Below, in pieces: positions 1 to 64,000 of a stretch of 64,000 nt of DNA. The notes below the pieces were generated by a model. That model had not been told where the DNA came from. It saw nothing but the letters and a program-made list of their open reading frames with translations, and did not search any database. The stretch comes from Acidimicrobiia bacterium. GTDB lineage: Bacteria > Acidobacteriota > Terriglobia > Bryobacterales > Bryobacteraceae. Location: positions 1 through 64,000 of the forward strand of contig VFZE01000021.1 in NCBI GenBank assembly GCA_016871315.1, written 5' to 3'. A program made the position numbers and the translations under genes. The first letter of the stretch is position 1. Each line of letters opens with the position of its first letter.

Positions 1-243
1 CATCTCTCTGACAGGCCAAGGGTTGTTTATTGTCTTCACAACCCCTTCTGTCGTCAGTTCGAAGCGGACAATTCACGTGTCAACTCCACCGGACAACTCA
101 CATGCTATTAACAGCCCTCGTTTTAAGAGATGCTCAGGAATGGAAATAGTTACAGACTCGGATCGAAACCCGCAGTTGGTCGACTATTTGCAGCCGGTTC
201 TGTATTTTCAGTGCGTTGACCAAGCTCTCCCTCTCAGTTTTCC
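1..243. repeat. Non-coding left edge with paired 15-bp direct repeat, possible IS end
   Basis: I see no credible gene in this stretch, which is visibly less GC-rich than the neighbouring genes. Two near-identical 15-bp words of the form CGGACAAYTCACRTG lie at 65-79 and 90-104 (13 of 15 bases equal, 25-bp period). Tandem short words of this kind resemble the repeated transposase-binding sites near the ends of IS21-type insertion sequences, so this may be an IS terminus or its remnant. No transposase is in view and the left part lies outside the window. The IS identity is a guess; the repeat itself is seen directly. Confidence 0.35.
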
Positions 244-717
244 TTATGTTGGCTCCGGTGTCCGCTTCTGTTGAACCAGCGTTTTCAATTCGCTAAGAAA
301 CGCCTCCACATCCTGGAAGTCGCGGTACACGGACGCAAACCTAACGTAGGCAACCTTGTCCAGGGAAGCCAGGCGTGTCATCAACATTTCTCCTATTTCT
401 GTAGTAGATAGCTCACGATCGGCACTATCTGATAGCCTCGCCTCCACTTGGTCGACGAGTTCCGCCAGCCGGCTCATGCTTACCGGCCGCTTCTCGCAGG
501 CCTTCAAGAGCCCCGAAAGAACCTTTTGCCGGTTGAATTTTTCACGCCGCCCCCCCTTTTTCACCACCATGTAGGGAATCTCGTCAATCCGCTCGTAGGT
601 CGTGAACCGCCGCTGGCAGGCCAGGCATTCCCGGCGTCGGCGCACAACGTCGGCCTCTTTGCTTTCCCGCGAGTCGATGACCTTGTCTTCTTTATGGCCG
701 CAGAAAGGGCACAGCAT
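244..717 (-). CDS. nrdR: NrdR, transcriptional repressor of ribonucleotide reductase genes
   Basis: A 157-aa protein of standard NrdR length. The N-terminal zinc ribbon is visible as C3-P-F-C6 and C31-L-A-C34, followed by an ATP-cone domain (about residues 46-136) that begins with the PYMVVKKGGRREKF stretch. NrdR binds ATP/dATP and represses nrd genes at paired NrdR boxes. Its ATG overlaps the stop of the upstream membrane gene (TGATG), so the two are co-transcribed and probably translationally coupled. No ribonucleotide reductase gene is in the window. Identification is firm. Confidence 0.96.
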   Translation of the reverse strand: MLCPFCGHKEDKVIDSRESKEADVVRRRRECLACQRRFTTYERIDEIPYMVVKKGGRREKFNRQKVLSGLLKACEKRPVSMSRLAELVDQVEARLSDSADRELSTTEIGEMLMTRLASLDKVAYVRFASVYRDFQDVEAFLSELKTLVQQKRTPEPT

Positions 718-1805
718 CAGGAGGCGCCTCCTTGAGCCATGGCCGCCGCTTTCAGCTCCATTTGTCTGAGCTTACGCCAGTTCAGCCCTTCATGGAAGGC
801 CAGCAATAAGCCGATAGGCACAATTACTACGAATGTAATTACCCACAGCACCACCGCCATCCCTGTGGCTACCTCCAGCGCTACTCCAAACAGCTCCCGC
901 AACACCACCACCGACACAATTTGCATCCCACCCCCTATGCCTGGTATCTGCACCACGCTCCCGAACGACACAAACCCAACAAATATCAGAACATCCATCA
1001 ATTGGAATTGCGCCATCTGCGGCGAGGCGCGGAACACGCACAGATAGCAAATCACAATCAACACCCATTCCAATACCGAAAGCATCACCACTTGCAGCAC
1101 CGCCGAGGCGCTTCGTGTCGACCCCACCCCATGCGTAAAGCTCGTGATGAAATGGGCCGCCCGCTCATAGTGCTTCTCCGGCAGGAACTTGAGCGATTCC
1201 AACAGCCGCTGATGCGCCCATTCAGAGAACACCCGCAACACAATCAGCACAGCCAGGCATATCGTAGCCAGCATCCCAACCGCATGTCCCCCCATCGACA
1301 GCACCCATTGCAGCCCTTCCCCAACCGTGGCGCCTGAGTTATGAACCCGCGAGAGAGCAAATCCGAAGATCAGCAGCGCCATTAGCAGGTCGTAGATCCG
1401 CTCCAAAAACCACGCCGCGATCTGCGAGGAAAACGGGAGTTTTTCTTTATTTGCAATCAGAAACGGCCGTACCATCTCCCCAGGCCGCCCGAACAGCACA
1501 ATCGCCGTGAACCCGATCGCCGTCGCCGAAGTCAGATTCCACAAACTCGCATTCGGCTTAAATGGCCGGATCAGCACCCGCCAGCGAACGGCCCGCCCTA
1601 AATACGTAGTTAGCGCAAATAGCCCAGCTGCCAGCAGCCAACCCGGATGCAGACCGCGGAAAGTCTTGAAAAATAGAGCCCATTGGAAGCTCTGGTCGCG
1701 CCAGCCGAAATAGGCCAACCCGATCACCAACACCAACGCCAGCCCCGCAAATCCCACCGTCCAATGGAACCACGGCCCGCGCGTGGGCTGGGTAGGGGGC
1801 GTCAC
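717..1805 (-). CDS. Lysylphosphatidylglycerol synthase TM-region / YbhN-like flippase family protein
   Basis: A 362-aa integral membrane protein with roughly eight hydrophobic segments and a GTG start. The GRPGEMVRP motif near residue 107 and the IPGIGGG motif near residue 290 are typical of the UPF0104/LPG_synthase_TM family, which includes the flippase half of MprF. There is no C-terminal aminoacyl-transferase domain, so this is a stand-alone membrane-domain protein; lipid or isoprenoid-carrier transport is the usual inference. It is the first gene of a two-gene unit with nrdR. The substrate cannot be told from sequence. Confidence 0.8.
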   Translation of the reverse strand: MTPPTQPTRGPWFHWTVGFAGLALVLVIGLAYFGWRDQSFQWALFFKTFRGLHPGWLLAAGLFALTTYLGRAVRWRVLIRPFKPNASLWNLTSATAIGFTAIVLFGRPGEMVRPFLIANKEKLPFSSQIAAWFLERIYDLLMALLIFGFALSRVHNSGATVGEGLQWVLSMGGHAVGMLATICLAVLIVLRVFSEWAHQRLLESLKFLPEKHYERAAHFITSFTHGVGSTRSASAVLQVVMLSVLEWVLIVICYLCVFRASPQMAQFQLMDVLIFVGFVSFGSVVQIPGIGGGMQIVSVVVLRELFGVALEVATGMAVVLWVITFVVIVPIGLLLAFHEGLNWRKLRQMELKAAAMAQGGAS

Positions 1806-2082
1806 TACGCCCGCGGAACTAATGGGTGCCTCAATAGGAAACTGCCTCCCGTTGCCTTGCCTTTTGCCTGCTTTCCGAACCGCCTATCGCAAATCTACCA
1901 CAGCCTGTCATTTCCGGAGCTACTCCGGCAACAGTCTGGGCTAGAATATAGCTCTGACAAATAGCCGAGCTTATGCAGTTGCATTGAACTTTTCATGATA
2001 AACCCTCGTTTCTCATACTGGAAGGCGGTACTGGCCTCCGTTGGTACCAGCACTTCCGGAAAATCGAGAGACGAGGAGACGT

Positions 2083-2751
2083 ATGGCGGCCATTGCCGCA
2101 GTTTGGGATTCCACGCTACTAGCCAACCCGGCTCGATCCGGCGCAGCAGGACGTGCGTTTCCCGCCTCGCAACGGTTGGGTACATCATTGGACACTGACT
2201 CCACGCTGGTTGAGCGCTGTCTGAACGGGGAGGAGGCGGCTTGGGAAGACCTGGTCCGCGTCCACACCCGCCGTGTTTACGCAATATGCTACCGCTTCAC
2301 AGGCTCCGGCAGCGACGCGCAGGACATTACGCAGGATGTCTTCCTGCGGGTCTTTCAGTCGCTCAAGAGCTACCGCTCCGGCGAAGGCTCCTTTCAGGTT
2401 TGGTTGGCCCGCCTCACGCGCAACCTCCTCATCGACAACTACCGCCGCGGCAAGATGCAGCGCCTGTCGGACCCCATCGAGGACCAGCTGCCGCGCCTGG
2501 AGGAAAGCGCGCACTCCGTGCGCGCCGATGCGAGGCTGGAGGGACGCGAAGCCAGCGAGCATTTGCAGCATGCGCTGCAGAAACTGTCTCCGGAGTTGCG
2601 CGAAGCCGTTGTGTTGCGCGACCTGGAAGAACTGGAATATAAAGAAATCGCCCAGGTGCTGAAAGTGCCCGAGGGTACGGTAAAATCACGAATCAACCGC
2701 GGCCGCGCCGAGCTGGCCCGCGTGCTGCGCAAGCAGAAGGCAATCGTATGA
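2083..2751 (+). CDS. ECF-type RNA polymerase sigma factor (sigma-70 family, RpoE-like)
   Basis: A 222-aa sigma factor with region 2 (the DAQDITQDVFLRVF stretch and the FQVWLARLTRNLLIDNYRR stretch) and region 4 (LSPELREAVVLRDLEELEYKE, then a helix-turn-helix with VPEGTVKSRINRGR). The ATG at 2083 is chosen because GAGGAG lies a few bases upstream; an in-frame TTG 42 bp earlier has no such site. The N-terminus is some 40 residues longer than the conserved core. Its stop overlaps the anti-sigma start (ATGA), and four more genes follow with the same coupling. Target promoters are unknown. Confidence 0.93.
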   Translation: MAAIAAVWDSTLLANPARSGAAGRAFPASQRLGTSLDTDSTLVERCLNGEEAAWEDLVRVHTRRVYAICYRFTGSGSDAQDITQDVFLRVFQSLKSYRSGEGSFQVWLARLTRNLLIDNYRRGKMQRLSDPIEDQLPRLEESAHSVRADARLEGREASEHLQHALQKLSPELREAVVLRDLEELEYKEIAQVLKVPEGTVKSRINRGRAELARVLRKQKAIV

Positions 2752-3383
2752 AGTGCGCGGAACTGGAAATCCTGATCTGCGAATACCTCGACGGCGTTCT
2801 CGCCGCGGATGAACGTTCCGCGGTCGACAAGCACCTGTCCAGCTGCCCGGCTTGCGCCGAGCTGGCCCGCGACGCCGCCGCCGCTGTCAGCTTCCTGGAG
2901 ATGGTTCCCGAAGTGGAGCCTCCCGATGAGCTGGTCACGCGCATTCTCTACAAGGCGCCCGGCGGCGCCGAACCGGCTGTCGAAACCCGCGATGCGGCCC
3001 GCTCCGCCGGCGGTTTCGCCCACTGGATCCGCGGCTGGCTGGCGCCCGTGCTTCAGCCCCGCTTTGCCATGGGAATGGCAATGACTATTCTGTCGTTTTC
3101 CATGGTCGGCCGCATTGTCGGCCTCGAGCAGCGGCAGCTGCGGATGGAGGATTTGAATCCGGCCAAGGTATGGGCCGCAATCGATGACAAACTCCACCGC
3201 ACTTATGACCGCGCCGTGAAGTACTACGAGAACCTGCGGCTGGTCTACGAAATTCAGTCGCGTCTGCGCGAGTGGAGCGACCAGGAAGAGGAGTTCCGGC
3301 GGTCCCAGGCCGGCGGCGCTGAACTGCAGCCGTCGCAAGCGCCTGCTGCGGCCGAAGGGGAACCGGAAAGAGGAAACCCATGA
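2748..3383 (+). CDS. Anti-sigma factor with zinc-finger (zf-HC2) domain
   Basis: A 211-aa protein whose N-terminus carries the anti-sigma zinc-binding motif H-x3-C-x2-C (HLSSCPAC, about residues 28-35) preceded by the typical CxELE...YLDG helix. A single moderately hydrophobic segment around residues 104-120 would anchor it in the membrane, leaving a charged, Gln/Glu-rich C-terminal part on the other side. It overlaps the sigma gene by 4 bp and the next gene by 4 bp, the classic arrangement of a cognate sigma/anti-sigma pair. The signal it senses is not evident. Confidence 0.88.
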   Translation: MKCAELEILICEYLDGVLAADERSAVDKHLSSCPACAELARDAAAAVSFLEMVPEVEPPDELVTRILYKAPGGAEPAVETRDAARSAGGFAHWIRGWLAPVLQPRFAMGMAMTILSFSMVGRIVGLEQRQLRMEDLNPAKVWAAIDDKLHRTYDRAVKYYENLRLVYEIQSRLREWSDQEEEFRRSQAGGAELQPSQAPAAAEGEPERGNP

Positions 3384-4006
3384 GCGCATCAGCCAACTAT
3401 TGCCGTGTCTGTGGCAAGGCGCTGAGCGAACAAGAGCGCGAAACGCCCGGGGCGATCTACTGCTCGGCGTGCGCTCCGTCGGCTGCTCAGCCGCCTCCGC
3501 CGCCTCCGGCGCAGAACACCGGACCGGCCATCACCGACCCCAGTATCAGTCCTGGACTCGCCTTCCTGCTCGGCCTCATCCCCGGCGTTGGAGCCATCTA
3601 CAACGGCCAGTACGCCAAGGGACTCGTCCACGTCGTCGTCTTCGGGCTGCTCATCTCGATCGCCGCCTCCGACAATGCCGTCGGCGATCTCGGTCCGCTC
3701 ATCGGGCTGATGATTCCCGCCTGGGTTCTGTACATGGCGTTCGAGGCGTACCACACCGCCAAGCGCCGCTGCTGTGGTGAACGCGTCGATGAATTCTCCA
3801 GCCTGGTGCCCTTGAAGAGCAACGGCAAGTTCCCTGCCGCACCCATCCTGCTGATGGCCGTCGGCGTCGTACTGCTGCTCCACAATCTGGAGTTTCTGCG
3901 CATTTCCGACATCCTCAAATTCTGGCCGGCCGCGCTCATCGCGCTGGGGGCTTACATGCTGTATCTGCGCCTGGGCGGGGCCGTGGAAGAGGTGAAGCAT
4001 GAGTAA
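3380..4006 (+). CDS. Zinc-ribbon membrane protein of the sigma-factor operon
   Basis: A 208-aa protein with an N-terminal zinc-ribbon-like pair (CRVC at 9-12 and CSAC at 29-32), a short proline-rich linker, and hydrophobic segments near residues 55-75, 78-95 and 100-120. A second pair of segments at the C-terminus (about 152-200) resembles the LiaF/DUF5668-type helical hairpin that recurs in the next two genes. It overlaps both neighbours by a few bases. The family is probably a TM2-like or DUF5668-like envelope protein; no enzymatic role is visible. A role in sensing or buffering the stress signal of the sigma system is inference from context only. Confidence 0.7.
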   Translation: MSASANYCRVCGKALSEQERETPGAIYCSACAPSAAQPPPPPPAQNTGPAITDPSISPGLAFLLGLIPGVGAIYNGQYAKGLVHVVVFGLLISIAASDNAVGDLGPLIGLMIPAWVLYMAFEAYHTAKRRCCGERVDEFSSLVPLKSNGKFPAAPILLMAVGVVLLLHNLEFLRISDILKFWPAALIALGAYMLYLRLGGAVEEVKHE

Positions 4007-4196
4007 TCCGTTGATTCGCGCAATCCGAGGTCCGATCATGCTGATCGCGCTGGGCTCCCTGCTCGCGCTTGACCAGTTCGGAACCTACAGCTTCTGGCGC
4101 ACATGGCCGGCGCTGGTCATCCTCATCGGACTCATGAAACTTCTCGAGCGCGTGCTTGTTTCCGCACCCTCGCCGGAAGGGGGTCCCCAATCATGA
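3999..4196 (+). CDS. Small LiaF-like transmembrane protein (DUF5668-like)
   Basis: A 65-aa protein made almost entirely of two hydrophobic helices (about residues 9-25 and 32-50) with a short charged tail. The pattern I-x-GP-x-hydrophobic...W-P-hydrophobic matches the N-terminal hairpin of the following 483-aa protein and the C-terminal hairpin of the preceding one. It overlaps the upstream gene by 8 bp and the downstream gene by ATGA. Given its position inside a tightly coupled operon it is very likely expressed; function is unknown. Confidence 0.75.
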   Translation: MSNPLIRAIRGPIMLIALGSLLALDQFGTYSFWRTWPALVILIGLMKLLERVLVSAPSPEGGPQS

Positions 4197-5644
4197 AGCG
4201 CGGCTCCCTCATCGGCCCGATTCTGCTGATCATCATCGGCGGACTCTTCCTGGCCAACAACCTCAGGCCCGAACTGCCGGTCATGGAGATGATCGCCACC
4301 TACTGGCCCTTCATCCTCGTCGCCTGGGGCGTCATCCGGCTGATCGAAATCCTCGCTGCCTGGATGGGCTCAAAACAGCTTCCTCGCCACGGAGTCTCCG
4401 GCGGCGAATGGGTCTTCATCGTCTTCATCAGCCTCGTTGGTTGCGCCGTCTTCTACGGCAGCCGCTACACAAAGAGCTGGCCCACCGCCCGCATCTCCAT
4501 GCACGGCCTGGAAGTCTTCGGCGAAAGCTATGATTTTCCCTTCGAAGGCAAGACCGTCCCCGCCGGCAAGACCCCGCGCATGCTGGTCGAAAACCTCCGC
4601 GGCAACGCACGCATTGTCGCCGCCGACACCGAGGAGATCACGGTCAAGGGCCGCACTACCGTCCGCGCCTTCCAGCGCGCCGATGCCGAAAAGGTCAATA
4701 AGAATTGTCCGCTGGAAATCGTCAAGCGGGGCGACCTGTTCGTGGTCCGCACGAATCACGACAAGGCTGAAGGCGCTATGAGGATCACCTCAGATCTGGA
4801 AATCACCGTCCCCCGCGCCGCAAGCCTCGAAGGCCGGGGCCGCTATGGCGACTTCGACATCACCGGCGTCGCCGGCAACGTCGAAATCAACTCCGACAAC
4901 GCCGGCGTGCGCGTCAACGACATCGGCGGCGGCCTGCGCGTCGACTTGCGCCGCAGCGACATCATCCGCGCCGTCAACGTCAAGGGCGGCGTCGAAGTAA
5001 AAGGCTCCGGCTGGGACGTTGAACTGGAAAACATCGAAGGCCCCGCCACCGTCAATGGCTCCTATTCCGGCGAACTCATCTTCCGCAACCTCGCCAAGCC
5101 TCTCCGCTTTGACAGCGCCTCCACCGAACTCCGCGTCGAGCGCATCACCGGCCAACTCCGCATGGGACGCGGCGAGCTCCACGCCCACGACGTCACCGGT
5201 CCCGTACACCTCCGCACCAGTTCCAAGGACGTCGAAATCTCCGACTTCACCCAGGGCCTGGAAATCTCCCTCGACCGCGGCGATATCGAACTGCGCCCCG
5301 GCAAGCTGCCTCTTTCGCAGATGAACGTCAAGACCAAATCCGGCGACGTGCAGATCTCCATTCCTCCCGCCGCCAAATTCGAAATCAGGGCGACGACATC
5401 CCGCGGTGAAGCCGAAAACGACTTCGGCGCTCCACTTGATCGAGAAACCTTCGGCCGCCGCGCCACCATCGTCGGAACGACCGGCACTGGCCCGGCACTG
5501 CAACTGGCAACTGACCGCGGAACCGTAATCGTCCGCAAGGCATCCTCGGAACTGATTCCCCCGCCGCCCGCGCCGCCTGCCGCTCCGGCGCCCGCTGCGC
5601 CGAAAGCGCCCAAGGCATCTAGCCTGCCTGTGGATCACCAGTAG
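4193..5644 (+). CDS. DUF4097-type beta-strand repeat membrane protein
   Basis: A 483-aa protein starting at the ATG that overlaps the previous stop (ATGA). Residues 1-60 form a LiaF-like two-helix hairpin and a third helix lies near 73-90. The remainder is a long run of short repeated beta-strand units (I/V-x-G...V-x-V-x-D patterns) typical of the DUF4097/adhesin-like right-handed beta-helix seen in envelope-stress operons. The last 35 residues are Pro/Ala-rich. It closes the sigma operon, and its 3' end overlaps the convergent TPR gene by about 26 bp. It probably displays the beta domain outside the inner membrane; its ligand is unknown. Confidence 0.78.
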   Translation: MKRGSLIGPILLIIIGGLFLANNLRPELPVMEMIATYWPFILVAWGVIRLIEILAAWMGSKQLPRHGVSGGEWVFIVFISLVGCAVFYGSRYTKSWPTARISMHGLEVFGESYDFPFEGKTVPAGKTPRMLVENLRGNARIVAADTEEITVKGRTTVRAFQRADAEKVNKNCPLEIVKRGDLFVVRTNHDKAEGAMRITSDLEITVPRAASLEGRGRYGDFDITGVAGNVEINSDNAGVRVNDIGGGLRVDLRRSDIIRAVNVKGGVEVKGSGWDVELENIEGPATVNGSYSGELIFRNLAKPLRFDSASTELRVERITGQLRMGRGELHAHDVTGPVHLRTSSKDVEISDFTQGLEISLDRGDIELRPGKLPLSQMNVKTKSGDVQISIPPAAKFEIRATTSRGEAENDFGAPLDRETFGRRATIVGTTGTGPALQLATDRGTVIVRKASSELIPPPPAPPAAPAPAAPKAPKASSLPVDHQ

Positions 5645-5987
5645 GCTCGTCCACGTTGTGGCGTCTCAGTAGCTCGACTGCCGCACCCACGCCGGCCCGC
5701 TCCGCCAGCCGCGCATGACGCCACGCCGCCCGGGTATCCGCCTTCACCGCATAGATCTCGCACAGCGCCACATGCGCCGCCGCATGGCCCGCATCTAGCC
5801 TCACCGCCTCAAGCAGCAACCCCAGCGCCTCCTCCTGTCGCCCCTGCATCCGGTAAAGCAGCGCCAAATTATGATACGGCCGCGCATCTTCCGGATACGC
5901 CGCAATCCACGCCTTCTGCTCCGCTACGTGCTTCCTCGTCTCCTCATCCAGAGCCGGTTCGATCACCTCTTTGCGCCAAAAGCCCAT
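5619..5987 (-). CDS. Small tetratricopeptide-repeat protein
   Basis: A 122-aa protein from the ATG at 5987; a TTG 27 bp upstream is a weaker alternative. Two to three TPR units are readable, for example around the ARPYHNLALLYRMQGRQEEA stretch and the following HAAAHVALCEIYAVKADTRA stretch, so it is probably a small protein-binding scaffold. There is no signal peptide. The gene converges on the sigma-factor operon with a short tail-to-tail overlap and is divergent from the cytochrome-like gene at 6099. Partners are unknown. Confidence 0.7.
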   Translation of the reverse strand: MGFWRKEVIEPALDEETRKHVAEQKAWIAAYPEDARPYHNLALLYRMQGRQEEALGLLLEAVRLDAGHAAAHVALCEIYAVKADTRAAWRHARLAERAGVGAAVELLRRHNVDEPTGDPQAG

Positions 5988-6030
5988 CGCGTCCGCGATT
6001 ATAGCGTGGGGCAAGCTTGAGTTTGCGCGC

Positions 6031-6044
6031 GGCTTCAGCCTCGC
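6031..6044 (-). repeat. Copy of a 14-bp word shared with the hairpin element at 18.8 kb
   Basis: Read on the minus strand this is GCGAGGCTGAAGCC, identical to the first 14 bases of the double hairpin at 18799-18833. Both copies lie in short gaps between divergent genes, which suggests a dispersed extragenic palindromic element. This copy is partial: the right arm and second hairpin are not conserved. Confidence 0.35.
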
Positions 6045-6098
6045 TCAGTAAGCGGATATCCTAATCCCCCTCCGCTATACTGGCTCAAACAGGCTCTC

Positions 6099-8354
6099 AT
6101 GCACTTGGCTTTCACAGCGGTCCTTCTGCTTGCACCTGCCCTCTCCGCCTCTGCTCAAGTCAGCTTCCACACCCAAATCCGCCCCCTGCTCGACGCGCGC
6201 TGCCTCCCCTGCCACCAAGGCGCGCAACCCGCCGGCGCGCTAGACATGTCCTCCTACGAAACTCTCCCAGAGCGAAGCCTCCTCCTCGCGGCCATCTCCG
6301 GCACGCCACCCCGCATGCCCAAAGCCGGACCTCCCCTCTCCCCCGCCGAAATCAACCTCATCAAAACCTGGATCTCTGAAGGCGCACCCAACGACACCCC
6401 CGCCACCTTTAAGCAATCCACCTGGTGGTCCCTCACCCCTCTCCAAACCACCGCGCCCCCGCAAATCAAATCCCCCTGGATCCGCTCCCCTATCGACAAT
6501 TTCATCCTCGCCAAACTCCACGCCAACAACCTCACCCATTCCCCCGAAGCCGACCGCCGGACCCTTATCCGCCGGCTCACCTACAACCTCCACGGCCTCC
6601 CGCCAACCTGGGAGCAAACCCAAGCATTCCTCAACGACAACTCCCCGGACGCCTACGAAAAACTCATTGACACCCTGCTCGCCTCGTCCCGCTACGGCGA
6701 GCGATGGGGCCGCCACTGGCTCGACGTCGTCCACTACGGCGAATCCCATGGCTACGACAAGGACAAGCCGCGCCGTAACGCCTGGCCCTATCGCGACTAC
6801 GTCATCCAATCCCTCAATAACGACAAACCATACGCCCAATTCATCAAGGAACAAATCGCCGCCGACATCCTCTACCCTGGCGACCCCGCCGCCATCCCCG
6901 CCCTCGGTTTCCTCGCCGCCGGACCCTGGGACTTCGTCGGCCACGTCGAACTTCGCGAAGACACTGTCGACAAGAAAATCACCCGCCTCCTCGATCGTGA
7001 CGACATGCTCATGACCGTCATGAGTTCCCTCAACTCCGCCACCGTGCACTGCGCCCGCTGTCACGATCACAAGTTCGATCCTATCCCGCAGGAGGACTAC
7101 TACAGCCTCCAAGCCGTCTTCGCCGGCGTCGACCGCGCCGATCGCCCCTTCGACAACGACCCCGCCACGCACCGCGCCCGCCTCCCCCTGCTTGCTGAGC
7201 GCCGCGCCATCCTCGCCCAGCTCCAACCCCTGCTCGACGACAAGACCACCGCCAAAGGCCCCGAAGCCACTCGCCTCCGTTCGCTGCTGGAAGAGCTCGA
7301 CGCGCGCATCGCCGCGCTCCCCAAGCCCAACCTCGTCTACGCTGCCGCAAGCTACTTCCCCGCCGCCTCCAAATTCCGCTTCGCCGTCGAACCCCGCCCC
7401 GTCCACGTTCTCGCCCGCGGCAACGTCGAAGCCCCGCTGCGCGAAGCCGTGCCTGGCGCGCTCACCGCCGTCAAAGCTCTCCCCGCGCGCTTCGCCGATA
7501 CAACCACCGAAGCCTCCCGCCGCGCCGCCCTCGCCGAATGGATCACGCATCGTGACAACCCGCTCACCTGGCGCTCCGCCGTCAACCGCGCCTGGCATTA
7601 CCACCTCGGCGCCGGCATCGTCGAAACGCCGAACGACTTCGGCCGCATGGGCTCTCTCCCTTCTCACCCCGAACTCCTCGATTGGCTCGCCGCTTGGTTC
7701 CGCGATAACGGCGGCTCCTTCAAGAAGCTCCACCGCATGATCCTCCTCAGCGCCACCTACCGGCAGTCCTCCGCGCCAGACGCCGCAAAATCAAAACTGG
7801 ACTCCGAAAACCGCCTCCTCTGGCGCATGAACCGCGCCCGACTCGACGCCGAATCCCTCCGCGACTCCGCGCTCATGGCCGCCGGCCAACTCGACCTCAC
7901 CATGGGCGGCCCCTCCGCAGAGCAGTTCTACTTCAAGGACGACCACTCGCCCGTCTACGACTACGCCCTGTTCGACATCGACAGCCCCGCCAGCCGCCGC
8001 CGTTCCGTCTACCGCTTCATCGTCCGCAGCGTTCCAGACCCGCTCATGGAACGCCTCGATTGCCCCGACCCCTCGCTGATGACCGGCAAGCGCAACACAA
8101 CCATTACCGCCATCCAAGCCCTCGCTCTGCTCAACAACCCGTTAATCGTCCGCCAGGCCGAACACCTCGCCGATCGCGTCCAACGCATCACACAAGACCC
8201 CGCCGCGCAAATACAGTGGCTCTACCGCCTCACCCTCTCGCGCGACCCGTCGCCCAATGAAGCCCGCCTGCTCGCCGCCTACCTCCACAAGCACGGCCTC
8301 AGAAACACCAGCCGTGTCCTCATCAACAGTAACGAATTCCTCTTCGTCGATTGA
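6099..8354 (+). CDS. DUF1549/DUF1553 protein with N-terminal cytochrome-c-like (PSD1) domain
   Basis: A 751-aa exported protein: signal peptide (about residues 1-20), then a Planctomycete-type cytochrome c domain with a single haem motif CLPCH near residue 35, a DUF1549 domain (about 125-335) that contains a second CxxCH (CARCH), and a C-terminal DUF1553 domain (about 475-740). Such proteins are abundant in Planctomycetes and Solibacter-like acidobacteria and nearly always sit beside a DUF1501 gene, as here. Roles in polysaccharide or sulfated-polymer metabolism are proposed for the families but the reaction is not established. The downstream DUF1501 start is 8 bp past its stop. Confidence 0.88.
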   Translation: MHLAFTAVLLLAPALSASAQVSFHTQIRPLLDARCLPCHQGAQPAGALDMSSYETLPERSLLLAAISGTPPRMPKAGPPLSPAEINLIKTWISEGAPNDTPATFKQSTWWSLTPLQTTAPPQIKSPWIRSPIDNFILAKLHANNLTHSPEADRRTLIRRLTYNLHGLPPTWEQTQAFLNDNSPDAYEKLIDTLLASSRYGERWGRHWLDVVHYGESHGYDKDKPRRNAWPYRDYVIQSLNNDKPYAQFIKEQIAADILYPGDPAAIPALGFLAAGPWDFVGHVELREDTVDKKITRLLDRDDMLMTVMSSLNSATVHCARCHDHKFDPIPQEDYYSLQAVFAGVDRADRPFDNDPATHRARLPLLAERRAILAQLQPLLDDKTTAKGPEATRLRSLLEELDARIAALPKPNLVYAAASYFPAASKFRFAVEPRPVHVLARGNVEAPLREAVPGALTAVKALPARFADTTTEASRRAALAEWITHRDNPLTWRSAVNRAWHYHLGAGIVETPNDFGRMGSLPSHPELLDWLAAWFRDNGGSFKKLHRMILLSATYRQSSAPDAAKSKLDSENRLLWRMNRARLDAESLRDSALMAAGQLDLTMGGPSAEQFYFKDDHSPVYDYALFDIDSPASRRRSVYRFIVRSVPDPLMERLDCPDPSLMTGKRNTTITAIQALALLNNPLIVRQAEHLADRVQRITQDPAAQIQWLYRLTLSRDPSPNEARLLAAYLHKHGLRNTSRVLINSNEFLFVD

Positions 8355-8361
8355 GCCGCTC

Positions 8362-9747
8362 ATGAACCGCAGAAACTTCCTCTTCCACTTCGGCGGCGGG
8401 CTCGGCGGCATCGCCCTCGCCGACCTGCTCCGTGCCGCCGAGCGCCGCCCGCTCGATCACGCCGCCAAAGCCAAGCGAGTCGTGCAGCTCTTCATGTCCG
8501 GCGCCGCCAGCCAGTGCGACATGTTCGACTACAAGCCCCTCCTCATCCAAAAAAGCGGCGAGCAATGGGACCCCGGCGAAAAAGTCGAGCTCTTCCAAAG
8601 CACCCCCGGCGTTGTCATGAAAAGCCCCTGGGAATGGTCGCAACACGGCCAGTCCGGCAAGTGGATGTCGAGCCTCGTTCCCAAGCTCTCCGCCTGCGTC
8701 GACAAGATGGCCTTCATCCTCTCCATGGTCGCCAAGTCCAACGTCCACGGCCCCGCCACGTTCATGCAAAACTCCGGCTTCGTGCTGCCCGGCTTCCCCT
8801 GCATGGGCTCCTGGGTCTCCTTTGCCCTCGGCAGCCTCAACGACAATCTCCCCATCTTCGTCGTCCTGCCCGATTCCCGCGGCTTCGCCCCCAACGGCCC
8901 CGGCAACTGGACCTCCGGCTTCCTCCCCGCCTCGCACCAAGGCACGCTCATCCGCGCCACCAGCGCGAACCCGATCCACGACCTCTTCCCGCCCGAATCC
9001 GCCCACTTCATCAGTAAGGAAAGCGACCAGGACGCCCGCGCGCTGCTCGACCAACTCAACCGCACGCATCTGGGAACCCGTTCCGACGATTCGCGCCTGG
9101 AAGCCCGCATCGCCTCTTACGAAATGGCCGCGCGGCTTCAGTTAAGCGCACCGGAAGCCCTCGACCTCTCCCGCGAGTCCGCGGCCACACGCGCCCTCTA
9201 CGGTGTCGACGACCCCGTCACCTCCGACTTCGGCCGCAACTGCTTGGTCGCCCGCCGACTGCTGGAGCGCGGCGTCCGCTTCGTCCAGGTCTGGAGCGGC
9301 GCCGACAACGGCCACCCCCGGCGCAACTGGGACTCGCATGAGGACCTCGCCAAGGACCATGGCGAAATGGGCGCCGGCATGGACGGCCCCGCCGCCGCGC
9401 TGATCCTTGATCTGGAATCCCGCGGCATGCTGGAGGACACCATCGTCTATTGGACCACCGAATTCGGCCGCATGCCTTGCAGCCAGGGAGCCAAGGGCCG
9501 CGATCATAATCCGTTCGGTTTCGCCACCTGGCTCGCCGGCGGCGGCATCCGCGGCGGCGTCACCTACGGCGCGACAGATGAATGGTCCTACAAAGCCATC
9601 GACAAACCCGTCTATTGCTACGACGTCCACGCCACCGTGCTGCACCTGCTCGGCATCAACCACGAGAAACTCACCTACCGCCACAACGGCATCGACCGCC
9701 GCCTCACCGACGTCCACGGACACGTGATTCGCGAACTGCTGGCCTGA
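8362..9747 (+). CDS. DUF1501 protein, partner of the upstream DUF1549/DUF1553 protein
   Basis: A 461-aa protein. The ATG at 8362 is chosen because it follows the upstream stop directly and gives the usual MNRRNFLFHFGGGLGGIALA start, a Tat-like signal typical of DUF1501 proteins. The family is distantly related to sulfatase / alkaline-phosphatase-fold enzymes, and the conserved TEFGRMPC and RDHNPFGF stretches near residues 370-390 are present. It forms a two-gene unit with the DUF1549/DUF1553 gene. The substrate is unknown. Confidence 0.88.
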   Translation: MNRRNFLFHFGGGLGGIALADLLRAAERRPLDHAAKAKRVVQLFMSGAASQCDMFDYKPLLIQKSGEQWDPGEKVELFQSTPGVVMKSPWEWSQHGQSGKWMSSLVPKLSACVDKMAFILSMVAKSNVHGPATFMQNSGFVLPGFPCMGSWVSFALGSLNDNLPIFVVLPDSRGFAPNGPGNWTSGFLPASHQGTLIRATSANPIHDLFPPESAHFISKESDQDARALLDQLNRTHLGTRSDDSRLEARIASYEMAARLQLSAPEALDLSRESAATRALYGVDDPVTSDFGRNCLVARRLLERGVRFVQVWSGADNGHPRRNWDSHEDLAKDHGEMGAGMDGPAAALILDLESRGMLEDTIVYWTTEFGRMPCSQGAKGRDHNPFGFATWLAGGGIRGGVTYGATDEWSYKAIDKPVYCYDVHATVLHLLGINHEKLTYRHNGIDRRLTDVHGHVIRELLA

Positions 9748-9751
9748 CCCC

Positions 9752-9868
9752 TTGAACCTTATACCTACTTCAAGGTTCACAATAATAAACAGCCATGACC
9801 GCGACACCGGCCGCCTCCATCTCCAGGAGCGCTTCCGCGCCGCCATCAACTTCAGCTACTTCTTCTGA
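9752..9868 (+). pseudogene. Possible C-terminal remnant of an outer-membrane beta-barrel protein
   Basis: Between the DUF1501 stop and the HMA gene there is an open stretch ending INFSYFF followed by TGA at 9866-9868. Alternating hydrophobic/polar residues and a terminal Phe are the hallmark of the last strand of an outer-membrane barrel. No start codon or upstream barrel sequence is available, because that frame runs back into DUF1501. If real, this is the last 30 or so residues of a deleted gene. It is short and could be chance. Confidence 0.25.
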
Positions 9869-9884
9869 TATGGAAAGGAAAATC

Positions 9885-10211
9885 ATGAAACTCCTCCCGC
9901 TGCTCGCCATCCTCGCCATGCCTCTCTCCGCCGAATTCCGCCAGATCGACCTCACCATCTTCGGCATGGATTGAGCCGTCTGTGCCCACGCCGTGAGCGT
10001 CGGGATCCAAGAAGTCGAAGGCGTCGAATCCGTCAAGGTCAATCTCAACCAGGGCCTAAGGCGCGATCCCCGCCGATCAACACCTCATCCGCTTCACCGG
10101 CCTTGCAGAATAGCCGTCTCCGGCGCCTCCTCCGGCTCCGTCCACACAATCACCGCTGACGGCAACGTCGTGCAGACCAGAATCAAGCCGAACAGGATCC
10201 TCTTACGGTAG
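9885..10211 (+). CDS. Probable selenocysteine-containing HMA-domain protein, 3' half damaged
   Basis: The ATG at 9885 has AGGA about 6 bases upstream and begins a signal-peptide-like MKLLPLLAILAMPLSA. Residues 19-55 read as the first half of a heavy-metal-associated (MerP/Atx1-like) domain. Codon 30, exactly at the first Cys of GMxCxxC, is TGA (9972-9974), giving GMD-U-AVC with Cys33 as partner. The frame then continues as convincing HMA sequence to about residue 56 (VESVKVNLNQG). A SECIS-like hairpin follows the TGA and selB is at 54.5 kb. After 10056 the frame-0 sequence no longer looks like HMA and ends at 10211; a natural-looking tail (GAIPADQHLIRFTGLAE, ending at 10113) is in the +1 frame, pointing to an out-of-frame internal deletion. 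The alternative is a simple Cys-to-stop nonsense mutation in a dying gene. Confidence 0.6.
9985..10004 (+). promoter_or_regulatory. Candidate bacterial SECIS hairpin
   Basis: CCCACGC (9985-9991) pairs with GCGT plus GGG (9997-10000 and 10002-10004) around a five-base loop CGTGA (9992-9996), with one bulged C at 10001. The loop starts 17 nucleotides after the in-frame TGA and has G at its second position followed by U, meeting the usual bacterial SECIS rules (loop about 16-37 nt from UGA, G in the first two loop bases). The pairing was found by eye; folding energy was not computed. Confidence 0.55.
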
Positions 10212-10549
10212 GCCGGATCAGGCAACCACAGCCAACCCTCCATCGCCAGCGTCCCGTACACAACCCCCGCGCTAACCAGCCCCGCGAGTATCCAATACGC
10301 CTGAACAAACGACCGGTGCCGCACCTCCGTCTGCCGCTCATCCCGGCTTGTGTACGGGCGCAAGTCTCCCACAAATCCGTACTCGCGCGTCAGTCTCACC
10401 AGCGTGACCCAACACGCGAACAGAACCAGACCAGCGATGCCCACGCCTAAAACGGGCGCACCGCCGCGCTCCATTCCTGCCATTACACACAGCCCCACGT
10501 AGCTCGCGTAAAGCGTAATCACCAGCCCACGCCGCCTCGATCTGCTCAT
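10094..10549 (-). CDS. Four-helix membrane protein, partner of XRE regulator
   Basis: A 151-aa protein with four hydrophobic segments (about residues 9-26, 31-50, 86-104, 117-135) separated by a polar loop near 55-80. It lies 3 bp downstream of the small XRE regulator on the same strand; small helix-turn-helix regulators paired with membrane proteins of this type (DUF2178-like) are common in bacteria. Its 3' end overlaps the tail of the HMA gene on the opposite strand, at the site of the suspected deletion. No enzymatic motif is visible. Confidence 0.65.
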   Translation of the reverse strand: MSRSRRRGLVITLYASYVGLCVMAGMERGGAPVLGVGIAGLVLFACWVTLVRLTREYGFVGDLRPYTSRDERQTEVRHRSFVQAYWILAGLVSAGVVYGTLAMEGWLWLPDPAYRKRILFGLILVCTTLPSAVIVWTEPEEAPETAILQGR

Positions 10550-10552
10550 CGC

Positions 10553-10750
10553 TCATCCTCCTGTTGAATAGAGAATCTCGCTCATCGGTTGAAACGGCTT
10601 TCTCGAAAAGATCGCTTCAATCGGAATCCCAAAGAACTCGCTGATCCGGAACGCAAGCTCCAGACTCGGATGGAAATCCCCGCGTTCCAGATATCCAATC
10701 GTCTGGTAGCTCACATCCAGAGCCTTAGCCAGTTCCTGCCGGCGGCGCAT
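10553..10750 (-). CDS. Small XRE-family HTH regulator, N-terminus probably lost
   Basis: A 65-aa protein with a clear Cro/CI-type helix-turn-helix (ELAKALDVSYQTIGYLERG) and the ending PSLELAFRISEFFGIPIEAIF typical of YozG-like regulators. Intact members have about 15 more residues before the ELA helix. Here a stop codon lies four codons upstream of the ATG, and the upstream DNA belongs to the divergent acetyltransferase fragment. Both genes therefore appear cut at the same junction near 10747. The protein may still fold, but helix 1 is incomplete. Confidence 0.6.
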   Translation of the reverse strand: MRRRQELAKALDVSYQTIGYLERGDFHPSLELAFRISEFFGIPIEAIFSRKPFQPMSEILYSTGG

Positions 10751-11172
10751 CCCTCGGCTTCACGCAGACCCCAACAGACGACGAAGCCGCCCGATACTGG
10801 TCAACTGTCCTCGACGCTGTACAAAAAGAGGTACGCCTGCTCCTCGCCGCCCACGACGGCCCGCGCCTCATCGGCAGTCTGCAAATCGCGCTCGAACCCC
10901 GCCCCAATGGGAACCATCGTGCAGAACTCGCCAAGCTCTTCGTGCTCACCGCGTATCACCGCCGCGGCATCGCACACCAGCTCATTCAGGAAGCTCTCGC
11001 CGTTGCCCAAGCCCACGGCCGCACGCTCCTCACCATGGACACCCGGCAGGGCGGCGCCGCCGAACGTCTCTGCGAATCTCTCGGCTTCACCCGTCTCGGC
11101 GTCATCCCCGCCTACGCCCGCAGCACCGCGGGCTCGCTCGAAGCAACCACCTTCTTCTACCACCAGCTTTAG
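10747..11172 (+). pseudogene. GNAT acetyltransferase fragment lacking its N-terminus
   Basis: A continuous GNAT-like sequence runs in frame from about 10747 to the TAG at 11170: ASLGFTQTPTDDEAA, then ELAKLFVLTAYHRRGIAHQL (the acetyl-CoA-binding R/Q-x-x-G-x-G/A region), then LLTMDTRQGGAAERLCESLG and the usual TTFFYHQL end. About 30 N-terminal residues, including strand 1, are missing. No ATG, GTG or TTG exists in frame before the GTG at 10942, which would cut away half the fold. It abuts the truncated XRE gene head to head, so both were probably cut by one deletion or rearrangement. Confidence 0.72.
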
Positions 11173-11325
11173 CCGCAACGCGGCCGCGCCTCCACCGCGA
11201 ACGCCAGTGACAACTGCCGCCAAGAAATTTTCGGTTTGTTTTCAATAGTCTCCGCGATTCGATTTGCGCGGATTGCACCCTTGGCCCTCCACAATGACCA
11301 CAGATTCGTCCTGGAGGACATTGCC

Positions 11326-11478
11326 ATGAACATTAGCTATCCGATAGAAAACCAGAAGCTGGCCCGCATCTGGTCCGACCGCCGCGAGCGCCTCGTCGCC
11401 GTCCGAATACACTATTCCACGCTTGAGCAAGGAGGCTGCAAGCTGTTCCAGCTCAGCGAGGTGGAAGATCTGGAGTAA
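11326..11478 (+). CDS. Small hypothetical protein (50 aa)
   Basis: A 50-aa frame with GGAGG at 11313-11317, eight bases before the ATG. The protein is charged, has one Cys (in QGGCKLFQ) and no membrane segment or recognised motif. The strong ribosome-binding site is the main support. It lies between the acetyltransferase fragment and the PilZ gene. Function is unknown. Confidence 0.5.
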   Translation: MNISYPIENQKLARIWSDRRERLVAVRIHYSTLEQGGCKLFQLSEVEDLE

Positions 11479-11590
11479 ATCTTCACCCCTCTCTGGGGGG
11501 ATCGCGGAAAAAGTACCAGAACCAAAGGGGTAATTCGCCTTAGATTGTCTATTGACCCGCCCCCCTCCCACCCTTTACCTTAGGGTTGTG

Positions 11591-11932
11591 ATGTTGCAAT
11601 CCGACCAACGCAAGACCAAGCGCTTCGATCTAAGGCTGCCCATTGAGCTGGTACGCATGGGCGCCGAGCCGATCGCCACCACCACCGAAACACGGAATGT
11701 CAGTTCCGGCGGGGTGCTGTTTATCTCCGAATCGCAGCTGCCGGTCGGCGAGCCAATTGAATACTTCATCACCTTGCACGCGGGGAAGGATTCCAACAAC
11801 GTGCGCCTGCACTGCGTGGGCACCGTGATCCGGCTCGAGGCCCGCCCGCGGCGCACGCGCAAGGACAAGGAAATGCCCTTCAACGTCGCGGCTACGCTGG
11901 AGCGTTACGAGTTCATTCGCAACAACCGCTAA
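11591..11932 (+). CDS. PilZ-domain protein
   Basis: A 113-aa single-domain protein. The ATG at 11591 places RKTKRF near the start, matching the R-x3-R-like loop at the head of PilZ domains, and NVSSGGVLF at residues 37-45 matches the D/N-x-S-x-x-G motif. PilZ domains usually bind cyclic-di-GMP. The first motif is Lys-rich rather than the exact RxxxR, so binding is not certain. It stands alone between a small unknown and uvrA. Confidence 0.78.
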
Positions 11933-12009
11933 AGCCCCCGCGGAAACTCATCAACCGGCGGCCCCGTTCATGGGACAATGAAATGTTTCGTCCCTGAGCG
12001 CCATTCATC

Positions 12010-14772
12010 ATGCTGGACCGCATCACCGTGCATGGGGCACGGCAGCACAACCTGAAGAATCTCCGCATCGAGATCCCGCGTAACAGCCTTACTGTTGTCA
12101 CCGGCCTCAGTGGCTCCGGAAAATCCTCGCTCGCCTTCGACACTGTTTACGCCGAAGGCCAGCGCCGATACGTCGAAACCCTCTCCCCCTATGCGCGCCA
12201 GTTCCTCGATCAGATGGAGCGGCCCGACGTTGATTCCATCGACGGCCTCAGCCCGGCGATCTCCATCGAGCAGAAGACAACCAGCCGCAGCCCGCGCTCC
12301 ACCGTCGGCACCATCACCGAGATCTACGACTACCTGCGCGTCTTGTTCTCGAGCATCGGCACGCCCTACTGCCCGCAATGCAACGTCGAGATTGCGCCCC
12401 AATCCACGCAACAGATCGTCGAACAGATCTCCGGCATGCGGCAGGACGAACGCGTCATGATCCTCGCCCCCATCGTCCGAGGCCGCAAGGGCGAATACCG
12501 CAAGGATCTCGAAAAGCTCCTCAAGCAGGGCTACCTCCGCGCCCGCATCGACGGCCAGCTGCGTTCACTCGACGAAGAGATCGTCCTCGACAAGCGCCGC
12601 AATCACACTATCGAGGTCGTCGTCGACCGCCTGCTCATCAAGCCGGGCCTCACCGACAGGCTGGCATCTTCGGTCGAAACCGCCACCAAGCTCGCCGGCG
12701 GCCTCGTCGTGGTCGCCGTCGTCAACGGCCCCGAACAACTCTATTCCCAGAAACAGGCCTGCCCGGAATGCGGCGCCGGCGTGCCCCACCTGGAGCCGCG
12801 CTCCTTCTCCTTCAACAGCCCCTATGGCGCATGCGACGGCTGCCACGGTCTCGGGAGCAAGTGGAGCTTTGATCCCGACAAGGTCATCACCGATTCCTCA
12901 CGCCCGCTTCTGGATGGCGGCCTCGGCGCCGGCGCAGGCTCCACGCTGATGAATCAGCGGCTCAATGAATACGCCCGCAAGGCGCGCATCAATCTATCCA
13001 AGCCGTTCGAGGAACTCCCCGCCAAGGCGCGCCGCACGCTGCTTGAAGGCGGCGACAACTTCCCCGGCATCCTTACTCTTCTCCAGGACGCCTTCGACAA
13101 TGCCTCTGACGCATACCGCGAATGGCTGCTCGAATTCATGTCGCCCGCCGTCTGCGATCAGTGCAACGGCGCGCGCCTGAAACCCTCCTCCCTTGCCGTC
13201 CGTTTCCAGGGCATCTCCGTCTCCGAATTCACCCAAGCATCTCTCGGCCGAGCTTTGGAGTTGGCCGAAAGCTGGGAGCTCAACGAGCGCGAATCCAAAA
13301 TCGCCGGCCGCGTCGTGGAAGAGATCGTGGCCCGCCTCCGTTTCCTGATCGCTGTCGGCCTCGACTATTTGAGCCTCCACCGCTCCGCCGCCACCCTCTC
13401 TGGAGGAGAGGCGCAGCGCATCCGCCTGGCCACGCAAATCGGCTCGCGCCTGCGCGGTGTCCTCTACGTTCTCGATGAGCCCTCCATCGGACTCCACCCC
13501 CGCGACAATGACCGCCTGCTCGACACGCTCGCCGGTCTCCGTGACCTCGGCAACACCGTGCTCGTCGTCGAACACGACGCCGACACCATCCGCCGCGCCG
13601 ATTACGTCATCGACCTTGGCCCCGGCGCAGGCCGTCTCGGCGGCAAACTGGTCGCGGAAGGCACGCCCGAGGCTATCGCCGCCAACACCGAATCGCTCAC
13701 CGGCCGCTACCTCTCCGGGGCAGTCGAGATCATCGCGCCGCAGTTCCGCCGGCATGGCAACGGCCACCGCCTCACCGTCCGCGGCGCGCGGCACAACAAC
13801 CTGAGGAACATCGACGTCGAGTTTCCCCTCGGCATGCTGATCGCCGTCACCGGCGTCTCCGGCAGCGGCAAATCCAGCCTTATTCACGACATCCTCTACC
13901 GCGCCCTCTCCAAACATGTCTACGGCTCCCGCCACGAGCCCGGCGCGCACGACGCCATCGACGGCCTCGACCACATCGACAAGGTCATTGAGATCGATCA
14001 GTCCCCTATCGGCCGCACCCCGCGCAGCAATCCCGCCACCTACACCGGCGTCTTCACGCCCATCCGCGACCTCTACGCCCGGCTCCCCGCCTCCCGCGAG
14101 CGCGGCTACAAGCCGGGCCGCTTCAGTTTCAACGTCAAGGGCGGCCGCTGCGAAGCCTGCCAGGGCGACGGCCTCAAGCGCATCGAAATGAGCTTCCTGC
14201 CCGACGTCTACGTCACCTGCGACATCTGCCGCGGACGCCGCTACAATCAGGAAACCCTGCAAGTCAAATACAAGTCTTTCTCCATCGCCGATCTGCTGGA
14301 ATCCACCGTCGAAGAGGCCGTGCCGTTACTCGAAAACATCCCGCAAATTCACTCCCGCCTCAGCACCCTCAACGACGTCGGCCTCGGCTACATTCACCTC
14401 GGCCAGTCCTCCACCACCCTCTCCGGCGGTGAGGCCCAGCGCATCAAGCTCGCCCGCGAACTCAGCCGCCGCCAGACCGGCCGCACCTTCTACATCCTCG
14501 ACGAACCAACAACAGGCCTCCACTTTGAAGATGTCAATCGCCTGCTCGACGTGTTACAAAAGCTCGTGGAGCTTGGCAACACCGTCGTTGTCATCGAGCA
14601 TCAGCTTGATGTAGTGAAGGCCGCCGACTGGGTTATTGACCTCGGTCCCGAGGGCGGCGAAAAGGGCGGCCAGGTTGTGTCGGCCGGCCCGCCGGAACAG
14701 ATCGCCCGCAGCCGCCGCAGCCACACCGGCCGGGCGCTCCAGAAACTGCTGGGCAAAGGACAAGCAGCTTGA
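12010..14772 (+). CDS. uvrA: UvrA, excinuclease ABC subunit A
   Basis: A 920-aa protein of normal UvrA length. It has Walker [10 protein letters not shown] near residue 33, ABC signature [12 protein letters not shown] in the first half, a second Walker [10 protein letters not shown] and a second [12 protein letters not shown], plus zinc-finger pairs CPEC...CDGC and CEAC...CDIC. UvrA recognises bulky DNA lesions and loads UvrB for nucleotide excision repair. The next gene starts at a TTG overlapping its stop, so an unrelated downstream series may be co-transcribed. No LexA box was identified upstream. Confidence 0.98.
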
Positions 14773-15728
14773 GCCGTTATTCGAAAAAACCGATCGATCT
14801 GTCGGGGCTGAAGACCGTCTCCCTCCACTCCCGCGGCGGCAAAGTTACCACCGAACTATTCGCCAAGCCGCACCAGCGCGGCTCAGGCGTCAACACCCTG
14901 ATCGATTCGCTGCCACATCTTTTGGCCGCTGACAATTTCCGCGCCGTCGTCGATGCTCTCGCCGAAGCCCGCCGCAGCAAACGCGCGATCCTCTGGGGCT
15001 TGGGCGGCCACGTCATCAAGTGCGGCCTCGCACCCATCCTTCTCGACCTCATGCGCCGCGGCTACGCCACCGGATTCTCGATGAACGGCTCCGGCGCAAT
15101 CCACGACATGGAGATCGGCATGGCCGGCCATACCAGCGAGGATGTCGAGGCCGTGCTGCCCGACGGCAGCTTCGGCTCGGCCGAGGAAACAGGCAAGGAG
15201 TTCAACCGCGCCCTCATCGAAGCCCATCGCGATGGCATCGGCGCCGGCGAAGCCCTCGGCCGCCTGCTGGATACGCTCGCCGATGCGCGCTTCGCTTCGC
15301 ACAGCCTCTTGCTCGGCGCATGGCGCAACGCGACGCCCGTCACCATTCACATCGCCGTCGGCACCGACACCCCGCACACGCACCCCGCCGCCGACGCCGC
15401 CGCCATAGGCCACGCCACCCATCACGACTTCCGCCTCTTCTGTTCCCTTGTCGAAGACCTGAACGACGGCGGCGTCTACCTCAACACCGGTTCCGCCGTC
15501 ATCATGCCGGAAGTCTTTCTCAAGGCCGTCTCCAGCGTCCGCAATCTCGGCCGCCCCCTCAAGAAGTTCGTCACCGTCAATTTCGATTTCCTCCAGCACT
15601 ACCGCCCCCGCGTCAATGTCGTCGAGCGTCCGCATTCGAACGCCGGCGGCAAAGGCTACCCCCTCACCGGCCACCATGAGCTGATGATCCCCCTGCTCGC
15701 CGCCGCCCTCATCGAGCGCGAAGAATGA
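14769..15728 (+). CDS. Conserved hypothetical protein, possibly Rossmann-like (deoxyhypusine-synthase-like)
   Basis: A 319-aa soluble protein beginning at a TTG that overlaps the uvrA stop (TTGA). Conserved-looking Gly-rich stretches such as [16 protein letters not shown] and [14 protein letters not shown] suggest a nucleotide-binding alpha/beta fold. The NGSGAIHD-x-E pattern recalls deoxyhypusine-synthase-like proteins, but eIF5A-type chemistry is not expected in bacteria, so I make no functional claim. It is coupled to the protease gene downstream by ATGA. Being between uvrA and a membrane protease gives little hint of role. Confidence 0.6.
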
Positions 15729-16438
15729 CCAACGAAGAGCGCTACCCTTTCTGGAACTATCACGACCTCGCGCTGTTCATTGGAGCCGCGCTCCCCTCCA
15801 TGCTGCTCTCGATCCTGCTGGTCACCGTGCTGCGCAAGATTGCCCCCGGCAGCGGCAAGGCCGCCGAAGCCATTCTGGTCCAATTCCTCGGCTACACCTT
15901 CTGGTTCCTCAGCCTCTACGCTCTTCTCCGCGTCCGCCACGGCCGCCCCTTCTGGCGCTCGCTCGCATGGAGCGGATCCACGCGCGGCATAGCCCGCTGC
16001 CTGATCGCCGGACCTCTGGTGGCGCTCGCGGCCGGCTGGACCGGCCACCTTCTCGGCCGCCCCCAAGCCGACGTACCGATGATGGAGTTGTTCTCCGACC
16101 GCTTCTCCATCGTCCTAATCGGCATCTTCGCCGTGTCGCTGGGCCCGCTGTGTGAGGAATTAGCCTTCCGTGGCTTTCTGATGCCGCTTGTCTCCCGCAC
16201 ACTTGGCTCCGCGGCCGGCATCATCATCGCCGCCATCCCGTTCGCCATGCTGCACGGCCCCCAGTATGGCTGGAACTGGTCGCACATTCTTCCCGTGGGA
16301 CTTGCCGGCGTTGCTTTCGGTTACGCGCGTCACGCCACTGGTTCTACTGGCGCCGCCACCGCCATGCACGCCACCTACAACCTGACTTTTCTCGCCGCCA
16401 TCATCATCAACAGAGAGGGTATTTTCGGTACATGGTAG
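15725..16438 (+). CDS. CPBP-family intramembrane glutamic protease (CAAX/Abi type)
   Basis: A 237-aa membrane protein with about six to seven hydrophobic segments and the three family motifs: [11 protein letters not shown] near residue 140 (catalytic EExxxR), a His-containing MLHGPQYGW near 175, and HATYN near 216. Bacterial members are implicated in self-immunity to bacteriocin-like peptides or in protein maturation; the substrate here is unknown. Its start overlaps the upstream stop (ATGA) and its 3' end overlaps mtnA by 7 bp. Confidence 0.86.
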
Positions 16439-17442
16439 AGACCATTGAATGGAAGCCGGAAGGCGTCGTCATGATTGACCAGACACGCCTGCCGCGTGAG
16501 TTTTCCTACGTCACTTGCACCAGCTATCAGGAGGTGGCCGAAGCCATCCGCTCCATGGTCATCCGCGGAGCTCCCGCCATCGGCGTCGCCGCCGCCATGG
16601 GCGTCGCGCTCGGCATGCAACAGCCCAACGCCTCGATGGATACGATCTGCGACGATCTGGCCGGAACGCGCCCTACCGCCGTCAACCTCTTCTGGGCCAT
16701 TGACCGGATGAAGCGCCTCTATGCCTCCCTCGATGGCAAACCCGCCGCCGAAATCCGCGCCGCCCTCGTCGCCGAAGCCCAGAAGATCAAGCTCGAAGAC
16801 ATCGCCGTCAACCAGGCCATGGGCCGCCACGGAGCCGAACTCATCCCCGACGGCAAAACCGTCCTCACCCACTGCAACGCCGGAGCCCTCGCCACCGCCG
16901 GCTACGGCACCGCCCTCGGCGTCATCCGCGCCGCTGTCGAGGCCGGCAAGAAGATCGACGTTTTCGCCGACGAAACCCGGCCCTTCCTCCAAGGCGCCCG
17001 CCTCACCGCCTGGGAACTCCAGCAGGACAACATCCCCACAACGATCATCACCGACAACATGGCCGGCTACTTCATGCGCCAGGGCCGCATCGGCTGCGTC
17101 GTCGTCGGCGCAGACCGCATCGCCGCCAACGGCGATGTCGCCAACAAAGTCGGCACCTACTCCGTGGCCGTCCTCGCCAAGGAGAACAACGTCCCCTTCT
17201 ACGTCGCCGCGCCCATCTCTACACTCGATCTGACGCTCACCTCCGGCGACCAGATCCCCATCGAGCAGCGCTCCCCCCGCGAAGTCACCGAAGTCTTCGG
17301 CGTCCCCGTCGCCCCCGAAGGCATCGCTGTGCAAAACCCCGCCTTCGACGTCACCCCCTCCCGCTACGTCACCGCCATCATCACCGAAAAAGGCATCGCC
17401 CGAGCCCCGTACGAAGGCTCCCTGCGCGACCTGGCTGGCTGA
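16432..17442 (+). CDS. mtnA: MtnA, S-methyl-5-thioribose-1-phosphate isomerase
   Basis: A 336-aa aldose-ketose isomerase of the methionine salvage pathway. The family hallmarks are visible: [13 protein letters not shown] near residue 43, the catalytic Cys in [15 protein letters not shown] near 145-150, and the catalytic Asp in [17 protein letters not shown] near 225-235. eIF2B-alpha-like relatives lack this Cys/Asp pair, so MtnA is preferred. No other methionine-salvage gene lies next to it; it is coupled to the protease gene and followed 2 bp later by a reductase-like gene. Confidence 0.95.
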
Positions 17443-17444
17443 AA

Positions 17445-18026
17445 ATGAGAAGACTCGTCTATTTAGTCGCCGTTACAGCGGACGGCTTCATCGCTCGAAC
17501 TGACGGGTCGTTTGATGGTTTCCTCACCGATGGGGAGCACATCGAGGATTTGTTTCGCCGTTTTCCCGAGACGTTCTCCGCGCACTTTAGACAGCAGCCC
17601 GTTGGCTTGGGCCGCACCGAATTCGGCTTCGATACCGTGCTGATGGGGAGGCGGACCTACGAGGTAGCGGCGAAGGCCGGCATTCTGAGTCCCTACCCTC
17701 ATCTGCGTCAGATTGTATTTTCCCGCTCGATTGATGGCGCGCGTTATGAACCTGTTCAGGTGGTTGCCGGGGATGCCGTCCAGTTTGTCCAGCGCCTGAA
17801 ACAGGATCCTGGCGGAAGCATCTGGCTTTGCGGCGGCTCGGAACTGGCTGGGACTCTGTTGGACGAAATCGACGAACTGGTGCTGAAGGTGAATCCAGTC
17901 GTCTTGGGCGATGGGCTGTCGCCTTTCCACAAGGCGGTTCCGGCGAAGCAAATGGAATTGTTGTCCTCTCACATGTACAACAACGGCGTGGCCCTCATGC
18001 ACTACCGCCTCCCAACTGGCCGCTAG
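17445..18026 (+). CDS. Dihydrofolate reductase-like protein (RibD C-terminal domain family)
   Basis: A 193-aa protein starting MRRLVYLVAVTADGFIA, the usual first strand of the RibD_C/DHFR-like family, with VLMGRRTYE (residues 66-74) and the NADPH-binding IWLCGGSELAGTLL near 125-138. Such stand-alone proteins reduce unknown pteridine- or flavin-like substrates with NADPH. It follows mtnA by 2 bp and probably belongs to the same transcript. The specific reaction cannot be assigned. Confidence 0.82.
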   Translation: MRRLVYLVAVTADGFIARTDGSFDGFLTDGEHIEDLFRRFPETFSAHFRQQPVGLGRTEFGFDTVLMGRRTYEVAAKAGILSPYPHLRQIVFSRSIDGARYEPVQVVAGDAVQFVQRLKQDPGGSIWLCGGSELAGTLLDEIDELVLKVNPVVLGDGLSPFHKAVPAKQMELLSSHMYNNGVALMHYRLPTGR

Positions 18027-18520
18027 CGAGCGGATCTCATCCCCGCCGGTCCAACGGCTGGGCTTTGCGGCGGCAGCGGTCGAGTTCGCTCGAGGCCCTG
18101 CGGGGCGACTGCGAGAAGATCCCTGACGTTCCATGTGAGCAATATGGTTGCTCCGGCCTGGAGGACGGAACTGGCGATGGCGGCGTCATAGACACGGCCT
18201 CCGCCCAGGCCGCGTTCGGCGAGTTGTTCGATGGAGGACCAGGAGGATTGCGGAGTGAGGCCGGCGATGAGGTCGCGGGAGAAGTTTTCGCGCAGACACA
18301 GGAGGGCGTCACGGGGCGGCATGCGAAGAGGCGCGGGAAGGCGGGTGAGGACAGAGAAGGTCTCCAGGAGCACGTGCACGGAAAGCACGAAGCGGTCACC
18401 ACGGGTGCGTGCCTAGTCCAGGGCTTTTAGGGTGAGCGGATGAAACTCGTGCCAGGCGCTGAGGAGAGCAACCAGGCAACTGGCGTCGAGCGCGAGTTTG
18501 GCGGTGGCGGATCTAGGCAC
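18023..18520 (-). pseudogene. vapC-like PIN-domain toxin gene interrupted by in-frame TAG
   Basis: From a GTG at 18520 the frame reads KLALDASCLVALLSAWHEFH, the PIN strand with catalytic Asp, then meets TAG at 18415-18413, and resumes ARTRGDRFVLSVHVLLETF with the second acidic residue, on to the C-terminal RVYDAAIASSV (third Asp) and the LLTWNVRDL motif, ending at 18023. Only one base change is needed to restore the frame. The start overlaps the natural end of the antitoxin remnant. A product from an internal start would lack the first catalytic Asp, so the toxin is almost certainly dead. Confidence 0.8.
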
Positions 18521-18767
18521 GGCGATCGCGGACCGCGCGGAGGACTGTGAGGACCTGGTCGTTGGTGAGGGGCGCGGCGCGTTAGGGGGCGACGGCCACT
18601 TTAAACGAGCCCCGTTTCGCCCATTTGAGCGGCGCTGCGGCAGGTTCGATCTGCACTATGCCGTCACGGTATTCGATTTCCAGTTCCACGCCGGATTCAA
18701 GGCCTGCGGAGTCGCGGATGGGCTTGGGAATTACCAAGCGTCCAGCCGAATCGATGGTGACCTTCAT
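18513..18767 (-). pseudogene. vapB-like AbrB-type antitoxin gene with premature TAA
   Basis: The ATG at 18767 starts an AbrB/SpoVT-like swapped-hairpin domain (MKVTIDSAGRLVIPKPIR, then GVELEIEYRDG). The frame stops at TAA (18584-18582) after 61 residues. Beyond it the same frame stays sensible (RAAPLTNDQVLTVLRAVRDR) and ends at TAG 18515-18513, overlapping the toxin GTG in the way vapBC pairs usually do. The TAA removes the toxin-binding tail. The truncated protein keeps its DNA-binding domain and could still bind its own operator. Confidence 0.75.
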
Positions 18768-18798
18768 ACCAGAGCTTTACCATTACTTTGGAAATCTG

Positions 18799-18833
18799 GC
18801 GAGGCTGAAGCCTCGCGCGGGCTGAAGACCCGC
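18799..18833 (+). repeat. Double-hairpin extragenic element
   Basis: Two adjacent hairpins with TGAA-containing loops: GCGAGGC / GCCTCGC (18799-18805 with 18810-18816) and GCGGG / CCCGC (18817-18821 with 18829-18833). They lie between vapB and the E1 alpha gene. The first 14 bases recur on the minus strand at 6031-6044. It looks like a REP-type dispersed palindrome; no T-run follows, so a simple terminator is less likely. Confidence 0.4.
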
Positions 18834-18855
18834 CCCACACAAGGGTTAATGGGCG

Positions 18856-18861
18856 TATACT
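18856..18861 (+). promoter_or_regulatory. Possible -10 element before the E1 alpha gene
   Basis: TATACT stands 21 bases before the E1 alpha ATG, in an otherwise GC-rich stretch. No good -35 hexamer is visible at the expected distance, so this is a weak call. Confidence 0.25.
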
Positions 18862-18882
18862 AATCGCTTTGGACATACGTCA

Positions 18883-19896
18883 ATGGCAGCAGTGAAACCA
18901 GTGAGCCCTCTGATGGACGCGGGGACAAATACCGAAGCGGGGCTGTCGCTGCGATTCCTTTATTACATGTCGTTAATGCGGGAGGTGGAGGACCGCATCG
19001 AGCGCAAGCTGTACCGGCAGGGGAAGATCCTCGGCGGCGTGTATGTGGGTCGCGGGCAGGAGGCGATTTGCGTGGGGGCGGGGCTGGTGGCGGAGCCGGA
19101 CGATGTGCTGTTTCCGTGCCACCGCGATTTGGGCCTTTATTTTATCCGAGGGATTGGGCCGGCCGAGGTGCTGGCGCAGTACATGGGACGTGTGGGCGGG
19201 CTGACGCAGGGGCGCGACGGGAACATGCACATGGGGGATTTGAAGCGGCGGATCGTGGCGATCATCAGCGCGATGGCGGCTTCGGTGCCGGTGGCGGCGG
19301 GCGCGGCGATGGCGCTGAAGCAGCAGCGGTCGCGCAATATCGTGTTTGTGTTTTTCGGCGATGGGGCGACCAGCCGCGGGGACTGGCACGAGGGGATCAA
19401 CCTGGCGGCGGTGCAGAAGGCTCCGCTGGTGCTGATTTGCAACAACAATCAGTATGCGTATTCGACACCGACCGAGAAGCAGATGTCGTGCGAGCATGTG
19501 GCGGACCGGGCGCCGGGGTATGGAATTCCGGCGGAGATGGTGGATGGCAACGATGCGTGGGCGGTGTATGAGGCGACGCAGCGGGCGGCCGACCATGCGC
19601 GGCAGGGGCTGGGTCCGTACCTGATCGAGTGCAAGACGTTCCGGATGACGGGCCATTCGGCGCATGACGGGGCCGATTATGTGCCGAAGCATTTGTGGGA
19701 GGAGTGGGGCGCGAAGGATCCGATTGCGCGGATGGAGAACCTGATGCTGGATCGGGGCTATGCGGCGCGCGAGGATCTGGAGAGTTTGCAGGACCAGATA
19801 CGGCGGCAGGTGGATGAAGCGGTGGCGTGGGCGGAGGCGAGTCCGTATCCGGAGCCGGAGACGCTGGCGCGGAACGTGTACGAGGAGAGCCGCTGA
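18883..19896 (+). CDS. 2-oxoacid dehydrogenase E1 alpha subunit (pyruvate or branched-chain type)
   Basis: A 337-aa thiamine-diphosphate enzyme subunit. The TPP motif runs from GDGATSRGDWHEG (about residues 157-169) to NNNQYAYS near 187, and the GRDGNMHM segment near 109 is typical of E1 alpha. With the E1 beta subunit it decarboxylates a 2-oxoacid and passes the acyl group to an E2 lipoyl domain. Its TGA overlaps the E1 beta ATG. No E2 or E3 gene follows, so whether it serves pyruvate, acetoin or branched-chain acids cannot be decided. Codons end mostly in G, unlike the C-ending codons of mtnA and uvrA. Confidence 0.9.
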   Translation: MAAVKPVSPLMDAGTNTEAGLSLRFLYYMSLMREVEDRIERKLYRQGKILGGVYVGRGQEAICVGAGLVAEPDDVLFPCHRDLGLYFIRGIGPAEVLAQYMGRVGGLTQGRDGNMHMGDLKRRIVAIISAMAASVPVAAGAAMALKQQRSRNIVFVFFGDGATSRGDWHEGINLAAVQKAPLVLICNNNQYAYSTPTEKQMSCEHVADRAPGYGIPAEMVDGNDAWAVYEATQRAADHARQGLGPYLIECKTFRMTGHSAHDGADYVPKHLWEEWGAKDPIARMENLMLDRGYAAREDLESLQDQIRRQVDEAVAWAEASPYPEPETLARNVYEESR

Positions 19897-20867
19897 TGGA
19901 GACGACCTATTTAGAGGCGATCCGGAAAGGGATCTGGGAGGAGATGGAGCGGGACCCGAAGGTGTTCCTGCTGGGCGAGGATATCGGGATTTACGGCGGC
20001 GCGTTCAAGGTGACGGCGGGGATGCTGGACAGGTTCGGGGAGGAGAGGGTGGTGGATACGCCGATTTCGGAATCAGCGATTGTGGGGGCGGCGATCGGTG
20101 CGAGCTTCATGGGTATGCGGCCGGTGGCGGAGATGCAGTTCGCCGATTTTATTACGTGCGGGTTCGATCAGATCGTGAATTTCGCGGCGAAGTGCCGGTA
20201 CCGTTGGAACGCGCCGGCTCCGCTGGTGGTGCGGGCTCCGTCGGGCGGGGGGATTCACGGGGGACCGTTTCATTCGCAGAATCCGGAGGCGTGGTTCGTG
20301 CACACGCCGGGCTTGAAGGTGGTGCAGCCGGCGACGGCCTATGACGCGAAAGGGTTGATCAAGGCGTCGATCCGGGACAACGATCCGGTGATTTTCTTCG
20401 AGCACAAGGCGCTGTACCGGAAGATCAAGGGCGAGGTTCCGGAAGAGGATTACACGGTGGAGCTGGGGAAGGCATCGGTGTTCCGCGAAGGGCGCGACAT
20501 GAGCGTGATCACCTACGGAGCGATGGTGCACGTGGCGGCGGAGGCGGCCGAGGTTCTGGAGCAGGAAGGCGTGTCGGTGGAGATCATCGATTTGCGGACG
20601 CTGCTGCCGATGGACGAGGAGACGGTTCTTTCCAGCGTGCGGAAGACGTCAAAGGCGATTGTGCTGCATGAGGCGACGCTGACAGGCGGGCTGGGCGGGG
20701 AGCTGAGCGCGCGGATCACGGAGAAGGCGTTTGAGTCGCTGGACGGGCCGGTGCTGCGGCTGGCGGCTCCGGATACGCCGGTGCCGTACGCTCCGACGCT
20801 CGAAAAGGCGTTCCTGCCGGACGTGGAGAAGCTCCTCGAAAAGGCCCGCTGGCTGGCGGCGTACTGA
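19896..20867 (+). CDS. 2-oxoacid dehydrogenase E1 beta subunit
   Basis: A 323-aa protein starting at the ATG that shares its A with the E1 alpha stop. Typical E1 beta features are LGEDIGIYGGAFKVT near residue 28, DTPISESAIVGAAIG near 54, and the C-terminal transketolase domain with VITYGAMVHVAAEAAE and DLRTLLPMDEETV. It forms the heterotetrameric E1 with the upstream gene. The downstream lipoyl E2 and E3 subunits must be encoded elsewhere. Confidence 0.9.
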   Translation: METTYLEAIRKGIWEEMERDPKVFLLGEDIGIYGGAFKVTAGMLDRFGEERVVDTPISESAIVGAAIGASFMGMRPVAEMQFADFITCGFDQIVNFAAKCRYRWNAPAPLVVRAPSGGGIHGGPFHSQNPEAWFVHTPGLKVVQPATAYDAKGLIKASIRDNDPVIFFEHKALYRKIKGEVPEEDYTVELGKASVFREGRDMSVITYGAMVHVAAEAAEVLEQEGVSVEIIDLRTLLPMDEETVLSSVRKTSKAIVLHEATLTGGLGGELSARITEKAFESLDGPVLRLAAPDTPVPYAPTLEKAFLPDVEKLLEKARWLAAY

Positions 20868-20868
20868 T

Positions 20869-21705
20869 GTGCGGATCTTCCGGACGCAGCCGGGGTTCAG
20901 CGCGGCGGTGGTTCTGGCGCTGGGGCTCTGCCTATTGTTGAAAGTGCGGGCGGCGCTGGGGCGGACGCTGACGCGCGCCGATCATGGGCGTCCAGTGGTG
21001 ATGATCGGGCACGAGTATTGGAAGAGTCTGGGGGGCCGTGCGGATATCACGGAGCAGGTTCTGATGGTGGAGGGGCAGCCGCACGCGATTGCAGGCGTGT
21101 TGCCGGCGGCGAGTTCGCTGCGGTTTGACGTAATGGAAGGGCTGCGGGATGCGGCGCGGGGGTCGAGTACGGGGAGGAACAGGTTCGGGCAGGCGCTGGT
21201 GGTAGTGGAGGTGGGGCTGGCGTTGATGTTGCTGGCGGGTGCGGGATTGACGTTTAAGCACCTGACGCGGCTGGAGAACCAGCAGCTCGGGTTCCGGCCG
21301 GAAGGCGTGTTGCGGGCAATGACGGATTTCCCGGCGGCGAAGTATGAGGAGGTTGAGCGCCGCATTGGAGGATTGGCCGGGGTGGCGCGAGTGGGGGTGC
21401 TTGCACCGCAGGCGTTTCCGTTCGGAGGGCCCGGAGTTCGCGGGAGGCGGTTCGAGATATTTGGAAAGCCGGAGATGGAGGCGCGGGCGGAGGTGTACAT
21501 GGCGAACGCCGCCTATCTGGAGGCAGTGGGATTGCCTCTGGTGCGCGGGCGATGGTTCACGGAGGCGGATACGGCGGCGCGGGAGCCGGTGTCGGTGATG
21601 AGCCGGGTGGCGGCGGCTATCTTCGTGGTAGCGGTGCTGGCGGCGTGGGTTCCTGCGAGGAGGGCGTCGCGGATCGATCCATCGGAGGCGGTAAGGGTGG
21701 AGTAG
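20869..21705 (+). pseudogene. Internally deleted ADOP/MacB-type ABC transporter permease
   Basis: An open frame of 278 codons whose pieces match separate parts of acidobacterial ADOP-type permeases, which are about 800 aa. It contains the N-terminal RTQPGFSAAVVLALGL helix; a periplasmic piece (HEYWKSLGG...GVLPA); a middle FtsX-like block (RFGQALVVVEVGLALMLLAG plus the following LENQQLGF region); and the very C-terminal AAWVPARRASRIDPSEAVR. The intervening several hundred residues, including most of both FtsX domains, are missing. It uses a GTG just after the E1 beta stop. The frame stays open across all joints, but too few helices remain for a working permease. Confidence 0.75.
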
Positions 21706-21717
21706 GAGGATACGAGG

Positions 21718-23001
21718 ATGCGTTTGCTGATCGGGACTGCGATTCTGGGGTGCGCGCTGTGGGGACAGTCGGCAATGCCGCGGGATCCGACGCGGGAGGG
21801 GCTGGAGGTGAATGAGCCGCTGCGGGTGAGCGAATCTCTCTATGTGGCGCTGGGGTTCGGGAACACGATACTCGCGCGGACCTCAATGGGCAACGTCATC
21901 ATCGACACGTCGATGCCGCCGCATGCGGCGCGGCATAAAAAGATGCTGGATGAGGTAGCGCCGGGCGCGGTGAAGTACGTCATCTTCACGCATGGGCATG
22001 GTGATCATACCAGTGGCATGGGGTTGTGGAAGCAGGCCGGGACGCGGGTGATCGCGCAAAGGAATCACCTGGAGTTCCGGCATTACCAGGCTCGGCTGGC
22101 GGGATTCTTCCGGCAGCGAAACGCGGCGCAGTTCGGGCAGATTGTAGCCGCGAATTCCAATGCTTGGCGTCCGGAGACGGCGGGCAATTATCCGGCGCGG
22201 ATTGAGGCGGACGTATTGTTTGACGACCGGTACGAGTTTGAGCTGGGCGGAGTGAAGTTTGAGCTGTACCACACGCCAGGGGAGACAGAGGACCATTTGA
22301 CAGTGCGGATTCCGGCTTGGAATGCGGTGCTGCCGGGAGACAACTTCTACGGGTCGTTTCCAAATCTATATACGTTGCGGGGAACGAAGCCAAGGTGGGC
22401 GCTGGATTATGTGCAGTCGCTGGATCGGATTATCGGATGGGAGCCGGAGATGCTGATCCCGAGCCACGGGCGTCCGGTGCAGGGGAAGGGGGAGATACGA
22501 AAGGCGCTAGAGAAGTATCGCGATGCGATTCTGCACGTCCATGACGCGACAGTTGCGGGGATGAACGCGGGCAAGGATGTCTTCACGCTGATGCGGGAGG
22601 TCCGACTGCCGCCGCACCTGGATGTGGGCGAAGGGTACGGGACGGTGGCGTGGTCGGTGCGCGGGATCTATGAGGGCTATGTAGGGTGGTTCGACGGGAA
22701 CGCGGCGAGCATGTTCGAGGTTCCGCCGCGGGGGATTTATCCGGAGCTGACGCAATTGGCGGGTGGAGCGGATACGATTGCGGCGCGGGCTCGGGAGATA
22801 GCAGGTGAAGGGAGGCTGGTGGAGGCACTGCACATGACCGATGTTGCGCTGGCGGGTTCGGCGGGTCATAGGGAAGCGCTGCGCGTTCGGGTGGAGGTGT
22901 TGGAGAGGCTGCTGAAGGAATCGAAGAATTCCAATGAGCGGGGGTGGCTGAATCATGCGCTCGTGGGGGCGAGGGCGGGATTGAAGGCGGCGGGGGAGTG
23001 A
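21718..23001 (+). CDS. Metallo-beta-lactamase fold hydrolase, alkylsulfatase-like
   Basis: A 427-aa protein with a short signal peptide (cleavage expected near residue 18) and the metal site THGHGDH at about 90-96, followed by further His residues in TPGETEDH near 187 and in PSHGRPV near 242. The C-terminal part contains GIYEGYVGWFDGNAASMF and a helical region like the dimerisation domain of SdsA1/YjcS-type alkylsulfatases. It therefore probably hydrolyses alkyl sulfate or related esters outside the cytoplasm. AGGAGG-like sequence precedes the ATG. The substrate is unproven. Confidence 0.8.
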   Translation: MRLLIGTAILGCALWGQSAMPRDPTREGLEVNEPLRVSESLYVALGFGNTILARTSMGNVIIDTSMPPHAARHKKMLDEVAPGAVKYVIFTHGHGDHTSGMGLWKQAGTRVIAQRNHLEFRHYQARLAGFFRQRNAAQFGQIVAANSNAWRPETAGNYPARIEADVLFDDRYEFELGGVKFELYHTPGETEDHLTVRIPAWNAVLPGDNFYGSFPNLYTLRGTKPRWALDYVQSLDRIIGWEPEMLIPSHGRPVQGKGEIRKALEKYRDAILHVHDATVAGMNAGKDVFTLMREVRLPPHLDVGEGYGTVAWSVRGIYEGYVGWFDGNAASMFEVPPRGIYPELTQLAGGADTIAARAREIAGEGRLVEALHMTDVALAGSAGHREALRVRVEVLERLLKESKNSNERGWLNHALVGARAGLKAAGE

Positions 23002-23070
23002 GCCGTCCGCAGGCTCTGGTCATACTGGCCAACTTCGGCTATCATGATAGGTGGAGGTTGTGTCGATAGC

Positions 23071-23394
23071 ATGATTAGTTTGACGGAAAAGGCCGTTGGC
23101 AAGGTTCGTGAGATCCTGGATTCCCAGGATCCCAAGCCCGCCGGGCTGCGCATTGCCGTGGTTGGCGGCGGCTGCTCAGGTTTCAGCTATTCCATGGCTT
23201 TTGAGAACACGCCGAATATGCTGGACAAGACCTATAACTACGACGGACTGAGTGTATTCGTCGATCAGGCGAGCCTGCTGTACCTGGATGGCGCCGAAGT
23301 TGACTATGTGGAAACCCTTGAAGGGTCTGGGTTTAAATTCTCCAATCCGAATGTGAAGTCCACTTGCGGCTGCGGCTCCAGCTTCAGCGCGTAA
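23071..23394 (+). CDS. IscA/ErpA-type iron-sulfur carrier protein, copy 1
   Basis: A 107-aa HesB-like protein with the three conserved cysteines C35 (GGGCSGFSY), C99 and C101 (STCGCGS). It carries or inserts Fe-S clusters into apoproteins. The ATG at 23071 is preferred over one 27 bp upstream because it matches the start of the second copy and of the family. It differs from copy 2 at only 8 of 107 residues. A strong hairpin terminator follows its stop, so each copy appears to be its own transcription unit. Confidence 0.9.
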   Translation: MISLTEKAVGKVREILDSQDPKPAGLRIAVVGGGCSGFSYSMAFENTPNMLDKTYNYDGLSVFVDQASLLYLDGAEVDYVETLEGSGFKFSNPNVKSTCGCGSSFSA

Positions 23395-23447
23395 GCTCTC
23401 GGACGCTGAGGCCTATTGAGCCCGCGTCCGCCGTTGACTCCCTTATA

Positions 23448-23478
23448 CGGGCGGCCCACCAGGCCGCCCGATTCTTTC
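23448..23478 (+). terminator. Rho-independent-type terminator between the tandem IscA/ErpA genes
   Basis: A perfect 9-bp GC stem CGGGCGGCC / GGCCGCCCG with loop CACCA (23448-23470) is followed by ATTCTTTC. It lies 54 bp after the stop of copy 1 and 64 bp before the ATG of copy 2, so copy 2 is likely to have its own promoter in the short gap. Confidence 0.75.
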
Positions 23479-23533
23479 CCGAATCCTCCTCTCCCCTTTC
23501 GGCATCCTAACCCTCAGAAGGGAATTCCATATC

Positions 23534-23857
23534 ATGATCAGCCTTACAGAGAATGCCGTCAGCAAGGTGAAGGAGATCCTCACCTCCCAGGACCCCCAGC
23601 CGGCCGGCCTTCGTATTTCGGTGGTGGGCGGAGGCTGTTCCGGATTCAGCTATTCGATGGCCTTTGAGAACACGCCCAACATGCTGGACAAGACGTACAG
23701 CTACGACGGACTCAAAGTCTTTGTCGATCAGGCGAGCCTGCTGTACCTGGACGGCGCCGAGGTCGACTACGTCGAAACGCTGGAGGGCTCCGGCTTCAAG
23801 TTCTCCAACCCGAACGTGAAGTCCACGTGCGGCTGCGGCAGCAGTTTCAGCGCCTGA
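23534..23857 (+). CDS. IscA/ErpA-type iron-sulfur carrier protein, copy 2
   Basis: A 107-aa near-duplicate of the upstream gene with all three cluster-binding cysteines at the same positions (35, 99, 101). The eight differences sit mainly in the first 30 residues and at 56 and 61; the last 46 residues are identical. GAAGGGAATTC just before the ATG provides the ribosome-binding site. A recent tandem duplication, or gene conversion of the 3' half, is the simplest explanation. Confidence 0.9.
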   Translation: MISLTENAVSKVKEILTSQDPQPAGLRISVVGGGCSGFSYSMAFENTPNMLDKTYSYDGLKVFVDQASLLYLDGAEVDYVETLEGSGFKFSNPNVKSTCGCGSSFSA

Positions 23858-23896
23858 TTCTCTCGTCCTTCTCGCCGCCGCATGCGAAAATGAGGT

Positions 23897-24463
23897 ATGC
23901 CTTCGGCGAGGAAGAGTGTCCCGATCCTGCTTCTGTCATGCTTGGCCGCCTTCGCGCAGCCTGCTGAGCTGACCCCCGCCTGGGACTTCCGCAAATCGGT
24001 CGAGGAACTCAAGGCGCAGACGGCGCGCCTGACACCGCTTGTTGAGCAGGTCGATCCCAAGAACTGGATCGCCAAGGGGGCTCCGGAGGCCTACATCGGG
24101 CAGTGGGATGCCTTGCGCGCGGAAATCGGATATCTGATCCGAACGGCCGATGCGCTGGCCCGGGATCCTGAAAAAACCACCGTCACTTTGGAGGCCTACC
24201 TGCGGCTGCAGGCCGTGGAGGCGATGCTCGGTTCTCTAAGCCAGGGCGTACGCAGGTATCAGAACCCGGCGCTTGCCGATCTGCTTGAGGCAATGGTCAC
24301 GGAAAACCACAATCACCGCGTCCGGTTGCGTGAATACCTGGTCGAACTGGTTGCCGCCAAGGAAGCCGAGCTGCGCATCGTCGACCAGGAAGCACAACGC
24401 TGCCGCGCCGCGCTTATCCGGCAGCCAGTTCAGAGCAAGAAGACGGAGAGCAAGCGCCCATGA
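23897..24463 (+). CDS. Exported helical hypothetical protein
   Basis: A 188-aa protein with a signal peptide (cleavage expected near AFAQP, about residue 20), then an almost entirely alpha-helical, charged sequence with a coiled-coil-like stretch from about 130 to 175. No catalytic motif or known family is recognised. Its stop overlaps the start of the Cys-rich 59-aa gene (ATGA), indicating coupling. A periplasmic structural or scaffold role is conceivable but unsupported. Confidence 0.65.
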   Translation: MPSARKSVPILLLSCLAAFAQPAELTPAWDFRKSVEELKAQTARLTPLVEQVDPKNWIAKGAPEAYIGQWDALRAEIGYLIRTADALARDPEKTTVTLEAYLRLQAVEAMLGSLSQGVRRYQNPALADLLEAMVTENHNHRVRLREYLVELVAAKEAELRIVDQEAQRCRAALIRQPVQSKKTESKRP

Positions 24464-24639
24464 CTCCGGCCATCTTCTACTGCACCATCTGCGCCGAGGT
24501 GTCCGAGCGCATCTGCGTGTACTGCACCAAGGACTCCTGCTCCAACCATCTTTGTTCGAAATGTTCGCGCTGCAGCGACTGCTGCCACTGTGAAGTCCCC
24601 CTGGAAGTGCCGATCGGCGTCGCGATAGAGGACGACTGA
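24460..24639 (+). CDS. Cysteine-rich 59-aa protein, probable zinc-binding
   Basis: The ATG overlaps the upstream stop (ATGA) and the frame ends at 24639. Eleven of 59 residues are Cys, at 8, 11, 19, 22, 27, 32, 35, 38, 41, 42 and 44. Several form CxxC pairs (CTIC, CVYC, CSKC), with one adjacent CC, followed by an acidic tail. The spacing suggests two or three small zinc or Fe-S knuckles, reminiscent of B-box or treble-clef mini-proteins. It is cytoplasmic (no signal peptide). Its closeness to the Fe-S carrier genes is suggestive only. Confidence 0.7.
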   Translation: MTPAIFYCTICAEVSERICVYCTKDSCSNHLCSKCSRCSDCCHCEVPLEVPIGVAIEDD

Positions 24640-24643
24640 CTGC

Positions 24644-26056
24644 CTACCTCTCGTAGACCGTCAACTCCTGCTGCGTAGTCTTCCGCCACTGTTCCAGCTC
24701 CGGCCCGCCGGCGCGCCGGAAGAATGCGTCCAACTCCGCTGACAGCGCGTCGCGCCGCTTCCGGTAGACTGGATCGTCGTAGACGTTTCGCGTTTCGCCC
24801 GGATCCGTCTCCAAATCGAACATCTCGCTAGGCCATTCCTTGGTCCGTTGAATCAGCTTCAGGTTCTCCGTCCGCAAGGCACGGACAAAGCTGTACTCGA
24901 AAAACAACCGGTTGGACCATTTCGGCCGGCGCCCCTGAACGAACCCGGCATAGCTCGACCCCACGCGTTTGGGATCCCGCGGCGCCTGGACGCCGACGTA
25001 ATCGAGAATCGTCGGGAAGTAATCGTAGGAGGACACCATCGTGTCGATCTTCTGCCCCGCCTTGATCCTTCCGGGTTGGTTCCAGATCATCGGCACGCGG
25101 ATCGATTCCTCGTACATATTGAACGGCCATGTGCCGTTCCCCTTGCCCCAAAACCCATGGTGTCCGGAATTCCAGCCCTGATCGGCGGTGAAGACAATCA
25201 GTGTGTCCTCTCTCGCCCCCATTGACTCCAACTGCTTCACCACGCGGCCCACGTTCGCATCGACGCCCGAGATCAAGGCCGAATAAGCATGCATGCTCTT
25301 CTTGTTGCGGTAATGATTCCGCAACCCGCGATTGGCCCATGGATGCTGCGGGACATCGGGGTAGCAGTTGAACGTAGCGTTGTCGTACGGCTTGCGGTAC
25401 TCATCGGGCTGGTAGTCGTACGGGGTGTGCGGCGCATAAAACGGCACCAGCAGGTAGAACGGATTCTGTTTCCCCCGCCGGGTCTCGAGAAACTCCAGCG
25501 CGTAATCGCCGACGCGGTCGGTCTTGAACCCCTCGGTATCAACCTTCTGCCCGTTCTTGACAAACGAGGCGTTGCGGAAGGTGCCGCCGCCGCCTGGCAC
25601 TGTCGCCCAATAGCTGAAGCCCGCCTGCGCCTGCTCATCGCGCCCCATGTGCCACTTGCCGGACATGCCCAGCGTGTAGCCATTACGAGCGAGCAGATCG
25701 GAATAGGCCGGATGCCCTTCCAGCCAGTCGCGGGTTTTCTCGCCGAAGCTGTCCACCGGCCGCAGCCAGTCCTGCACGCCGTGGGTGGAGGGAAGCCGGC
25801 CCGTCATGTAGGTCATCCGGCTGGGCGAACATACGGGCGTGCAGGCAAACGCACGCTCGAACCTGGCGCCGCCTGCGGCGAGCTTATCGATATGCGGGGT
25901 GTACATCTCCGCGCAGCCATACGTCCCCAATGCCCATGCCCCGTGATCGTCGGTCATGAACATCACCACGTTGGGGCGCCGGGTTGCTGTACGGGATACC
26001 GTTTGGACAAATGGCGCCGCGATGGCGGCGTTCAAAAACCCACGTCGGGAAATCAT
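24644..26056 (-). CDS. Exported sulfatase (FGly-type arylsulfatase family)
   Basis: A 470-aa protein. The ATG at 26056 gives a Tat-type signal (MISRRGFLNAAIAAPFVQT); an ATG 21 bp upstream is also in frame. Metal-binding DDHGAWALGTYG lies near residue 35, and the sulfatase signature CSPSR with the maturable Cys lies near 80, followed by TGRLPSTHG. The C-terminal FDLETDPGETRNVYDDP is the usual choline-sulfatase/arylsulfatase ending. It hydrolyses sulfate esters after Cys is converted to formylglycine; no maturase is in the window. The neighbouring DUF1501 and DUF1553 genes are often found with sulfatases. Confidence 0.93.
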   Translation of the reverse strand: MISRRGFLNAAIAAPFVQTVSRTATRRPNVVMFMTDDHGAWALGTYGCAEMYTPHIDKLAAGGARFERAFACTPVCSPSRMTYMTGRLPSTHGVQDWLRPVDSFGEKTRDWLEGHPAYSDLLARNGYTLGMSGKWHMGRDEQAQAGFSYWATVPGGGGTFRNASFVKNGQKVDTEGFKTDRVGDYALEFLETRRGKQNPFYLLVPFYAPHTPYDYQPDEYRKPYDNATFNCYPDVPQHPWANRGLRNHYRNKKSMHAYSALISGVDANVGRVVKQLESMGAREDTLIVFTADQGWNSGHHGFWGKGNGTWPFNMYEESIRVPMIWNQPGRIKAGQKIDTMVSSYDYFPTILDYVGVQAPRDPKRVGSSYAGFVQGRRPKWSNRLFFEYSFVRALRTENLKLIQRTKEWPSEMFDLETDPGETRNVYDDPVYRKRRDALSAELDAFFRRAGGPELEQWRKTTQQELTVYER

Positions 26057-26096
26057 GCGCAAATCATACCGCACCAATGAGCGGTAGCTTCGCGTG

Positions 26097-26444
26097 TCAG
26101 GCGGTGGCGCGCAGGACGTTCAGGAAAGTGGGCTCGCGGTAAGGCTGGAAACGGTAGCCGACGCCGAAGATGGTTTCGATGTAACGGTCGCCGTAATGGC
26201 CCAGCTTGCGGCGGAGGCGGCGGATGTGTACGTCGAGCGTGCGGGTGCGGATCTGCGGGCCGTAATTCCAGACATCGAGCAGCAGTTGTTCGCGGGGCAC
26301 GATTTCGCCGGCGTTTTGGACGAGTTCGGCCAGCAATTCGAACTCTTTACGAGTGAGTTGAATGGGTCGATTGTCCAGCTTCACCTGCTTGTGCTCGAAA
26401 TCAACCTGCACGTGGTGGTCATCGTAAAGCTCTTGGTTGACCAT
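26097..26444 (-). CDS. Stand-alone OmpR/PhoB-type winged-helix DNA-binding protein
   Basis: A 115-aa protein consisting only of the effector domain of an OmpR-type response regulator: IQLTRKEFELLAELVQNAGE, then REQLLLDVWNYGP, the recognition helix TRTLDVHIRRLRRKLG, and the wing ETIFGVGYRF. No receiver domain is encoded upstream and the ATG is preceded by non-coding DNA, so this is a free winged helix, not a split gene visible here. It presumably binds DNA constitutively or by partner interaction. Its targets are unknown. Confidence 0.85.
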   Translation of the reverse strand: MVNQELYDDHHVQVDFEHKQVKLDNRPIQLTRKEFELLAELVQNAGEIVPREQLLLDVWNYGPQIRTRTLDVHIRRLRRKLGHYGDRYIETIFGVGYRFQPYREPTFLNVLRATA

Positions 26445-26584
26445 ATCACCTTCGATGTTAAGGAAGAGGGCGATTCAGGTCGTATAGAGGATGTAAAAGT
26501 TTTGTAAAAGCCTGTTGAGAGGATTACTCGAATGCGTAGGGACCGGGCCATATTTGTCCGCCATCCAGCTTCTGCCCAGGCCTT
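26445..26584. other. Intergenic stretch, no gene recognised
   Basis: This gap lies upstream of the winged-helix gene and should hold its promoter. On the minus strand a frame ends GGQIWPGPYAFE followed by TAA; it reads like the C-terminus of a protein, but nothing upstream supports a gene. I see no RNA gene or strong terminator. Confidence 0.3.
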
Positions 26585-26725
26585 TCAACTGCCTAACCGT
26601 CTGAGCCCACCTAGTTCACTCTCGAGATCTTCCATCGTGTACTCGATCCAAATCTCAGGAGCCTTGAGGAAGCCGTCGATCTCATAACTGGTCTCAAAAC
26701 CCAGTAGACGGCGCAAGTCCTTAGC
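26585..26725 (-). pseudogene. C-terminal fragment of a UPF0175-type antitoxin
   Basis: The last 46 codons before TGA (26587-26585) read DLRRLLGFETSYEIDGFLKA, then IEYTMEDLESELGGLRRLG. This is the second half of UPF0175 family proteins, small antitoxin-like regulators of about 80-90 aa. The N-terminal half (the PEDVAQ...REALALE region) is absent: the frame runs back into the end of the DUF1501 gene, with no start codon that would restore it. No PIN toxin follows. It is a remnant. Confidence 0.6.
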
Positions 26726-28133
26726 CCAGAATCTCCTTCACAACCTTCCCGTGCACATCGGTCAGCCGGAAATGCCGGCCCTGGTACTGGAAGGTCAGCT
26801 TAGTATGGTCAATCCCCAGCGTATGCAGCATCGTCGCGTGCAGGTCGTGCACGTGCACCGGGTCCGACACCACATTGTAGGAGAACTCATCGGTTTCCCC
26901 GTAGCTGACGCCGGGTTTCATCCCGCCGCCGGCCATCCACATTGTGAAGCAGCGCGGATGATGGTCGCGCCCGTAGTCGTCCTTGGTCAGCCGCCCCTGG
27001 CAATACACCGTGCGCCCGAACTCGCCGCCCCACAGCACCAGCGTGTCGTCCAGCATACCTCGCTCCTTCAGATCCTCGACCAGCGACGCCGCCGGCTGGT
27101 CCGTTTCCTTGCAGCGCTTGGGCAGACCCTCCGGCAGCCCGCCGTGATGATCCCAGTCGCGGTGGAATAATTGAATGAAGCGCACGCCGCGCTCGGCCAG
27201 ACGCCGCGCCAGCAGGCAGTTGTAGCTGAATGTCCCTGGCTTGCGCGAATCAGGCCCGTAAAGCTCAAACGTGCGCGGCGGCTCTTTCGATAGATCGGTC
27301 AGCTCCGGCACCGAGGACTGCATCCGGAAAGCCATCTCGTATTGCGCGATCCGCGTAGCGATCTCCGGATCGCCGTAGTCATCGAGCTTTGCGCGGTTCA
27401 GCTTCTCCAGCGCGTCCAGGTAGAGTCGCCGGTTTTCCGCCGGAAAGCCATCGGGGTTCGACAGATACAGCACCGGATCACCAACCGAGCGGAACTTCAC
27501 CCCCTGGTACCGCGTTGGCAGGAAGCCGCTGCCCCACAGCCGGTCGTACAAAGGCTGCCCGCCGCCGCCCGAGCCCGGCGAAATCATCACGACAAACGAC
27601 GGCAGGTTCTCCGTCTCGGCGCCCAGCCCGTAGGCCAGCCACGCGCCGATGCTCGGCCGTCCGGCCAGCTCCGCGCCGGTCTGCAAAAACGTGACAGCCG
27701 GATCATGATTGATTGCCTGCGTGTGCAGCGACTTCACAAAAGTCAGCTGGTCGGCGATCTTCGCCGTGTAGGGCAGCAGTTCGCTCACCCACGCGCCCGA
27801 TGCGCCGTGCTGCTTGAAGGCGAACATCGAAGGCACCAGCGGCAGGCTCGATTGCGACGCCGACATCGTCGTCAGCCGCTGCCCCTTGCGCACCGATTCG
27901 GGCATCTCCTGCCCGGCCATCTCTTGAAGCTTCGGCTTATGGTCGAACAGTTCCATTTGAGACGGTCCGCCCGATTGGAACAGGTAGATCACGCGCTTGG
28001 CCTTCGGCGCGAAGTGCGGCAGCCCGCTGAGCCCCTTGGCGGCGCTCAACTCGCGCGGCAGCAGCGACGCCAGCGCGGCGATGCCTAGCCCGGAAGCGGT
28101 TCTTGAAAAAAAGTGGCGCCGTGTGAACTCCAT
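26721..28133 (-). CDS. DUF1501 protein
   Basis: A 470-aa protein starting [20 protein letters not shown], a Tat signal with the RR-x-F-F motif. The conserved [14 protein letters not shown] and [17 protein letters not shown] stretches near residues 360-390 resemble the sulfatase/phosphatase-like fold of the family. It starts just 3 bp downstream of the LamG/DUF1553 gene and is its partner. The molecular function is not established. Confidence 0.88.
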
Positions 28134-28136
28134 CGT

Positions 28137-31112
28137 CTACTCCTTCGTGATCGCCTCGTCTAGGTTGAGAATCAAACTCGCCACCGCCGCCCGCGCCGCA
28201 TGCCCGGCGGCGTCGAGCGACTTGTCCCGCGGTGATTCCCCGTGCGAAAGGAACCGTTCCGCTTCTCCCGGGTTCGCGCGGTAGTAACTCAGGAAGCCAT
28301 CGTGAGCCTGCTGGAGCGCGGCAAACTCAGCGGCGGAGGGCTCACGCGACAGTACAATGCGGAACATCTCGCCGATGCCCCCGCGCACGGCCAGCGCCCG
28401 CGACGCCTCGACATAGGCGACATCGTTCATCAGGTTCAGCGCCTGCAGCGGCGTGTTCGTGCGCACCGCCCGCACGGAACATGTCTCCCGATTCGGCGCG
28501 TCAAAGGTGATCATCGACGGCGGAGCCACCGTGCGCCGCCAATATGTGTACAGGCTCCGCCGGTACAAATCCTCGCCCGAGCCCTGCTTGTATCCTGAGC
28601 CGCCCGCCAATTCCTGCCACAATCCCGGCGGCTGATACGGTTTCACCGACGGCCCGCCGGTCTTTTCCACCAGCAGCCCCGCAACGGCCAGCGCCTGGTC
28701 CCGCACCACATCGGCCGGCAAACGGAAACGCGCGCCCCGCGCCAGCAGCCGGTTCTCCGGATCACGCTCCAACAGTTCCGGCGTCACGCGCGAGGATTGC
28801 CGGTAAGTCCCGCTCATCACGATCGTCTTCAGCAGCCCCTTCACATCCCACCCGCTTGCCACGAACTCCGCCGCCAGCCAATCGAGCAGCTCCATTTGAA
28901 CCGGCCATTCCCCCTGCGACCCGAAATCCTCCACCGTCTTCACCAGTCCCTGCCCGAACAGCATTTGCCAGTAACGGTTCACCGTCACGCGCGCCGTCAG
29001 CGGATGCTCCGGATCGGTCAGCCACTGCGCCAGTCCCAGCCGGTTCTCCGGACGCTCGCCGAATGCCGGCAGCACCGCGGGCACGCCGGCGGTCACTTTC
29101 TCGCCAGGCGCATCGTAGGCCCCGCGCTTCAGCAGGAACGTATCGCGAATCCCCGGACTCTCCTTCATCACCATCACCGTGGGAATCGAGCCGTAGAAAC
29201 GCTTCCGGGCAAGCCGCGCCTCTTCCAGACGCTTCAGCGCCGCCGGCGCCGACTCCTCGAGAAACGCCAGCCGCAGCTTCGCTGCCTGCGCCTTGGTGCG
29301 CCGCTCCGGCTTCATCGCCGCGATCTCGGGAACCGTTTCCAGCACAGGCATCGCCAGCGCCTCCTTCGGCGTCAGCGCCCGCCGGTACAGCACCACCTCA
29401 TCGATTGCGCCGCGGAACCGCTTTCCTCCGCCTGCGCCAATACGCAGCGGCTCCTTGTTGCCGAGCGGATAATTCAGGTCGTCGAACAACACCTTCAGCT
29501 TCTGCTCCACGCCGTTGATATAGAGCGCCGTGCCTGTGGCATAGCGCGTCCCGTCGTAAACAGCCAGCACGTGCTGCCACTGATTGGGCGTAACCGGCGA
29601 TTCGGTCTCCACCCGCAACCCGATATCTGTGAACCGCTTGGTGATCACCAGTTGCAGCTTGCCCCCAATTAGGTAAAGCCCGTAGCCTTCCGCCTCGAAG
29701 TAATCCTCCAGCTTCGTCACAATCGCCCCATCGCCCGCTTCCGGCTTGATCCAGGCGCCGATCGAGAACGGATCCAGATAATCGAAACCCGCCACCGCAC
29801 CGGCTGCAAGCTCCTTCGCCCCATCAAAGCGCAACGCGGCGCCCGCTTTGCCTTCGACGCTTTCCAGCGGCGCAGCCGCGCCGTCCATCGGCAAGTGCAG
29901 GATCAGGCCGCGCGTGATGGACCATTCGCCGGGCTTGTTACGCTCCCACTTGCGCTGATCCTTGGCCAGCTGCGGCTGCACTCGCTCCCACTCCCGCTCG
30001 GCATCGGCCAGTTCCCGATCCAGATTCTCCAGCTTCCGCGACATCTCCGTTGTCGGAGCCTTGATCATCGGCTCTTCGTTGCCGAAGTTGTAAACCTGCC
30101 CCTTCTCCGGAACATTGTTGAAGAAGGCGAACAGCCGGTAGAAGTCCTTCTGCGAAATCGGATCGTACTTGTGATCGTGACACCGCGCGCAGCCGAAGGT
30201 CATGCCCAGCCAGACCGTGGCCGTGGTCTCGGCCCGCTCGGCCACATATTCCACGCGAAACTCCTCCGGCACAATGCCACCCTCGCTCGTCGTGCGGTGA
30301 TTGCGCAGAAAACCGGTGGCGATCTTTTGATCGAGCGTCGCGTTGGGCAGCAGATCCCCCGCAAGCTGCTCGACAGTGAACCGGTCAAACGGCATATTGC
30401 GCGCAAAAGCGCCGATCACCCAGTCGCGCCACCGGTACATGTCGCGAATGCCGTCGGTCTGGTAGCCGTTCGTGTCCGCGTAGCGCGCCACTTCCAGCCA
30501 CCGCATCGCCATCCGCTCGGCGTAGCGCGGCGAGGCCAGCAGCCGGTCCACCTGCTTCTCGTACGCATTCACGGAGCTGTCCTTCAGAAAAGCATCCACC
30601 TCCTCAGGCGTCGGCGGGAGCCCCGTCAGGTCCAGACTCAATCGCCTGATCAGCGTTGCCCGCGCTGTCTCCGGCGACGGCTTCCACCCCTCCCGTTCCA
30701 GCCGCGCCCGAACGTAATAATCCACCCCGTTGCCGGGCACCTTCACCCGTTTGGGTGGAATCAGCGACCAGTGCTTTTCCCACTGCGCCCCCTGATCGAT
30801 CCACTGCCGCAGCAGCTCAATCTCTTTGTCCGGCAGCCTGTCATGCCCGAGATACGCCGGCGGCATCCGCAGCGTCTTGTTCGTCGAGATCACCCGTTGC
30901 ATCAGCGGACTCTTCGCCGCGTCCCCCGCCACAATCGCCGGCTTCGCCCCCGCCTCCACATCAAACCGCAGCGCCGTCTTCCGGTTCGCTGCATCGGGCC
31001 CATGACAAGGAAAACAGCGGTCGGAAAGGATAGGCCGGATGTCGCGATTGAAGCGCACCTCAGCGCTGGCGCACATCACCACGACGAGAAGACAGAGGAC
31101 GCGTCCCAGCAT
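28137..31112 (-). CDS. DUF1549/DUF1553 protein with cytochrome-c-like and LamG domains
   Basis: A 991-aa exported protein: signal peptide, PSD1-type cytochrome domain with CFPCH near residue 33, DUF1549 (about 128-330, with CARCH), then an inserted concanavalin/LamG-like domain (about 405-580, including [22 protein letters not shown] and the [14 protein letters not shown] end), and a DUF1553 domain (about 700-960). LamG-type inserts bind glycans, which fits a role in attacking surface or extracellular polysaccharide. It is the upstream partner of the DUF1501 gene 3 bp away. Confidence 0.87.
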
Positions 31113-31194
31113 CGCTTTCAGGTCGATTCTAGCATCCCACCCCAGCGGGCCAGCCTGGAAAGAAGCTAGCCGGGGAAGGCTCTAAGCTAGCGCC

Positions 31195-32571
31195 TCAGCT
31201 CCAGATCTCGTGCACAGGGCCGTAGAGATCCTGCGGCGACGACGGGATGTACTCGAATCCGCGGTTCAGCGGATCGTCGCGGCGGATCTTGGTCCAGTCA
31301 ATCCCGAGCGCGGAGTAGATCGTGGCGGCGACGTCTTCGGCGCGGATGTCGCGGTCACGCGACCAACCGGGAGAGGTGGTCGCGCGGCCGACACTGTCTG
31401 TCTCGCCAATCGCGCGCGGGCCGCGGATGCCGGCGCCGGCGAACATCACGGCCTGCTGGAGGAAATGATCACGCCCGCCGCCGGCGTTCAGGTTGCCGAC
31501 CGTGCGGCCGAACTCGCCCATCGCGACGATCAGGGTCTCCTCCAGCAGCCCTTCCGCTTTCAGGTCGGCGATCAGCGTGCCGAGCCCGTTGTCGAACTGG
31601 CGGATGAGCGAGTTCTGGTTGGTGGGGTTGAAGGCGCCCGTGTAGATACCGGAGTGGTTGTCCCAGCCGCCGATGGTGATCTGGATGAAGCGCGTGCCGA
31701 GGCCGGAGCGGACCAGGTTGCGTGCGGTGATGCAAGCGTTGCCGAAGCCGGTGTTGCCGTAGCGGACGCGCTCCTCGGCGTTGAAAGTGAAGACACGGTC
31801 GACGTTCGAGTTGTACATCATGCCCCGCGCGCTCAGGTTGAACTGCAGGATCTCCCCGGCCCCGGCGCCGAGCGTGGCCGCGGCCCGCTCCTCGGCATCC
31901 AGCTTCAGCAGCAGGTCATAGCGCTGATCAAAGCGCGCCGGTCCGGCGGGGTGGGCTGTATTGCCGAGGCCCGCGCCGTTGGGTGCGACGAAGAAGGGCG
32001 AATGTTGCGGCGGCAGATAGCCGCTGCCCGGAGTATCGGTGCCGGAGTTGAGCGCCAGAAACGTGGGCAGGCTCTGCTCCTTGGCGGAAAGCTCGATCGA
32101 GGCGACCGAGCCGATGTGCGGCGCGATTCGCGAGGTGCTCGCCAGCGGGTTGCGCGCGATCTGCGCCCACTGCCGCGCGAACTGATGCACCGCGGCCCAG
32201 GAGCGGACCGACCGTAGCAAGGCGATCGAATCCAGCTGATCGGCGATCTTCGGCATGATCCCCTGCGGGAAGCGAATGCTGTCGTAGCTCGTCGCGTTGA
32301 AGCCGGCTGGCGTCCACGGGCCTTCCTTCAGATCGAACGTATCGATATGGCTCTGCCCGCCCGACAGCAGCACGAAGATGCAGTTCTTGGCCTTGCCGAT
32401 CGGCTGCGCCTGTGCGCGCGCGATGGTCTCCATCGGGCGCGACGGCAGCAGGAAGTAGCCGCCGATGGCGCTCGCGGCGTGGCGGAAGAACATGCGCCGG
32501 CCGATGTGGGGATTGCGCCAGAACAGTGTTCCGGGGATCTTGCTCCAGTCGATGCCGTATCTGTCTTTCAT
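31195..32571 (-). CDS. DUF1501 protein, third paralogue
   Basis: A 458-aa protein with a longer N-terminus than its paralogues: a 28-residue leader with RNPHIGRRMFFRHAAS, which puts the Tat-like twin Arg near residue 26. AMGEFGRTVGN and GRDHFLQQAVMFAGAG near residues 355-385 are the family motifs. It follows the DUF1549 gene by 18 bp. Codons end mostly in C on this strand, whereas the neighbouring pair at 26.7-31.1 kb ends mostly in G, so the two pairs have different compositional histories. Confidence 0.87.
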   Translation of the reverse strand: MKDRYGIDWSKIPGTLFWRNPHIGRRMFFRHAASAIGGYFLLPSRPMETIARAQAQPIGKAKNCIFVLLSGGQSHIDTFDLKEGPWTPAGFNATSYDSIRFPQGIMPKIADQLDSIALLRSVRSWAAVHQFARQWAQIARNPLASTSRIAPHIGSVASIELSAKEQSLPTFLALNSGTDTPGSGYLPPQHSPFFVAPNGAGLGNTAHPAGPARFDQRYDLLLKLDAEERAAATLGAGAGEILQFNLSARGMMYNSNVDRVFTFNAEERVRYGNTGFGNACITARNLVRSGLGTRFIQITIGGWDNHSGIYTGAFNPTNQNSLIRQFDNGLGTLIADLKAEGLLEETLIVAMGEFGRTVGNLNAGGGRDHFLQQAVMFAGAGIRGPRAIGETDSVGRATTSPGWSRDRDIRAEDVAATIYSALGIDWTKIRRDDPLNRGFEYIPSSPQDLYGPVHEIWS

Positions 32572-32589
32572 GGCTCCTGTGTCCCCCTT

Positions 32590-34485
32590 TTAGTGGCTGA
32601 AGATGAACTCGGCCTTGTTGATCAAGGCCCAGGCCAGGTCTTCGATGGCGGTGTTTCGCGTCGTCGCGTTGGTCGTGCGCGCCAGCGCCGCCACGGCCTG
32701 GTCCTTTTCGTGATTAGTGGGCAGGCGCGAGAGGAACAGCAGGAAGAGTTCGTCGACAGCGGCGGCGTTGTCGGTACTTGTTGAAATGGCACGCAAAGTA
32801 GGCGAGGAGGCGACTCGAACCCGGTTGTTCACAAAGGCGTCGTTCATCAGGTTCAGCGCTTGTAAGATTGAGCCGGACTGGCTGCGGTTCTGTCCGTCGC
32901 GATTGCCGCGGAGGAAGGCGTTCATGAAGCGCAGCGAGTTGCCGTTGCTGCGCGGCTCCACCGGTTCGGGCAGCTGCATCGCCCATTCGGCGGGTCCGTC
33001 CCAGTCTGCAACCGTGTAGGGCTGCGGAATGCCGGTCGCCTTGACAATCGCGTCGTGCACCTCCTCACCCTCCAGACGGCGCGCGAAGTGGCGCGCGAAC
33101 AGCGGAACGCTGGTCACGTTCCATTCCCCGTCATAACGCGAGCTGAGCTGATAGGCGGTCGATTCCGCCACCAGCCGGACATACTCGCGCAAATTGTAGT
33201 TGGATTCGGCCAGCGCGTTGGCCAGCAGACGCAGCAGGCGCGGATGCGTGGCCTGCAACTTCCACGGCGCCGCCGGCGGATGGTCAGGGTCCAGCCGAGC
33301 CGGGTCCAGCCCGTCCAACGGTTCCACTAACGCCAGGTTGAACATCTGCTTCCAGATGCGGTTGGCGAAGTTGACTGCCATCATCGGGTCCTGGATGATG
33401 TTCTCGGCCAGCTCCGCGCGCCAGAAACCGGAGGCGGGCTTATTGCCGTTGCGGTACTCGGCATCGACGGCGCGGATGTTGCCGACGGCGGCGCGGTTGG
33501 GGCGGTTGCCGAAGTTGGTGTTGAGCGCGTAGTTGCCGGTAGGCCGGTCGGTCACCTGCCAGCTGTTGAACAGAGGACTGGTGCGGTCCTGCTGGTGCGG
33601 CGTGGCCAGTGTGACGCGCGAGAAGAAGGCGGCCATGCGCTGGGCGTCCAGTCGGGTGGAGTTGGTGCCCCAGAGACTCAACTGCTCCATGTGGCGGCGG
33701 CCGTCGTGGCACAGCAGGCAATCAAAGTAGCCGAGCCCAAGAAAGCGCGAAGTGGTTTGATAAAGCTGCAGGTCGTACGTGTCCTGGATCGGGCCCATTA
33801 CGGCGCGCCCGCCGACGGCGAAGTTGGAGGCGCCCTCCTCCAGGCTGTAGTTGTTGCCGCCTGCCGTGACCAGCTCATACACCATGTCCTTGAGCGGCTT
33901 TCCGGCATCGATGGAGGTGCGGATGTAGAAGTGGTATGCGTTGCGTCCGCCGGTCTGGCGGTTGACGTTGGCCAGCACTTGGGCGTTTTCCAGCAGATCG
34001 CCCATCCACAGTGTCCACTTGTCGGTGAACTCTTGTGAGTAGAGCAGGCGGTCGATGACGATGTTGCGCTTTTCCACTGAGGAGTCGGCCAGGAAGTTGC
34101 GCACTTCGTTGGGCGTGGGGATGCGGCCCGTGAGGTCGAGATGGATCCGCCGGAAGAACTCGGCGTCGGAGGACACGCGTGCGGCCGCGACGCCGGCCTT
34201 GGCCATCGTGTCGAAGATCTCCACATCAATGAAGTTGCGGCGCGGAAGTTCGCCGGGTGCGACGCTCAGCCGGCCCGAGACGGCCAAGTTACGGTTAAGC
34301 TTGCCGGCGCGCTCATGCACATCCTGATACTGGCGTAGCTGGCGGCTGAGGAAGGCGTCCGGGTCGGCGCGGAACGAGCAGTTGTCACCACTCGGCTCCT
34401 GGCGCGCCGCGTCTCCGGCGAGGCCGGCCATGGCACCCAGAGTAAACAAAAGACAGAACTTAGCGATAAGATTGTGCTTCCACAT
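32590..34485 (-). CDS. DUF1549/DUF1553 protein without N-terminal cytochrome domain
   Basis: A 631-aa exported protein: signal peptide (about 1-24), DUF1549 region beginning near ARVSSDAEFFRRIHLDLTG (about residue 100), a single haem-like CLLCHDGRRH near 258, and a DUF1553-like C-terminal half ending in SFLxLFLSRLP-type sequence. Unlike the other two paralogues, no CxxCH is found in the N-terminal 90 residues. It lies upstream of the DUF1501 gene with 18 bp spacing. Confidence 0.82.
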   Translation of the reverse strand: MWKHNLIAKFCLLFTLGAMAGLAGDAARQEPSGDNCSFRADPDAFLSRQLRQYQDVHERAGKLNRNLAVSGRLSVAPGELPRRNFIDVEIFDTMAKAGVAAARVSSDAEFFRRIHLDLTGRIPTPNEVRNFLADSSVEKRNIVIDRLLYSQEFTDKWTLWMGDLLENAQVLANVNRQTGGRNAYHFYIRTSIDAGKPLKDMVYELVTAGGNNYSLEEGASNFAVGGRAVMGPIQDTYDLQLYQTTSRFLGLGYFDCLLCHDGRRHMEQLSLWGTNSTRLDAQRMAAFFSRVTLATPHQQDRTSPLFNSWQVTDRPTGNYALNTNFGNRPNRAAVGNIRAVDAEYRNGNKPASGFWRAELAENIIQDPMMAVNFANRIWKQMFNLALVEPLDGLDPARLDPDHPPAAPWKLQATHPRLLRLLANALAESNYNLREYVRLVAESTAYQLSSRYDGEWNVTSVPLFARHFARRLEGEEVHDAIVKATGIPQPYTVADWDGPAEWAMQLPEPVEPRSNGNSLRFMNAFLRGNRDGQNRSQSGSILQALNLMNDAFVNNRVRVASSPTLRAISTSTDNAAAVDELFLLFLSRLPTNHEKDQAVAALARTTNATTRNTAIEDLAWALINKAEFIFSH

Positions 34486-34617
34486 CCCGTTCGACCTTCC
34501 CGGCCCTTCTTGGAGAGCCTCTGATACTGTGTTGGAAGTATAACACCGGTCTCAGGCGTTTTGACTCGCCGAAACACCTTAAAAAGTGTGACTAAGCGGC
34601 TTGAAGGGTTGCCACTC

Positions 34618-35640
34618 TCAACCCCCGACGTAGCGCGCATAAAGGCTGCGCGCTAGCCCCGTATCGGTGGTGCCCTGGATGATGGCGCGGCCGTCGGGAA
34701 AGATGGTCATCTCATACGGCTCCAGGAAGAAGCGCAAGGCGAACTCATTGGAACGCACACGCCCCAGCGGCGCCAGCCTCGCCTCCAGCTGCCCCAGATC
34801 CAGCGGGCTCGTGCGCAGGTGGATCTGCACCGCGTTGCGCCCGCACAGGCTGATCGGCGTCCGCCGCACCCCTTCCAGATACGGAAAACTGTTCTCGCGG
34901 CAAACGCTGCAATCCTCCCGCGGCTCCGGCTGCGCGCTCTGCCGGATGCGTCCGCTCCACACATCCACGCGCGTGATCAGCCGCGGCACCAGATGCCCGT
35001 TGCCCGACAGCACCTGCATCGCCATGGAGCACTGCAGCGCCGCCACCGTGGAGGTGACCGTGTTCAGTACGCCCGCGGTCTCGCACGTCGGCTGCGCTCC
35101 GGAAGGCGGATCAGGATACAAACACGCCAGACAGCTCCTCTCCTGGTCAAGAACCGGCATCACCAGCCCGTAGCTTTCCACGGCAGCTCCGTAGATCCAC
35201 GGCAGGTTCTCCCGCACGCAAAACTCGTTGATCAGGTAGCGCGTCTCGAAATTGTCGGTGCCGTCCAGCACAAGCTCAACTTCACCAAGGCAGTCGCCGA
35301 TATTGGACGCGGTCAAATCGGCAACCACCGGCTCCACTTCAATCGAAGAGTTGATCAGCGCCAGCCGCTGGGCTGCCGCTGCCGCCTTCGGCAGCCCCTG
35401 CTCGGCATCGGACTCCTCAAACAGCCATTGCCGCTGCAGATTGTTCAGCTCCACGTAGTCCCGGTCGATGATCCGCAAAAAACCAACGCCCGCCCGCGCC
35501 AGCGATGCCGCTTGAAAACTGCCCAGCGCCCCGCATCCCACAATCGCCGCGCGCGCCTTCTTCAGCCTGCCCTGGCCCTCTTCACCAAGCCCGGCAAACC
35601 GCACCTGGCGCGAATAACGTTCCGGTACGGGTTCGCTCAT
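34618..35640 (-). CDS. ThiF/MoeB-family adenylyltransferase (E1-like)
   Basis: A 340-aa E1-like protein. ATP-binding Rossmann motif VGCGALGSFQAASLARAG begins at residue 34, with DRDYVELNNLQRQ, DGTDNFETRYLIN and the zinc-binding pairs CLAC and CSVC. The C-terminal 85 residues after the second pair form an extension seen in ThiF-type rather than minimal MoeB proteins. It activates the C-terminus of a ubiquitin-like sulfur carrier (ThiS or MoaD type), but no such carrier is in the window. It is 3 bp downstream of iolC and is the last gene of the inositol operon. Confidence 0.85.
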   Translation of the reverse strand: MSEPVPERYSRQVRFAGLGEEGQGRLKKARAAIVGCGALGSFQAASLARAGVGFLRIIDRDYVELNNLQRQWLFEESDAEQGLPKAAAAAQRLALINSSIEVEPVVADLTASNIGDCLGEVELVLDGTDNFETRYLINEFCVRENLPWIYGAAVESYGLVMPVLDQERSCLACLYPDPPSGAQPTCETAGVLNTVTSTVAALQCSMAMQVLSGNGHLVPRLITRVDVWSGRIRQSAQPEPREDCSVCRENSFPYLEGVRRTPISLCGRNAVQIHLRTSPLDLGQLEARLAPLGRVRSNEFALRFFLEPYEMTIFPDGRAIIQGTTDTGLARSLYARYVGG

Positions 35641-35643
35641 CGG

Positions 35644-36591
35644 CTATCTCCTCTGTGCGGCCATCAACTCCTCAACCTCGGCCAGCGTCGGCATCGCCTC
35701 CGAACAGCTAAGCCTGCTGACCACGATCGCCGCGGCTGCGTTGCCGTGGTGCAGCGCCTCAACGACAGGCATGCCCTTCACCAGTCCGTAGAGGAACCCG
35801 GACGCGAACCCGTCACCGGCGCCAATGGTCGACACTACTTCCACTCTATACGGTGGCAGGAAGATATCTTCCACCCCTTGGTACACACGGGTGCCCTGAT
35901 CGCCCAGTTTCGAGACCAGCATCGGCACACCCGCTTTGCGCAGCCGGCTGACCGCCGCATCCAGCGCCGCCTCACCGGCCACCAGTTTCAGCTCCACATC
36001 ATTGCCGATCAGCACATCGATAAACGGCAAGGCAAGCCGCACCGCTAACCCCGCCTCTTCCGGTGAACGCCACGACATGCTGCGGTAATCCACGTCCAGC
36101 ACCACCTGGCAACCGGCCGATTTGGCCCTCTCCAGGGCCCGATACGTCGACTCGCGCGAAGGCGACGCACACAACGAGGTCCCATTGGTGATGAACATCT
36201 TCGCCGATGCCAGATAACCGAGATCCTCCTCCCGAAGATCCACGCGCGTGTCGGCCGGATCGTGCCGGTAAAAAACCTGCGGGAACTTGTCGGGCGGCGA
36301 CACCTCCGTCACCGCCAGCGAAGGCAGGTAGCCGTTCACACGCTGGACCCGGCTCACGTCCACCTTCTCTTGCCGCAGAAACTCCACCAGAAAATCGCTC
36401 AAGCTGTCCGCGCCCAGGGCGGACGCGATGCCGGCGCGCGCCCCCAACCGCGATAGACCGACGGCCATGTTCGCGCTGGATCCGCCCAGGTAGCGTGAGA
36501 ATCGCCGCACACGCGCCAGAGGAACGTGCGGTTCCTCGGACATCAGATCGTAGCCTATGCGCCCGAGGATCGAAACATCAAGGCCGCTCAC
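35644..36591 (-). CDS. iolC: IolC, 5-dehydro-2-deoxygluconokinase (PfkB family)
   Basis: A 315-aa PfkB carbohydrate kinase with GGSSANMAVGLSRLG near residue 36 and the catalytic GAGDGFASGF near 260. In the inositol pathway IolC phosphorylates 5-keto-2-deoxy-D-gluconate. Assignment as IolC rather than a generic PfkB kinase relies on its place between iolD and the end of the iol operon; its GTG start overlaps the iolD stop. No aldolase (IolJ) gene is present here. Confidence 0.88.
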   Translation of the reverse strand: MSGLDVSILGRIGYDLMSEEPHVPLARVRRFSRYLGGSSANMAVGLSRLGARAGIASALGADSLSDFLVEFLRQEKVDVSRVQRVNGYLPSLAVTEVSPPDKFPQVFYRHDPADTRVDLREEDLGYLASAKMFITNGTSLCASPSRESTYRALERAKSAGCQVVLDVDYRSMSWRSPEEAGLAVRLALPFIDVLIGNDVELKLVAGEAALDAAVSRLRKAGVPMLVSKLGDQGTRVYQGVEDIFLPPYRVEVVSTIGAGDGFASGFLYGLVKGMPVVEALHHGNAAAAIVVSRLSCSEAMPTLAEVEELMAAQRR

Positions 36592-38441
36592 AGGAAGTAG
36601 CGCTCCTTCTTCCTTCCCTCTTCATAAGCCGCGCGAGCCCTCTGCACCGCCTCGCTCGAGGATACTTCCGCGATCGGCACGTCCCACCAGGATTCGTATC
36701 CGGGCACCTTCTCGTGGATGTCGGTCTCCACCACCACCACCGTGGTCTTCTTCGCTGCGCGCATTTCCTCGAGCGCCGTCCTCAGCTGCTCGCGCGTCGT
36801 GGCCCGCACCGTGTGGGCGCCCAGACTGGCCGCGTTGGCTACGTAGTCCACCGGGATCGGATCGCCCGCAAGCGACCCGCACTGGCGGTAGCGGTATTCC
36901 GTCCCGAACCCTTCGCTGCCGCAGGCCCGGCTCAAACCGCCGATACTCGAGAAGCCCCCATTGTCCACCACCACAATGTTCAGCTTGTAATTCTCCTGGA
37001 GGCTCGTCACGATTTCCTGCGCCATCATCAAGTACGACCCGTCCCCTACCATCACGTAAACCTCGCGCTCCGGATCGGCCATCTTGATCCCGAGCCCTCC
37101 GGCGATTTCATAACCCATCGTCGAATATCCGTACTCGAGATGGTAGCCCTTGGGATCGCGCGTGCGCCAAAGCTTGTGCAGGTCGCCTGGCATGCTGCCC
37201 GCGGCGCAGACCACCACGTCCTTCGCCGCGGAAACCGAGTTCACCACGCCGATCACCTCGCCCTGACTCATGGGCGGCCCGTGCTCTTTCGTGTAGATCC
37301 CCTCCACTTCGCGATCCCACTCCTGCCGGAATCTGTCGGCGCGGTCCCGATATTCGGCAGCCACATGGTAGCCACGCAACTGTTCGGCCAGTGCCTCCAG
37401 CGTCACCCGCGCATCGGCCACTAGCGCCAGGCCGCTATGCTTGAACGCATCGAACTCGGCCACGTTGATGTTGAAGAACCCCACGTCCGGGTTTTGAAAC
37501 GCCGTCTTGGAAGCCGTCGTGAAGTCGGAGTAGCGGGTCCCGATCCCGATCACCAGGTCCGCCTCCCGCGCCATGATGTTCGCCCCAGGCGTCCCCGTCA
37601 CTCCCATCGCGCCCAGCGACTGCGGATGGTCGTAGCGCAGCGCTCCCTTTCCCGCCTGCGTCTCCGCCACCGGGATGCCGGTCTGCGCCGCGAACCGCGC
37701 CAAAGCCTCCGTTGCCTCGGAATAGATCACGCCGCCGCCGGCGATGATCAACGGCCGTTGCGCCGAACGGATCATCTCCACGCCCTGCCGCAACACTTCC
37801 GCGTCACCGCGCGGCCGCGGCACCAGCCACACGCGCTGCTCGAAAAACTCCTCCGGGAATTTGAACGCCTCGGTCTGTACGTCCTGCGGCAGCGCCAGAG
37901 TCACGGCGCCGGTCTCCGCCGGGGAAGTCAGCACCCGCATCGCCTCCGGCAGCGCCGTTAACAGCTGCTCGGCGCGATAGATGCGGTCCCAGTAACGGCT
38001 CACCGGCTTGAAACAGTCGTTCACCGAAACATCCTGGCTCGCCCCGCTCTCCAGTTGCTGCAGCACTGGCGCCACGTTGCGCCTCGCGAAAATATCGCCA
38101 GGCAACAGCAGCACCGGAACGCGGTTGATGGTCGCCGCCGCCGCGCCCGTAATCATGTTCGTCGCGCCCGGCCCGATCGAGCTCGTGCAAACCAGCGTCC
38201 GCATGCGGTTGCTCATCTTGGCAAATGCCGCCGCGGTATGCACCATCGCCTGTTCGTTCCGGCAAAGGTAGTACCGAAAATCAGCATTCTCCTGCAACGC
38301 CTGCCCGATACCGGCGACATTGCCGTGTCCGAAGATCCCGAAACAGCCGGCAAAGAACGGCTGGCGGTTGCCGTCGCGGCTGCTTAGCTGGCTCTTCAGA
38401 AACTCAATCGTCGCCTGCGCCGCCGTACGCTTCCGAGTCAT
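36588..38441 (-). CDS. iolD: IolD, 3D-(3,5/4)-trihydroxycyclohexane-1,2-dione hydrolase
   Basis: A 617-aa thiamine-diphosphate enzyme of the IolD family. The ATG at 38441 is preferred over one 27 bp upstream because AGGAGGTG precedes it. FFAGCFGIFGHGNVAGIGQAL near residue 28, SSIGPGATNM near 85 and the TPP-binding VMVGDGSYLM near 455 are characteristic. It opens the ring of the trione-type intermediate to 5-deoxyglucuronate. The gene overlaps iolC by 4 bp and starts 17 bp after iolE ends. Confidence 0.95.
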   Translation of the reverse strand: MTRKRTAAQATIEFLKSQLSSRDGNRQPFFAGCFGIFGHGNVAGIGQALQENADFRYYLCRNEQAMVHTAAAFAKMSNRMRTLVCTSSIGPGATNMITGAAAATINRVPVLLLPGDIFARRNVAPVLQQLESGASQDVSVNDCFKPVSRYWDRIYRAEQLLTALPEAMRVLTSPAETGAVTLALPQDVQTEAFKFPEEFFEQRVWLVPRPRGDAEVLRQGVEMIRSAQRPLIIAGGGVIYSEATEALARFAAQTGIPVAETQAGKGALRYDHPQSLGAMGVTGTPGANIMAREADLVIGIGTRYSDFTTASKTAFQNPDVGFFNINVAEFDAFKHSGLALVADARVTLEALAEQLRGYHVAAEYRDRADRFRQEWDREVEGIYTKEHGPPMSQGEVIGVVNSVSAAKDVVVCAAGSMPGDLHKLWRTRDPKGYHLEYGYSTMGYEIAGGLGIKMADPEREVYVMVGDGSYLMMAQEIVTSLQENYKLNIVVVDNGGFSSIGGLSRACGSEGFGTEYRYRQCGSLAGDPIPVDYVANAASLGAHTVRATTREQLRTALEEMRAAKKTTVVVVETDIHEKVPGYESWWDVPIAEVSSSEAVQRARAAYEEGRKKERYFL

Positions 38442-38457
38442 CTCGTTCACCTCCTCG

Positions 38458-39336
38458 CTATATGCCAAACCGCCGCAGATACTCGCGGCTGGCGATGGCC
38501 GACCGCAACGGCTCGTCCTCTTTGTCCGGGCCCGCGGCGATATCCTGCTCCACCACCGCCCAGCCCTCGTATCCCATCGATTCCAGCTCCCGGAAGAACT
38601 CCGGGAACCGCACCAGGCCCTGGCCCAACGGACAGAAGACGCCTTCCTCGACGGCGTCGAAAAACGTCAATTTGTTTTTGCGTGCCGCGGCCAGCCCCTT
38701 CTTGCTCACATCCTTCAAGTGAAGATGCTCAATCCGCTTCCCATACTTGCGCACCGCTTCCACCGGATCACCCCCGCCATAAGCGTAATGCCCTGTATCC
38801 AGGCACAGCCCCACCGGCGCCAGATCCAGCAATCGTTCCACCTCCTCCGGCGTCTCAATGTAGGTGCCCGCATGATGGTGGAAGACGCAGCGGAGTCCGT
38901 AACGCGCCGCATCGCCCAAGGCCCGCAGCAGGTTCACGCGCGCCATTTCCCAGTCCGCCTCCGAAAAGGCAACTCCGGACTCTTGTGCGCGCCCCGCCAC
39001 ATCATCCCGTTCCGGCCAGATTGCGTCCGATAGGATGATGAACTCCGCTCCCGCTTCGCGCAGCGCGTGCGCCACCATCCGCATCGGCAGCAGATCCGCC
39101 TCCTCCTCCTTCAGCGCCACGGGCACGAAGGCGGAAACCATCGTCAAGGAGCGGTCGTTCAGCTCCTTACGTAGCTCCTCGGAATCGGTCGGCAGGTAGC
39201 CGTATGGTCCCAGCTCGGTCCCTGTGTAGCCGGCCTGCGCCAGCTCATTCAGAAAGACCTTCGGATCGGGACGCCGCCTGGCGCCGATCTCCATGATCCC
39301 CCAGCTCACCGGTGCGTTGGCGATCGATATCTTCAT
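38458..39336 (-). CDS. iolE: IolE, myo-inosose-2 dehydratase
   Basis: A 292-aa TIM-barrel protein beginning MKISIANAPVSWGIMEIGA, a near-diagnostic IolE start; the ATG at 39336 overlaps the iolB stop. HHHAGTYIETPEEVERLLD and CLDTGHYAYGGGDPVE near residues 150-190 supply metal-binding residues. It dehydrates 2-keto-myo-inositol to the trihydroxycyclohexanedione used by IolD. Gene order iolB-iolE-iolD-iolC supports the call. Confidence 0.95.
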   Translation of the reverse strand: MKISIANAPVSWGIMEIGARRRPDPKVFLNELAQAGYTGTELGPYGYLPTDSEELRKELNDRSLTMVSAFVPVALKEEEADLLPMRMVAHALREAGAEFIILSDAIWPERDDVAGRAQESGVAFSEADWEMARVNLLRALGDAARYGLRCVFHHHAGTYIETPEEVERLLDLAPVGLCLDTGHYAYGGGDPVEAVRKYGKRIEHLHLKDVSKKGLAAARKNKLTFFDAVEEGVFCPLGQGLVRFPEFFRELESMGYEGWAVVEQDIAAGPDKEDEPLRSAIASREYLRRFGI

Positions 39337-40190
39337 GCGCCGTTTCCCTTCACCACTGGCACGCGCGGATCCTTTTCCCGCCACTCTCCCCTCACCCACG
39401 CATAGTCGGGATCGTCGGTCGCCGCCATCGAGCGCGCCGAACCCGCCAGAACATTCAGGTAGTAACAGTCATAGCCGTGAGCGGCGACAACAGGATGGTA
39501 GCCCTCCGGTATCAGAATCACCTGGTTGTCCCGCACCGTGATCGTCTCATCGCGCCGCCCGTCCTTGGTATAGACGCGCTGTATCGCGTAACCTTCCGGC
39601 TTCGAAATCTTGTAGTAATAAATCTCATCCAGATCCGCCTCCTGCGGCATTTTGTGCTGATCATGCTTGTGCGGCGGATACGAAGACCAGTTGCCGCTCG
39701 GCGTGTAGACCTCCACGATCAGTATCCGGTCCGCCGGAAACTCCGGTTTGACGATGTGGTTGATCTGCCGCGTCGCGTTTCCGCCGCCCCTCACTTCCAC
39801 CTCCACCATCGACGGCAAAATCACCTGAGCCGGGAATTGCTGTTCCGACCGCGCCCCGCAGATCGCCACTTCGCTGAACGCCGTTAGCGATTCGATGACC
39901 ACTTCCCCGGCGCCCGACGGCAGGTACAACGCATGCGGCATTCCCGCGAACACATTCGCCCTTCCGCCCAGGCTCGGCCAGAACTGATTCCCGCACCGCA
40001 CGGACACTTGCCCGCCCAGCATCACCAGCACCAGTTCCTCGCCGGGCGAATAATGCCGGTGCTGCGCCGCATGCGGCAACCGCACCACGCGCAGCGAGAT
40101 CGTCTCCCAACCCGCGGCCTTCTGCGTAACGTTCACGATCTCTCCGCCGCCCGCGGGTGCCGGCAAAGGTCTCATGAGAAGCGAACTCAT
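39333..40190 (-). CDS. iolB: IolB, 5-deoxy-glucuronate isomerase
   Basis: A 285-aa bicupin protein. The metal-binding SSYPPHKHD near residue 177 and DEIYYYKISKPEGYAIQRVY near 195 are hallmarks of IolB. It isomerises 5-deoxyglucuronate to 5-keto-2-deoxygluconate, the substrate of IolC. It overlaps the neighbouring genes by 4 bp at each end. Confidence 0.95.
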   Translation of the reverse strand: MSSLLMRPLPAPAGGGEIVNVTQKAAGWETISLRVVRLPHAAQHRHYSPGEELVLVMLGGQVSVRCGNQFWPSLGGRANVFAGMPHALYLPSGAGEVVIESLTAFSEVAICGARSEQQFPAQVILPSMVEVEVRGGGNATRQINHIVKPEFPADRILIVEVYTPSGNWSSYPPHKHDQHKMPQEADLDEIYYYKISKPEGYAIQRVYTKDGRRDETITVRDNQVILIPEGYHPVVAAHGYDCYYLNVLAGSARSMAATDDPDYAWVRGEWREKDPRVPVVKGNGA

Positions 40191-41146
40191 ATGCTCACCG
40201 TTTTTCCTGTCCTCGCGCTTTCATAAATTGCCATCGCCATCCGCACCGACGCCGCGCCATCGGCCGCCGTCACCGCCGCTGGCTTGCCCTGCTCGATCGA
40301 ATCCAGAAACAGCCGGTCCTCGGTCACGTAGCCCCAGCGCTGCTCCCATGGCAGATGGCGGTACTCGCTCGATTCCACCGCGCCCGTCAAACTGGTTGCG
40401 ATCAGCACGCGGTCCATCTCCTCCGTCGCCAAAGTCGTGTGTTTCGCGTACACCTCCACGCGCTCAAACGGAAACGCCCACCCCGTGTACGCCACCGAAC
40501 GGAATGTCGCCGTGCGCCCGGAAGCGAACCGGAAGATCGCGTGAAACGTGTCCAGCGTCGGATACACCAGGCTTTCGGCCACCGCCGTAATCGCCGTCAC
40601 TTCGCCCATCAGAAACCGCGCCATATCGAATATGTGGATCGGCGTCTCGAACAGGTAGCCGCCCGTCACCCCATCATCGGAGGTCCATGGCGGATTCTCC
40701 AGCTCGCCACGGTTCATCTTGAAGTCCGCGCCCAGCGCCGGCGTCTTTTCCAATCCCCGTTTCACCGCCTCGTACACCGGCGCAAACCGCCGGTTGTGCC
40801 CTACCTGAAAAACCTTGCCCGATTGCGCCGCCGCCTGCTCGATCGCCGAGGCATCCTCGACAGTCACCGCCATCGGCTTCTCGCAAAAGACATGCTTGCC
40901 CGCCGCGATCGCCTGCAAAGCCTGCGCCGCGTGCATCCGGTTCGGCGTCGTGATGTAGACCGCGTCGCAGCCCCCAATCAGTGCTTCCATCGAATCGAAC
41001 ACCGGCGCGCCAGAGGCCTTCGCACGCTCCGCGGAAACATCATAAACACCGGCGATCCGCGCCCGCGCATCCTTCGACAACACGCGCATATGCGTCGAGG
41101 CGATGTTGCCCGCCCCCAGGAAACCAATGCGAATCACCGCGCTCAT
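40187..41146 (-). CDS. Gfo/Idh/MocA-family oxidoreductase (inositol-dehydrogenase-like)
   Basis: A 319-aa protein, starting at the ATG that overlaps the next gene's stop. The NAD(P)-binding GFLGAGNIASTHM is near residue 8, CEKPMAV near 92 and the active-site-type GGYLFETPIHIFDMARFL with conserved His near 178. Members next to iolB/E/D usually oxidise inositols or inosose epimers (IolG, IolX, IolW). Which isomer this one uses cannot be told from sequence alone. Confidence 0.85.
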   Translation of the reverse strand: MSAVIRIGFLGAGNIASTHMRVLSKDARARIAGVYDVSAERAKASGAPVFDSMEALIGGCDAVYITTPNRMHAAQALQAIAAGKHVFCEKPMAVTVEDASAIEQAAAQSGKVFQVGHNRRFAPVYEAVKRGLEKTPALGADFKMNRGELENPPWTSDDGVTGGYLFETPIHIFDMARFLMGEVTAITAVAESLVYPTLDTFHAIFRFASGRTATFRSVAYTGWAFPFERVEVYAKHTTLATEEMDRVLIATSLTGAVESSEYRHLPWEQRWGYVTEDRLFLDSIEQGKPAAVTAADGAASVRMAMAIYESARTGKTVSI

Positions 41147-42213
41147 CCGGCCACCTCCGCCCAGCGCCCTGTTTCGCAGGACTCCAGCGCCGCCTGCATC
41201 ACCGCCTGACATCGCACGCCGTCGTGCAGCGTCGGCGTCACGGCACGCCCTTTCCGTATCGAGTCCACAAACTGCACCGCCTGGTCATAACGGTATCCCC
41301 ACCGCGGCGGATGCGCTTGCACCTCGCGCGGCGAGCCCTCGATCTTGAGAAACTCCGCCGGCACCTCGCGCCGCGTCAGTCCGCGTTCGGGATTCCTTCC
41401 ATCCTCGCCCAACGCAACCTGCAATCCGCACGGGTCCTGAAGGCTGAATACCCCGCTGCCCTCCGAGCCGTAAACCTCGATGAACATCTCTTCCGTGATC
41501 CCCGCCCCGCGCCCCGGACAGATCCGCGAGATCTCCACTGTTCCGCAAGCGCCTTCCTCCAGCCTCGCCAGGAACGCGATCCAATCCTCCACGTCCGACG
41601 AAGGATCCTCCCGGAACCGCCTCTGCGCTGCCGTCAGTCCCGCGATCTCGCCCGCCGTAAACCGGATCAAATGGATCAGGTGCGATCCGATATCGGCCAG
41701 CACGCCTGAACCGGCAAACTCCCGCGAGGAGCGCCAACCCAGCAAGTGCGTCGACAGCGCCATCAGATACGCCGCACGCACGCTGCGGATCCGCCCAAGC
41801 GCGCCCGACTTCACCAGGTGCCGCAAGTAGTTCACCGCTGGAGTGAACTGATACGTGAACGCCGTCATATGCACCACGCCGGCCTGCTCCACCGCCTCCA
41901 GCATCCCTCGCGCCTCCTCCAAGTTCAGCGCCAGCGGCTTTTCACACAGAATATGCTTGCCCGCCGCCGCCGCCTCACGCACGATCTCCGCATGCGTATG
42001 GTTCGGCGAAGCGATCACTACCGCGTCCACGCCGGATGCCAGCAATTCCTGGTAGTCTTCAAATCGCGCCGCGACCCCCGTCGCCTCCGCGGCCTTTGCG
42101 TCGCGGTCGCATACCGCGGTTACTTCCACGCCTTCGCACAACTGGAAGCCCGGCAGATGTATCCCGCGTGCCGCCGATCCGGCTCCGATCAGCCCAATGC
42201 GAATCCTCTTCAC
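41143..42213 (-). CDS. Gfo/Idh/MocA-family oxidoreductase, second member
   Basis: A 356-aa paralogue of the downstream oxidoreductase with GLIGAGSAARGIHLPGF near residue 7, CEKPLALN near 91 and GVLADIGSHLIHLIRF near 175. It is longer than its neighbour by about 37 residues in the C-terminal substrate domain. The pair together with a zinc dehydrogenase in one operon suggests use of more than one inositol stereoisomer. It overlaps both neighbours by 4 bp. Confidence 0.85.
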   Translation of the reverse strand: MKRIRIGLIGAGSAARGIHLPGFQLCEGVEVTAVCDRDAKAAEATGVAARFEDYQELLASGVDAVVIASPNHTHAEIVREAAAAGKHILCEKPLALNLEEARGMLEAVEQAGVVHMTAFTYQFTPAVNYLRHLVKSGALGRIRSVRAAYLMALSTHLLGWRSSREFAGSGVLADIGSHLIHLIRFTAGEIAGLTAAQRRFREDPSSDVEDWIAFLARLEEGACGTVEISRICPGRGAGITEEMFIEVYGSEGSGVFSLQDPCGLQVALGEDGRNPERGLTRREVPAEFLKIEGSPREVQAHPPRWGYRYDQAVQFVDSIRKGRAVTPTLHDGVRCQAVMQAALESCETGRWAEVAG

Positions 42214-43229
42214 GGCTCCACCACCACCTTGATCGCCTTGCCCGCCCGCATTGCCTCCAGCCCCTCTTGTATCTGATCCAGACGCAGCCGGTGCGTCACC
42301 AGCTTCTCCAGCGGCAGCCTCCCCGACTCCAGCAGCCGCGCCACTTTCGGGAAACTCGTCTGCTGGATGAAGGAGCCGATGATCGTCACCTGGTTTCTCG
42401 TAATCCCATACTGGTTTACGCTCCGCTCCCCATGCAGGTTCATCCCGAATAACAGCACCCTTCCGCCGCGCCGCACCAGCTCCAACGCCTCCGGCAGCAG
42501 CGTTCCCGCCGCATCAATGACCACATCGGCGCCCACTTCGGTCTCTTTCTCCACCGCCGCCTTTACATCCTCCGCGCGCGGATCCAGCACCCGATCCGCT
42601 CCCAGCGCCTCCGCCTGCTTCCGCCGGAATTCCACCGGCTCCACCAGAAACACGCGCCCCGCCCCGGCCATTTGAAACAGCATCAAGAACATCAACCCGA
42701 TCGGTCCGCCGCCTAGAATCACCACGCTCTCCCCGGGCGTCAGCCGCGCCTGTTCAAAGGCGTGCAGCACGCAGGAAAGCGGTTCGGCCAGCGTTGCCCG
42801 CTCCGGCGGCACCTCGTTTGCGATCCTGTGCAGCGCCCGCAGCGGAGCCACGTTGTACCGCGCCAGTCCCCCGTGCCGGAAGATCCCCAGCGTCGTCATA
42901 TTCTGGCATGAGTTGGTCAGCCCCAAGCGGCAATAGCGGCACAAGCCGCAGGTAAGGTTCGGATCAATCGCCACGCGGTCGCCCTTGTTCAGATGCCGGT
43001 TCGCGTCACCGGCATCGGCAACGGTCGCCACGTACTCGTGCCCCAGAATGCTGCCCGCCGTGGCCGGATGTCCCGGCGGCACCGACAGAATATGAATATC
43101 GGTCCCGCAGATGCTCGCCCGGTTCACCTCCAGCAGCACATCGTCATCGGACTCGATCCGCGGCGCCGCCACCTCCTCCACCGCATACTGCCCCTCGCCG
43201 CGAAACACCAACGCCTGCATCGTCGCCAT
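42210..43229 (-). CDS. Zinc-dependent alcohol dehydrogenase (medium-chain family)
   Basis: A 339-aa medium-chain dehydrogenase. Catalytic zinc ligands are in the C-G-T-D-I and GHEYVA segments near residues 40-65, the structural zinc cysteines in CGLCRYCRLGLTNSC near 95-109, and the NAD(P) fold in GGGPIGLMFL near 172. It is of sorbitol/threonine dehydrogenase type. Within this operon it may oxidise an inositol or sugar alcohol, in parallel with the Gfo/Idh enzymes. It overlaps neighbours by 4 bp and 1 bp. Confidence 0.87.
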   Translation of the reverse strand: MATMQALVFRGEGQYAVEEVAAPRIESDDDVLLEVNRASICGTDIHILSVPPGHPATAGSILGHEYVATVADAGDANRHLNKGDRVAIDPNLTCGLCRYCRLGLTNSCQNMTTLGIFRHGGLARYNVAPLRALHRIANEVPPERATLAEPLSCVLHAFEQARLTPGESVVILGGGPIGLMFLMLFQMAGAGRVFLVEPVEFRRKQAEALGADRVLDPRAEDVKAAVEKETEVGADVVIDAAGTLLPEALELVRRGGRVLLFGMNLHGERSVNQYGITRNQVTIIGSFIQQTSFPKVARLLESGRLPLEKLVTHRLRLDQIQEGLEAMRAGKAIKVVVEP

Positions 43230-44014
43230 TACGAGAATATCCTCCGTGCGGCTTCCGCCGCCTCCGCGCTGCCGCCGGATGGAGAGAACTCCATTCCGAC
43301 CGCGCCCGTGTAGTTCAGTCTCTTCAGTGCCGCCGCGAAACCGGCGTAATCGATCTCTCCGCTACCCGGCTCATGACGCCCCGGCATGTCCGCCGCATGG
43401 ATATGCCCGATCAACTCCAGGTTGCCGCTCACCACGGAAGTCACATCTTCTCCCATCATCGCCATGTGGTAGGCGTCGTACAGCAGCCGCGCCTCCGGCA
43501 CATTCACTTTCCGGACCAGATCGAATCCGGCGGCCGAATTATCCAGGAAATAGCGCGGATGATCCAATCGCGTGTTCAGCGGCTCCAAGGCCATCGTCAC
43601 GCCTGAGCCGCGCGCAAGCGACGCTGCTTCCCCTAGCGACACCGCGGCCGCCTCCATCTTGTCGCTCGCGGAAAGATTCTCCGGCAGCGCCGCGGCCGAG
43701 CCGTCCTCCAGCAGCCGGTCGGTCAGCAGCATCAGGCAGCGTGCGCCCACTTTCCGCGCCGCTTCGAGCGACTCCCGTATCTCCTCGCGAAAACCCGCCA
43801 GATCGGCCGGATTCGCCATCGTATGCCGCCGGTTGCCGCTGAAGGCCGCCACTGGAAGCCCAACGCCGCGCGTCACAGCAGCAACCTCCGCGAGATCCTT
43901 GTTCCGCCAGTCCCAAAACTCAATCGCTTCGTAGCCGGCCGCCGCCGCCGCGCGGATGCGTTCGCAAAACGGAAGCTCGCCGTAGATCATCTCCAGACAC
44001 AGGGAACGGATCAT
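43229..44014 (-). CDS. Hydroxypyruvate-isomerase-like TIM-barrel sugar isomerase
   Basis: A 261-aa xylose-isomerase-like TIM-barrel protein (AP endonuclease 2 family) with LEPLNTRLDHPRYFL near residue 141, LLYDAYHMAMM near 173 and HIHAADMPGRHEPG near 203 supplying metal-binding His/Glu residues. The family includes hydroxypyruvate isomerase (Hyi) and the inosose isomerase IolI. In an inositol operon IolI-like inosose epimerisation is a reasonable guess, but the sequence looks closer to Hyi-type proteins. Confidence 0.8.
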   Translation of the reverse strand: MIRSLCLEMIYGELPFCERIRAAAAAGYEAIEFWDWRNKDLAEVAAVTRGVGLPVAAFSGNRRHTMANPADLAGFREEIRESLEAARKVGARCLMLLTDRLLEDGSAAALPENLSASDKMEAAAVSLGEAASLARGSGVTMALEPLNTRLDHPRYFLDNSAAGFDLVRKVNVPEARLLYDAYHMAMMGEDVTSVVSGNLELIGHIHAADMPGRHEPGSGEIDYAGFAAALKRLNYTGAVGMEFSPSGGSAEAAEAARRIFS

Positions 44015-44021
44015 CGCAGGC

Positions 44022-45500
44022 TCAGAACTTCCGTGACCATTCCGCCGGCCAGCGTTCCACTACCACCTTCTTGTCCGTGAAGAACTCGATCGCATCGCGG
44101 CCCTGCCCATGCAGCGTGCCCAGGAAACTGTCCTTCCAGCCGCTGAACGGAAAGTAAGCCATCGGCGCCGCCACGCCGATGTTGATGCCCACGTTGCCTG
44201 TGGAAACTTCATACCGGAACTTGCGCGCGTGCACGCCGCTGGTCGTAAAGATCGACGAGGCGTTGCCGTAAGGATTGCTGTTGATCAAATGAATCGCCTG
44301 GTCCAGGTCATCGGCATGCGCCAGTGTCAGCACCGGGCCGAAAATCTCCGTTCCCGCCAGCGCGCCGTTCACCGAACCGCCGTCCAGAATGGTTGGTCCG
44401 ATAAAATTGCCGGACTCGTAGCCCGGGATTCGCGCCGCACGTCCGTCCAGCACCACCTTGGCCCCTTCCTTGGCGCCCTGTTCAATGCACTGTGCAATGC
44501 GATTCTTGCTTTCCGGCGTGATTACCGGCCCCATCTGCGAACCGGGATCCAGCCCGTAGCCCACCTTCAGCGTCGAAGCCATGCCCGTGATCGCGTCGCG
44601 GAAGCGGCCCTGCGCCTCGCCGACGGTCACCGCCACCGATACCGCCAGGCAACGCTGGCCCGCGCAGCCAAACGCGCTGTCGCTCACGATCTTCGTCGTC
44701 ATCTCCAGATCCGCATCCGGCATCACCACAACGTGATTCTTCGCCCCGCCCTGGCACTGCACACGCTTGCCGTTGGCCGAGCCGCGCGTATAAATGTGCC
44801 GCGCCACCGCCGTCGATCCGACAAAGCTGATCGACTTCACCGCCGGGTGATCCAGCAGCGCATCCACCGTCGCCCTGCCGCCGTTCACCAGGCTCACTAC
44901 TCCCGCGGGCAAGCCCGTCTGTTCCAGCAGCGCGAAGATTTTTTGCATCGTCAGCGGAACACGCTCGCTCGGTTTCACGATCATCGTGTTGCCGCAGGCG
45001 ATCGCGTACGGCAAAAACCAAAACGCGATCATCCCGGGAAAATTGAACGGCACGATGCACGCCGTAACCCCAATCGGCTGCCGGATCATCAGCTCATCGA
45101 TCCCCGGCGCGATGTCCTCCAGGTTATAACCCTGCATCAGCGTCGGAATCCCGCAGGCCACTTCGATATTCTCCAGCGCCCGCTGCATCTCCGCGCGCGA
45201 TTCGCCAAGTGTCTTGCCGTTTTCCTCCGTGATCGTGCGGGCGATTTCGTCCATGTTGTCCAGCAGCAGCTGGCGCAGCTTGAACAGATATTGAATCCTC
45301 TCCTGCGGCGGCACGCGCCGCCACGTGCGATACGCCGCCTCCGCCGCCTGCACGGCGGCGTCCACTTCCGAGGCCGGGCTAAGTGGAACCTTCGCCAGCA
45401 CCGCCGCGGTTGCCGGATTGACGACGTCCAGAGCCTCGGTCGCCGCAGACGGCGTCCAGACGCTATTGATGAAGTTGGGAATGGGGCTGAGTGAAGCCAT
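44022..45500 (-). CDS. iolA: Methylmalonate-semialdehyde dehydrogenase (acylating), IolA/MmsA
   Basis: A 492-aa aldehyde dehydrogenase of the MmsA subgroup. Catalytic Cys is in [14 protein letters not shown] near residue 284, the NAD-binding region is [15 protein letters not shown] near 226, and CQGGAKNH near 250 is characteristic of MmsA. It converts malonate semialdehyde (or methylmalonate semialdehyde) to acetyl-CoA (propionyl-CoA), the last step of inositol breakdown. It is the first structural gene after the LacI regulator, with a 9-bp gap. Confidence 0.93.
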
Positions 45501-45509
45501 ATGGAGTCC

Positions 45510-46544
45510 TTATTTCTTAGGTGACGCCGTCGAGCGGCGTACAATCAATTCTCCGTCGAATTTCTCGACGCCTTCGATGCCGGCCGTTTCGCCGGAAAGC
45601 AAGCCCGCCAGTATCTCCATCGCGCGCCTCCCCATCTGCTCCATCGGCTGGCGCACCGTCGTCAACGGCGGCGAAGCGTAACTGGCGGCGGGAAGATCGT
45701 CGAAGCCCACCACCGAGATCTCCTCCGGAATCCGAATCCCCCGCGCATGGAGGGCGCTCATCGCCCCTAGCGCTGTCTGGTCGTTGTAGCAGAACACCGC
45801 CGTCGGCAACGGCGTCCGCTTCAGGATCCTCTCCATCGCCGCCGCTCCCTCCGCGCAACTCCCATCCCCGCTTTCCATCGCCTCCGCGTGTTCCTTCACG
45901 CCGCGCGATCGAAGCGCCCCGCGGAAACCGGAAAGTCTGTTCTCGTTTGACCGCAGCCCGAACTCATCCCCGATGTACCCGATCCGCGTATGCCCGAGAT
46001 CCAGCAAATGATTGGTGGCCTCCCTCGCCCCATTCCCATCGTCTATGCTCACCGAGTAGGCAAAGTTACCGGGGTTGTGGTTGTTCAGAAACACCACCGG
46101 AATGTTCATCCGCTCCAGCAAATCGGCGTAGTGAGCTCCAACCCGCGATGACGTGACAATAATGCCATCCACCCGCCGCTCCTCAAAACTATGCACCACG
46201 CGCAGCTCGCGCTCGGGTTCCGACTTGGAGTTGGCCAGGAATACCGAATAGCCAAGATGGTTGGCCTTATCCTCGATGCCGCTGACCACTTCGCCGTTGA
46301 ACGGATCGGCGATCGTGGTCACCACGACTCCGATCGTATGCGTGCGCCGGTTGACAAGGCTGCGGGCAACAGCGCTGGCCCGGTAGCCGGATTCGGAGGC
46401 GATCTTCCGGATCTGTTCGGCCGTGGATGGATGAACCAGCGGACTGTTTCTCAAGGCACGCGAGACGGTCGAGTGGCTGACATTGGCGATGCGCGCGATG
46501 TCCTTGATGGAAACAGGCTTGCTCGATGTGTGGGGACGCAACAC
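45510..46544 (-). CDS. LacI-family transcriptional regulator
   Basis: A 344-aa LacI/GalR-type repressor with a GTG start. The helix-turn-helix SIKDIARIANVSHSTVSRAL begins at residue 12 and the hinge helix contains the VARSLVNRR stretch, followed by a periplasmic-binding-protein-like sensor domain ending in PMEQMGRRAMEILAGLL. It heads the inositol operon and most likely controls it in response to an inositol-derived ligand. No clear central-CG operator was found upstream. Confidence 0.93.
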   Translation of the reverse strand: MLRPHTSSKPVSIKDIARIANVSHSTVSRALRNSPLVHPSTAEQIRKIASESGYRASAVARSLVNRRTHTIGVVVTTIADPFNGEVVSGIEDKANHLGYSVFLANSKSEPERELRVVHSFEERRVDGIIVTSSRVGAHYADLLERMNIPVVFLNNHNPGNFAYSVSIDDGNGAREATNHLLDLGHTRIGYIGDEFGLRSNENRLSGFRGALRSRGVKEHAEAMESGDGSCAEGAAAMERILKRTPLPTAVFCYNDQTALGAMSALHARGIRIPEEISVVGFDDLPAASYASPPLTTVRQPMEQMGRRAMEILAGLLSGETAGIEGVEKFDGELIVRRSTASPKK

Positions 46545-46632
46545 GGGCAGTGTCTACTCACTGCACACGTTAACAATCGCCACCTTTGCTGTCAAGCTCT
46601 CCCACCCTCTTCCCGTTTCCCTCGCCCGGCTT

Positions 46633-47835
46633 CTACTGACCTGCCTGCCTCACCGACGAATACCGCTCTGGCAGCGTCGAGAAGAAATCCAGGAACCGCC
46701 AACGTGGCTTCAGCAAGTCTCCCGTCGGTGCATCCACCAGCCACTCCGCAAACCGGTTGTACTCCTTGCCCAGCTCCGTCACTCGTTCCACGCTCCCCCC
46801 GATCAGGATCGCACGGTTCACCGCCCCCGGATCCTCCGGAAACACATGCTCGGCTTCCAGGCTCAGTGCGTTCTCCACGTCGGTCAATGATAACGGCGCC
46901 TTCTTCCGGTAACGGCTCACCAGCAGCGACACCCGATCCTGCATGTCCAGCGTTTCCAGCAGCGTCAGCTTCTCTCGCGCCATGTGCACAGACATCATCT
47001 CCTGCGTGACTACCAGGAAGATCTTCTGCGCCTGGGCCAGCGATTCCACCGTCAGGTCATCCAGCACCCCATTGAAGTCCAGAACTATAGTCTTGTACCG
47101 CCGCCGGCAGAACTCCAGCAGGAACCGCAAATGCGTCGGCTCGAACCGGAACCGCGGGCGCGCTCCGGAACTCCCCAGCACATGCAGTGTCCCCACACGG
47201 TGCGCCAGTTCCGTCCATAATGCTTCATCCAGCTCCGCCGCGCGGTCCAACGCCTCGTGGATCAGGTAGCCTTCCTTCAACTTCAACAGGAACTTGCTCG
47301 TCCCCGCCCCCAAATCAAAATCGGCCAGCAACGTTCGCGTCCCCGGAATCCGCTCCAGCGCCAGCGCCGTCTGCACGGCCGTCGTGGAGCTGCCGGCTCC
47401 CGCTTTCGACGGCAGAAACCCGAAGACGCGGCTCGATGTGTCCGTTACCCCGCCCGCCTGACGAATCGCTTCGCTGACCCGGTCTATCGCTTCATCCAGT
47501 TGCGCTTCCGTGAAGGGAGAGTACAAGTACTCCCGGATTCCCGAGCGCATCAGCTCCGCCATCATGAACTGATCGCGGAACCGGTGCAGCGCCACTACAA
47601 ACGGCGCCGGTTGGAAACGGTTTGCCCTTGCCGCCACCTCCAAACTGTCCATACTCGAGAAAACATCCAGGAAGATCGCCTGCGGTGCATGCGTCGCGAA
47701 CAGGAATCCCAGTTCTTCTTGATCCGGATAGTGGTCCAGGCTGTCCAGCAGGTAGATCCGCGTGGAACTCTCTGCCAGTATCTCCAGTTCCCGCCGCAAC
47801 TGCGCATTCGGCGCGATGATCAGTGACCGGAGCAT
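46633..47835 (-). CDS. CpaE/TadZ-like ATPase with receiver-like N-terminus
   Basis: A 400-aa protein. Residues 1-130 resemble a degenerate receiver domain (MLRSLIIAPNAQLRRELEI, with AIFLDVFSS at the usual phospho-Asp region). Residues 135-370 form a ParA/MinD-type ATPase with VLDFNG near residue 250. The deviant Walker A reads SKAGAGSST, keeping the first Lys but with Ser where the second Lys of KGGxGKST belongs. CpaE/TadZ proteins place Tad pilus machinery at the pole. No other Tad or pilus gene is nearby. It overlaps the GGDEF-like gene by 16 bp. Confidence 0.75.
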   Translation of the reverse strand: MLRSLIIAPNAQLRRELEILAESSTRIYLLDSLDHYPDQEELGFLFATHAPQAIFLDVFSSMDSLEVAARANRFQPAPFVVALHRFRDQFMMAELMRSGIREYLYSPFTEAQLDEAIDRVSEAIRQAGGVTDTSSRVFGFLPSKAGAGSSTTAVQTALALERIPGTRTLLADFDLGAGTSKFLLKLKEGYLIHEALDRAAELDEALWTELAHRVGTLHVLGSSGARPRFRFEPTHLRFLLEFCRRRYKTIVLDFNGVLDDLTVESLAQAQKIFLVVTQEMMSVHMAREKLTLLETLDMQDRVSLLVSRYRKKAPLSLTDVENALSLEAEHVFPEDPGAVNRAILIGGSVERVTELGKEYNRFAEWLVDAPTGDLLKPRWRFLDFFSTLPERYSSVRQAGQ

Positions 47836-48878
47836 GATTCCTCCACCGGCTGCGGCTCCTCGGTCGCCGCATGATGAACATGCTTCAGCTGGCTACGCGC
47901 GCCCCGCGCGATGGCCTCCTCCAGCGACTCCCCCTTCACGAACTCCATCACGTCCGCCACGCAATGCAGCGCGTACTGCACATGGCTTGCCCCCGCCCGG
48001 ATCCGGTATATCCCGCTCATCTCCGTCTGAATTCTGCTCCACCGCTCCGCCAGCGCCATCGCGTCGCCCTCCTGATAGGCCACGAACTCCGGTCCGTGCC
48101 ACCGGTACGCCGGGCAGCTCTCGTCCATCTGATACCGCAGCCTTCGCGCGAATTGCCGCACGATCCCCGATACCGCCTCCATCCCGTGCCGCTCACTGAA
48201 GCTTCCGAATCTCTCGATCCGCAGGTGAATCACGCAGAATGAACGCCCGCTTTCACCGCGCCGCTGGTAGCCCGCCGTTGCCTCCAGCGCGTCCGGTAGA
48301 CCCGTTAATGGATCCAGCGTCTCCATCCAAGCCGTATTCTTGGGCGACGCCGCCGCCAGCCGCCCCACCGCCTGCGGATCCAGCGCCGCCTGATCCTCGC
48401 CGTATCGCTCCAGATTCCGGATTTCATGCTCCAGCTTCACCGATAAGCTCTGGAATCCGCGGCTGCTTGCCAGCCGCTTTAACTTCCGCCCCAGCCCGTG
48501 GAACCGCGCCGGGTGCCACTGCTCGCCAGGGGCCAGTGTTTCCGCCATCACCGCCAGCGCCGCCATCGACTCCTTCATCACCTTGTCGTGTCGCCGCCGG
48601 TGCAGATCCACAACCTGCGCGTAGGCCGACACCTCCGCCGTTAGATCCTTCCGCAGCCGCTGCCAGGAATCCACCGTCATGTCCGGCCGGATGCTCCGTT
48701 GCAGCTTCGTCAGCGCGTCACGGTATTTCTTTCGTTGCTCGTTGTTCGTCTCCGGCGCATGATCGCGCACCGCTTCCAGCAGCGCCTTCAGCGCCGCGGT
48801 GGCATGTTCCGCCGTCCCGGCGCGCACCGCACGAGGTTGTCGTCCAAACAAACCCATAGGCCCGTACTGTTGTCTCAT
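47820..48878 (-). CDS. Degenerate GGDEF-domain protein
   Basis: A 352-aa protein (ATG 48878; an ATG at 48857 and longer upstream starts are also possible). The first half is helical. From about residue 185, DPLTGLPDALEA marks the start of a GGDEF domain, but the signature loop reads YRWHGPEFVAY instead of GG(D/E)EF, so diguanylate cyclase activity is doubtful. No RxxD inhibitory site is evident. It precedes and overlaps the CpaE-like gene, so a signalling rather than enzymatic role, perhaps in placing a surface structure, is plausible. Confidence 0.72.
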   Translation of the reverse strand: MRQQYGPMGLFGRQPRAVRAGTAEHATAALKALLEAVRDHAPETNNEQRKKYRDALTKLQRSIRPDMTVDSWQRLRKDLTAEVSAYAQVVDLHRRRHDKVMKESMAALAVMAETLAPGEQWHPARFHGLGRKLKRLASSRGFQSLSVKLEHEIRNLERYGEDQAALDPQAVGRLAAASPKNTAWMETLDPLTGLPDALEATAGYQRRGESGRSFCVIHLRIERFGSFSERHGMEAVSGIVRQFARRLRYQMDESCPAYRWHGPEFVAYQEGDAMALAERWSRIQTEMSGIYRIRAGASHVQYALHCVADVMEFVKGESLEEAIARGARSQLKHVHHAATEEPQPVEESCSGH

Positions 48879-48984
48879 CGGTGAGAAAGGGAATTGTCTA
48901 CATATTCCCTTCGTTTCGAAGGCGATAGACTCCACACCAGCTTCCTCCCAGAGCATGCCGATTCTGAATTGATTTGGGAGTCTC

Positions 48985-49951
48985 ATGCGCCTCTTTTTCT
49001 CCTCAGTCCTCCAAACAAGCCCTGCTTGGCTTGCTGCATCTTTTGGGCGGCTTCTGGTTTACACGGGCGAGTACCGGTTTGAGTGCAGCTGCGAGCCGCG
49101 TGCTGCGGGGTTTGAGTTGCGGGTGCCGATTGTGATCGCGGTGAGCGCGGGAGACCGGCTGGCGCGGCTGTCGCAGACGGGAATGAGTTTCACGGCGGTG
49201 GCGGGCGGGCGCGGGATGGCAGAGCAGAGCTTCCATGGGCAGACGGTGGGGAGGACGGGGTTCGACTGGACGGCAACGGCGGCGGTGGAGCCGGGACTGC
49301 CGCGGTGGATCAACCTTTCGCGCAGCTCGGGGACGAGCCGTCCAGGGAGTCCGGCGGGCGAGTTTTCAGCGAGGTTCACCGGTGGCGCCGGGCGTATACA
49401 AGCAGACGGTGCGGAGCAGCCTGGTGCAGACGAACGGGCACATGACGCGGCGGGAGAGACGGGAGTACATGGTGCTGCCGTCGGCGAACAGGACGGAGAA
49501 GAGGCTTACGGCGTTCGAGGGGGAGTACCGCAAGGGCGGCAAGTTGATTCCTTATTCAGAGCCGGGTTTCACTTATAAGGGAATGGATATCGACGGAAAA
49601 GTGATCAACGATCTGACGGAGGACTTAGTAAATGAGAGGGAGTCAATGGACGGAATTCCGCACTCGCTATTTCCGCTGCGGAGCAAGGAACTTGGGAGTT
49701 ACCGGTTCGCCCTGAAGGGGGAGGTGGAGCACAAAGGACGGCGGGCCTATCAGATTGCGTTCGAACCGGCCAAGTCGTGCCCGCACGATTGCCCATCGTG
49801 GAAGTGAGAGGCGTGGATTGATGCGGAGGAACTGCAACCGGTTTATAAGCGGACGATCACGATGTCGCTGGAGAGTTCCGATTTCCGGAAGACGGGAGCC
49901 GATTCGACGATCAAGTATGAGCTACCGGATCCGGTGGTCGGTGAACGATAG
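48985..49951 (+). pseudogene. Mosaic pseudogene from two or more acidobacterial exported-protein genes
   Basis: From 48985 one frame reads a plausible exported domain (GEYRFECSCEPRAAGFELRV onward) to about 49380. The coherent sequence then jumps to another frame, GVYKQTVRSSLVQTNGHMTR, through PSANRTEKRL and MDIDGKVINDL to CPSWK, where it meets TGA at 49806-49808. The same frame continues EAWIDAEELQPVYKRTITMS and ends at TAG 49951. The second part resembles a family of about 300-400-aa exported acidobacterial proteins, with a block missing between DAEELQPV and YKRTITM. So at least one frameshifting join, one nonsense codon and one internal deletion are present. Confidence 0.6.
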
Positions 49952-50857
49952 GTGGGGAGCGGGTGAGCCTCGGGGCATGTGGCAGGAGATGCAATCGGGG
50001 CGGCCGGGTTCTTCGTGCTGGTTGTGGCAGGTGAGACAGCGGGAGTTGTAGAAGTCCTTGTCGCGGAGCAGGGAATCGTGCGGGTCGTGGCAGGTGAGGC
50101 AGCTGAGTTTTGCGGAGACTTGAAAGCAGCGGCTGGCCATGAGGCCGACGGGTTGGAAGCGGACCGAGAGTGGATCGTCGAGTTCGGGGGTGGGGGAGGC
50201 GTCGCGGGCAGGAGGGGTGCGATGGCACTCGCCGCAGACTTGCACGCTGGCGCGTGCGGAGAAGCGGCCGGAGTTGAGCAGGGATCTCCCCAGTGTCTCG
50301 GTTCTTCCTGCTTTCGCGGCGGCGATGTGATCGGAGCCGGGGCCATGGCAGCGCTCGCACTTGACGCCCGGTTCGATGCGGGAAAGATCGACGCCTTGCG
50401 CGGTGGCGCGGGTGCGGGCGGCGTGGCAGTTGAAGCAGCGGGCGATGGTTGGCGGGTCCTGGATGATGCCGAGGGCGTCGGAGGCGTTGACGATTTGGCG
50501 GCCGAAGTGGCCGGGAGTGAGGCTGAGGCGGGAAGAGGCGGTGTAGAGGCTGATGCGGTGTTCGATCCAGTTGGCGGCGTTGCGGCCGACGCCGGTGTAG
50601 GCTTGGGTTCCGGAGCCGAAGCTCCATTCCAGTTGCATGGACGCGGATTCGGCTTCGACGGAATCAGGAGAGTAGGTGAGGCGGAAGGGGCCGGTGGTGA
50701 TGGAGCCTTTGAGGCGCGCGGCGAGCGGGGAACCGGCGTACGGACGCAGGGCGTTGGCGTGCGCGGAGCGGGCCTGCTTGTCGAAGATGCCGCGATGACA
50801 ATCGGCGCAGGCATCGGAGCCGGTGAAGGTAGCCAGCAGGAGGAAGGCGAGCATCAA
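49922..50857 (-). CDS. Heptaheme c-type cytochrome
   Basis: A 311-aa exported protein with a short hydrophobic leader and seven CxxCH haem-binding motifs in order: CADCH, CFNCH, CERCH, CGECH, CLTCH, CLTCH and CISCH. The layout resembles cytochrome c554-like multihaem proteins that often accompany TPR proteins in acidobacteria. It is likely periplasmic and involved in electron transfer. Its start overlaps the TPR gene's stop by 4 bp. Its 3' end overlaps the tail of the convergent pseudogene. Confidence 0.87.
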   Translation of the reverse strand: MMLAFLLLATFTGSDACADCHRGIFDKQARSAHANALRPYAGSPLAARLKGSITTGPFRLTYSPDSVEAESASMQLEWSFGSGTQAYTGVGRNAANWIEHRISLYTASSRLSLTPGHFGRQIVNASDALGIIQDPPTIARCFNCHAARTRATAQGVDLSRIEPGVKCERCHGPGSDHIAAAKAGRTETLGRSLLNSGRFSARASVQVCGECHRTPPARDASPTPELDDPLSVRFQPVGLMASRCFQVSAKLSCLTCHDPHDSLLRDKDFYNSRCLTCHNQHEEPGRPDCISCHMPRGSPAPHLSFTDHRIR

Positions 50858-51963
50858 CGCTCCGGGCCGAGCACGAGCTGGTTCTCGAGCGCCTCCTGCT
50901 GCTGCTTGAGGCGCGACTGCTGAAGGCGGCGGACTTCTGCGAAAGCGGCCTTGGCTTTTTCTGGCTGTCCGGCGGCCTGATAAGCACGGCCGAGCAGCAG
51001 CTGGATGGCGTCGGCTTCGGGCGCGAATTTGGCGGCGGATTCCAGGCGCGGGATGGCGGCGGCGGGACGGCTTTCGCGGAGGTCGATCTTCGCAAGTGCA
51101 TAATGGGGGCCGGGGTTGCGTGCGCGGAGCTGAAGCGAGCGTTCCAAGAGCGACTTGGCTTGGGCGGTGCGGCCGGTGCGGTCATAGAGAGCGCCGAGTT
51201 GGTAGCAGACTTCGGCGTTGTGAGGGGAGAGCTTCAGGGCCTGCTGGAGATGATGAATGGCGGGCTCATCCTGGTTGCGGAACAGGTAGAGACGGCCCAG
51301 GGCGGCCCAGGCGGCGGCGTTGGCGGGATCGCTTTTGAGGGAGGTTTCGAAGAGGGACTTGGCTTCCTCATAGCGTTCACGGCGGAATTCGATGAGGCCC
51401 TCGATGAGGCGGGCTTGGCCGGGGTGGGAGTCGAGGCGGCGGAGGAGGGCGGCGCCTTTTTCCGCGTCGCCGGCGCGGGCGTGGGCGTAGGCGAGGGAGA
51501 AAACGGCGCTGGCTTGGGAGGGCGCGTCGCGGAGGACGGTTTCCAGTTCGGTGATGGCCTGTTTTAGCTCGCCTGTTTCGACCAAGGCGATGCCAAGCAG
51601 CTCGCGCGCGCGGGTCTCCTTGGGGTGGCTCTTTAGGAAGGTGCGGAAACCGGCGAGCGCCTGAGGGTAGTTGCCTGCGCGCAGGTGCGCGACGGCGAGA
51701 TTGAAGTGAATGGGGGTGAGCGACGGGTTGGCTTTCAGGGCCTTTTGATAGAGCGTTACCGCTTCAGAGAATTCGCCACGGCGGGAGTGAATGGCGGCCA
51801 GGTTGCTGAGAGCTTCGGCGGAGGCGGGATGGGCTTTCAGATGCTGGCGGAAGAGCGATTCGGCGCGGGCGAAGTCGCCGGCTTCGAACGCCTTCTGGCC
51901 GCTGGAAAGCAGATCTTGGGCAGAGGCGGCCAAGAGGGTGAAGGCAAGAGCCACCGGGAACAT
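50854..51963 (-). CDS. Exported tetratricopeptide-repeat protein
   Basis: A 369-aa protein from the ATG at 51963, which gives a signal peptide (MFPVALAFTLLAASAQ). At least eight TPR units follow, for example AEALSNLAAIHSRRGEFSEA and AAWAALGRLYLFRNQDEPA. The TPR superhelix is a protein-interaction scaffold, and its coupling (4-bp overlap) to the heptaheme cytochrome suggests the two work together in the periplasm. It starts 62 bp downstream of the carboxylase gene's stop. Confidence 0.85.
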   Translation of the reverse strand: MFPVALAFTLLAASAQDLLSSGQKAFEAGDFARAESLFRQHLKAHPASAEALSNLAAIHSRRGEFSEAVTLYQKALKANPSLTPIHFNLAVAHLRAGNYPQALAGFRTFLKSHPKETRARELLGIALVETGELKQAITELETVLRDAPSQASAVFSLAYAHARAGDAEKGAALLRRLDSHPGQARLIEGLIEFRRERYEEAKSLFETSLKSDPANAAAWAALGRLYLFRNQDEPAIHHLQQALKLSPHNAEVCYQLGALYDRTGRTAQAKSLLERSLQLRARNPGPHYALAKIDLRESRPAAAIPRLESAAKFAPEADAIQLLLGRAYQAAGQPEKAKAAFAEVRRLQQSRLKQQQEALENQLVLGPER

Positions 51964-52024
51964 CGTGCCCAGTATGCCATGCGAGGAAGCCTCCAGAAGG
52001 AGAGTCCTTGACAGGGGCGGTTGT

Positions 52025-53572
52025 CTAAAGCGGAATGTTCCCGTGCTTCTTACGTGGATTCGAGGCAACCTTGTTGGCCAGCATGCGCAGCGCCCCGATC
52101 AGCCTCGCACGGGTCTCCCGCGGCTCGATGACATCGTCAATGTATCCTCGCTCGGCGGCGATGAAGGGGGAGGCGAAGCGCTCACGGAACTCTTCAATCT
52201 TCTCTTTGCGGGCGGCGTCCGGATCACTGGCAGCGGCCAGTTCCCGGCGATAGATGATGTTGACGGCTCCGTCGGCGCCCATGACGGCGATCTCGGCTGT
52301 GGGGTAAGCGAAGTTGACGTCGGTGCGGATATGCTTGGAACCCATGACGCAGTAGGCGCCGCCATAGGCTTTGCGCGTGATGACGGTGATCTTGGCAACG
52401 GTGGCCTCGGCGTAGGCGTAGAGGAGCTTTGCGCCATGGCGGATGATACCGCCGAACTCCTGGTCCGTGCCGGGAAGGAAGCCCGGGACATCCTCGAAGG
52501 TGATGATGGGGATGTTGAAGGCGTCGCAGAAGCGGACAAAGCGCGCGCCTTTGACCGAGGAATTGATGTCGAGACATCCGGCCAGGTGCGCGGGCTGGTT
52601 GGCGACGATGCCGGCCGAAGTCCCACCCAGGTGCGCAAAGCCCGTAACAATGTTGCGCGCGTAATGTTCGTGCACTTCGAAGAATTCTCCATCGTCCACC
52701 ACGCGCGTGATGATGTCCTTGATGTTGTAAGGCTGGTTGGGCTGTTCCGGAACGACCGTATCGAGCGAGGCGTCTTCGCGGCCGGCCGGGTCTGAGGTTT
52801 CCCGGCGCGGCGGATCGTCGAGATTGTTCTGCGGAATGTAGGTCATCAGGCGGCGGATGCGGCGGAGGCAATCGGCGTCGTCGGCTGCCAGGAAGTGCGC
52901 CACACCGGAAGTATCGTTATGCGTCTGCGCGCCGCCCAATTGTTCCTTGGTCACCTCTTCATGCGTGACGGTTCGGATAACGTCGGGTCCCGTCACGAAC
53001 ATGTAGCTGGTGTTCTGCACCATGAAGATGAAGTCGGTGATGGCGGGCGAATAGACGGCGCCGCCGGCGCAGGGGCCGAGAATCGCGGAGATCTGCGGAA
53101 TGACGCCGCTCGCGAGGGTGTTGCGGAGGAAGATGTCGGCGTAGCCGCCGAGCGAGACCACACCTTCTTGAATGCGCGCGCCGCCGGAATCATTCAGCCC
53201 GATGACGGGTGCGCCGTTCTGCATTGCCAGATCCATGATCTTGCAGATCTTCTGGGCGTTCGATTCCGACAGCGAGCCTCCGAAAACGGTGAAGTCCTGG
53301 GCGAAGACATAGACGAGGCGTCCGTGAATGTAGCCGTAGCCGGTGACGAACCCGTCGCCGTCGATCACCTGATCCTGCATGCCAAAGTCGCGGCAGCGGT
53401 GGCGGACGAGTTTGTCCATTTCCTCGAAGGTGCCTTCATCAAGCAGCAAGTGAATGCGCTCGCGCGCGGAAAGCTTGCCTTCGGCGTGCTGGCGCGCGGT
53501 GCGCTCGGCTCCGCCGCCGGCTTCAGCGGAGGCATGTCGCCGGCGAAGCTCATCCAATCGGGAGGTGGACAT
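52025..53572 (-). CDS. pccB: Acyl-CoA (propionyl-CoA type) carboxylase, carboxyltransferase beta subunit
   Basis: A 515-aa biotin-dependent carboxyltransferase of PccB/AccD5 type. It begins with the helical [15 protein letters not shown] segment, has the crotonase-fold [14 protein letters not shown] near residue 123 and [17 protein letters not shown] near 165, and a C-terminal half with [13 protein letters not shown] and [13 protein letters not shown]. It carboxylates acyl-CoA (usually propionyl-CoA to methylmalonyl-CoA) with a biotinylated alpha subunit not found here. This could be linked to propionyl-CoA made by IolA-type enzymes, but that is inference. Confidence 0.9.
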
Positions 53573-53600
53573 AAGAGCAAGGTAGCAGAAGGCGGGGGTC

Positions 53601-54533
53601 TCAGCCCGGGGTGCGGTAGCCGGATCGTGCGCGCACCACGGCTCTGGGGTGTTTCTGCCGCGCTTGCGGTGTGAGCTGAACCTCGATGCGGCGAAGCTGG
53701 TCCGGTGAACCCGATGGTGCGCGATAGTGCAGGCTGTAGCGGGTGCGGATGCGCGCGATCATCTCGCGGAACGTATCCCCTGCGCGTTCGGCGCGCAGCA
53801 CCTCTCCGCCGGTTTCCTTGGCGAGGCGGAAAACGTCGGATGGAGTGAAATCGGGATTCACGTAGATGCCCGGCCTCATGGGGGCAGGCGGCTTTGCGCC
53901 GGGCGTGACGATGGCGTTCAGCACGGCGTCGGCTTCAAACAACCGGGCCAGCACCGCCTCATCAGGCGCCTGATAGTTGAGACTGCTGTTGTCGGTGAGA
54001 ATGACGATGGCGCGCCGGCCGGGCTTGGATTCGGCCTGTTTGTGCAGATAGGAAGCGGCTGTGATGAGCGAGGAGTTGATGGCAGTACCGCTGCCGACAC
54101 CGCGCTCGACAACCGAATCGCCGATGGCGTCGGCGGCAAAGTCGAGATCAGTGGTGAACTCCTGGGAGATTTTCACGTCGCGGCCAAAGAAGAGCACGGC
54201 AACGCGATCTTCCGGACCGAGGGAAGAAAGAGCGCGGCGGGCAACGGTGGCCATTTCGGTGAGCCGCTTCTTCATGCTGCCGCTCACGTCGAGCAGCAGC
54301 ACGAGCCAGAGTGGTTCCGAGTCGCGGGCGAAGTACTGAACCGCCTGCGGCGCCCCTTCGTCGAGCACAACGAAGTCCTCACGCTGAAGGCCGCTGATGA
54401 CGCGCTGTCCCTCCACCACCTGTGCGTCGACGCGGACAAGAGAGACGCCGCTGCGGAATACGGGATCCTCCGCCTGCTGCTGGCCGAAAGCAACCGAAGC
54501 CAGTAGGATGAAAAGCGTCCCCATGAGAAACAT
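53601..54533 (-). CDS. VWFA-domain protein (acidobacterial VWFA-related family)
   Basis: A 310-aa exported protein: signal peptide (cleavage near residue 18, after VAFG), a short beta region with [21 protein letters not shown], then a von Willebrand A domain with a MIDAS-like D-V-S-G-S (LLLDVSGSM near residue 84) and a Thr/Asp further on. Such proteins bind other proteins in a metal-dependent way. Its first codons overlap the start of selB on the other strand; an alternative ATG at 54524 overlaps the selB ATG itself. Confidence 0.85.
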
Positions 54534-56394
54534 TATCGTCGGTACGGCGGGTCACATCGATCATGGCAAGACGGCGCTGGTGCGCGCGCTGACGGGGATC
54601 GAGACGGACCGCCTGGAGGAGGAAAAGCGGCGGGGCATCTCGATTGACCTGGGTTTCGCTCATCTGTCACTCGACGGAGACGTGCGGTTGGGTTTTGTGG
54701 ACGTGCCCGGCCACGAGCGATTCGTGAAGAACATGCTGGCGGGCGCGGGCGGCGTGGACCTGCTGCTGCTGGTGATCGCGGCCGATGAATCGATCAAGCC
54801 GCAGACAAGAGAACACTTCGACATCTGCCGCTTGCTCGGCATTCAGCGAGGCATCGTAGTGCTGACAAAGGCGGACCTGGTGGATGCCGACCTTCTCGGG
54901 CTGGCGAAACTCGAGGCGGAGGAGTTCGTGCAGGCGTCGTTTCTGGAAGGAGCGCCGGTAGTTGCTGTCAGCTCGCGGACCGGCCAGGGGATTGAGGAGT
55001 TGAAGCGGCTGCTAAGGGAGCAGGCGCTGGAGACGGAGGAAAAAAGTTCGGCGGGCCACTTCCGGCTTCCGGTGGACCGCGTCTTCACGATGAAAGGCTT
55101 CGGTACGGTAGTGACCGGAACCTTGATCTCGGGCGCCGTGGCTGGCGAGCAGGAAGTGGAGGTGCAGCCGGGCGGGAAGAAGGCTCGCGTGCGTGGGATT
55201 CAAGTGCACGGCGCGGAGGCGGAGAAAGCGCTGGCCGGGCAGAGAACCGCGCTGAACCTGGCGGGCATGGAGCCGGAGGATTTGAGGCGCGGCGCGATGC
55301 TGGTGGAGAAGGGCCGCTTTGAAGCCACCACGATGGTTGATTGCGAGATCGAGATGCTGAGCTCGGCGAAGCCGTTGAAGCATCGCGCTCCGGTGCACTT
55401 TCATGCGTGGACCGCGGAGGTGGAGGCGCAGGTGCGCTTGTTGGAAGGCCCGGACGCAATCGCTCCGGGCGGGAAGGGATTTGCCAGGCTGCTGCTGCGC
55501 GACCCGGTGCAACTTCTGCCAGGGGACCGGTTCATCGTACGCATGTTCTCGCCCGTGGTCACGATTGGAGGAGGGCGCGTGTTGGAAATCGCACCGCCGC
55601 CACGGATGCGAAGGGCGCAGGTTCGGGAGCGGCTTGAGGTTTTCTCGAAAGGCACGGCGAGGGAGCGCGTGGAGCGGCTGGCGATGGAGGCGCGATATGG
55701 GATTAGTTTCGCCGAGTTGGTGTCACGTACAGGACTTGCCGAGGCGAACGTGGCCGACTGCCGCAACTCTCCCAAGCTGGTTCATTTCGCCGAGCCGCAG
55801 GATTGGCTGATCGATGGCGCGCGCATGCAGAGTTTGGTTGACAAGTTGCTGAAGATGGTGTCAGCGTTTCACCGCCAGAATCCGCTGCTGCCCGGCATCT
55901 CGAAGCAGGAACTGCGCAGCCGCGAATTCGCACAGGCGCCCGCCTTTCTGATGGACACGTTGCTGAAGCGCTCGCGCACGCTGGTGAGCGACGGTGAACT
56001 GTTGCGGCTGGCCTCGCACAAGCTGAACCTGCGTCAAGAAGAAGAAGAGGCGGTGGGAAAGATGGAGAAGGCGTTTCACATGGCCGGCCTGGAGGTCCCG
56101 GCTCTGAAGGCTGTGCTCATGAATTGCGGCGTGGAGCCTGCCAAGTCACGGTCGCTGCTGCAGATTCTGCTGCGGGAAGGAAGGCTGGTGCGGGTGAGCG
56201 AGGATCTGGTGTTTCACCGCGATGCGATGGAGAGCCTGAAGCAGATGATGGCGCGGCACAAGGGGGAACGCTTCGCGGTTCCGGCCTTTAAGAGCTGGAC
56301 GGGGATCAGCCGCAAGTATGCGATCCCCTTGCTTGAGTATCTGGACCGGGAAAGAGTGACGAGGCGGGAGGGTGACGAGCGGCTGGTGTTGTGA
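54523..56394 (+). CDS. selB: SelB, selenocysteine-specific translation elongation factor
   Basis: A 623-aa protein, close to the E. coli SelB length. The G domain has GHIDHGKT (residues 10-17), DVPGHERF and TKAD; EF-Tu-like domains 2-3 follow, then a C-terminal run of winged helices ending in [20 protein letters not shown] and RVTRREGD, the hallmark of the SECIS-binding WH4 domain. SelB delivers Sec-tRNA(Sec) to UGA codons followed by a SECIS hairpin. An in-frame ATG 15 bp upstream is possible. selA, selD and selC are not seen in the window. Its presence supports reading the HMA-gene TGA as selenocysteine. Confidence 0.96.
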
Positions 56395-56396
56395 GC

Positions 56397-56600
56397 TTAC
56401 GGTTCGAGGTGAATTTCGAAAAACGCGTCGAGGCTTTTCTCCAGCTGGCCGCGGATCTCCTTCTCGGTCTCCCCTTCGATCAGGTGCATGGTGACGGCGG
56501 CCTTCCTGCCATTGGCCAGTTGAATGTCGGCCTGGCCCACCGCCTCGATATCGTCGGCCGGGAGCAGACGCATGCCGTAGATCAAAGCCAGCTTTGCCAT
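56397..56600 (-). CDS. Small hypothetical protein (67 aa)
   Basis: A 67-aa acidic protein starting MAKLALIYGMRLLPADDIEA, with a beta-strand-like middle (ADIQLANGRKAAVTMHLIEG) and a helical end. It lies tail to tail with selB (stops 2 bp apart) and downstream of the hybrid kinase on the same strand, 30 bp after its stop region. No family is recognised; the compact beta-beta-alpha pattern suggests a real folded protein. Confidence 0.5.
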   Translation of the reverse strand: MAKLALIYGMRLLPADDIEAVGQADIQLANGRKAAVTMHLIEGETEKEIRGQLEKSLDAFFEIHLEP

Positions 56601-56630
56601 GGAGCCAGTATACCCGTGGGCGGCGGAATG

Positions 56631-58541
56631 CTAGGCGCCGGCCGATGCGGCCGCTTCATCCAGCAACTCTTCCACTTTCTTCTGAAGCGCGGCGATGCCG
56701 AACGGCTTCGACAGAAAAGCGCAGCGCGCGGGCAGGTTCTCCGGGTCCAGTTCGGCGGCGCCCGTGTAGCCTGAGATGAACAGCACGGGAAGATCGGGCC
56801 AAAGCTCGCGTATGGAGCCCGCCAGATCGACACCGTTCATCCGCGGCATGACGACATCGGAGATCAGCAGATCCAGAGGATGTTCGGTTTCGCGCGCCGT
56901 GTCGAGCGCCTCTTCGCCGCTGGAAGCTTCCAGTACGCGATAGCCCCGGCGGCTAAGAACCTTGCGGATCAAGCTGCGGATTCCCATTTCGTCGTCGACC
57001 AGCAGGACGGTGTGACGGGGCTCCATCGGCTCTTGTGCCGCACCGGCGCGGGCCGGGAATGTGACGGTGAAGCACGTGCCGGAGCCGTAGCTGCTTTCCA
57101 CCGAGATCATTCCGCCCATGTCACGGATTTCCTGGAATACCGCGGTGAGATTCTGGCGTGGTTTATCTCCCTCGAGTGAGGGCTCAAAGACCACAGCCAG
57201 TTCGTTTGGATGAATGGCCATCCCCGTATCGGCGACATGGATGGAAACGGCGGCGCCCGCGGGCGGAACGGCGTCGAGGCCGGCCTTCGAGCTTGCGATG
57301 ACTCCTGCCCGGCTGCGCAGGCTGATCTGGCCGCCTTTTCTTAGGCTTTCGACCCGGCGCGAGCAGAGTGTTTTCAGGACCGACGCGAGAACTTTGGCGT
57401 CGGCTTGAATGCTCATCTCCGGCGCTTGCAGGTCCAGTTCCAGCTGCACGGAGGACGGCAAGGTGGTCCGGATCTCCGCGCCGAGTGAGGCGAGGAACGC
57501 ATCAAGAGCGAGCAGCCGCGGCGGCTGCGTAGCGGCCTGCGTGGGCGCAAGCACGGCGAGTTGCGAAGCGAGGGCGGAAAGCCGGTCGCCCGCCGCGAGG
57601 ATCTCCTGCACATTGGAACGCAGCGGATCGTCGGAAGCCAGGCCATGCAGAAGCTCTTCCCCGTAGCCGCCCAAAATCATGAGCAGGTTGTTGCAATCAT
57701 GAACGACGCGCCCGGCAACGCGGGAGAGCGCATCCAGGCGCGCCGCGTGCATGAGAAACTCATCCTGGCGGCGTGACTCCGTGACGTCGACCGTGATTCC
57801 GTGCAGCCGTAGTACGGGATCCGGTTCCCCGTGAACCAGGAGAACTTGGTCGCGGAGCCAGCGCGTGCGGCCATCGGCGCCAGCGCCGCGATACTCGAAA
57901 GCGCCGACAGGCCCGCCGGCAATGGCCGTCTCATAGAAAGCGCGAACCGAGGCCAGATCGGCCTCCATCACGCGCGCGGAAAGAAAGTCAGCTCCTTGTT
58001 TCCAATGCTCGGCGGGCAGTTGGAGCGGCTCCACGGCCGCTTCGTTCACCTCGAGAAAACGCATGGCCACCGGATCCAGCTCCCAGCTGATGCCCGGATA
58101 GGGTTTCCCGAGGAGTGGCGCCGGTTGCTGCTCCAACTCCACTTCCGCCAGCAGTACCAGTTCCGGCTCCGCTTGCAAGTCCCAATCGCGCATCGGCTGC
58201 AGCGTATAGCGGACGGGGAGGGACCCGCTAGCCGTGGCGACGGCGGAGACCATGGCCGCGTGAGGCAGGCCGCTGGACCAGACCTGTTCCGCGACTTCGG
58301 CGAGCCTCTCAATTCCCGTCAGCTGCGGGAGTGGCGGGGTTTGCTGCAAGTCGACCGGCAAGGAAAAGAGGCGGCGGAAAGCGCGATTGGCCGAGCTCAG
58401 CTGGAGCTCCTTGTCCAGTGTCGCTACCGGCACGGGGAGGTTCGTGAGAATCTCCTGGTAGTAGCGGCGCTCGGCTTCCACGAGCGAAAGGAGGCGCGAG
58501 ACTTCCTTCGCTCTCCAAAGCTCCTGGTCTGCGCGCTCCAT
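56631..58541 (-). CDS. PAS-containing hybrid histidine kinase with C-terminal receiver
   Basis: A 636-aa cytoplasmic sensor: two PAS-like domains (about 25-140 and 145-255), a dimerisation helix with phospho-acceptor His281 (VVHDCNNLLM, close to the HDFNNLL subfamily), an ATPase domain (about 375-500) and a receiver (about 512-630) with LLVDDEMG and ISDVVMPRMNG. The ATPase looks worn: the N-box has no Asn (TLCSRRVESLRKGG), G1 reads DTGMAIHP and the G2 loop is not recognisable. Kinase activity is therefore doubtful. A palindromic array lies just upstream of its start. Confidence 0.83.
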   Translation of the reverse strand: MERADQELWRAKEVSRLLSLVEAERRYYQEILTNLPVPVATLDKELQLSSANRAFRRLFSLPVDLQQTPPLPQLTGIERLAEVAEQVWSSGLPHAAMVSAVATASGSLPVRYTLQPMRDWDLQAEPELVLLAEVELEQQPAPLLGKPYPGISWELDPVAMRFLEVNEAAVEPLQLPAEHWKQGADFLSARVMEADLASVRAFYETAIAGGPVGAFEYRGAGADGRTRWLRDQVLLVHGEPDPVLRLHGITVDVTESRRQDEFLMHAARLDALSRVAGRVVHDCNNLLMILGGYGEELLHGLASDDPLRSNVQEILAAGDRLSALASQLAVLAPTQAATQPPRLLALDAFLASLGAEIRTTLPSSVQLELDLQAPEMSIQADAKVLASVLKTLCSRRVESLRKGGQISLRSRAGVIASSKAGLDAVPPAGAAVSIHVADTGMAIHPNELAVVFEPSLEGDKPRQNLTAVFQEIRDMGGMISVESSYGSGTCFTVTFPARAGAAQEPMEPRHTVLLVDDEMGIRSLIRKVLSRRGYRVLEASSGEEALDTARETEHPLDLLISDVVMPRMNGVDLAGSIRELWPDLPVLFISGYTGAAELDPENLPARCAFLSKPFGIAALQKKVEELLDEAAASAGA

Positions 58542-58591
58542 CGATAGGTGTCCTTAGACCAGTGTTGCTGGTTTGCCGTGGAGGGAACAAG

Positions 58592-58634
58592 GGTACTTTG
58601 TACCAGAATGGTTGCAGTACCAGGTACTGGTACT
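58592..58634. promoter_or_regulatory. Palindromic operator-like array upstream of the hybrid kinase gene
   Basis: GGTAC-TTT-GTACC (58592-58604) is followed 11 bp later by AGTACCAG-GTA-CTGGTACT (58616-58634), both perfect inverted repeats with a 3-base spacer and built on GTAC cores. They stand 51-93 bp before the kinase ATG, where a promoter should be. A terminator for the adjacent gene is less likely because no T-run follows on the minus strand. Confidence 0.45.
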
Positions 58635-58639
58635 CGGCC

Positions 58640-59098
58640 CTATTTCTGCTCGGCCAGCGAGCGGTCGGCGAGGTCGCCGAGGATCGGCAGGCGGTAGTCT
58701 TCATTCTGGCTAGTCTTGACCAGCATGAAGATCCAGATGGCGAAGATGACCATCTTAAAGAGGCTCTCCATGCTGACGCGAAGAAAGGTTCTCGTATCGA
58801 ACCAGAAGAAGGGCATAAAGCCCCAGTCGATGATCAGCCAGACAACGAAAAGGTAAAGACCCTGGAAGGCATGGAAACGTGTGGCGCGCTCATTGCGGAA
58901 ACGCTGGGCAGCGAGCACGACCACGCAGGGTATCCATCCGACAACAGGAATGTAACAGAGCAGCGAAGCAGTGCGGGGACTGATGTTGGATAAGAAGTCC
59001 GAAGGCTTGCCCGAGGCGGCGTCCTGACGTGTGCCACAGAAGGCGCAGAACTGATCGCTTCTGGCTACTTCATGGCCGCACTGAGTGCAAAAAGGCAT
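58640..59098 (-). CDS. Zinc-ribbon DUF4870-like membrane protein
   Basis: A 152-aa protein from the ATG at 59098: N-terminal zinc ribbon (CTQC at 4-7 and CAFC at 18-21), then hydrophobic segments near 45-62, 75-95 and 110-128 with the family-typical HAFQGLYLFVVW segment. DUF4870/Tic20-like proteins of this kind are small membrane proteins of unknown function, often with zinc-ribbon heads in acidobacteria. It is divergent from the MBL-fold gene at 59174. Confidence 0.75.
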   Translation of the reverse strand: MPFCTQCGHEVARSDQFCAFCGTRQDAASGKPSDFLSNISPRTASLLCYIPVVGWIPCVVVLAAQRFRNERATRFHAFQGLYLFVVWLIIDWGFMPFFWFDTRTFLRVSMESLFKMVIFAIWIFMLVKTSQNEDYRLPILGDLADRSLAEQK

Positions 59099-59173
59099 TA
59101 GGAAGCTTTCCAGTATAGGATACGCGGGGTGGCCGATGTTTGTTCCTCGGGCGTCCGTGATAGGATTCCACTC

Positions 59174-60181
59174 ATGACCAGGAGATTGATCATTGGCACG
59201 ATGCTCGCATGGGCGTTCATGGCGGGGGCGACGCTCGACATACACTTCATCGACGTGGAAGGCGGACAGGCGACGCTGATTGTTACGCCGGCAAAGGAGT
59301 CGCTGCTGGTGGATGCGGGCTGGCCGGGCTTTGAAGGCCGGGATGCGGGGAGAATCGTCGCGGCGGCAAAGAAGGCAGGGCTGGCGAGAATCGACTACCT
59401 GATGGTGACGCACTACCATCGGGATCACGTCGGCGGCGTGGAGCAGCTGGCCGGACAGTTTCCGATCGGAACATACGTCGATCACGGGCCGAATCGCGAA
59501 ACGGGGAAGGCGCCGGATGAGCTGTGGGCTTCATATGAGAAGGCGTTCGCCAAGGGGAAGCGGCTCATCGTGAAGCCCGGCGACAAGATTCCATTGAAGG
59601 GCGTGCCGGTGACCGTGGTGACGGCCGATGGCGAGCACATCGCGAAGAGCATGCCGGGCGGCGGAGCACAGAATCCGCTCTGCGCGGCGGAATCGCAAAA
59701 AGCGGCGGATCCGGGAGAAAATGCACGGTCAACGGGGATTCTGGTCCAGATGGGCGATTTCCGGTTTCTCGATATCGGCGACCTGACCTGGAACAAGGAG
59801 TTGGAGCTGGTCTGCCCGGTGAACCGTATCGGCGCCGTGGACGTCTACCTGACGACTCATCACGGGATGGACACTTCCGGTCCGGCGGCGATCGTGCATG
59901 CGCTACGGCCGCGCGTGGCGATCATGAATAACGGCGCGCGAAAAGGCGGTGCGGCGCCGGCCTGGCAGATTGTGAAGAACTCGCCCGGGCTGGAAGATCT
60001 GTGGCAGGTTCACTTTGCGGTAGCCGGCGGGGATGCGAACAACGTGACCAAGGACCAGATCGCGAACCTGGAGGAACAGTGCCAGGGTCACGGGCTAAGC
60101 ATTTCCGCCAGCCAGAACGGCGAGTTCACGGTCACCAATCATCGCAACGGCGCGAGCAAGACTTACCGCAAGAAGAAGTGA
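59174..60181 (+). CDS. Exported metallo-beta-lactamase fold protein (ComEC/Rec2-like hydrolase domain)
   Basis: A 335-aa protein with a signal peptide (MTRRLIIGTMLAWAFMAGA) and a metallo-beta-lactamase fold: LDIHFIDVEGGQATLI near residue 22, the metal motif THYHRDHVGG near 79-88, FLDIGDLTW near 198, and a further His pair in TTHHGMD near 231. It resembles the stand-alone hydrolase domain of ComEC-like proteins, which are nucleases or phosphodiesterases, but lacks the channel domain. The substrate is unknown. Confidence 0.8.
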   Translation: MTRRLIIGTMLAWAFMAGATLDIHFIDVEGGQATLIVTPAKESLLVDAGWPGFEGRDAGRIVAAAKKAGLARIDYLMVTHYHRDHVGGVEQLAGQFPIGTYVDHGPNRETGKAPDELWASYEKAFAKGKRLIVKPGDKIPLKGVPVTVVTADGEHIAKSMPGGGAQNPLCAAESQKAADPGENARSTGILVQMGDFRFLDIGDLTWNKELELVCPVNRIGAVDVYLTTHHGMDTSGPAAIVHALRPRVAIMNNGARKGGAAPAWQIVKNSPGLEDLWQVHFAVAGGDANNVTKDQIANLEEQCQGHGLSISASQNGEFTVTNHRNGASKTYRKKK

Positions 60182-60191
60182 GTGCGCGCGG

Positions 60192-62270
60192 CTATTGGCC
60201 GGCTCCGCCGATCTTTGTGACGAAGCTGTCGATCCCGGCCGACAGGTTCGGCTGCAGGGGCGACTGCAAGGGAAAGTTGATGGAATTGGTGAGGCCGACC
60301 ATATACAAATCCCCTGTCGATTGGTAGGCGATGCCAAGCGGGACATCCGTGCCACTGCCGCCCACATAGGAGCTCATGTTGAGCGAGGCGCCCGAAACAT
60401 CGACGCGGACGAAGAAGGCGTCGTAGACTCCACCGAAGGTGGACTGTACCCCGTTAATCACCGGGAAATTGTTCGAGGCGGTGTAGCCCCCGACATGGGC
60501 GCGGCGGGCGCTATCGACGCGGATCGCGGTGCCGATATCGATTCCACGTCCTCCGAGATAAGAGGTGTACTGGCGAACTCCGCCCACATCGTACTTGGCG
60601 ACAAAGGCGTCGCGGCCACCCCCACCGGGTGCGGTTTGGAACGCCAACAGCAGCGGCAGGTTTGTGGAGGCCGTCACGCCGGTGACGTAGGAGTTATTAA
60701 AGGCGTCCACAGCGATCGCTTGAGCGCATTCCGGCGTCGTGGAGCTGCCTCCGTTCCCACCGATGTAGGTGCTGTACACCAAGGCATTGGCATCGCCATT
60801 GAACCGCACGACGAAGCCATCCATGCCTCCCCCATTGGAGGCCTGCGCCGGGTTGCGGGTGGGAAAATTCGTGGAGGTGGTGCAGCCGACGATGTATGGA
60901 GTCAGGGAAGCAGAAATCGCGATGCCCACCCCCCGGTCGTCCCCGTTACCGCCGATGTAGGTGCTGTAGGAAAGGGCGCCGCTCATGTTCAGCTTGAAAC
61001 TGAATGCGTCCCGCAGCCCGGACTTTGCCGATTGATACGGGAATCGCAATGTGAAGTTAGTGGAGTCGGTTTCCCCCACGACGTAGGGCTGGCCGAACTG
61101 GTCTACAGCCACTCCGTTAGCCGTATCGTTCCCGCTCCCGCCGAAATAGGTGCTGTATGCGATCGCGGAACCGGCCGCGTTCAGCTTCGTCACAAACGCG
61201 TCACGCCCGCCCCTACGGACTGTCTGCACCGCGCTGACGACCGGGAAATCGTTGGAAGTAGTGTAGCCCACCACATACGCATTTCCGCTTGGGTCAATGT
61301 CCATTCCATAGGCCCGGTCGTCACTGGATCCTCCAAGAAATGTCGCGTAGAGCAAGCCTGTCCCAAGCGAGTTGAACTTCATGACGAAGGCGTCCACCGA
61401 TCCGGCAAAGGACCGTACCGGCGACGCGGTGGGATGATCGACGGATTCCGTCCATCCGGCCAGGTAGAGGTTTCCGGAGCTGTCCACCGCCGCTGCGGTG
61501 GCGTTTTCCGTGCGGCTCCCGCCGGCGTAGGTGCTGTAGGAAATCACCGGATCTATCCACAGCGGCCTGGACCGGTCATAGGCGCCGACCTCGAAGCCGA
61601 TCTCTCCGCCCGGCCTCAATTCAAACCGGCCCGGGATCGCCATCCGGCTGCCTCCCGTCACCTGATACAATTCCGGCGGAAGCTCGCGCAATTCTCCTCC
61701 CGGAGCCAGCACCACCAGCGAGCCGTCCTCGGCGATGCTCAGCTTATCGATTCCCCAGTAGCGCATGTGAATCTGCTTCGGATCGGCCCCTGGGGCGACG
61801 ATGAAATCCGACTTCAAGCTGCGCCCATTGGCGCCGTACACCATGTCGATACCCGGGTAAAGGTCGCGGTAGCGCACCTCCTTATACAAGGGAACATTCC
61901 GCACCCACGTGGAGGAGTCCTTGCCCAGCAGGAAATTCGCAGTCCCCTCCATCGGCTGATGTCCTTCCGGCATGGCGCCGGCATTGGCGCCGGGAAACTC
62001 CAGCGTGATCAGGTGACCCTTCCGGTGGAAGACGATCTTGCCGGTTTCGAGCGATGCCGCTACCTCCGGTGTCTGCACGAGGAAACGCGTAGCTGCTTCC
62101 ACCTGACCGACATTCTTCATATAGAAGACAGGAATGGCACGTGGAGGTCCCTGAACTGCCTCGGAACCGGCCCCTCTCTGTGGAACGGCCAGCAGCAATC
62201 CGGCCGCGATTGCCAGAACTCCCGTTACCATCCACACCGCTCGTGCGCGCCATCGCACAGTTACTTCCAT
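60192..62270 (-). CDS. Exported SBBP-repeat beta-propeller protein
   Basis: A 692-aa protein from the ATG at 62270, preceded by AAGGAGAT. A signal/transmembrane segment (about 12-30) is followed by a DUF7948-like N-terminal domain (about 45-255) containing YKEVRYRDLYPGIDMVYG. From about 265 onward seven or more SBBP repeats follow the pattern YSTYxGG...D...VD..GN.Y..G.T.S..FP. Such proteins are secreted and abundant in acidobacteria, probably as adhesins or surface propellers. Its ending overlaps no neighbour: stops converge with the MBL gene 10 bp apart. Confidence 0.87.
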   Translation of the reverse strand: MEVTVRWRARAVWMVTGVLAIAAGLLLAVPQRGAGSEAVQGPPRAIPVFYMKNVGQVEAATRFLVQTPEVAASLETGKIVFHRKGHLITLEFPGANAGAMPEGHQPMEGTANFLLGKDSSTWVRNVPLYKEVRYRDLYPGIDMVYGANGRSLKSDFIVAPGADPKQIHMRYWGIDKLSIAEDGSLVVLAPGGELRELPPELYQVTGGSRMAIPGRFELRPGGEIGFEVGAYDRSRPLWIDPVISYSTYAGGSRTENATAAAVDSSGNLYLAGWTESVDHPTASPVRSFAGSVDAFVMKFNSLGTGLLYATFLGGSSDDRAYGMDIDPSGNAYVVGYTTSNDFPVVSAVQTVRRGGRDAFVTKLNAAGSAIAYSTYFGGSGNDTANGVAVDQFGQPYVVGETDSTNFTLRFPYQSAKSGLRDAFSFKLNMSGALSYSTYIGGNGDDRGVGIAISASLTPYIVGCTTSTNFPTRNPAQASNGGGMDGFVVRFNGDANALVYSTYIGGNGGSSTTPECAQAIAVDAFNNSYVTGVTASTNLPLLLAFQTAPGGGGRDAFVAKYDVGGVRQYTSYLGGRGIDIGTAIRVDSARRAHVGGYTASNNFPVINGVQSTFGGVYDAFFVRVDVSGASLNMSSYVGGSGTDVPLGIAYQSTGDLYMVGLTNSINFPLQSPLQPNLSAGIDSFVTKIGGAGQ

Positions 62271-62485
62271 TGACGATCTCCTTAGTTCTGTTTGCTGAAA
62301 CGGCCTGTGGCGCGAACGGCTCTGGCCTGGCGCAGGACAACGCCTATTCTCTCTTTCGACCCGCCGGCCGGAAGGCTTTAGCGTTTCGGCCCCATTGTCT
62401 TCTGGTGGCCGTTGAATCGTAAATTCTCCTGCGTTATCATCGGGATTCACTAGCCCGCAGCCGCTGTTTTCCCGGACTCCACAAG

Positions 62486-64000
62486 TTGAATCCTGCCAAC
62501 AACCTCACTGATGCAAATCGCGCCCGCCAGGCGTGGCTTGTCGCGTCTATCCTGGCGTTACTACTCCTTGCCCAGGGGTTTTATGCGGTTCACTTGAACA
62601 AGCTCTACTACCAAAGCTTCGGCCCGTTCTACGACTCCGTTGCTTACACCAATCGCATGGCCGATTTCTACAAGGTCAGCCGCGCCGAGGGTTTCCTCGC
62701 CACCCTGCCCATGCTCAAGAATGAGACCATTGCCCTGGCCTTCATCGAAGTGGCGCTGGTGGCTCCGCTGGTCGATCTCTCGCGCACACTCGGGGTCTGG
62801 CTGCAGAGCATCTGGCTCATCGCCCTCGCGCTATCGGTGTACTACTACCTGCACCGCCATCGCCATGTCGCACCATGGCTAGCCCTTTGTCTGACGTTGC
62901 CGCTGGTCAGCTTCCAGGGCATTTATCATTTCAACGGCGGCCTCTCCGATTTCCGGATGGACCTCAGCCAGTACATCTTTTTCGGCCTGCTCACCGTCTG
63001 GTACCTGGTCACCTACGAAACAGATTCGCTGGCGCCGTGGCTATTGGCCGGCATCTTCGGCACGCTCGGCTGCTTTGCCCGCTCGACTATTCCGGTGCAC
63101 TTTGTGCTTGCCATCGGACCGCTGGCCGCCTGGAGGCTGATCAGGCCCGGCACGATGACACGCGCGCGCCTGCTGGCCGGAATCGCTTGCATGGCGGGAC
63201 TGCCGGCTCTGCTGGCCGGTTCGTTCTTCCTCTACAACTTCGCGCGGCTGTACGAGTACTACGTGCAAATCAACCTCGACGCCAACGCCAATCTGCCGCT
63301 GCGGACATCGGTGACGCACTTCTACCTTGTCGCGGGGCGCGCCGGCAAATACACCATCGAGGCGGCGCTCGTCTGCTGCCTGGTGCTGCTGCGCGCCTAC
63401 GCGCCACGGTTCGGCTCTCTGGCTTCGTGGGTACGCGGGCTGGACTGGAAGATGCTCTACATCGGAATCGTGCCTGCTCTCTTTCTGGTTCTGCGCGGAG
63501 CCGGGCTGAACCCGTTTGTCTCGATGCCGTCGCTGTTCGGCCTGATCCTGTTTGCCGTGGCGCCGGTGAAGGGTTCGCTCGCTTTTCCAGGAAAAGGCAA
63601 GAAGCTTGTTGCCGCCGGGCTGTTGGTGACCGCCTGCCTGGTGAACGCCTGGACCGGCGTGGCCGCCCACGCGCCAGTGCAGGAAGCCTCGCGCATGGAC
63701 ACGCTGAAACAGATCATCCATCTGATTCAGGAAAATGCAGCGCGGCACGACAAGCGCGAAGTCTACTACGCAACCCTCTATGTCGGCGCGCTGCACTTTG
63801 ACGCATTCCGCAACGTGCTCATCTATGAGTTCGGCGGAGCGCCGGGCGCGGAGATGACCATGACCTCCGACGCGAACGGGTTGGTTTTCCGCAGCGACCG
63901 GGCCGGCGCGCTGGCGATCGTGATTCCGCGCGACTGGGAAAACCTCCCCGGCGACGGCGACGGGCAAAAAGTCGAATACCTCGCCCGATTCGCCACCGAA
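62486..64000 (+). CDS. Polytopic membrane protein, C-terminus beyond the window
   Basis: A frame stays open from TTG 62486 to the window end (at least 505 codons, no stop). It has many hydrophobic segments, for example around residues 17-33, 105-120, 132-145 and 170-185, with a polar loop holding YYQSFGPFYDSV after the first helix. The overall shape is that of a GT-C-like or ArnT/PMT-like integral membrane glycosyltransferase or related envelope protein, but I do not recognise a diagnostic motif. The true start is uncertain (in-frame stop at 62420-62422; ATGs further in are possible). It is incomplete because the window ends. Confidence 0.65.
   Translation, partial: MNPANNLTDANRARQAWLVASILALLLLAQGFYAVHLNKLYYQSFGPFYDSVAYTNRMADFYKVSRAEGFLATLPMLKNETIALAFIEVALVAPLVDLSRTLGVWLQSIWLIALALSVYYYLHRHRHVAPWLALCLTLPLVSFQGIYHFNGGLSDFRMDLSQYIFFGLLTVWYLVTYETDSLAPWLLAGIFGTLGCFARSTIPVHFVLAIGPLAAWRLIRPGTMTRARLLAGIACMAGLPALLAGSFFLYNFARLYEYYVQINLDANANLPLRTSVTHFYLVAGRAGKYTIEAALVCCLVLLRAYAPRFGSLASWVRGLDWKMLYIGIVPALFLVLRGAGLNPFVSMPSLFGLILFAVAPVKGSLAFPGKGKKLVAAGLLVTACLVNAWTGVAAHAPVQEASRMDTLKQIIHLIQENAARHDKREVYYATLYVGALHFDAFRNVLIYEFGGAPGAEMTMTSDANGLVFRSDRAGALAIVIPRDWENLPGDGDGQKVEYLARFATE

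Follow-up and report, generated by a model that had tools for sequence, protein, structure and literature searches.

A selenocysteine codon in a truncated, probably dead HMA-domain gene, inherited from an operon-linked family of putative metal-binding selenoproteins in Acidobacteriota

The in-frame TGA at 9972–9974 (plus strand) of the window (the whole stretch of 64,000 nucleotides that was analysed) is, on comparison with its relatives, a genuine selenocysteine (Sec) codon inherited from a conserved bacterial family of putative metal-binding selenoproteins. We consider it very likely that the family consists of exported, usually operon-borne HMA proteins with a U-x-x-C motif, and that the copy in the window is a recent pseudogene. 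The sequence-only reading of this DNA had proposed a Sec-containing metal-binding protein at this locus. A TGA that is a Sec codon by descent, a conserved SECIS-like hairpin, a U-x-x-C site in an HMA fold and a full Sec pathway all speak for that proposal, but a working product from the window finds no support; the N-terminal third of the gene alone survives, between deletion scars.

The reading frame from the ATG at 9885 is MKLLPLLAILAMPLSAEFRQIDLTIFGMD-TGA-AVCAHAVSVGIQEVEGVESVKVNLNQGL, and a Shine-Dalgarno-like GGAAAGGA can be read at 9872–9879 (plus strand), with the ATG 5 nt further on. What remains of the Sec-HMA gene is its 5' third, 58 codons including the TGA (9885–10058, plus strand), recognized by its Pfam HMA match and its identity to Sec relatives (57–71% over the shared part to the intact Sec copies L229, L054, L047 and L051). 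This fragment covers a signal-peptide-like start, beta1, the U-x-x-C loop, alpha1 and beta2. With the TGA read as Sec and submitted as Cys, the frame matches Pfam HMA (PF00403) with E = 3.3e-8 and 34.2 bits, above the cut-off of 24.8 bits, over profile positions 2–35 of 62 only. As had been noticed from the letters alone, the TGA stands at the first cysteine of the HMA motif and the frame continues as HMA-like sequence past it; this stretch measures 28 residues and ends at 10058. Upstream lies the remnant of another gene, the last 22 codons and stop of a barrel-like protein (ending in ERFRAAINFSYFF; 9800–9868, plus strand), which shows 64% identity by tblastn to residues 264–285 of the intact 285-aa barrel of L101.

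Relatives were sought in 399 genomes of the same class using one full-length relative as query, and in 237 genomes of the same family using the window fragment. At least 15 distinct relatives within the class (Acidobacteriota), from several families, have TGA at exactly this codon in open frames, most of them full length. The class is assigned to Acidobacteriota through G141, one of its genomes, whose protein is the same, residue for residue, as one from a named Granulicella record. When the HMA profile was run against whole genomes of the same family, further HMA frames broken by one TGA were observed, and in those that were read out the TGA again takes the place of the first motif cysteine. 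A search for TGA or Cys at this site, as the sequence-only reading had suggested, also returns Cys homologues, so that the in-frame UGA stands where homologues have Cys; these are found in Edaphobacter, Granulicella, Terriglobus, Balneolaceae and Flavobacteriaceae (the pattern used to scan the named genomes contained Cys, and hence returned Cys homologues). In a 53-member tree, the Cys clade of Acidobacteriaceae is nested inside Sec lineages, which is consistent with at least one Sec-to-Cys change, the direction depending on the root of the tree. The tree also groups the fragment with relatives from other families; horizontal transfer, which this grouping suggested, is not needed as an explanation, given an intact relative from the window's own family (L229, in genome G517).

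The five-base-loop hairpin that had been pointed out downstream of the TGA is present at 9986–10002 (plus strand), with a 6-bp stem (CCACGC/GCGUCG; 9986–9991 paired with 9997–10002) and the loop CGUGA (9992–9996). The stem starts ~11–12 nt and the loop 18 nt past the TGA. A single C-C mismatch (9987/10001) interrupts the stem; in the minimum-energy fold a C is bulged instead. By itself, the window hairpin does not exceed chance expectation (fold z = 0.15 versus shuffles; P = 0.32 under a synonymous-codon null), and the Rfam scan of the window returned no known RNA family. Its support comes entirely from relatives, where covariation is observed. Across 13 Sec members aligned without gaps, 97.4% of the stem cells are paired and 5 of the 6 pairs show compensatory changes, a result matched by none of 500 shuffles, and slid controls stay at or below 57.7% paired cells, with no more than two compensated pairs. 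RNAalifold predicts the identical stem from this alignment. Since the hairpin region is coding, synonymous codons drawn at random were used as the null: Sec members have on average 5.85 of 6 pairs versus 4.25 expected (0 out of 5000 simulations reach the Sec total), and 31 Cys homologues have 2.52 versus 2.84 expected. All Sec members have the loop CGUGN, which none of the listed Cys members shows. A hairpin soon after the UGA, its apical loop having a G close to the start, is thus shared by the family, the window copy having one mismatch, and these comparisons support its being a conserved SECIS-like element. The sequence-only reading had held that Cys homologues without hairpin conservation would weigh against it; Cys homologues do exist, but in the Sec members the hairpin is conserved.

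The window itself contains selB, the Sec-specific elongation factor, at 54532–56385 (plus strand; TIGR00475, 382.2 bits versus a cut-off of 242.25), in agreement with the sequence-only reading. That reading had also named the absence of selA, selC and selD as evidence against it, and all three are in the genome, which therefore encodes SelA (485 bits), SelB, SelD and a tRNA-Sec (anticodon TCA). Its selD (L086; G000:C12, 114032–114955, minus strand) has a TGA at the usual AGUASK site, followed 13 nt later by the hairpin GUCCAA-AGUUA-UUGGAC (6-bp stem, 5-nt loop), whose geometry is similar to that of the window hairpin. We note that this selD is itself a selenoprotein gene, and likely a live one. 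Among 26 genomes, SelA scores above its cut-off in 14 of the 16 with a TGA copy versus 0 of the 10 with a Cys copy; the two TGA-copy genomes without a SelA match are 83–85% complete. Owing to this link between codon and pathway and to the covariation of the hairpin, sequencing error or nonsense mutation is untenable as an explanation for the family. In the relatives, SelB would read the UGA by way of the downstream hairpin.

The window copy, by contrast with intact relatives, lacks a complete coding frame past the UGA. Homology starts at ~9800, where it takes in only the barrel's final 22 residues, and stops at 10058, that is, at HMA residue 58 of ~168, with residues 59 to ~168 gone. All three forward frames after 10058 score no better than shuffled sequence against the missing 110 C-terminal residues. 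The junction at which the HMA gene is lost lies at 10059–10093, between the fragment and a convergent minus-strand ORF (10094–10549). Elsewhere in the window's genome no intact HMA relative of the family, no barrel gene and no MerT-like gene was found, the only other HMA matches being a 726-aa frame and a 153-aa Cys protein with the motif GVGCASC. The same locus in one other genome of the genus gave matches to the neighboring DUF1501 gene only, and no undeleted site. A second scar is seen at 10553–11172, where an HTH gene (10553–10750, minus strand) and a GNAT gene (~10750–11172, plus strand), both missing their N-termini, meet head-to-head at ~10750 (the HTH_3 match begins at profile position 12, the Acetyltransf_1 match at position 28). 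With this scar a few hundred bases downstream, DNA seems to have been lost here more than once. Over 42 retained codons, the fragment differs from L091 at 10 first and second positions and at 18 third positions, with no surplus of amino-acid changes; this implies either a recent loss or a fragment that remains under constraint. The truncation looks recent, as the remaining codons keep the constrained pattern of intact copies. From these sequence features, the window copy is probably a recently truncated pseudogene, its operon deleted to a 260-bp relic, and most likely dead.

If the copy were instead live, its product would be a short selenopeptide, ~108 residues long and secreted, in which the U-x-x-C loop is followed by a non-homologous tail (frame open to 10208). 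In favor of this, the gene keeps its start codon, ribosome site, signal peptide and TGA along with most of the hairpin, and the codons that remain appear constrained, but such a product would have an HMA fold without beta3, alpha2 and beta4, its homology stops at residue 58, its tail has no match in any relative, and neither a barrel nor a MerT-like partner turned up in the genome; we regard a live peptide as quite unlikely. Very little probability goes to an assembly artefact, in which the organism carries the complete operon and the contig was mis-joined or collapsed at this locus. The genome is indeed a draft (166 contigs, 98.3% completeness) and the retained part is without decay; however, unrelated genes flank the relic, whose two cut ends both lie within a long contig, the genome yielded no further piece of the operon, and the neighboring HTH/GNAT pair bears a similar scar.

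That a Cys codon mutated to TGA in the window's genome alone, in an ordinary pseudogene with a hairpin arising by chance, would fit a truncated gene and a lone hairpin that is not significant by itself. It is nonetheless hardly credible, since the closest intact relatives all have TGA at the same codon together with the covarying hairpin, and for this reason the TGA is taken to be ancestral. A Sec codon inherited by a recently truncated gene remains the preferred reading.

In intact relatives, the usual gene order is an outer-membrane-barrel-like protein (~285 aa, without a Pfam match), the HMA protein and a MerT-like inner-membrane protein. This operon is found with Sec at L035, L090, L092, L093, L096, L101, L229, L230 and L234, and with Cys at L098–L100 and in many named Acidobacteriaceae. 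The order differs in Christiangramia and several Balneolaceae, where the MerT-like gene precedes the barrel gene, and at L089, L091 and L094 no MerT-like match was found at the locus. Downstream of the Sec-HMA gene of L091 there is an ArsR-like regulator with several Cys pairs (3639–4025, minus strand), a hint of metal-responsive control. Two Cys pairs are conserved in the MerT-like protein, a CC within the first membrane segment and another pair in a loop; against MerT (PF02411), the relatives' downstream membrane protein scores 14.6 bits, below the cut-off of 32.9. The barrel protein has no match in the plasmid collection. The AlphaFold model of an intact relative (mean pLDDT 87) shows an HMA fold followed by a C-terminal beta domain, and its best PDB matches are HMA domains, including MerP (1osd) and CopZ (6ff2).

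Most likely, the relatives' protein would act in the periplasm, binding a soft thiophilic metal ion such as Hg(II) or Cu(I) with Se and S as ligands; the bound metal may then be passed on to the MerT-like protein and its cysteine pairs, the direction of transport being likewise conjectural. The one pointer to a Hg- or Cu-type preference is the MerT-like gene adjoining intact relatives. Tentatively, and with a little less than even confidence, we propose that the intact relatives represent an undescribed selenium-dependent soft-metal transport operon, built from an outer-membrane barrel, a periplasmic metallochaperone with U-x-x-C and a membrane protein resembling MerT, with Sec and Cys versions across Acidobacteriota and Cys versions in Balneolota/Bacteroidota; the selenolate would serve as a metal ligand, not as a redox catalyst. 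Most known selenoproteins are redox enzymes. A family whose HMA chaperone has Sec at one of its two metal-ligand positions, and whose close Cys homologues occupy the same operon, provides a matched natural pair for studying the role of selenium in metal binding. The window copy itself is less important, being decayed, and it illustrates that a correct selenoprotein call can fall on a dead gene.

Several HMA-type selenoproteins of other kinds were observed along the way. A parallel family in the same class (L104, L105, L106, L108, L113 and L114; also L107 and L109–L112) has two TGA codons (GMxUxxUA) in a UxxU HMA protein, and the members that were folded show their own G+C-rich hairpin ~14–16 nt past the first TGA. 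This family resembles NF041115, and two tested members score 33–44 bits of the required 95. In the window's own taxonomic family, two more HMA proteins, at L034 (1977–2279; ITGMT-U-GGC) and L037 (near 1864–2346; VEGMV-U-EDC), have TGA in place of the first Cys, and the former, with 65 bits to NF041115, resembles a single-domain Sec MerP/CopZ. One genome has many clustered HMA copies, UxxU and UxxC forms among them, at L114–L115 and neighboring sites on G099:C8 (51–83 kb) and G099:C24, possibly a metal-handling island.

Among the closest known systems is NF041115 (UxxU_metal_bind, metal-binding (seleno)protein), which like the present family is HMA-type with Sec at the first motif position; the present family has UxxC rather than UxxU, is longer (~165 aa) with a C-terminal beta domain, and misses the NF041115 cut-off of 95 bits (window 28.7 bits; intact relatives 39.6–45.8 bits). 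In a 2026 review, UxxU is listed as a 'putative mercuric reductase' and a MerT selenoprotein is recorded (PMC13188914). The Global Ocean Sampling survey reported a selenoprotein MerP, a 'putative mercuric transport protein' and a UxxC P-type ATPase (PMC2398784); the first two are of the mercury-transport type seen here, MerP being a periplasmic HMA protein, and, with two sequences each in a table without the motif, they can be set against the present family by description only. NF045683 (MerT/CopZ fusion-like heavy metal transport selenoprotein) also unites an HMA part and a MerT-like membrane part in a selenoprotein, whereas here the two parts are separate adjacent genes that score 14–19 bits against a cut-off of 375. 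Operons of MerP (TIGR02052) and MerT (PF02411) likewise combine a signal peptide-bearing HMA protein with an adjacent membrane protein whose first segment has CC and which has a cysteine pair in a loop; the present family differs in having Sec for the first Cys, an extra barrel-like gene, and both proteins under the cut-offs (for MerP 92.55 bits, versus 29.6 for the window and 35.1 and 40.1 for intact relatives), and no merA was seen among the few flanking genes examined. The Cys (CxxC) homologues share the protein architecture and usually the barrel and MerT-like neighbors, but have Cys for Sec, no hairpin, and no selA above the cut-off in the 10 class genomes tested. HMA/Mer-type selenoproteins are already known (UxxU NF041115, Sec-MerP and Sec-ATPase), and we regard the operon-linked UxxC form as new, as it falls below every NCBIfam cut-off and differs in motif, length and neighborhood.
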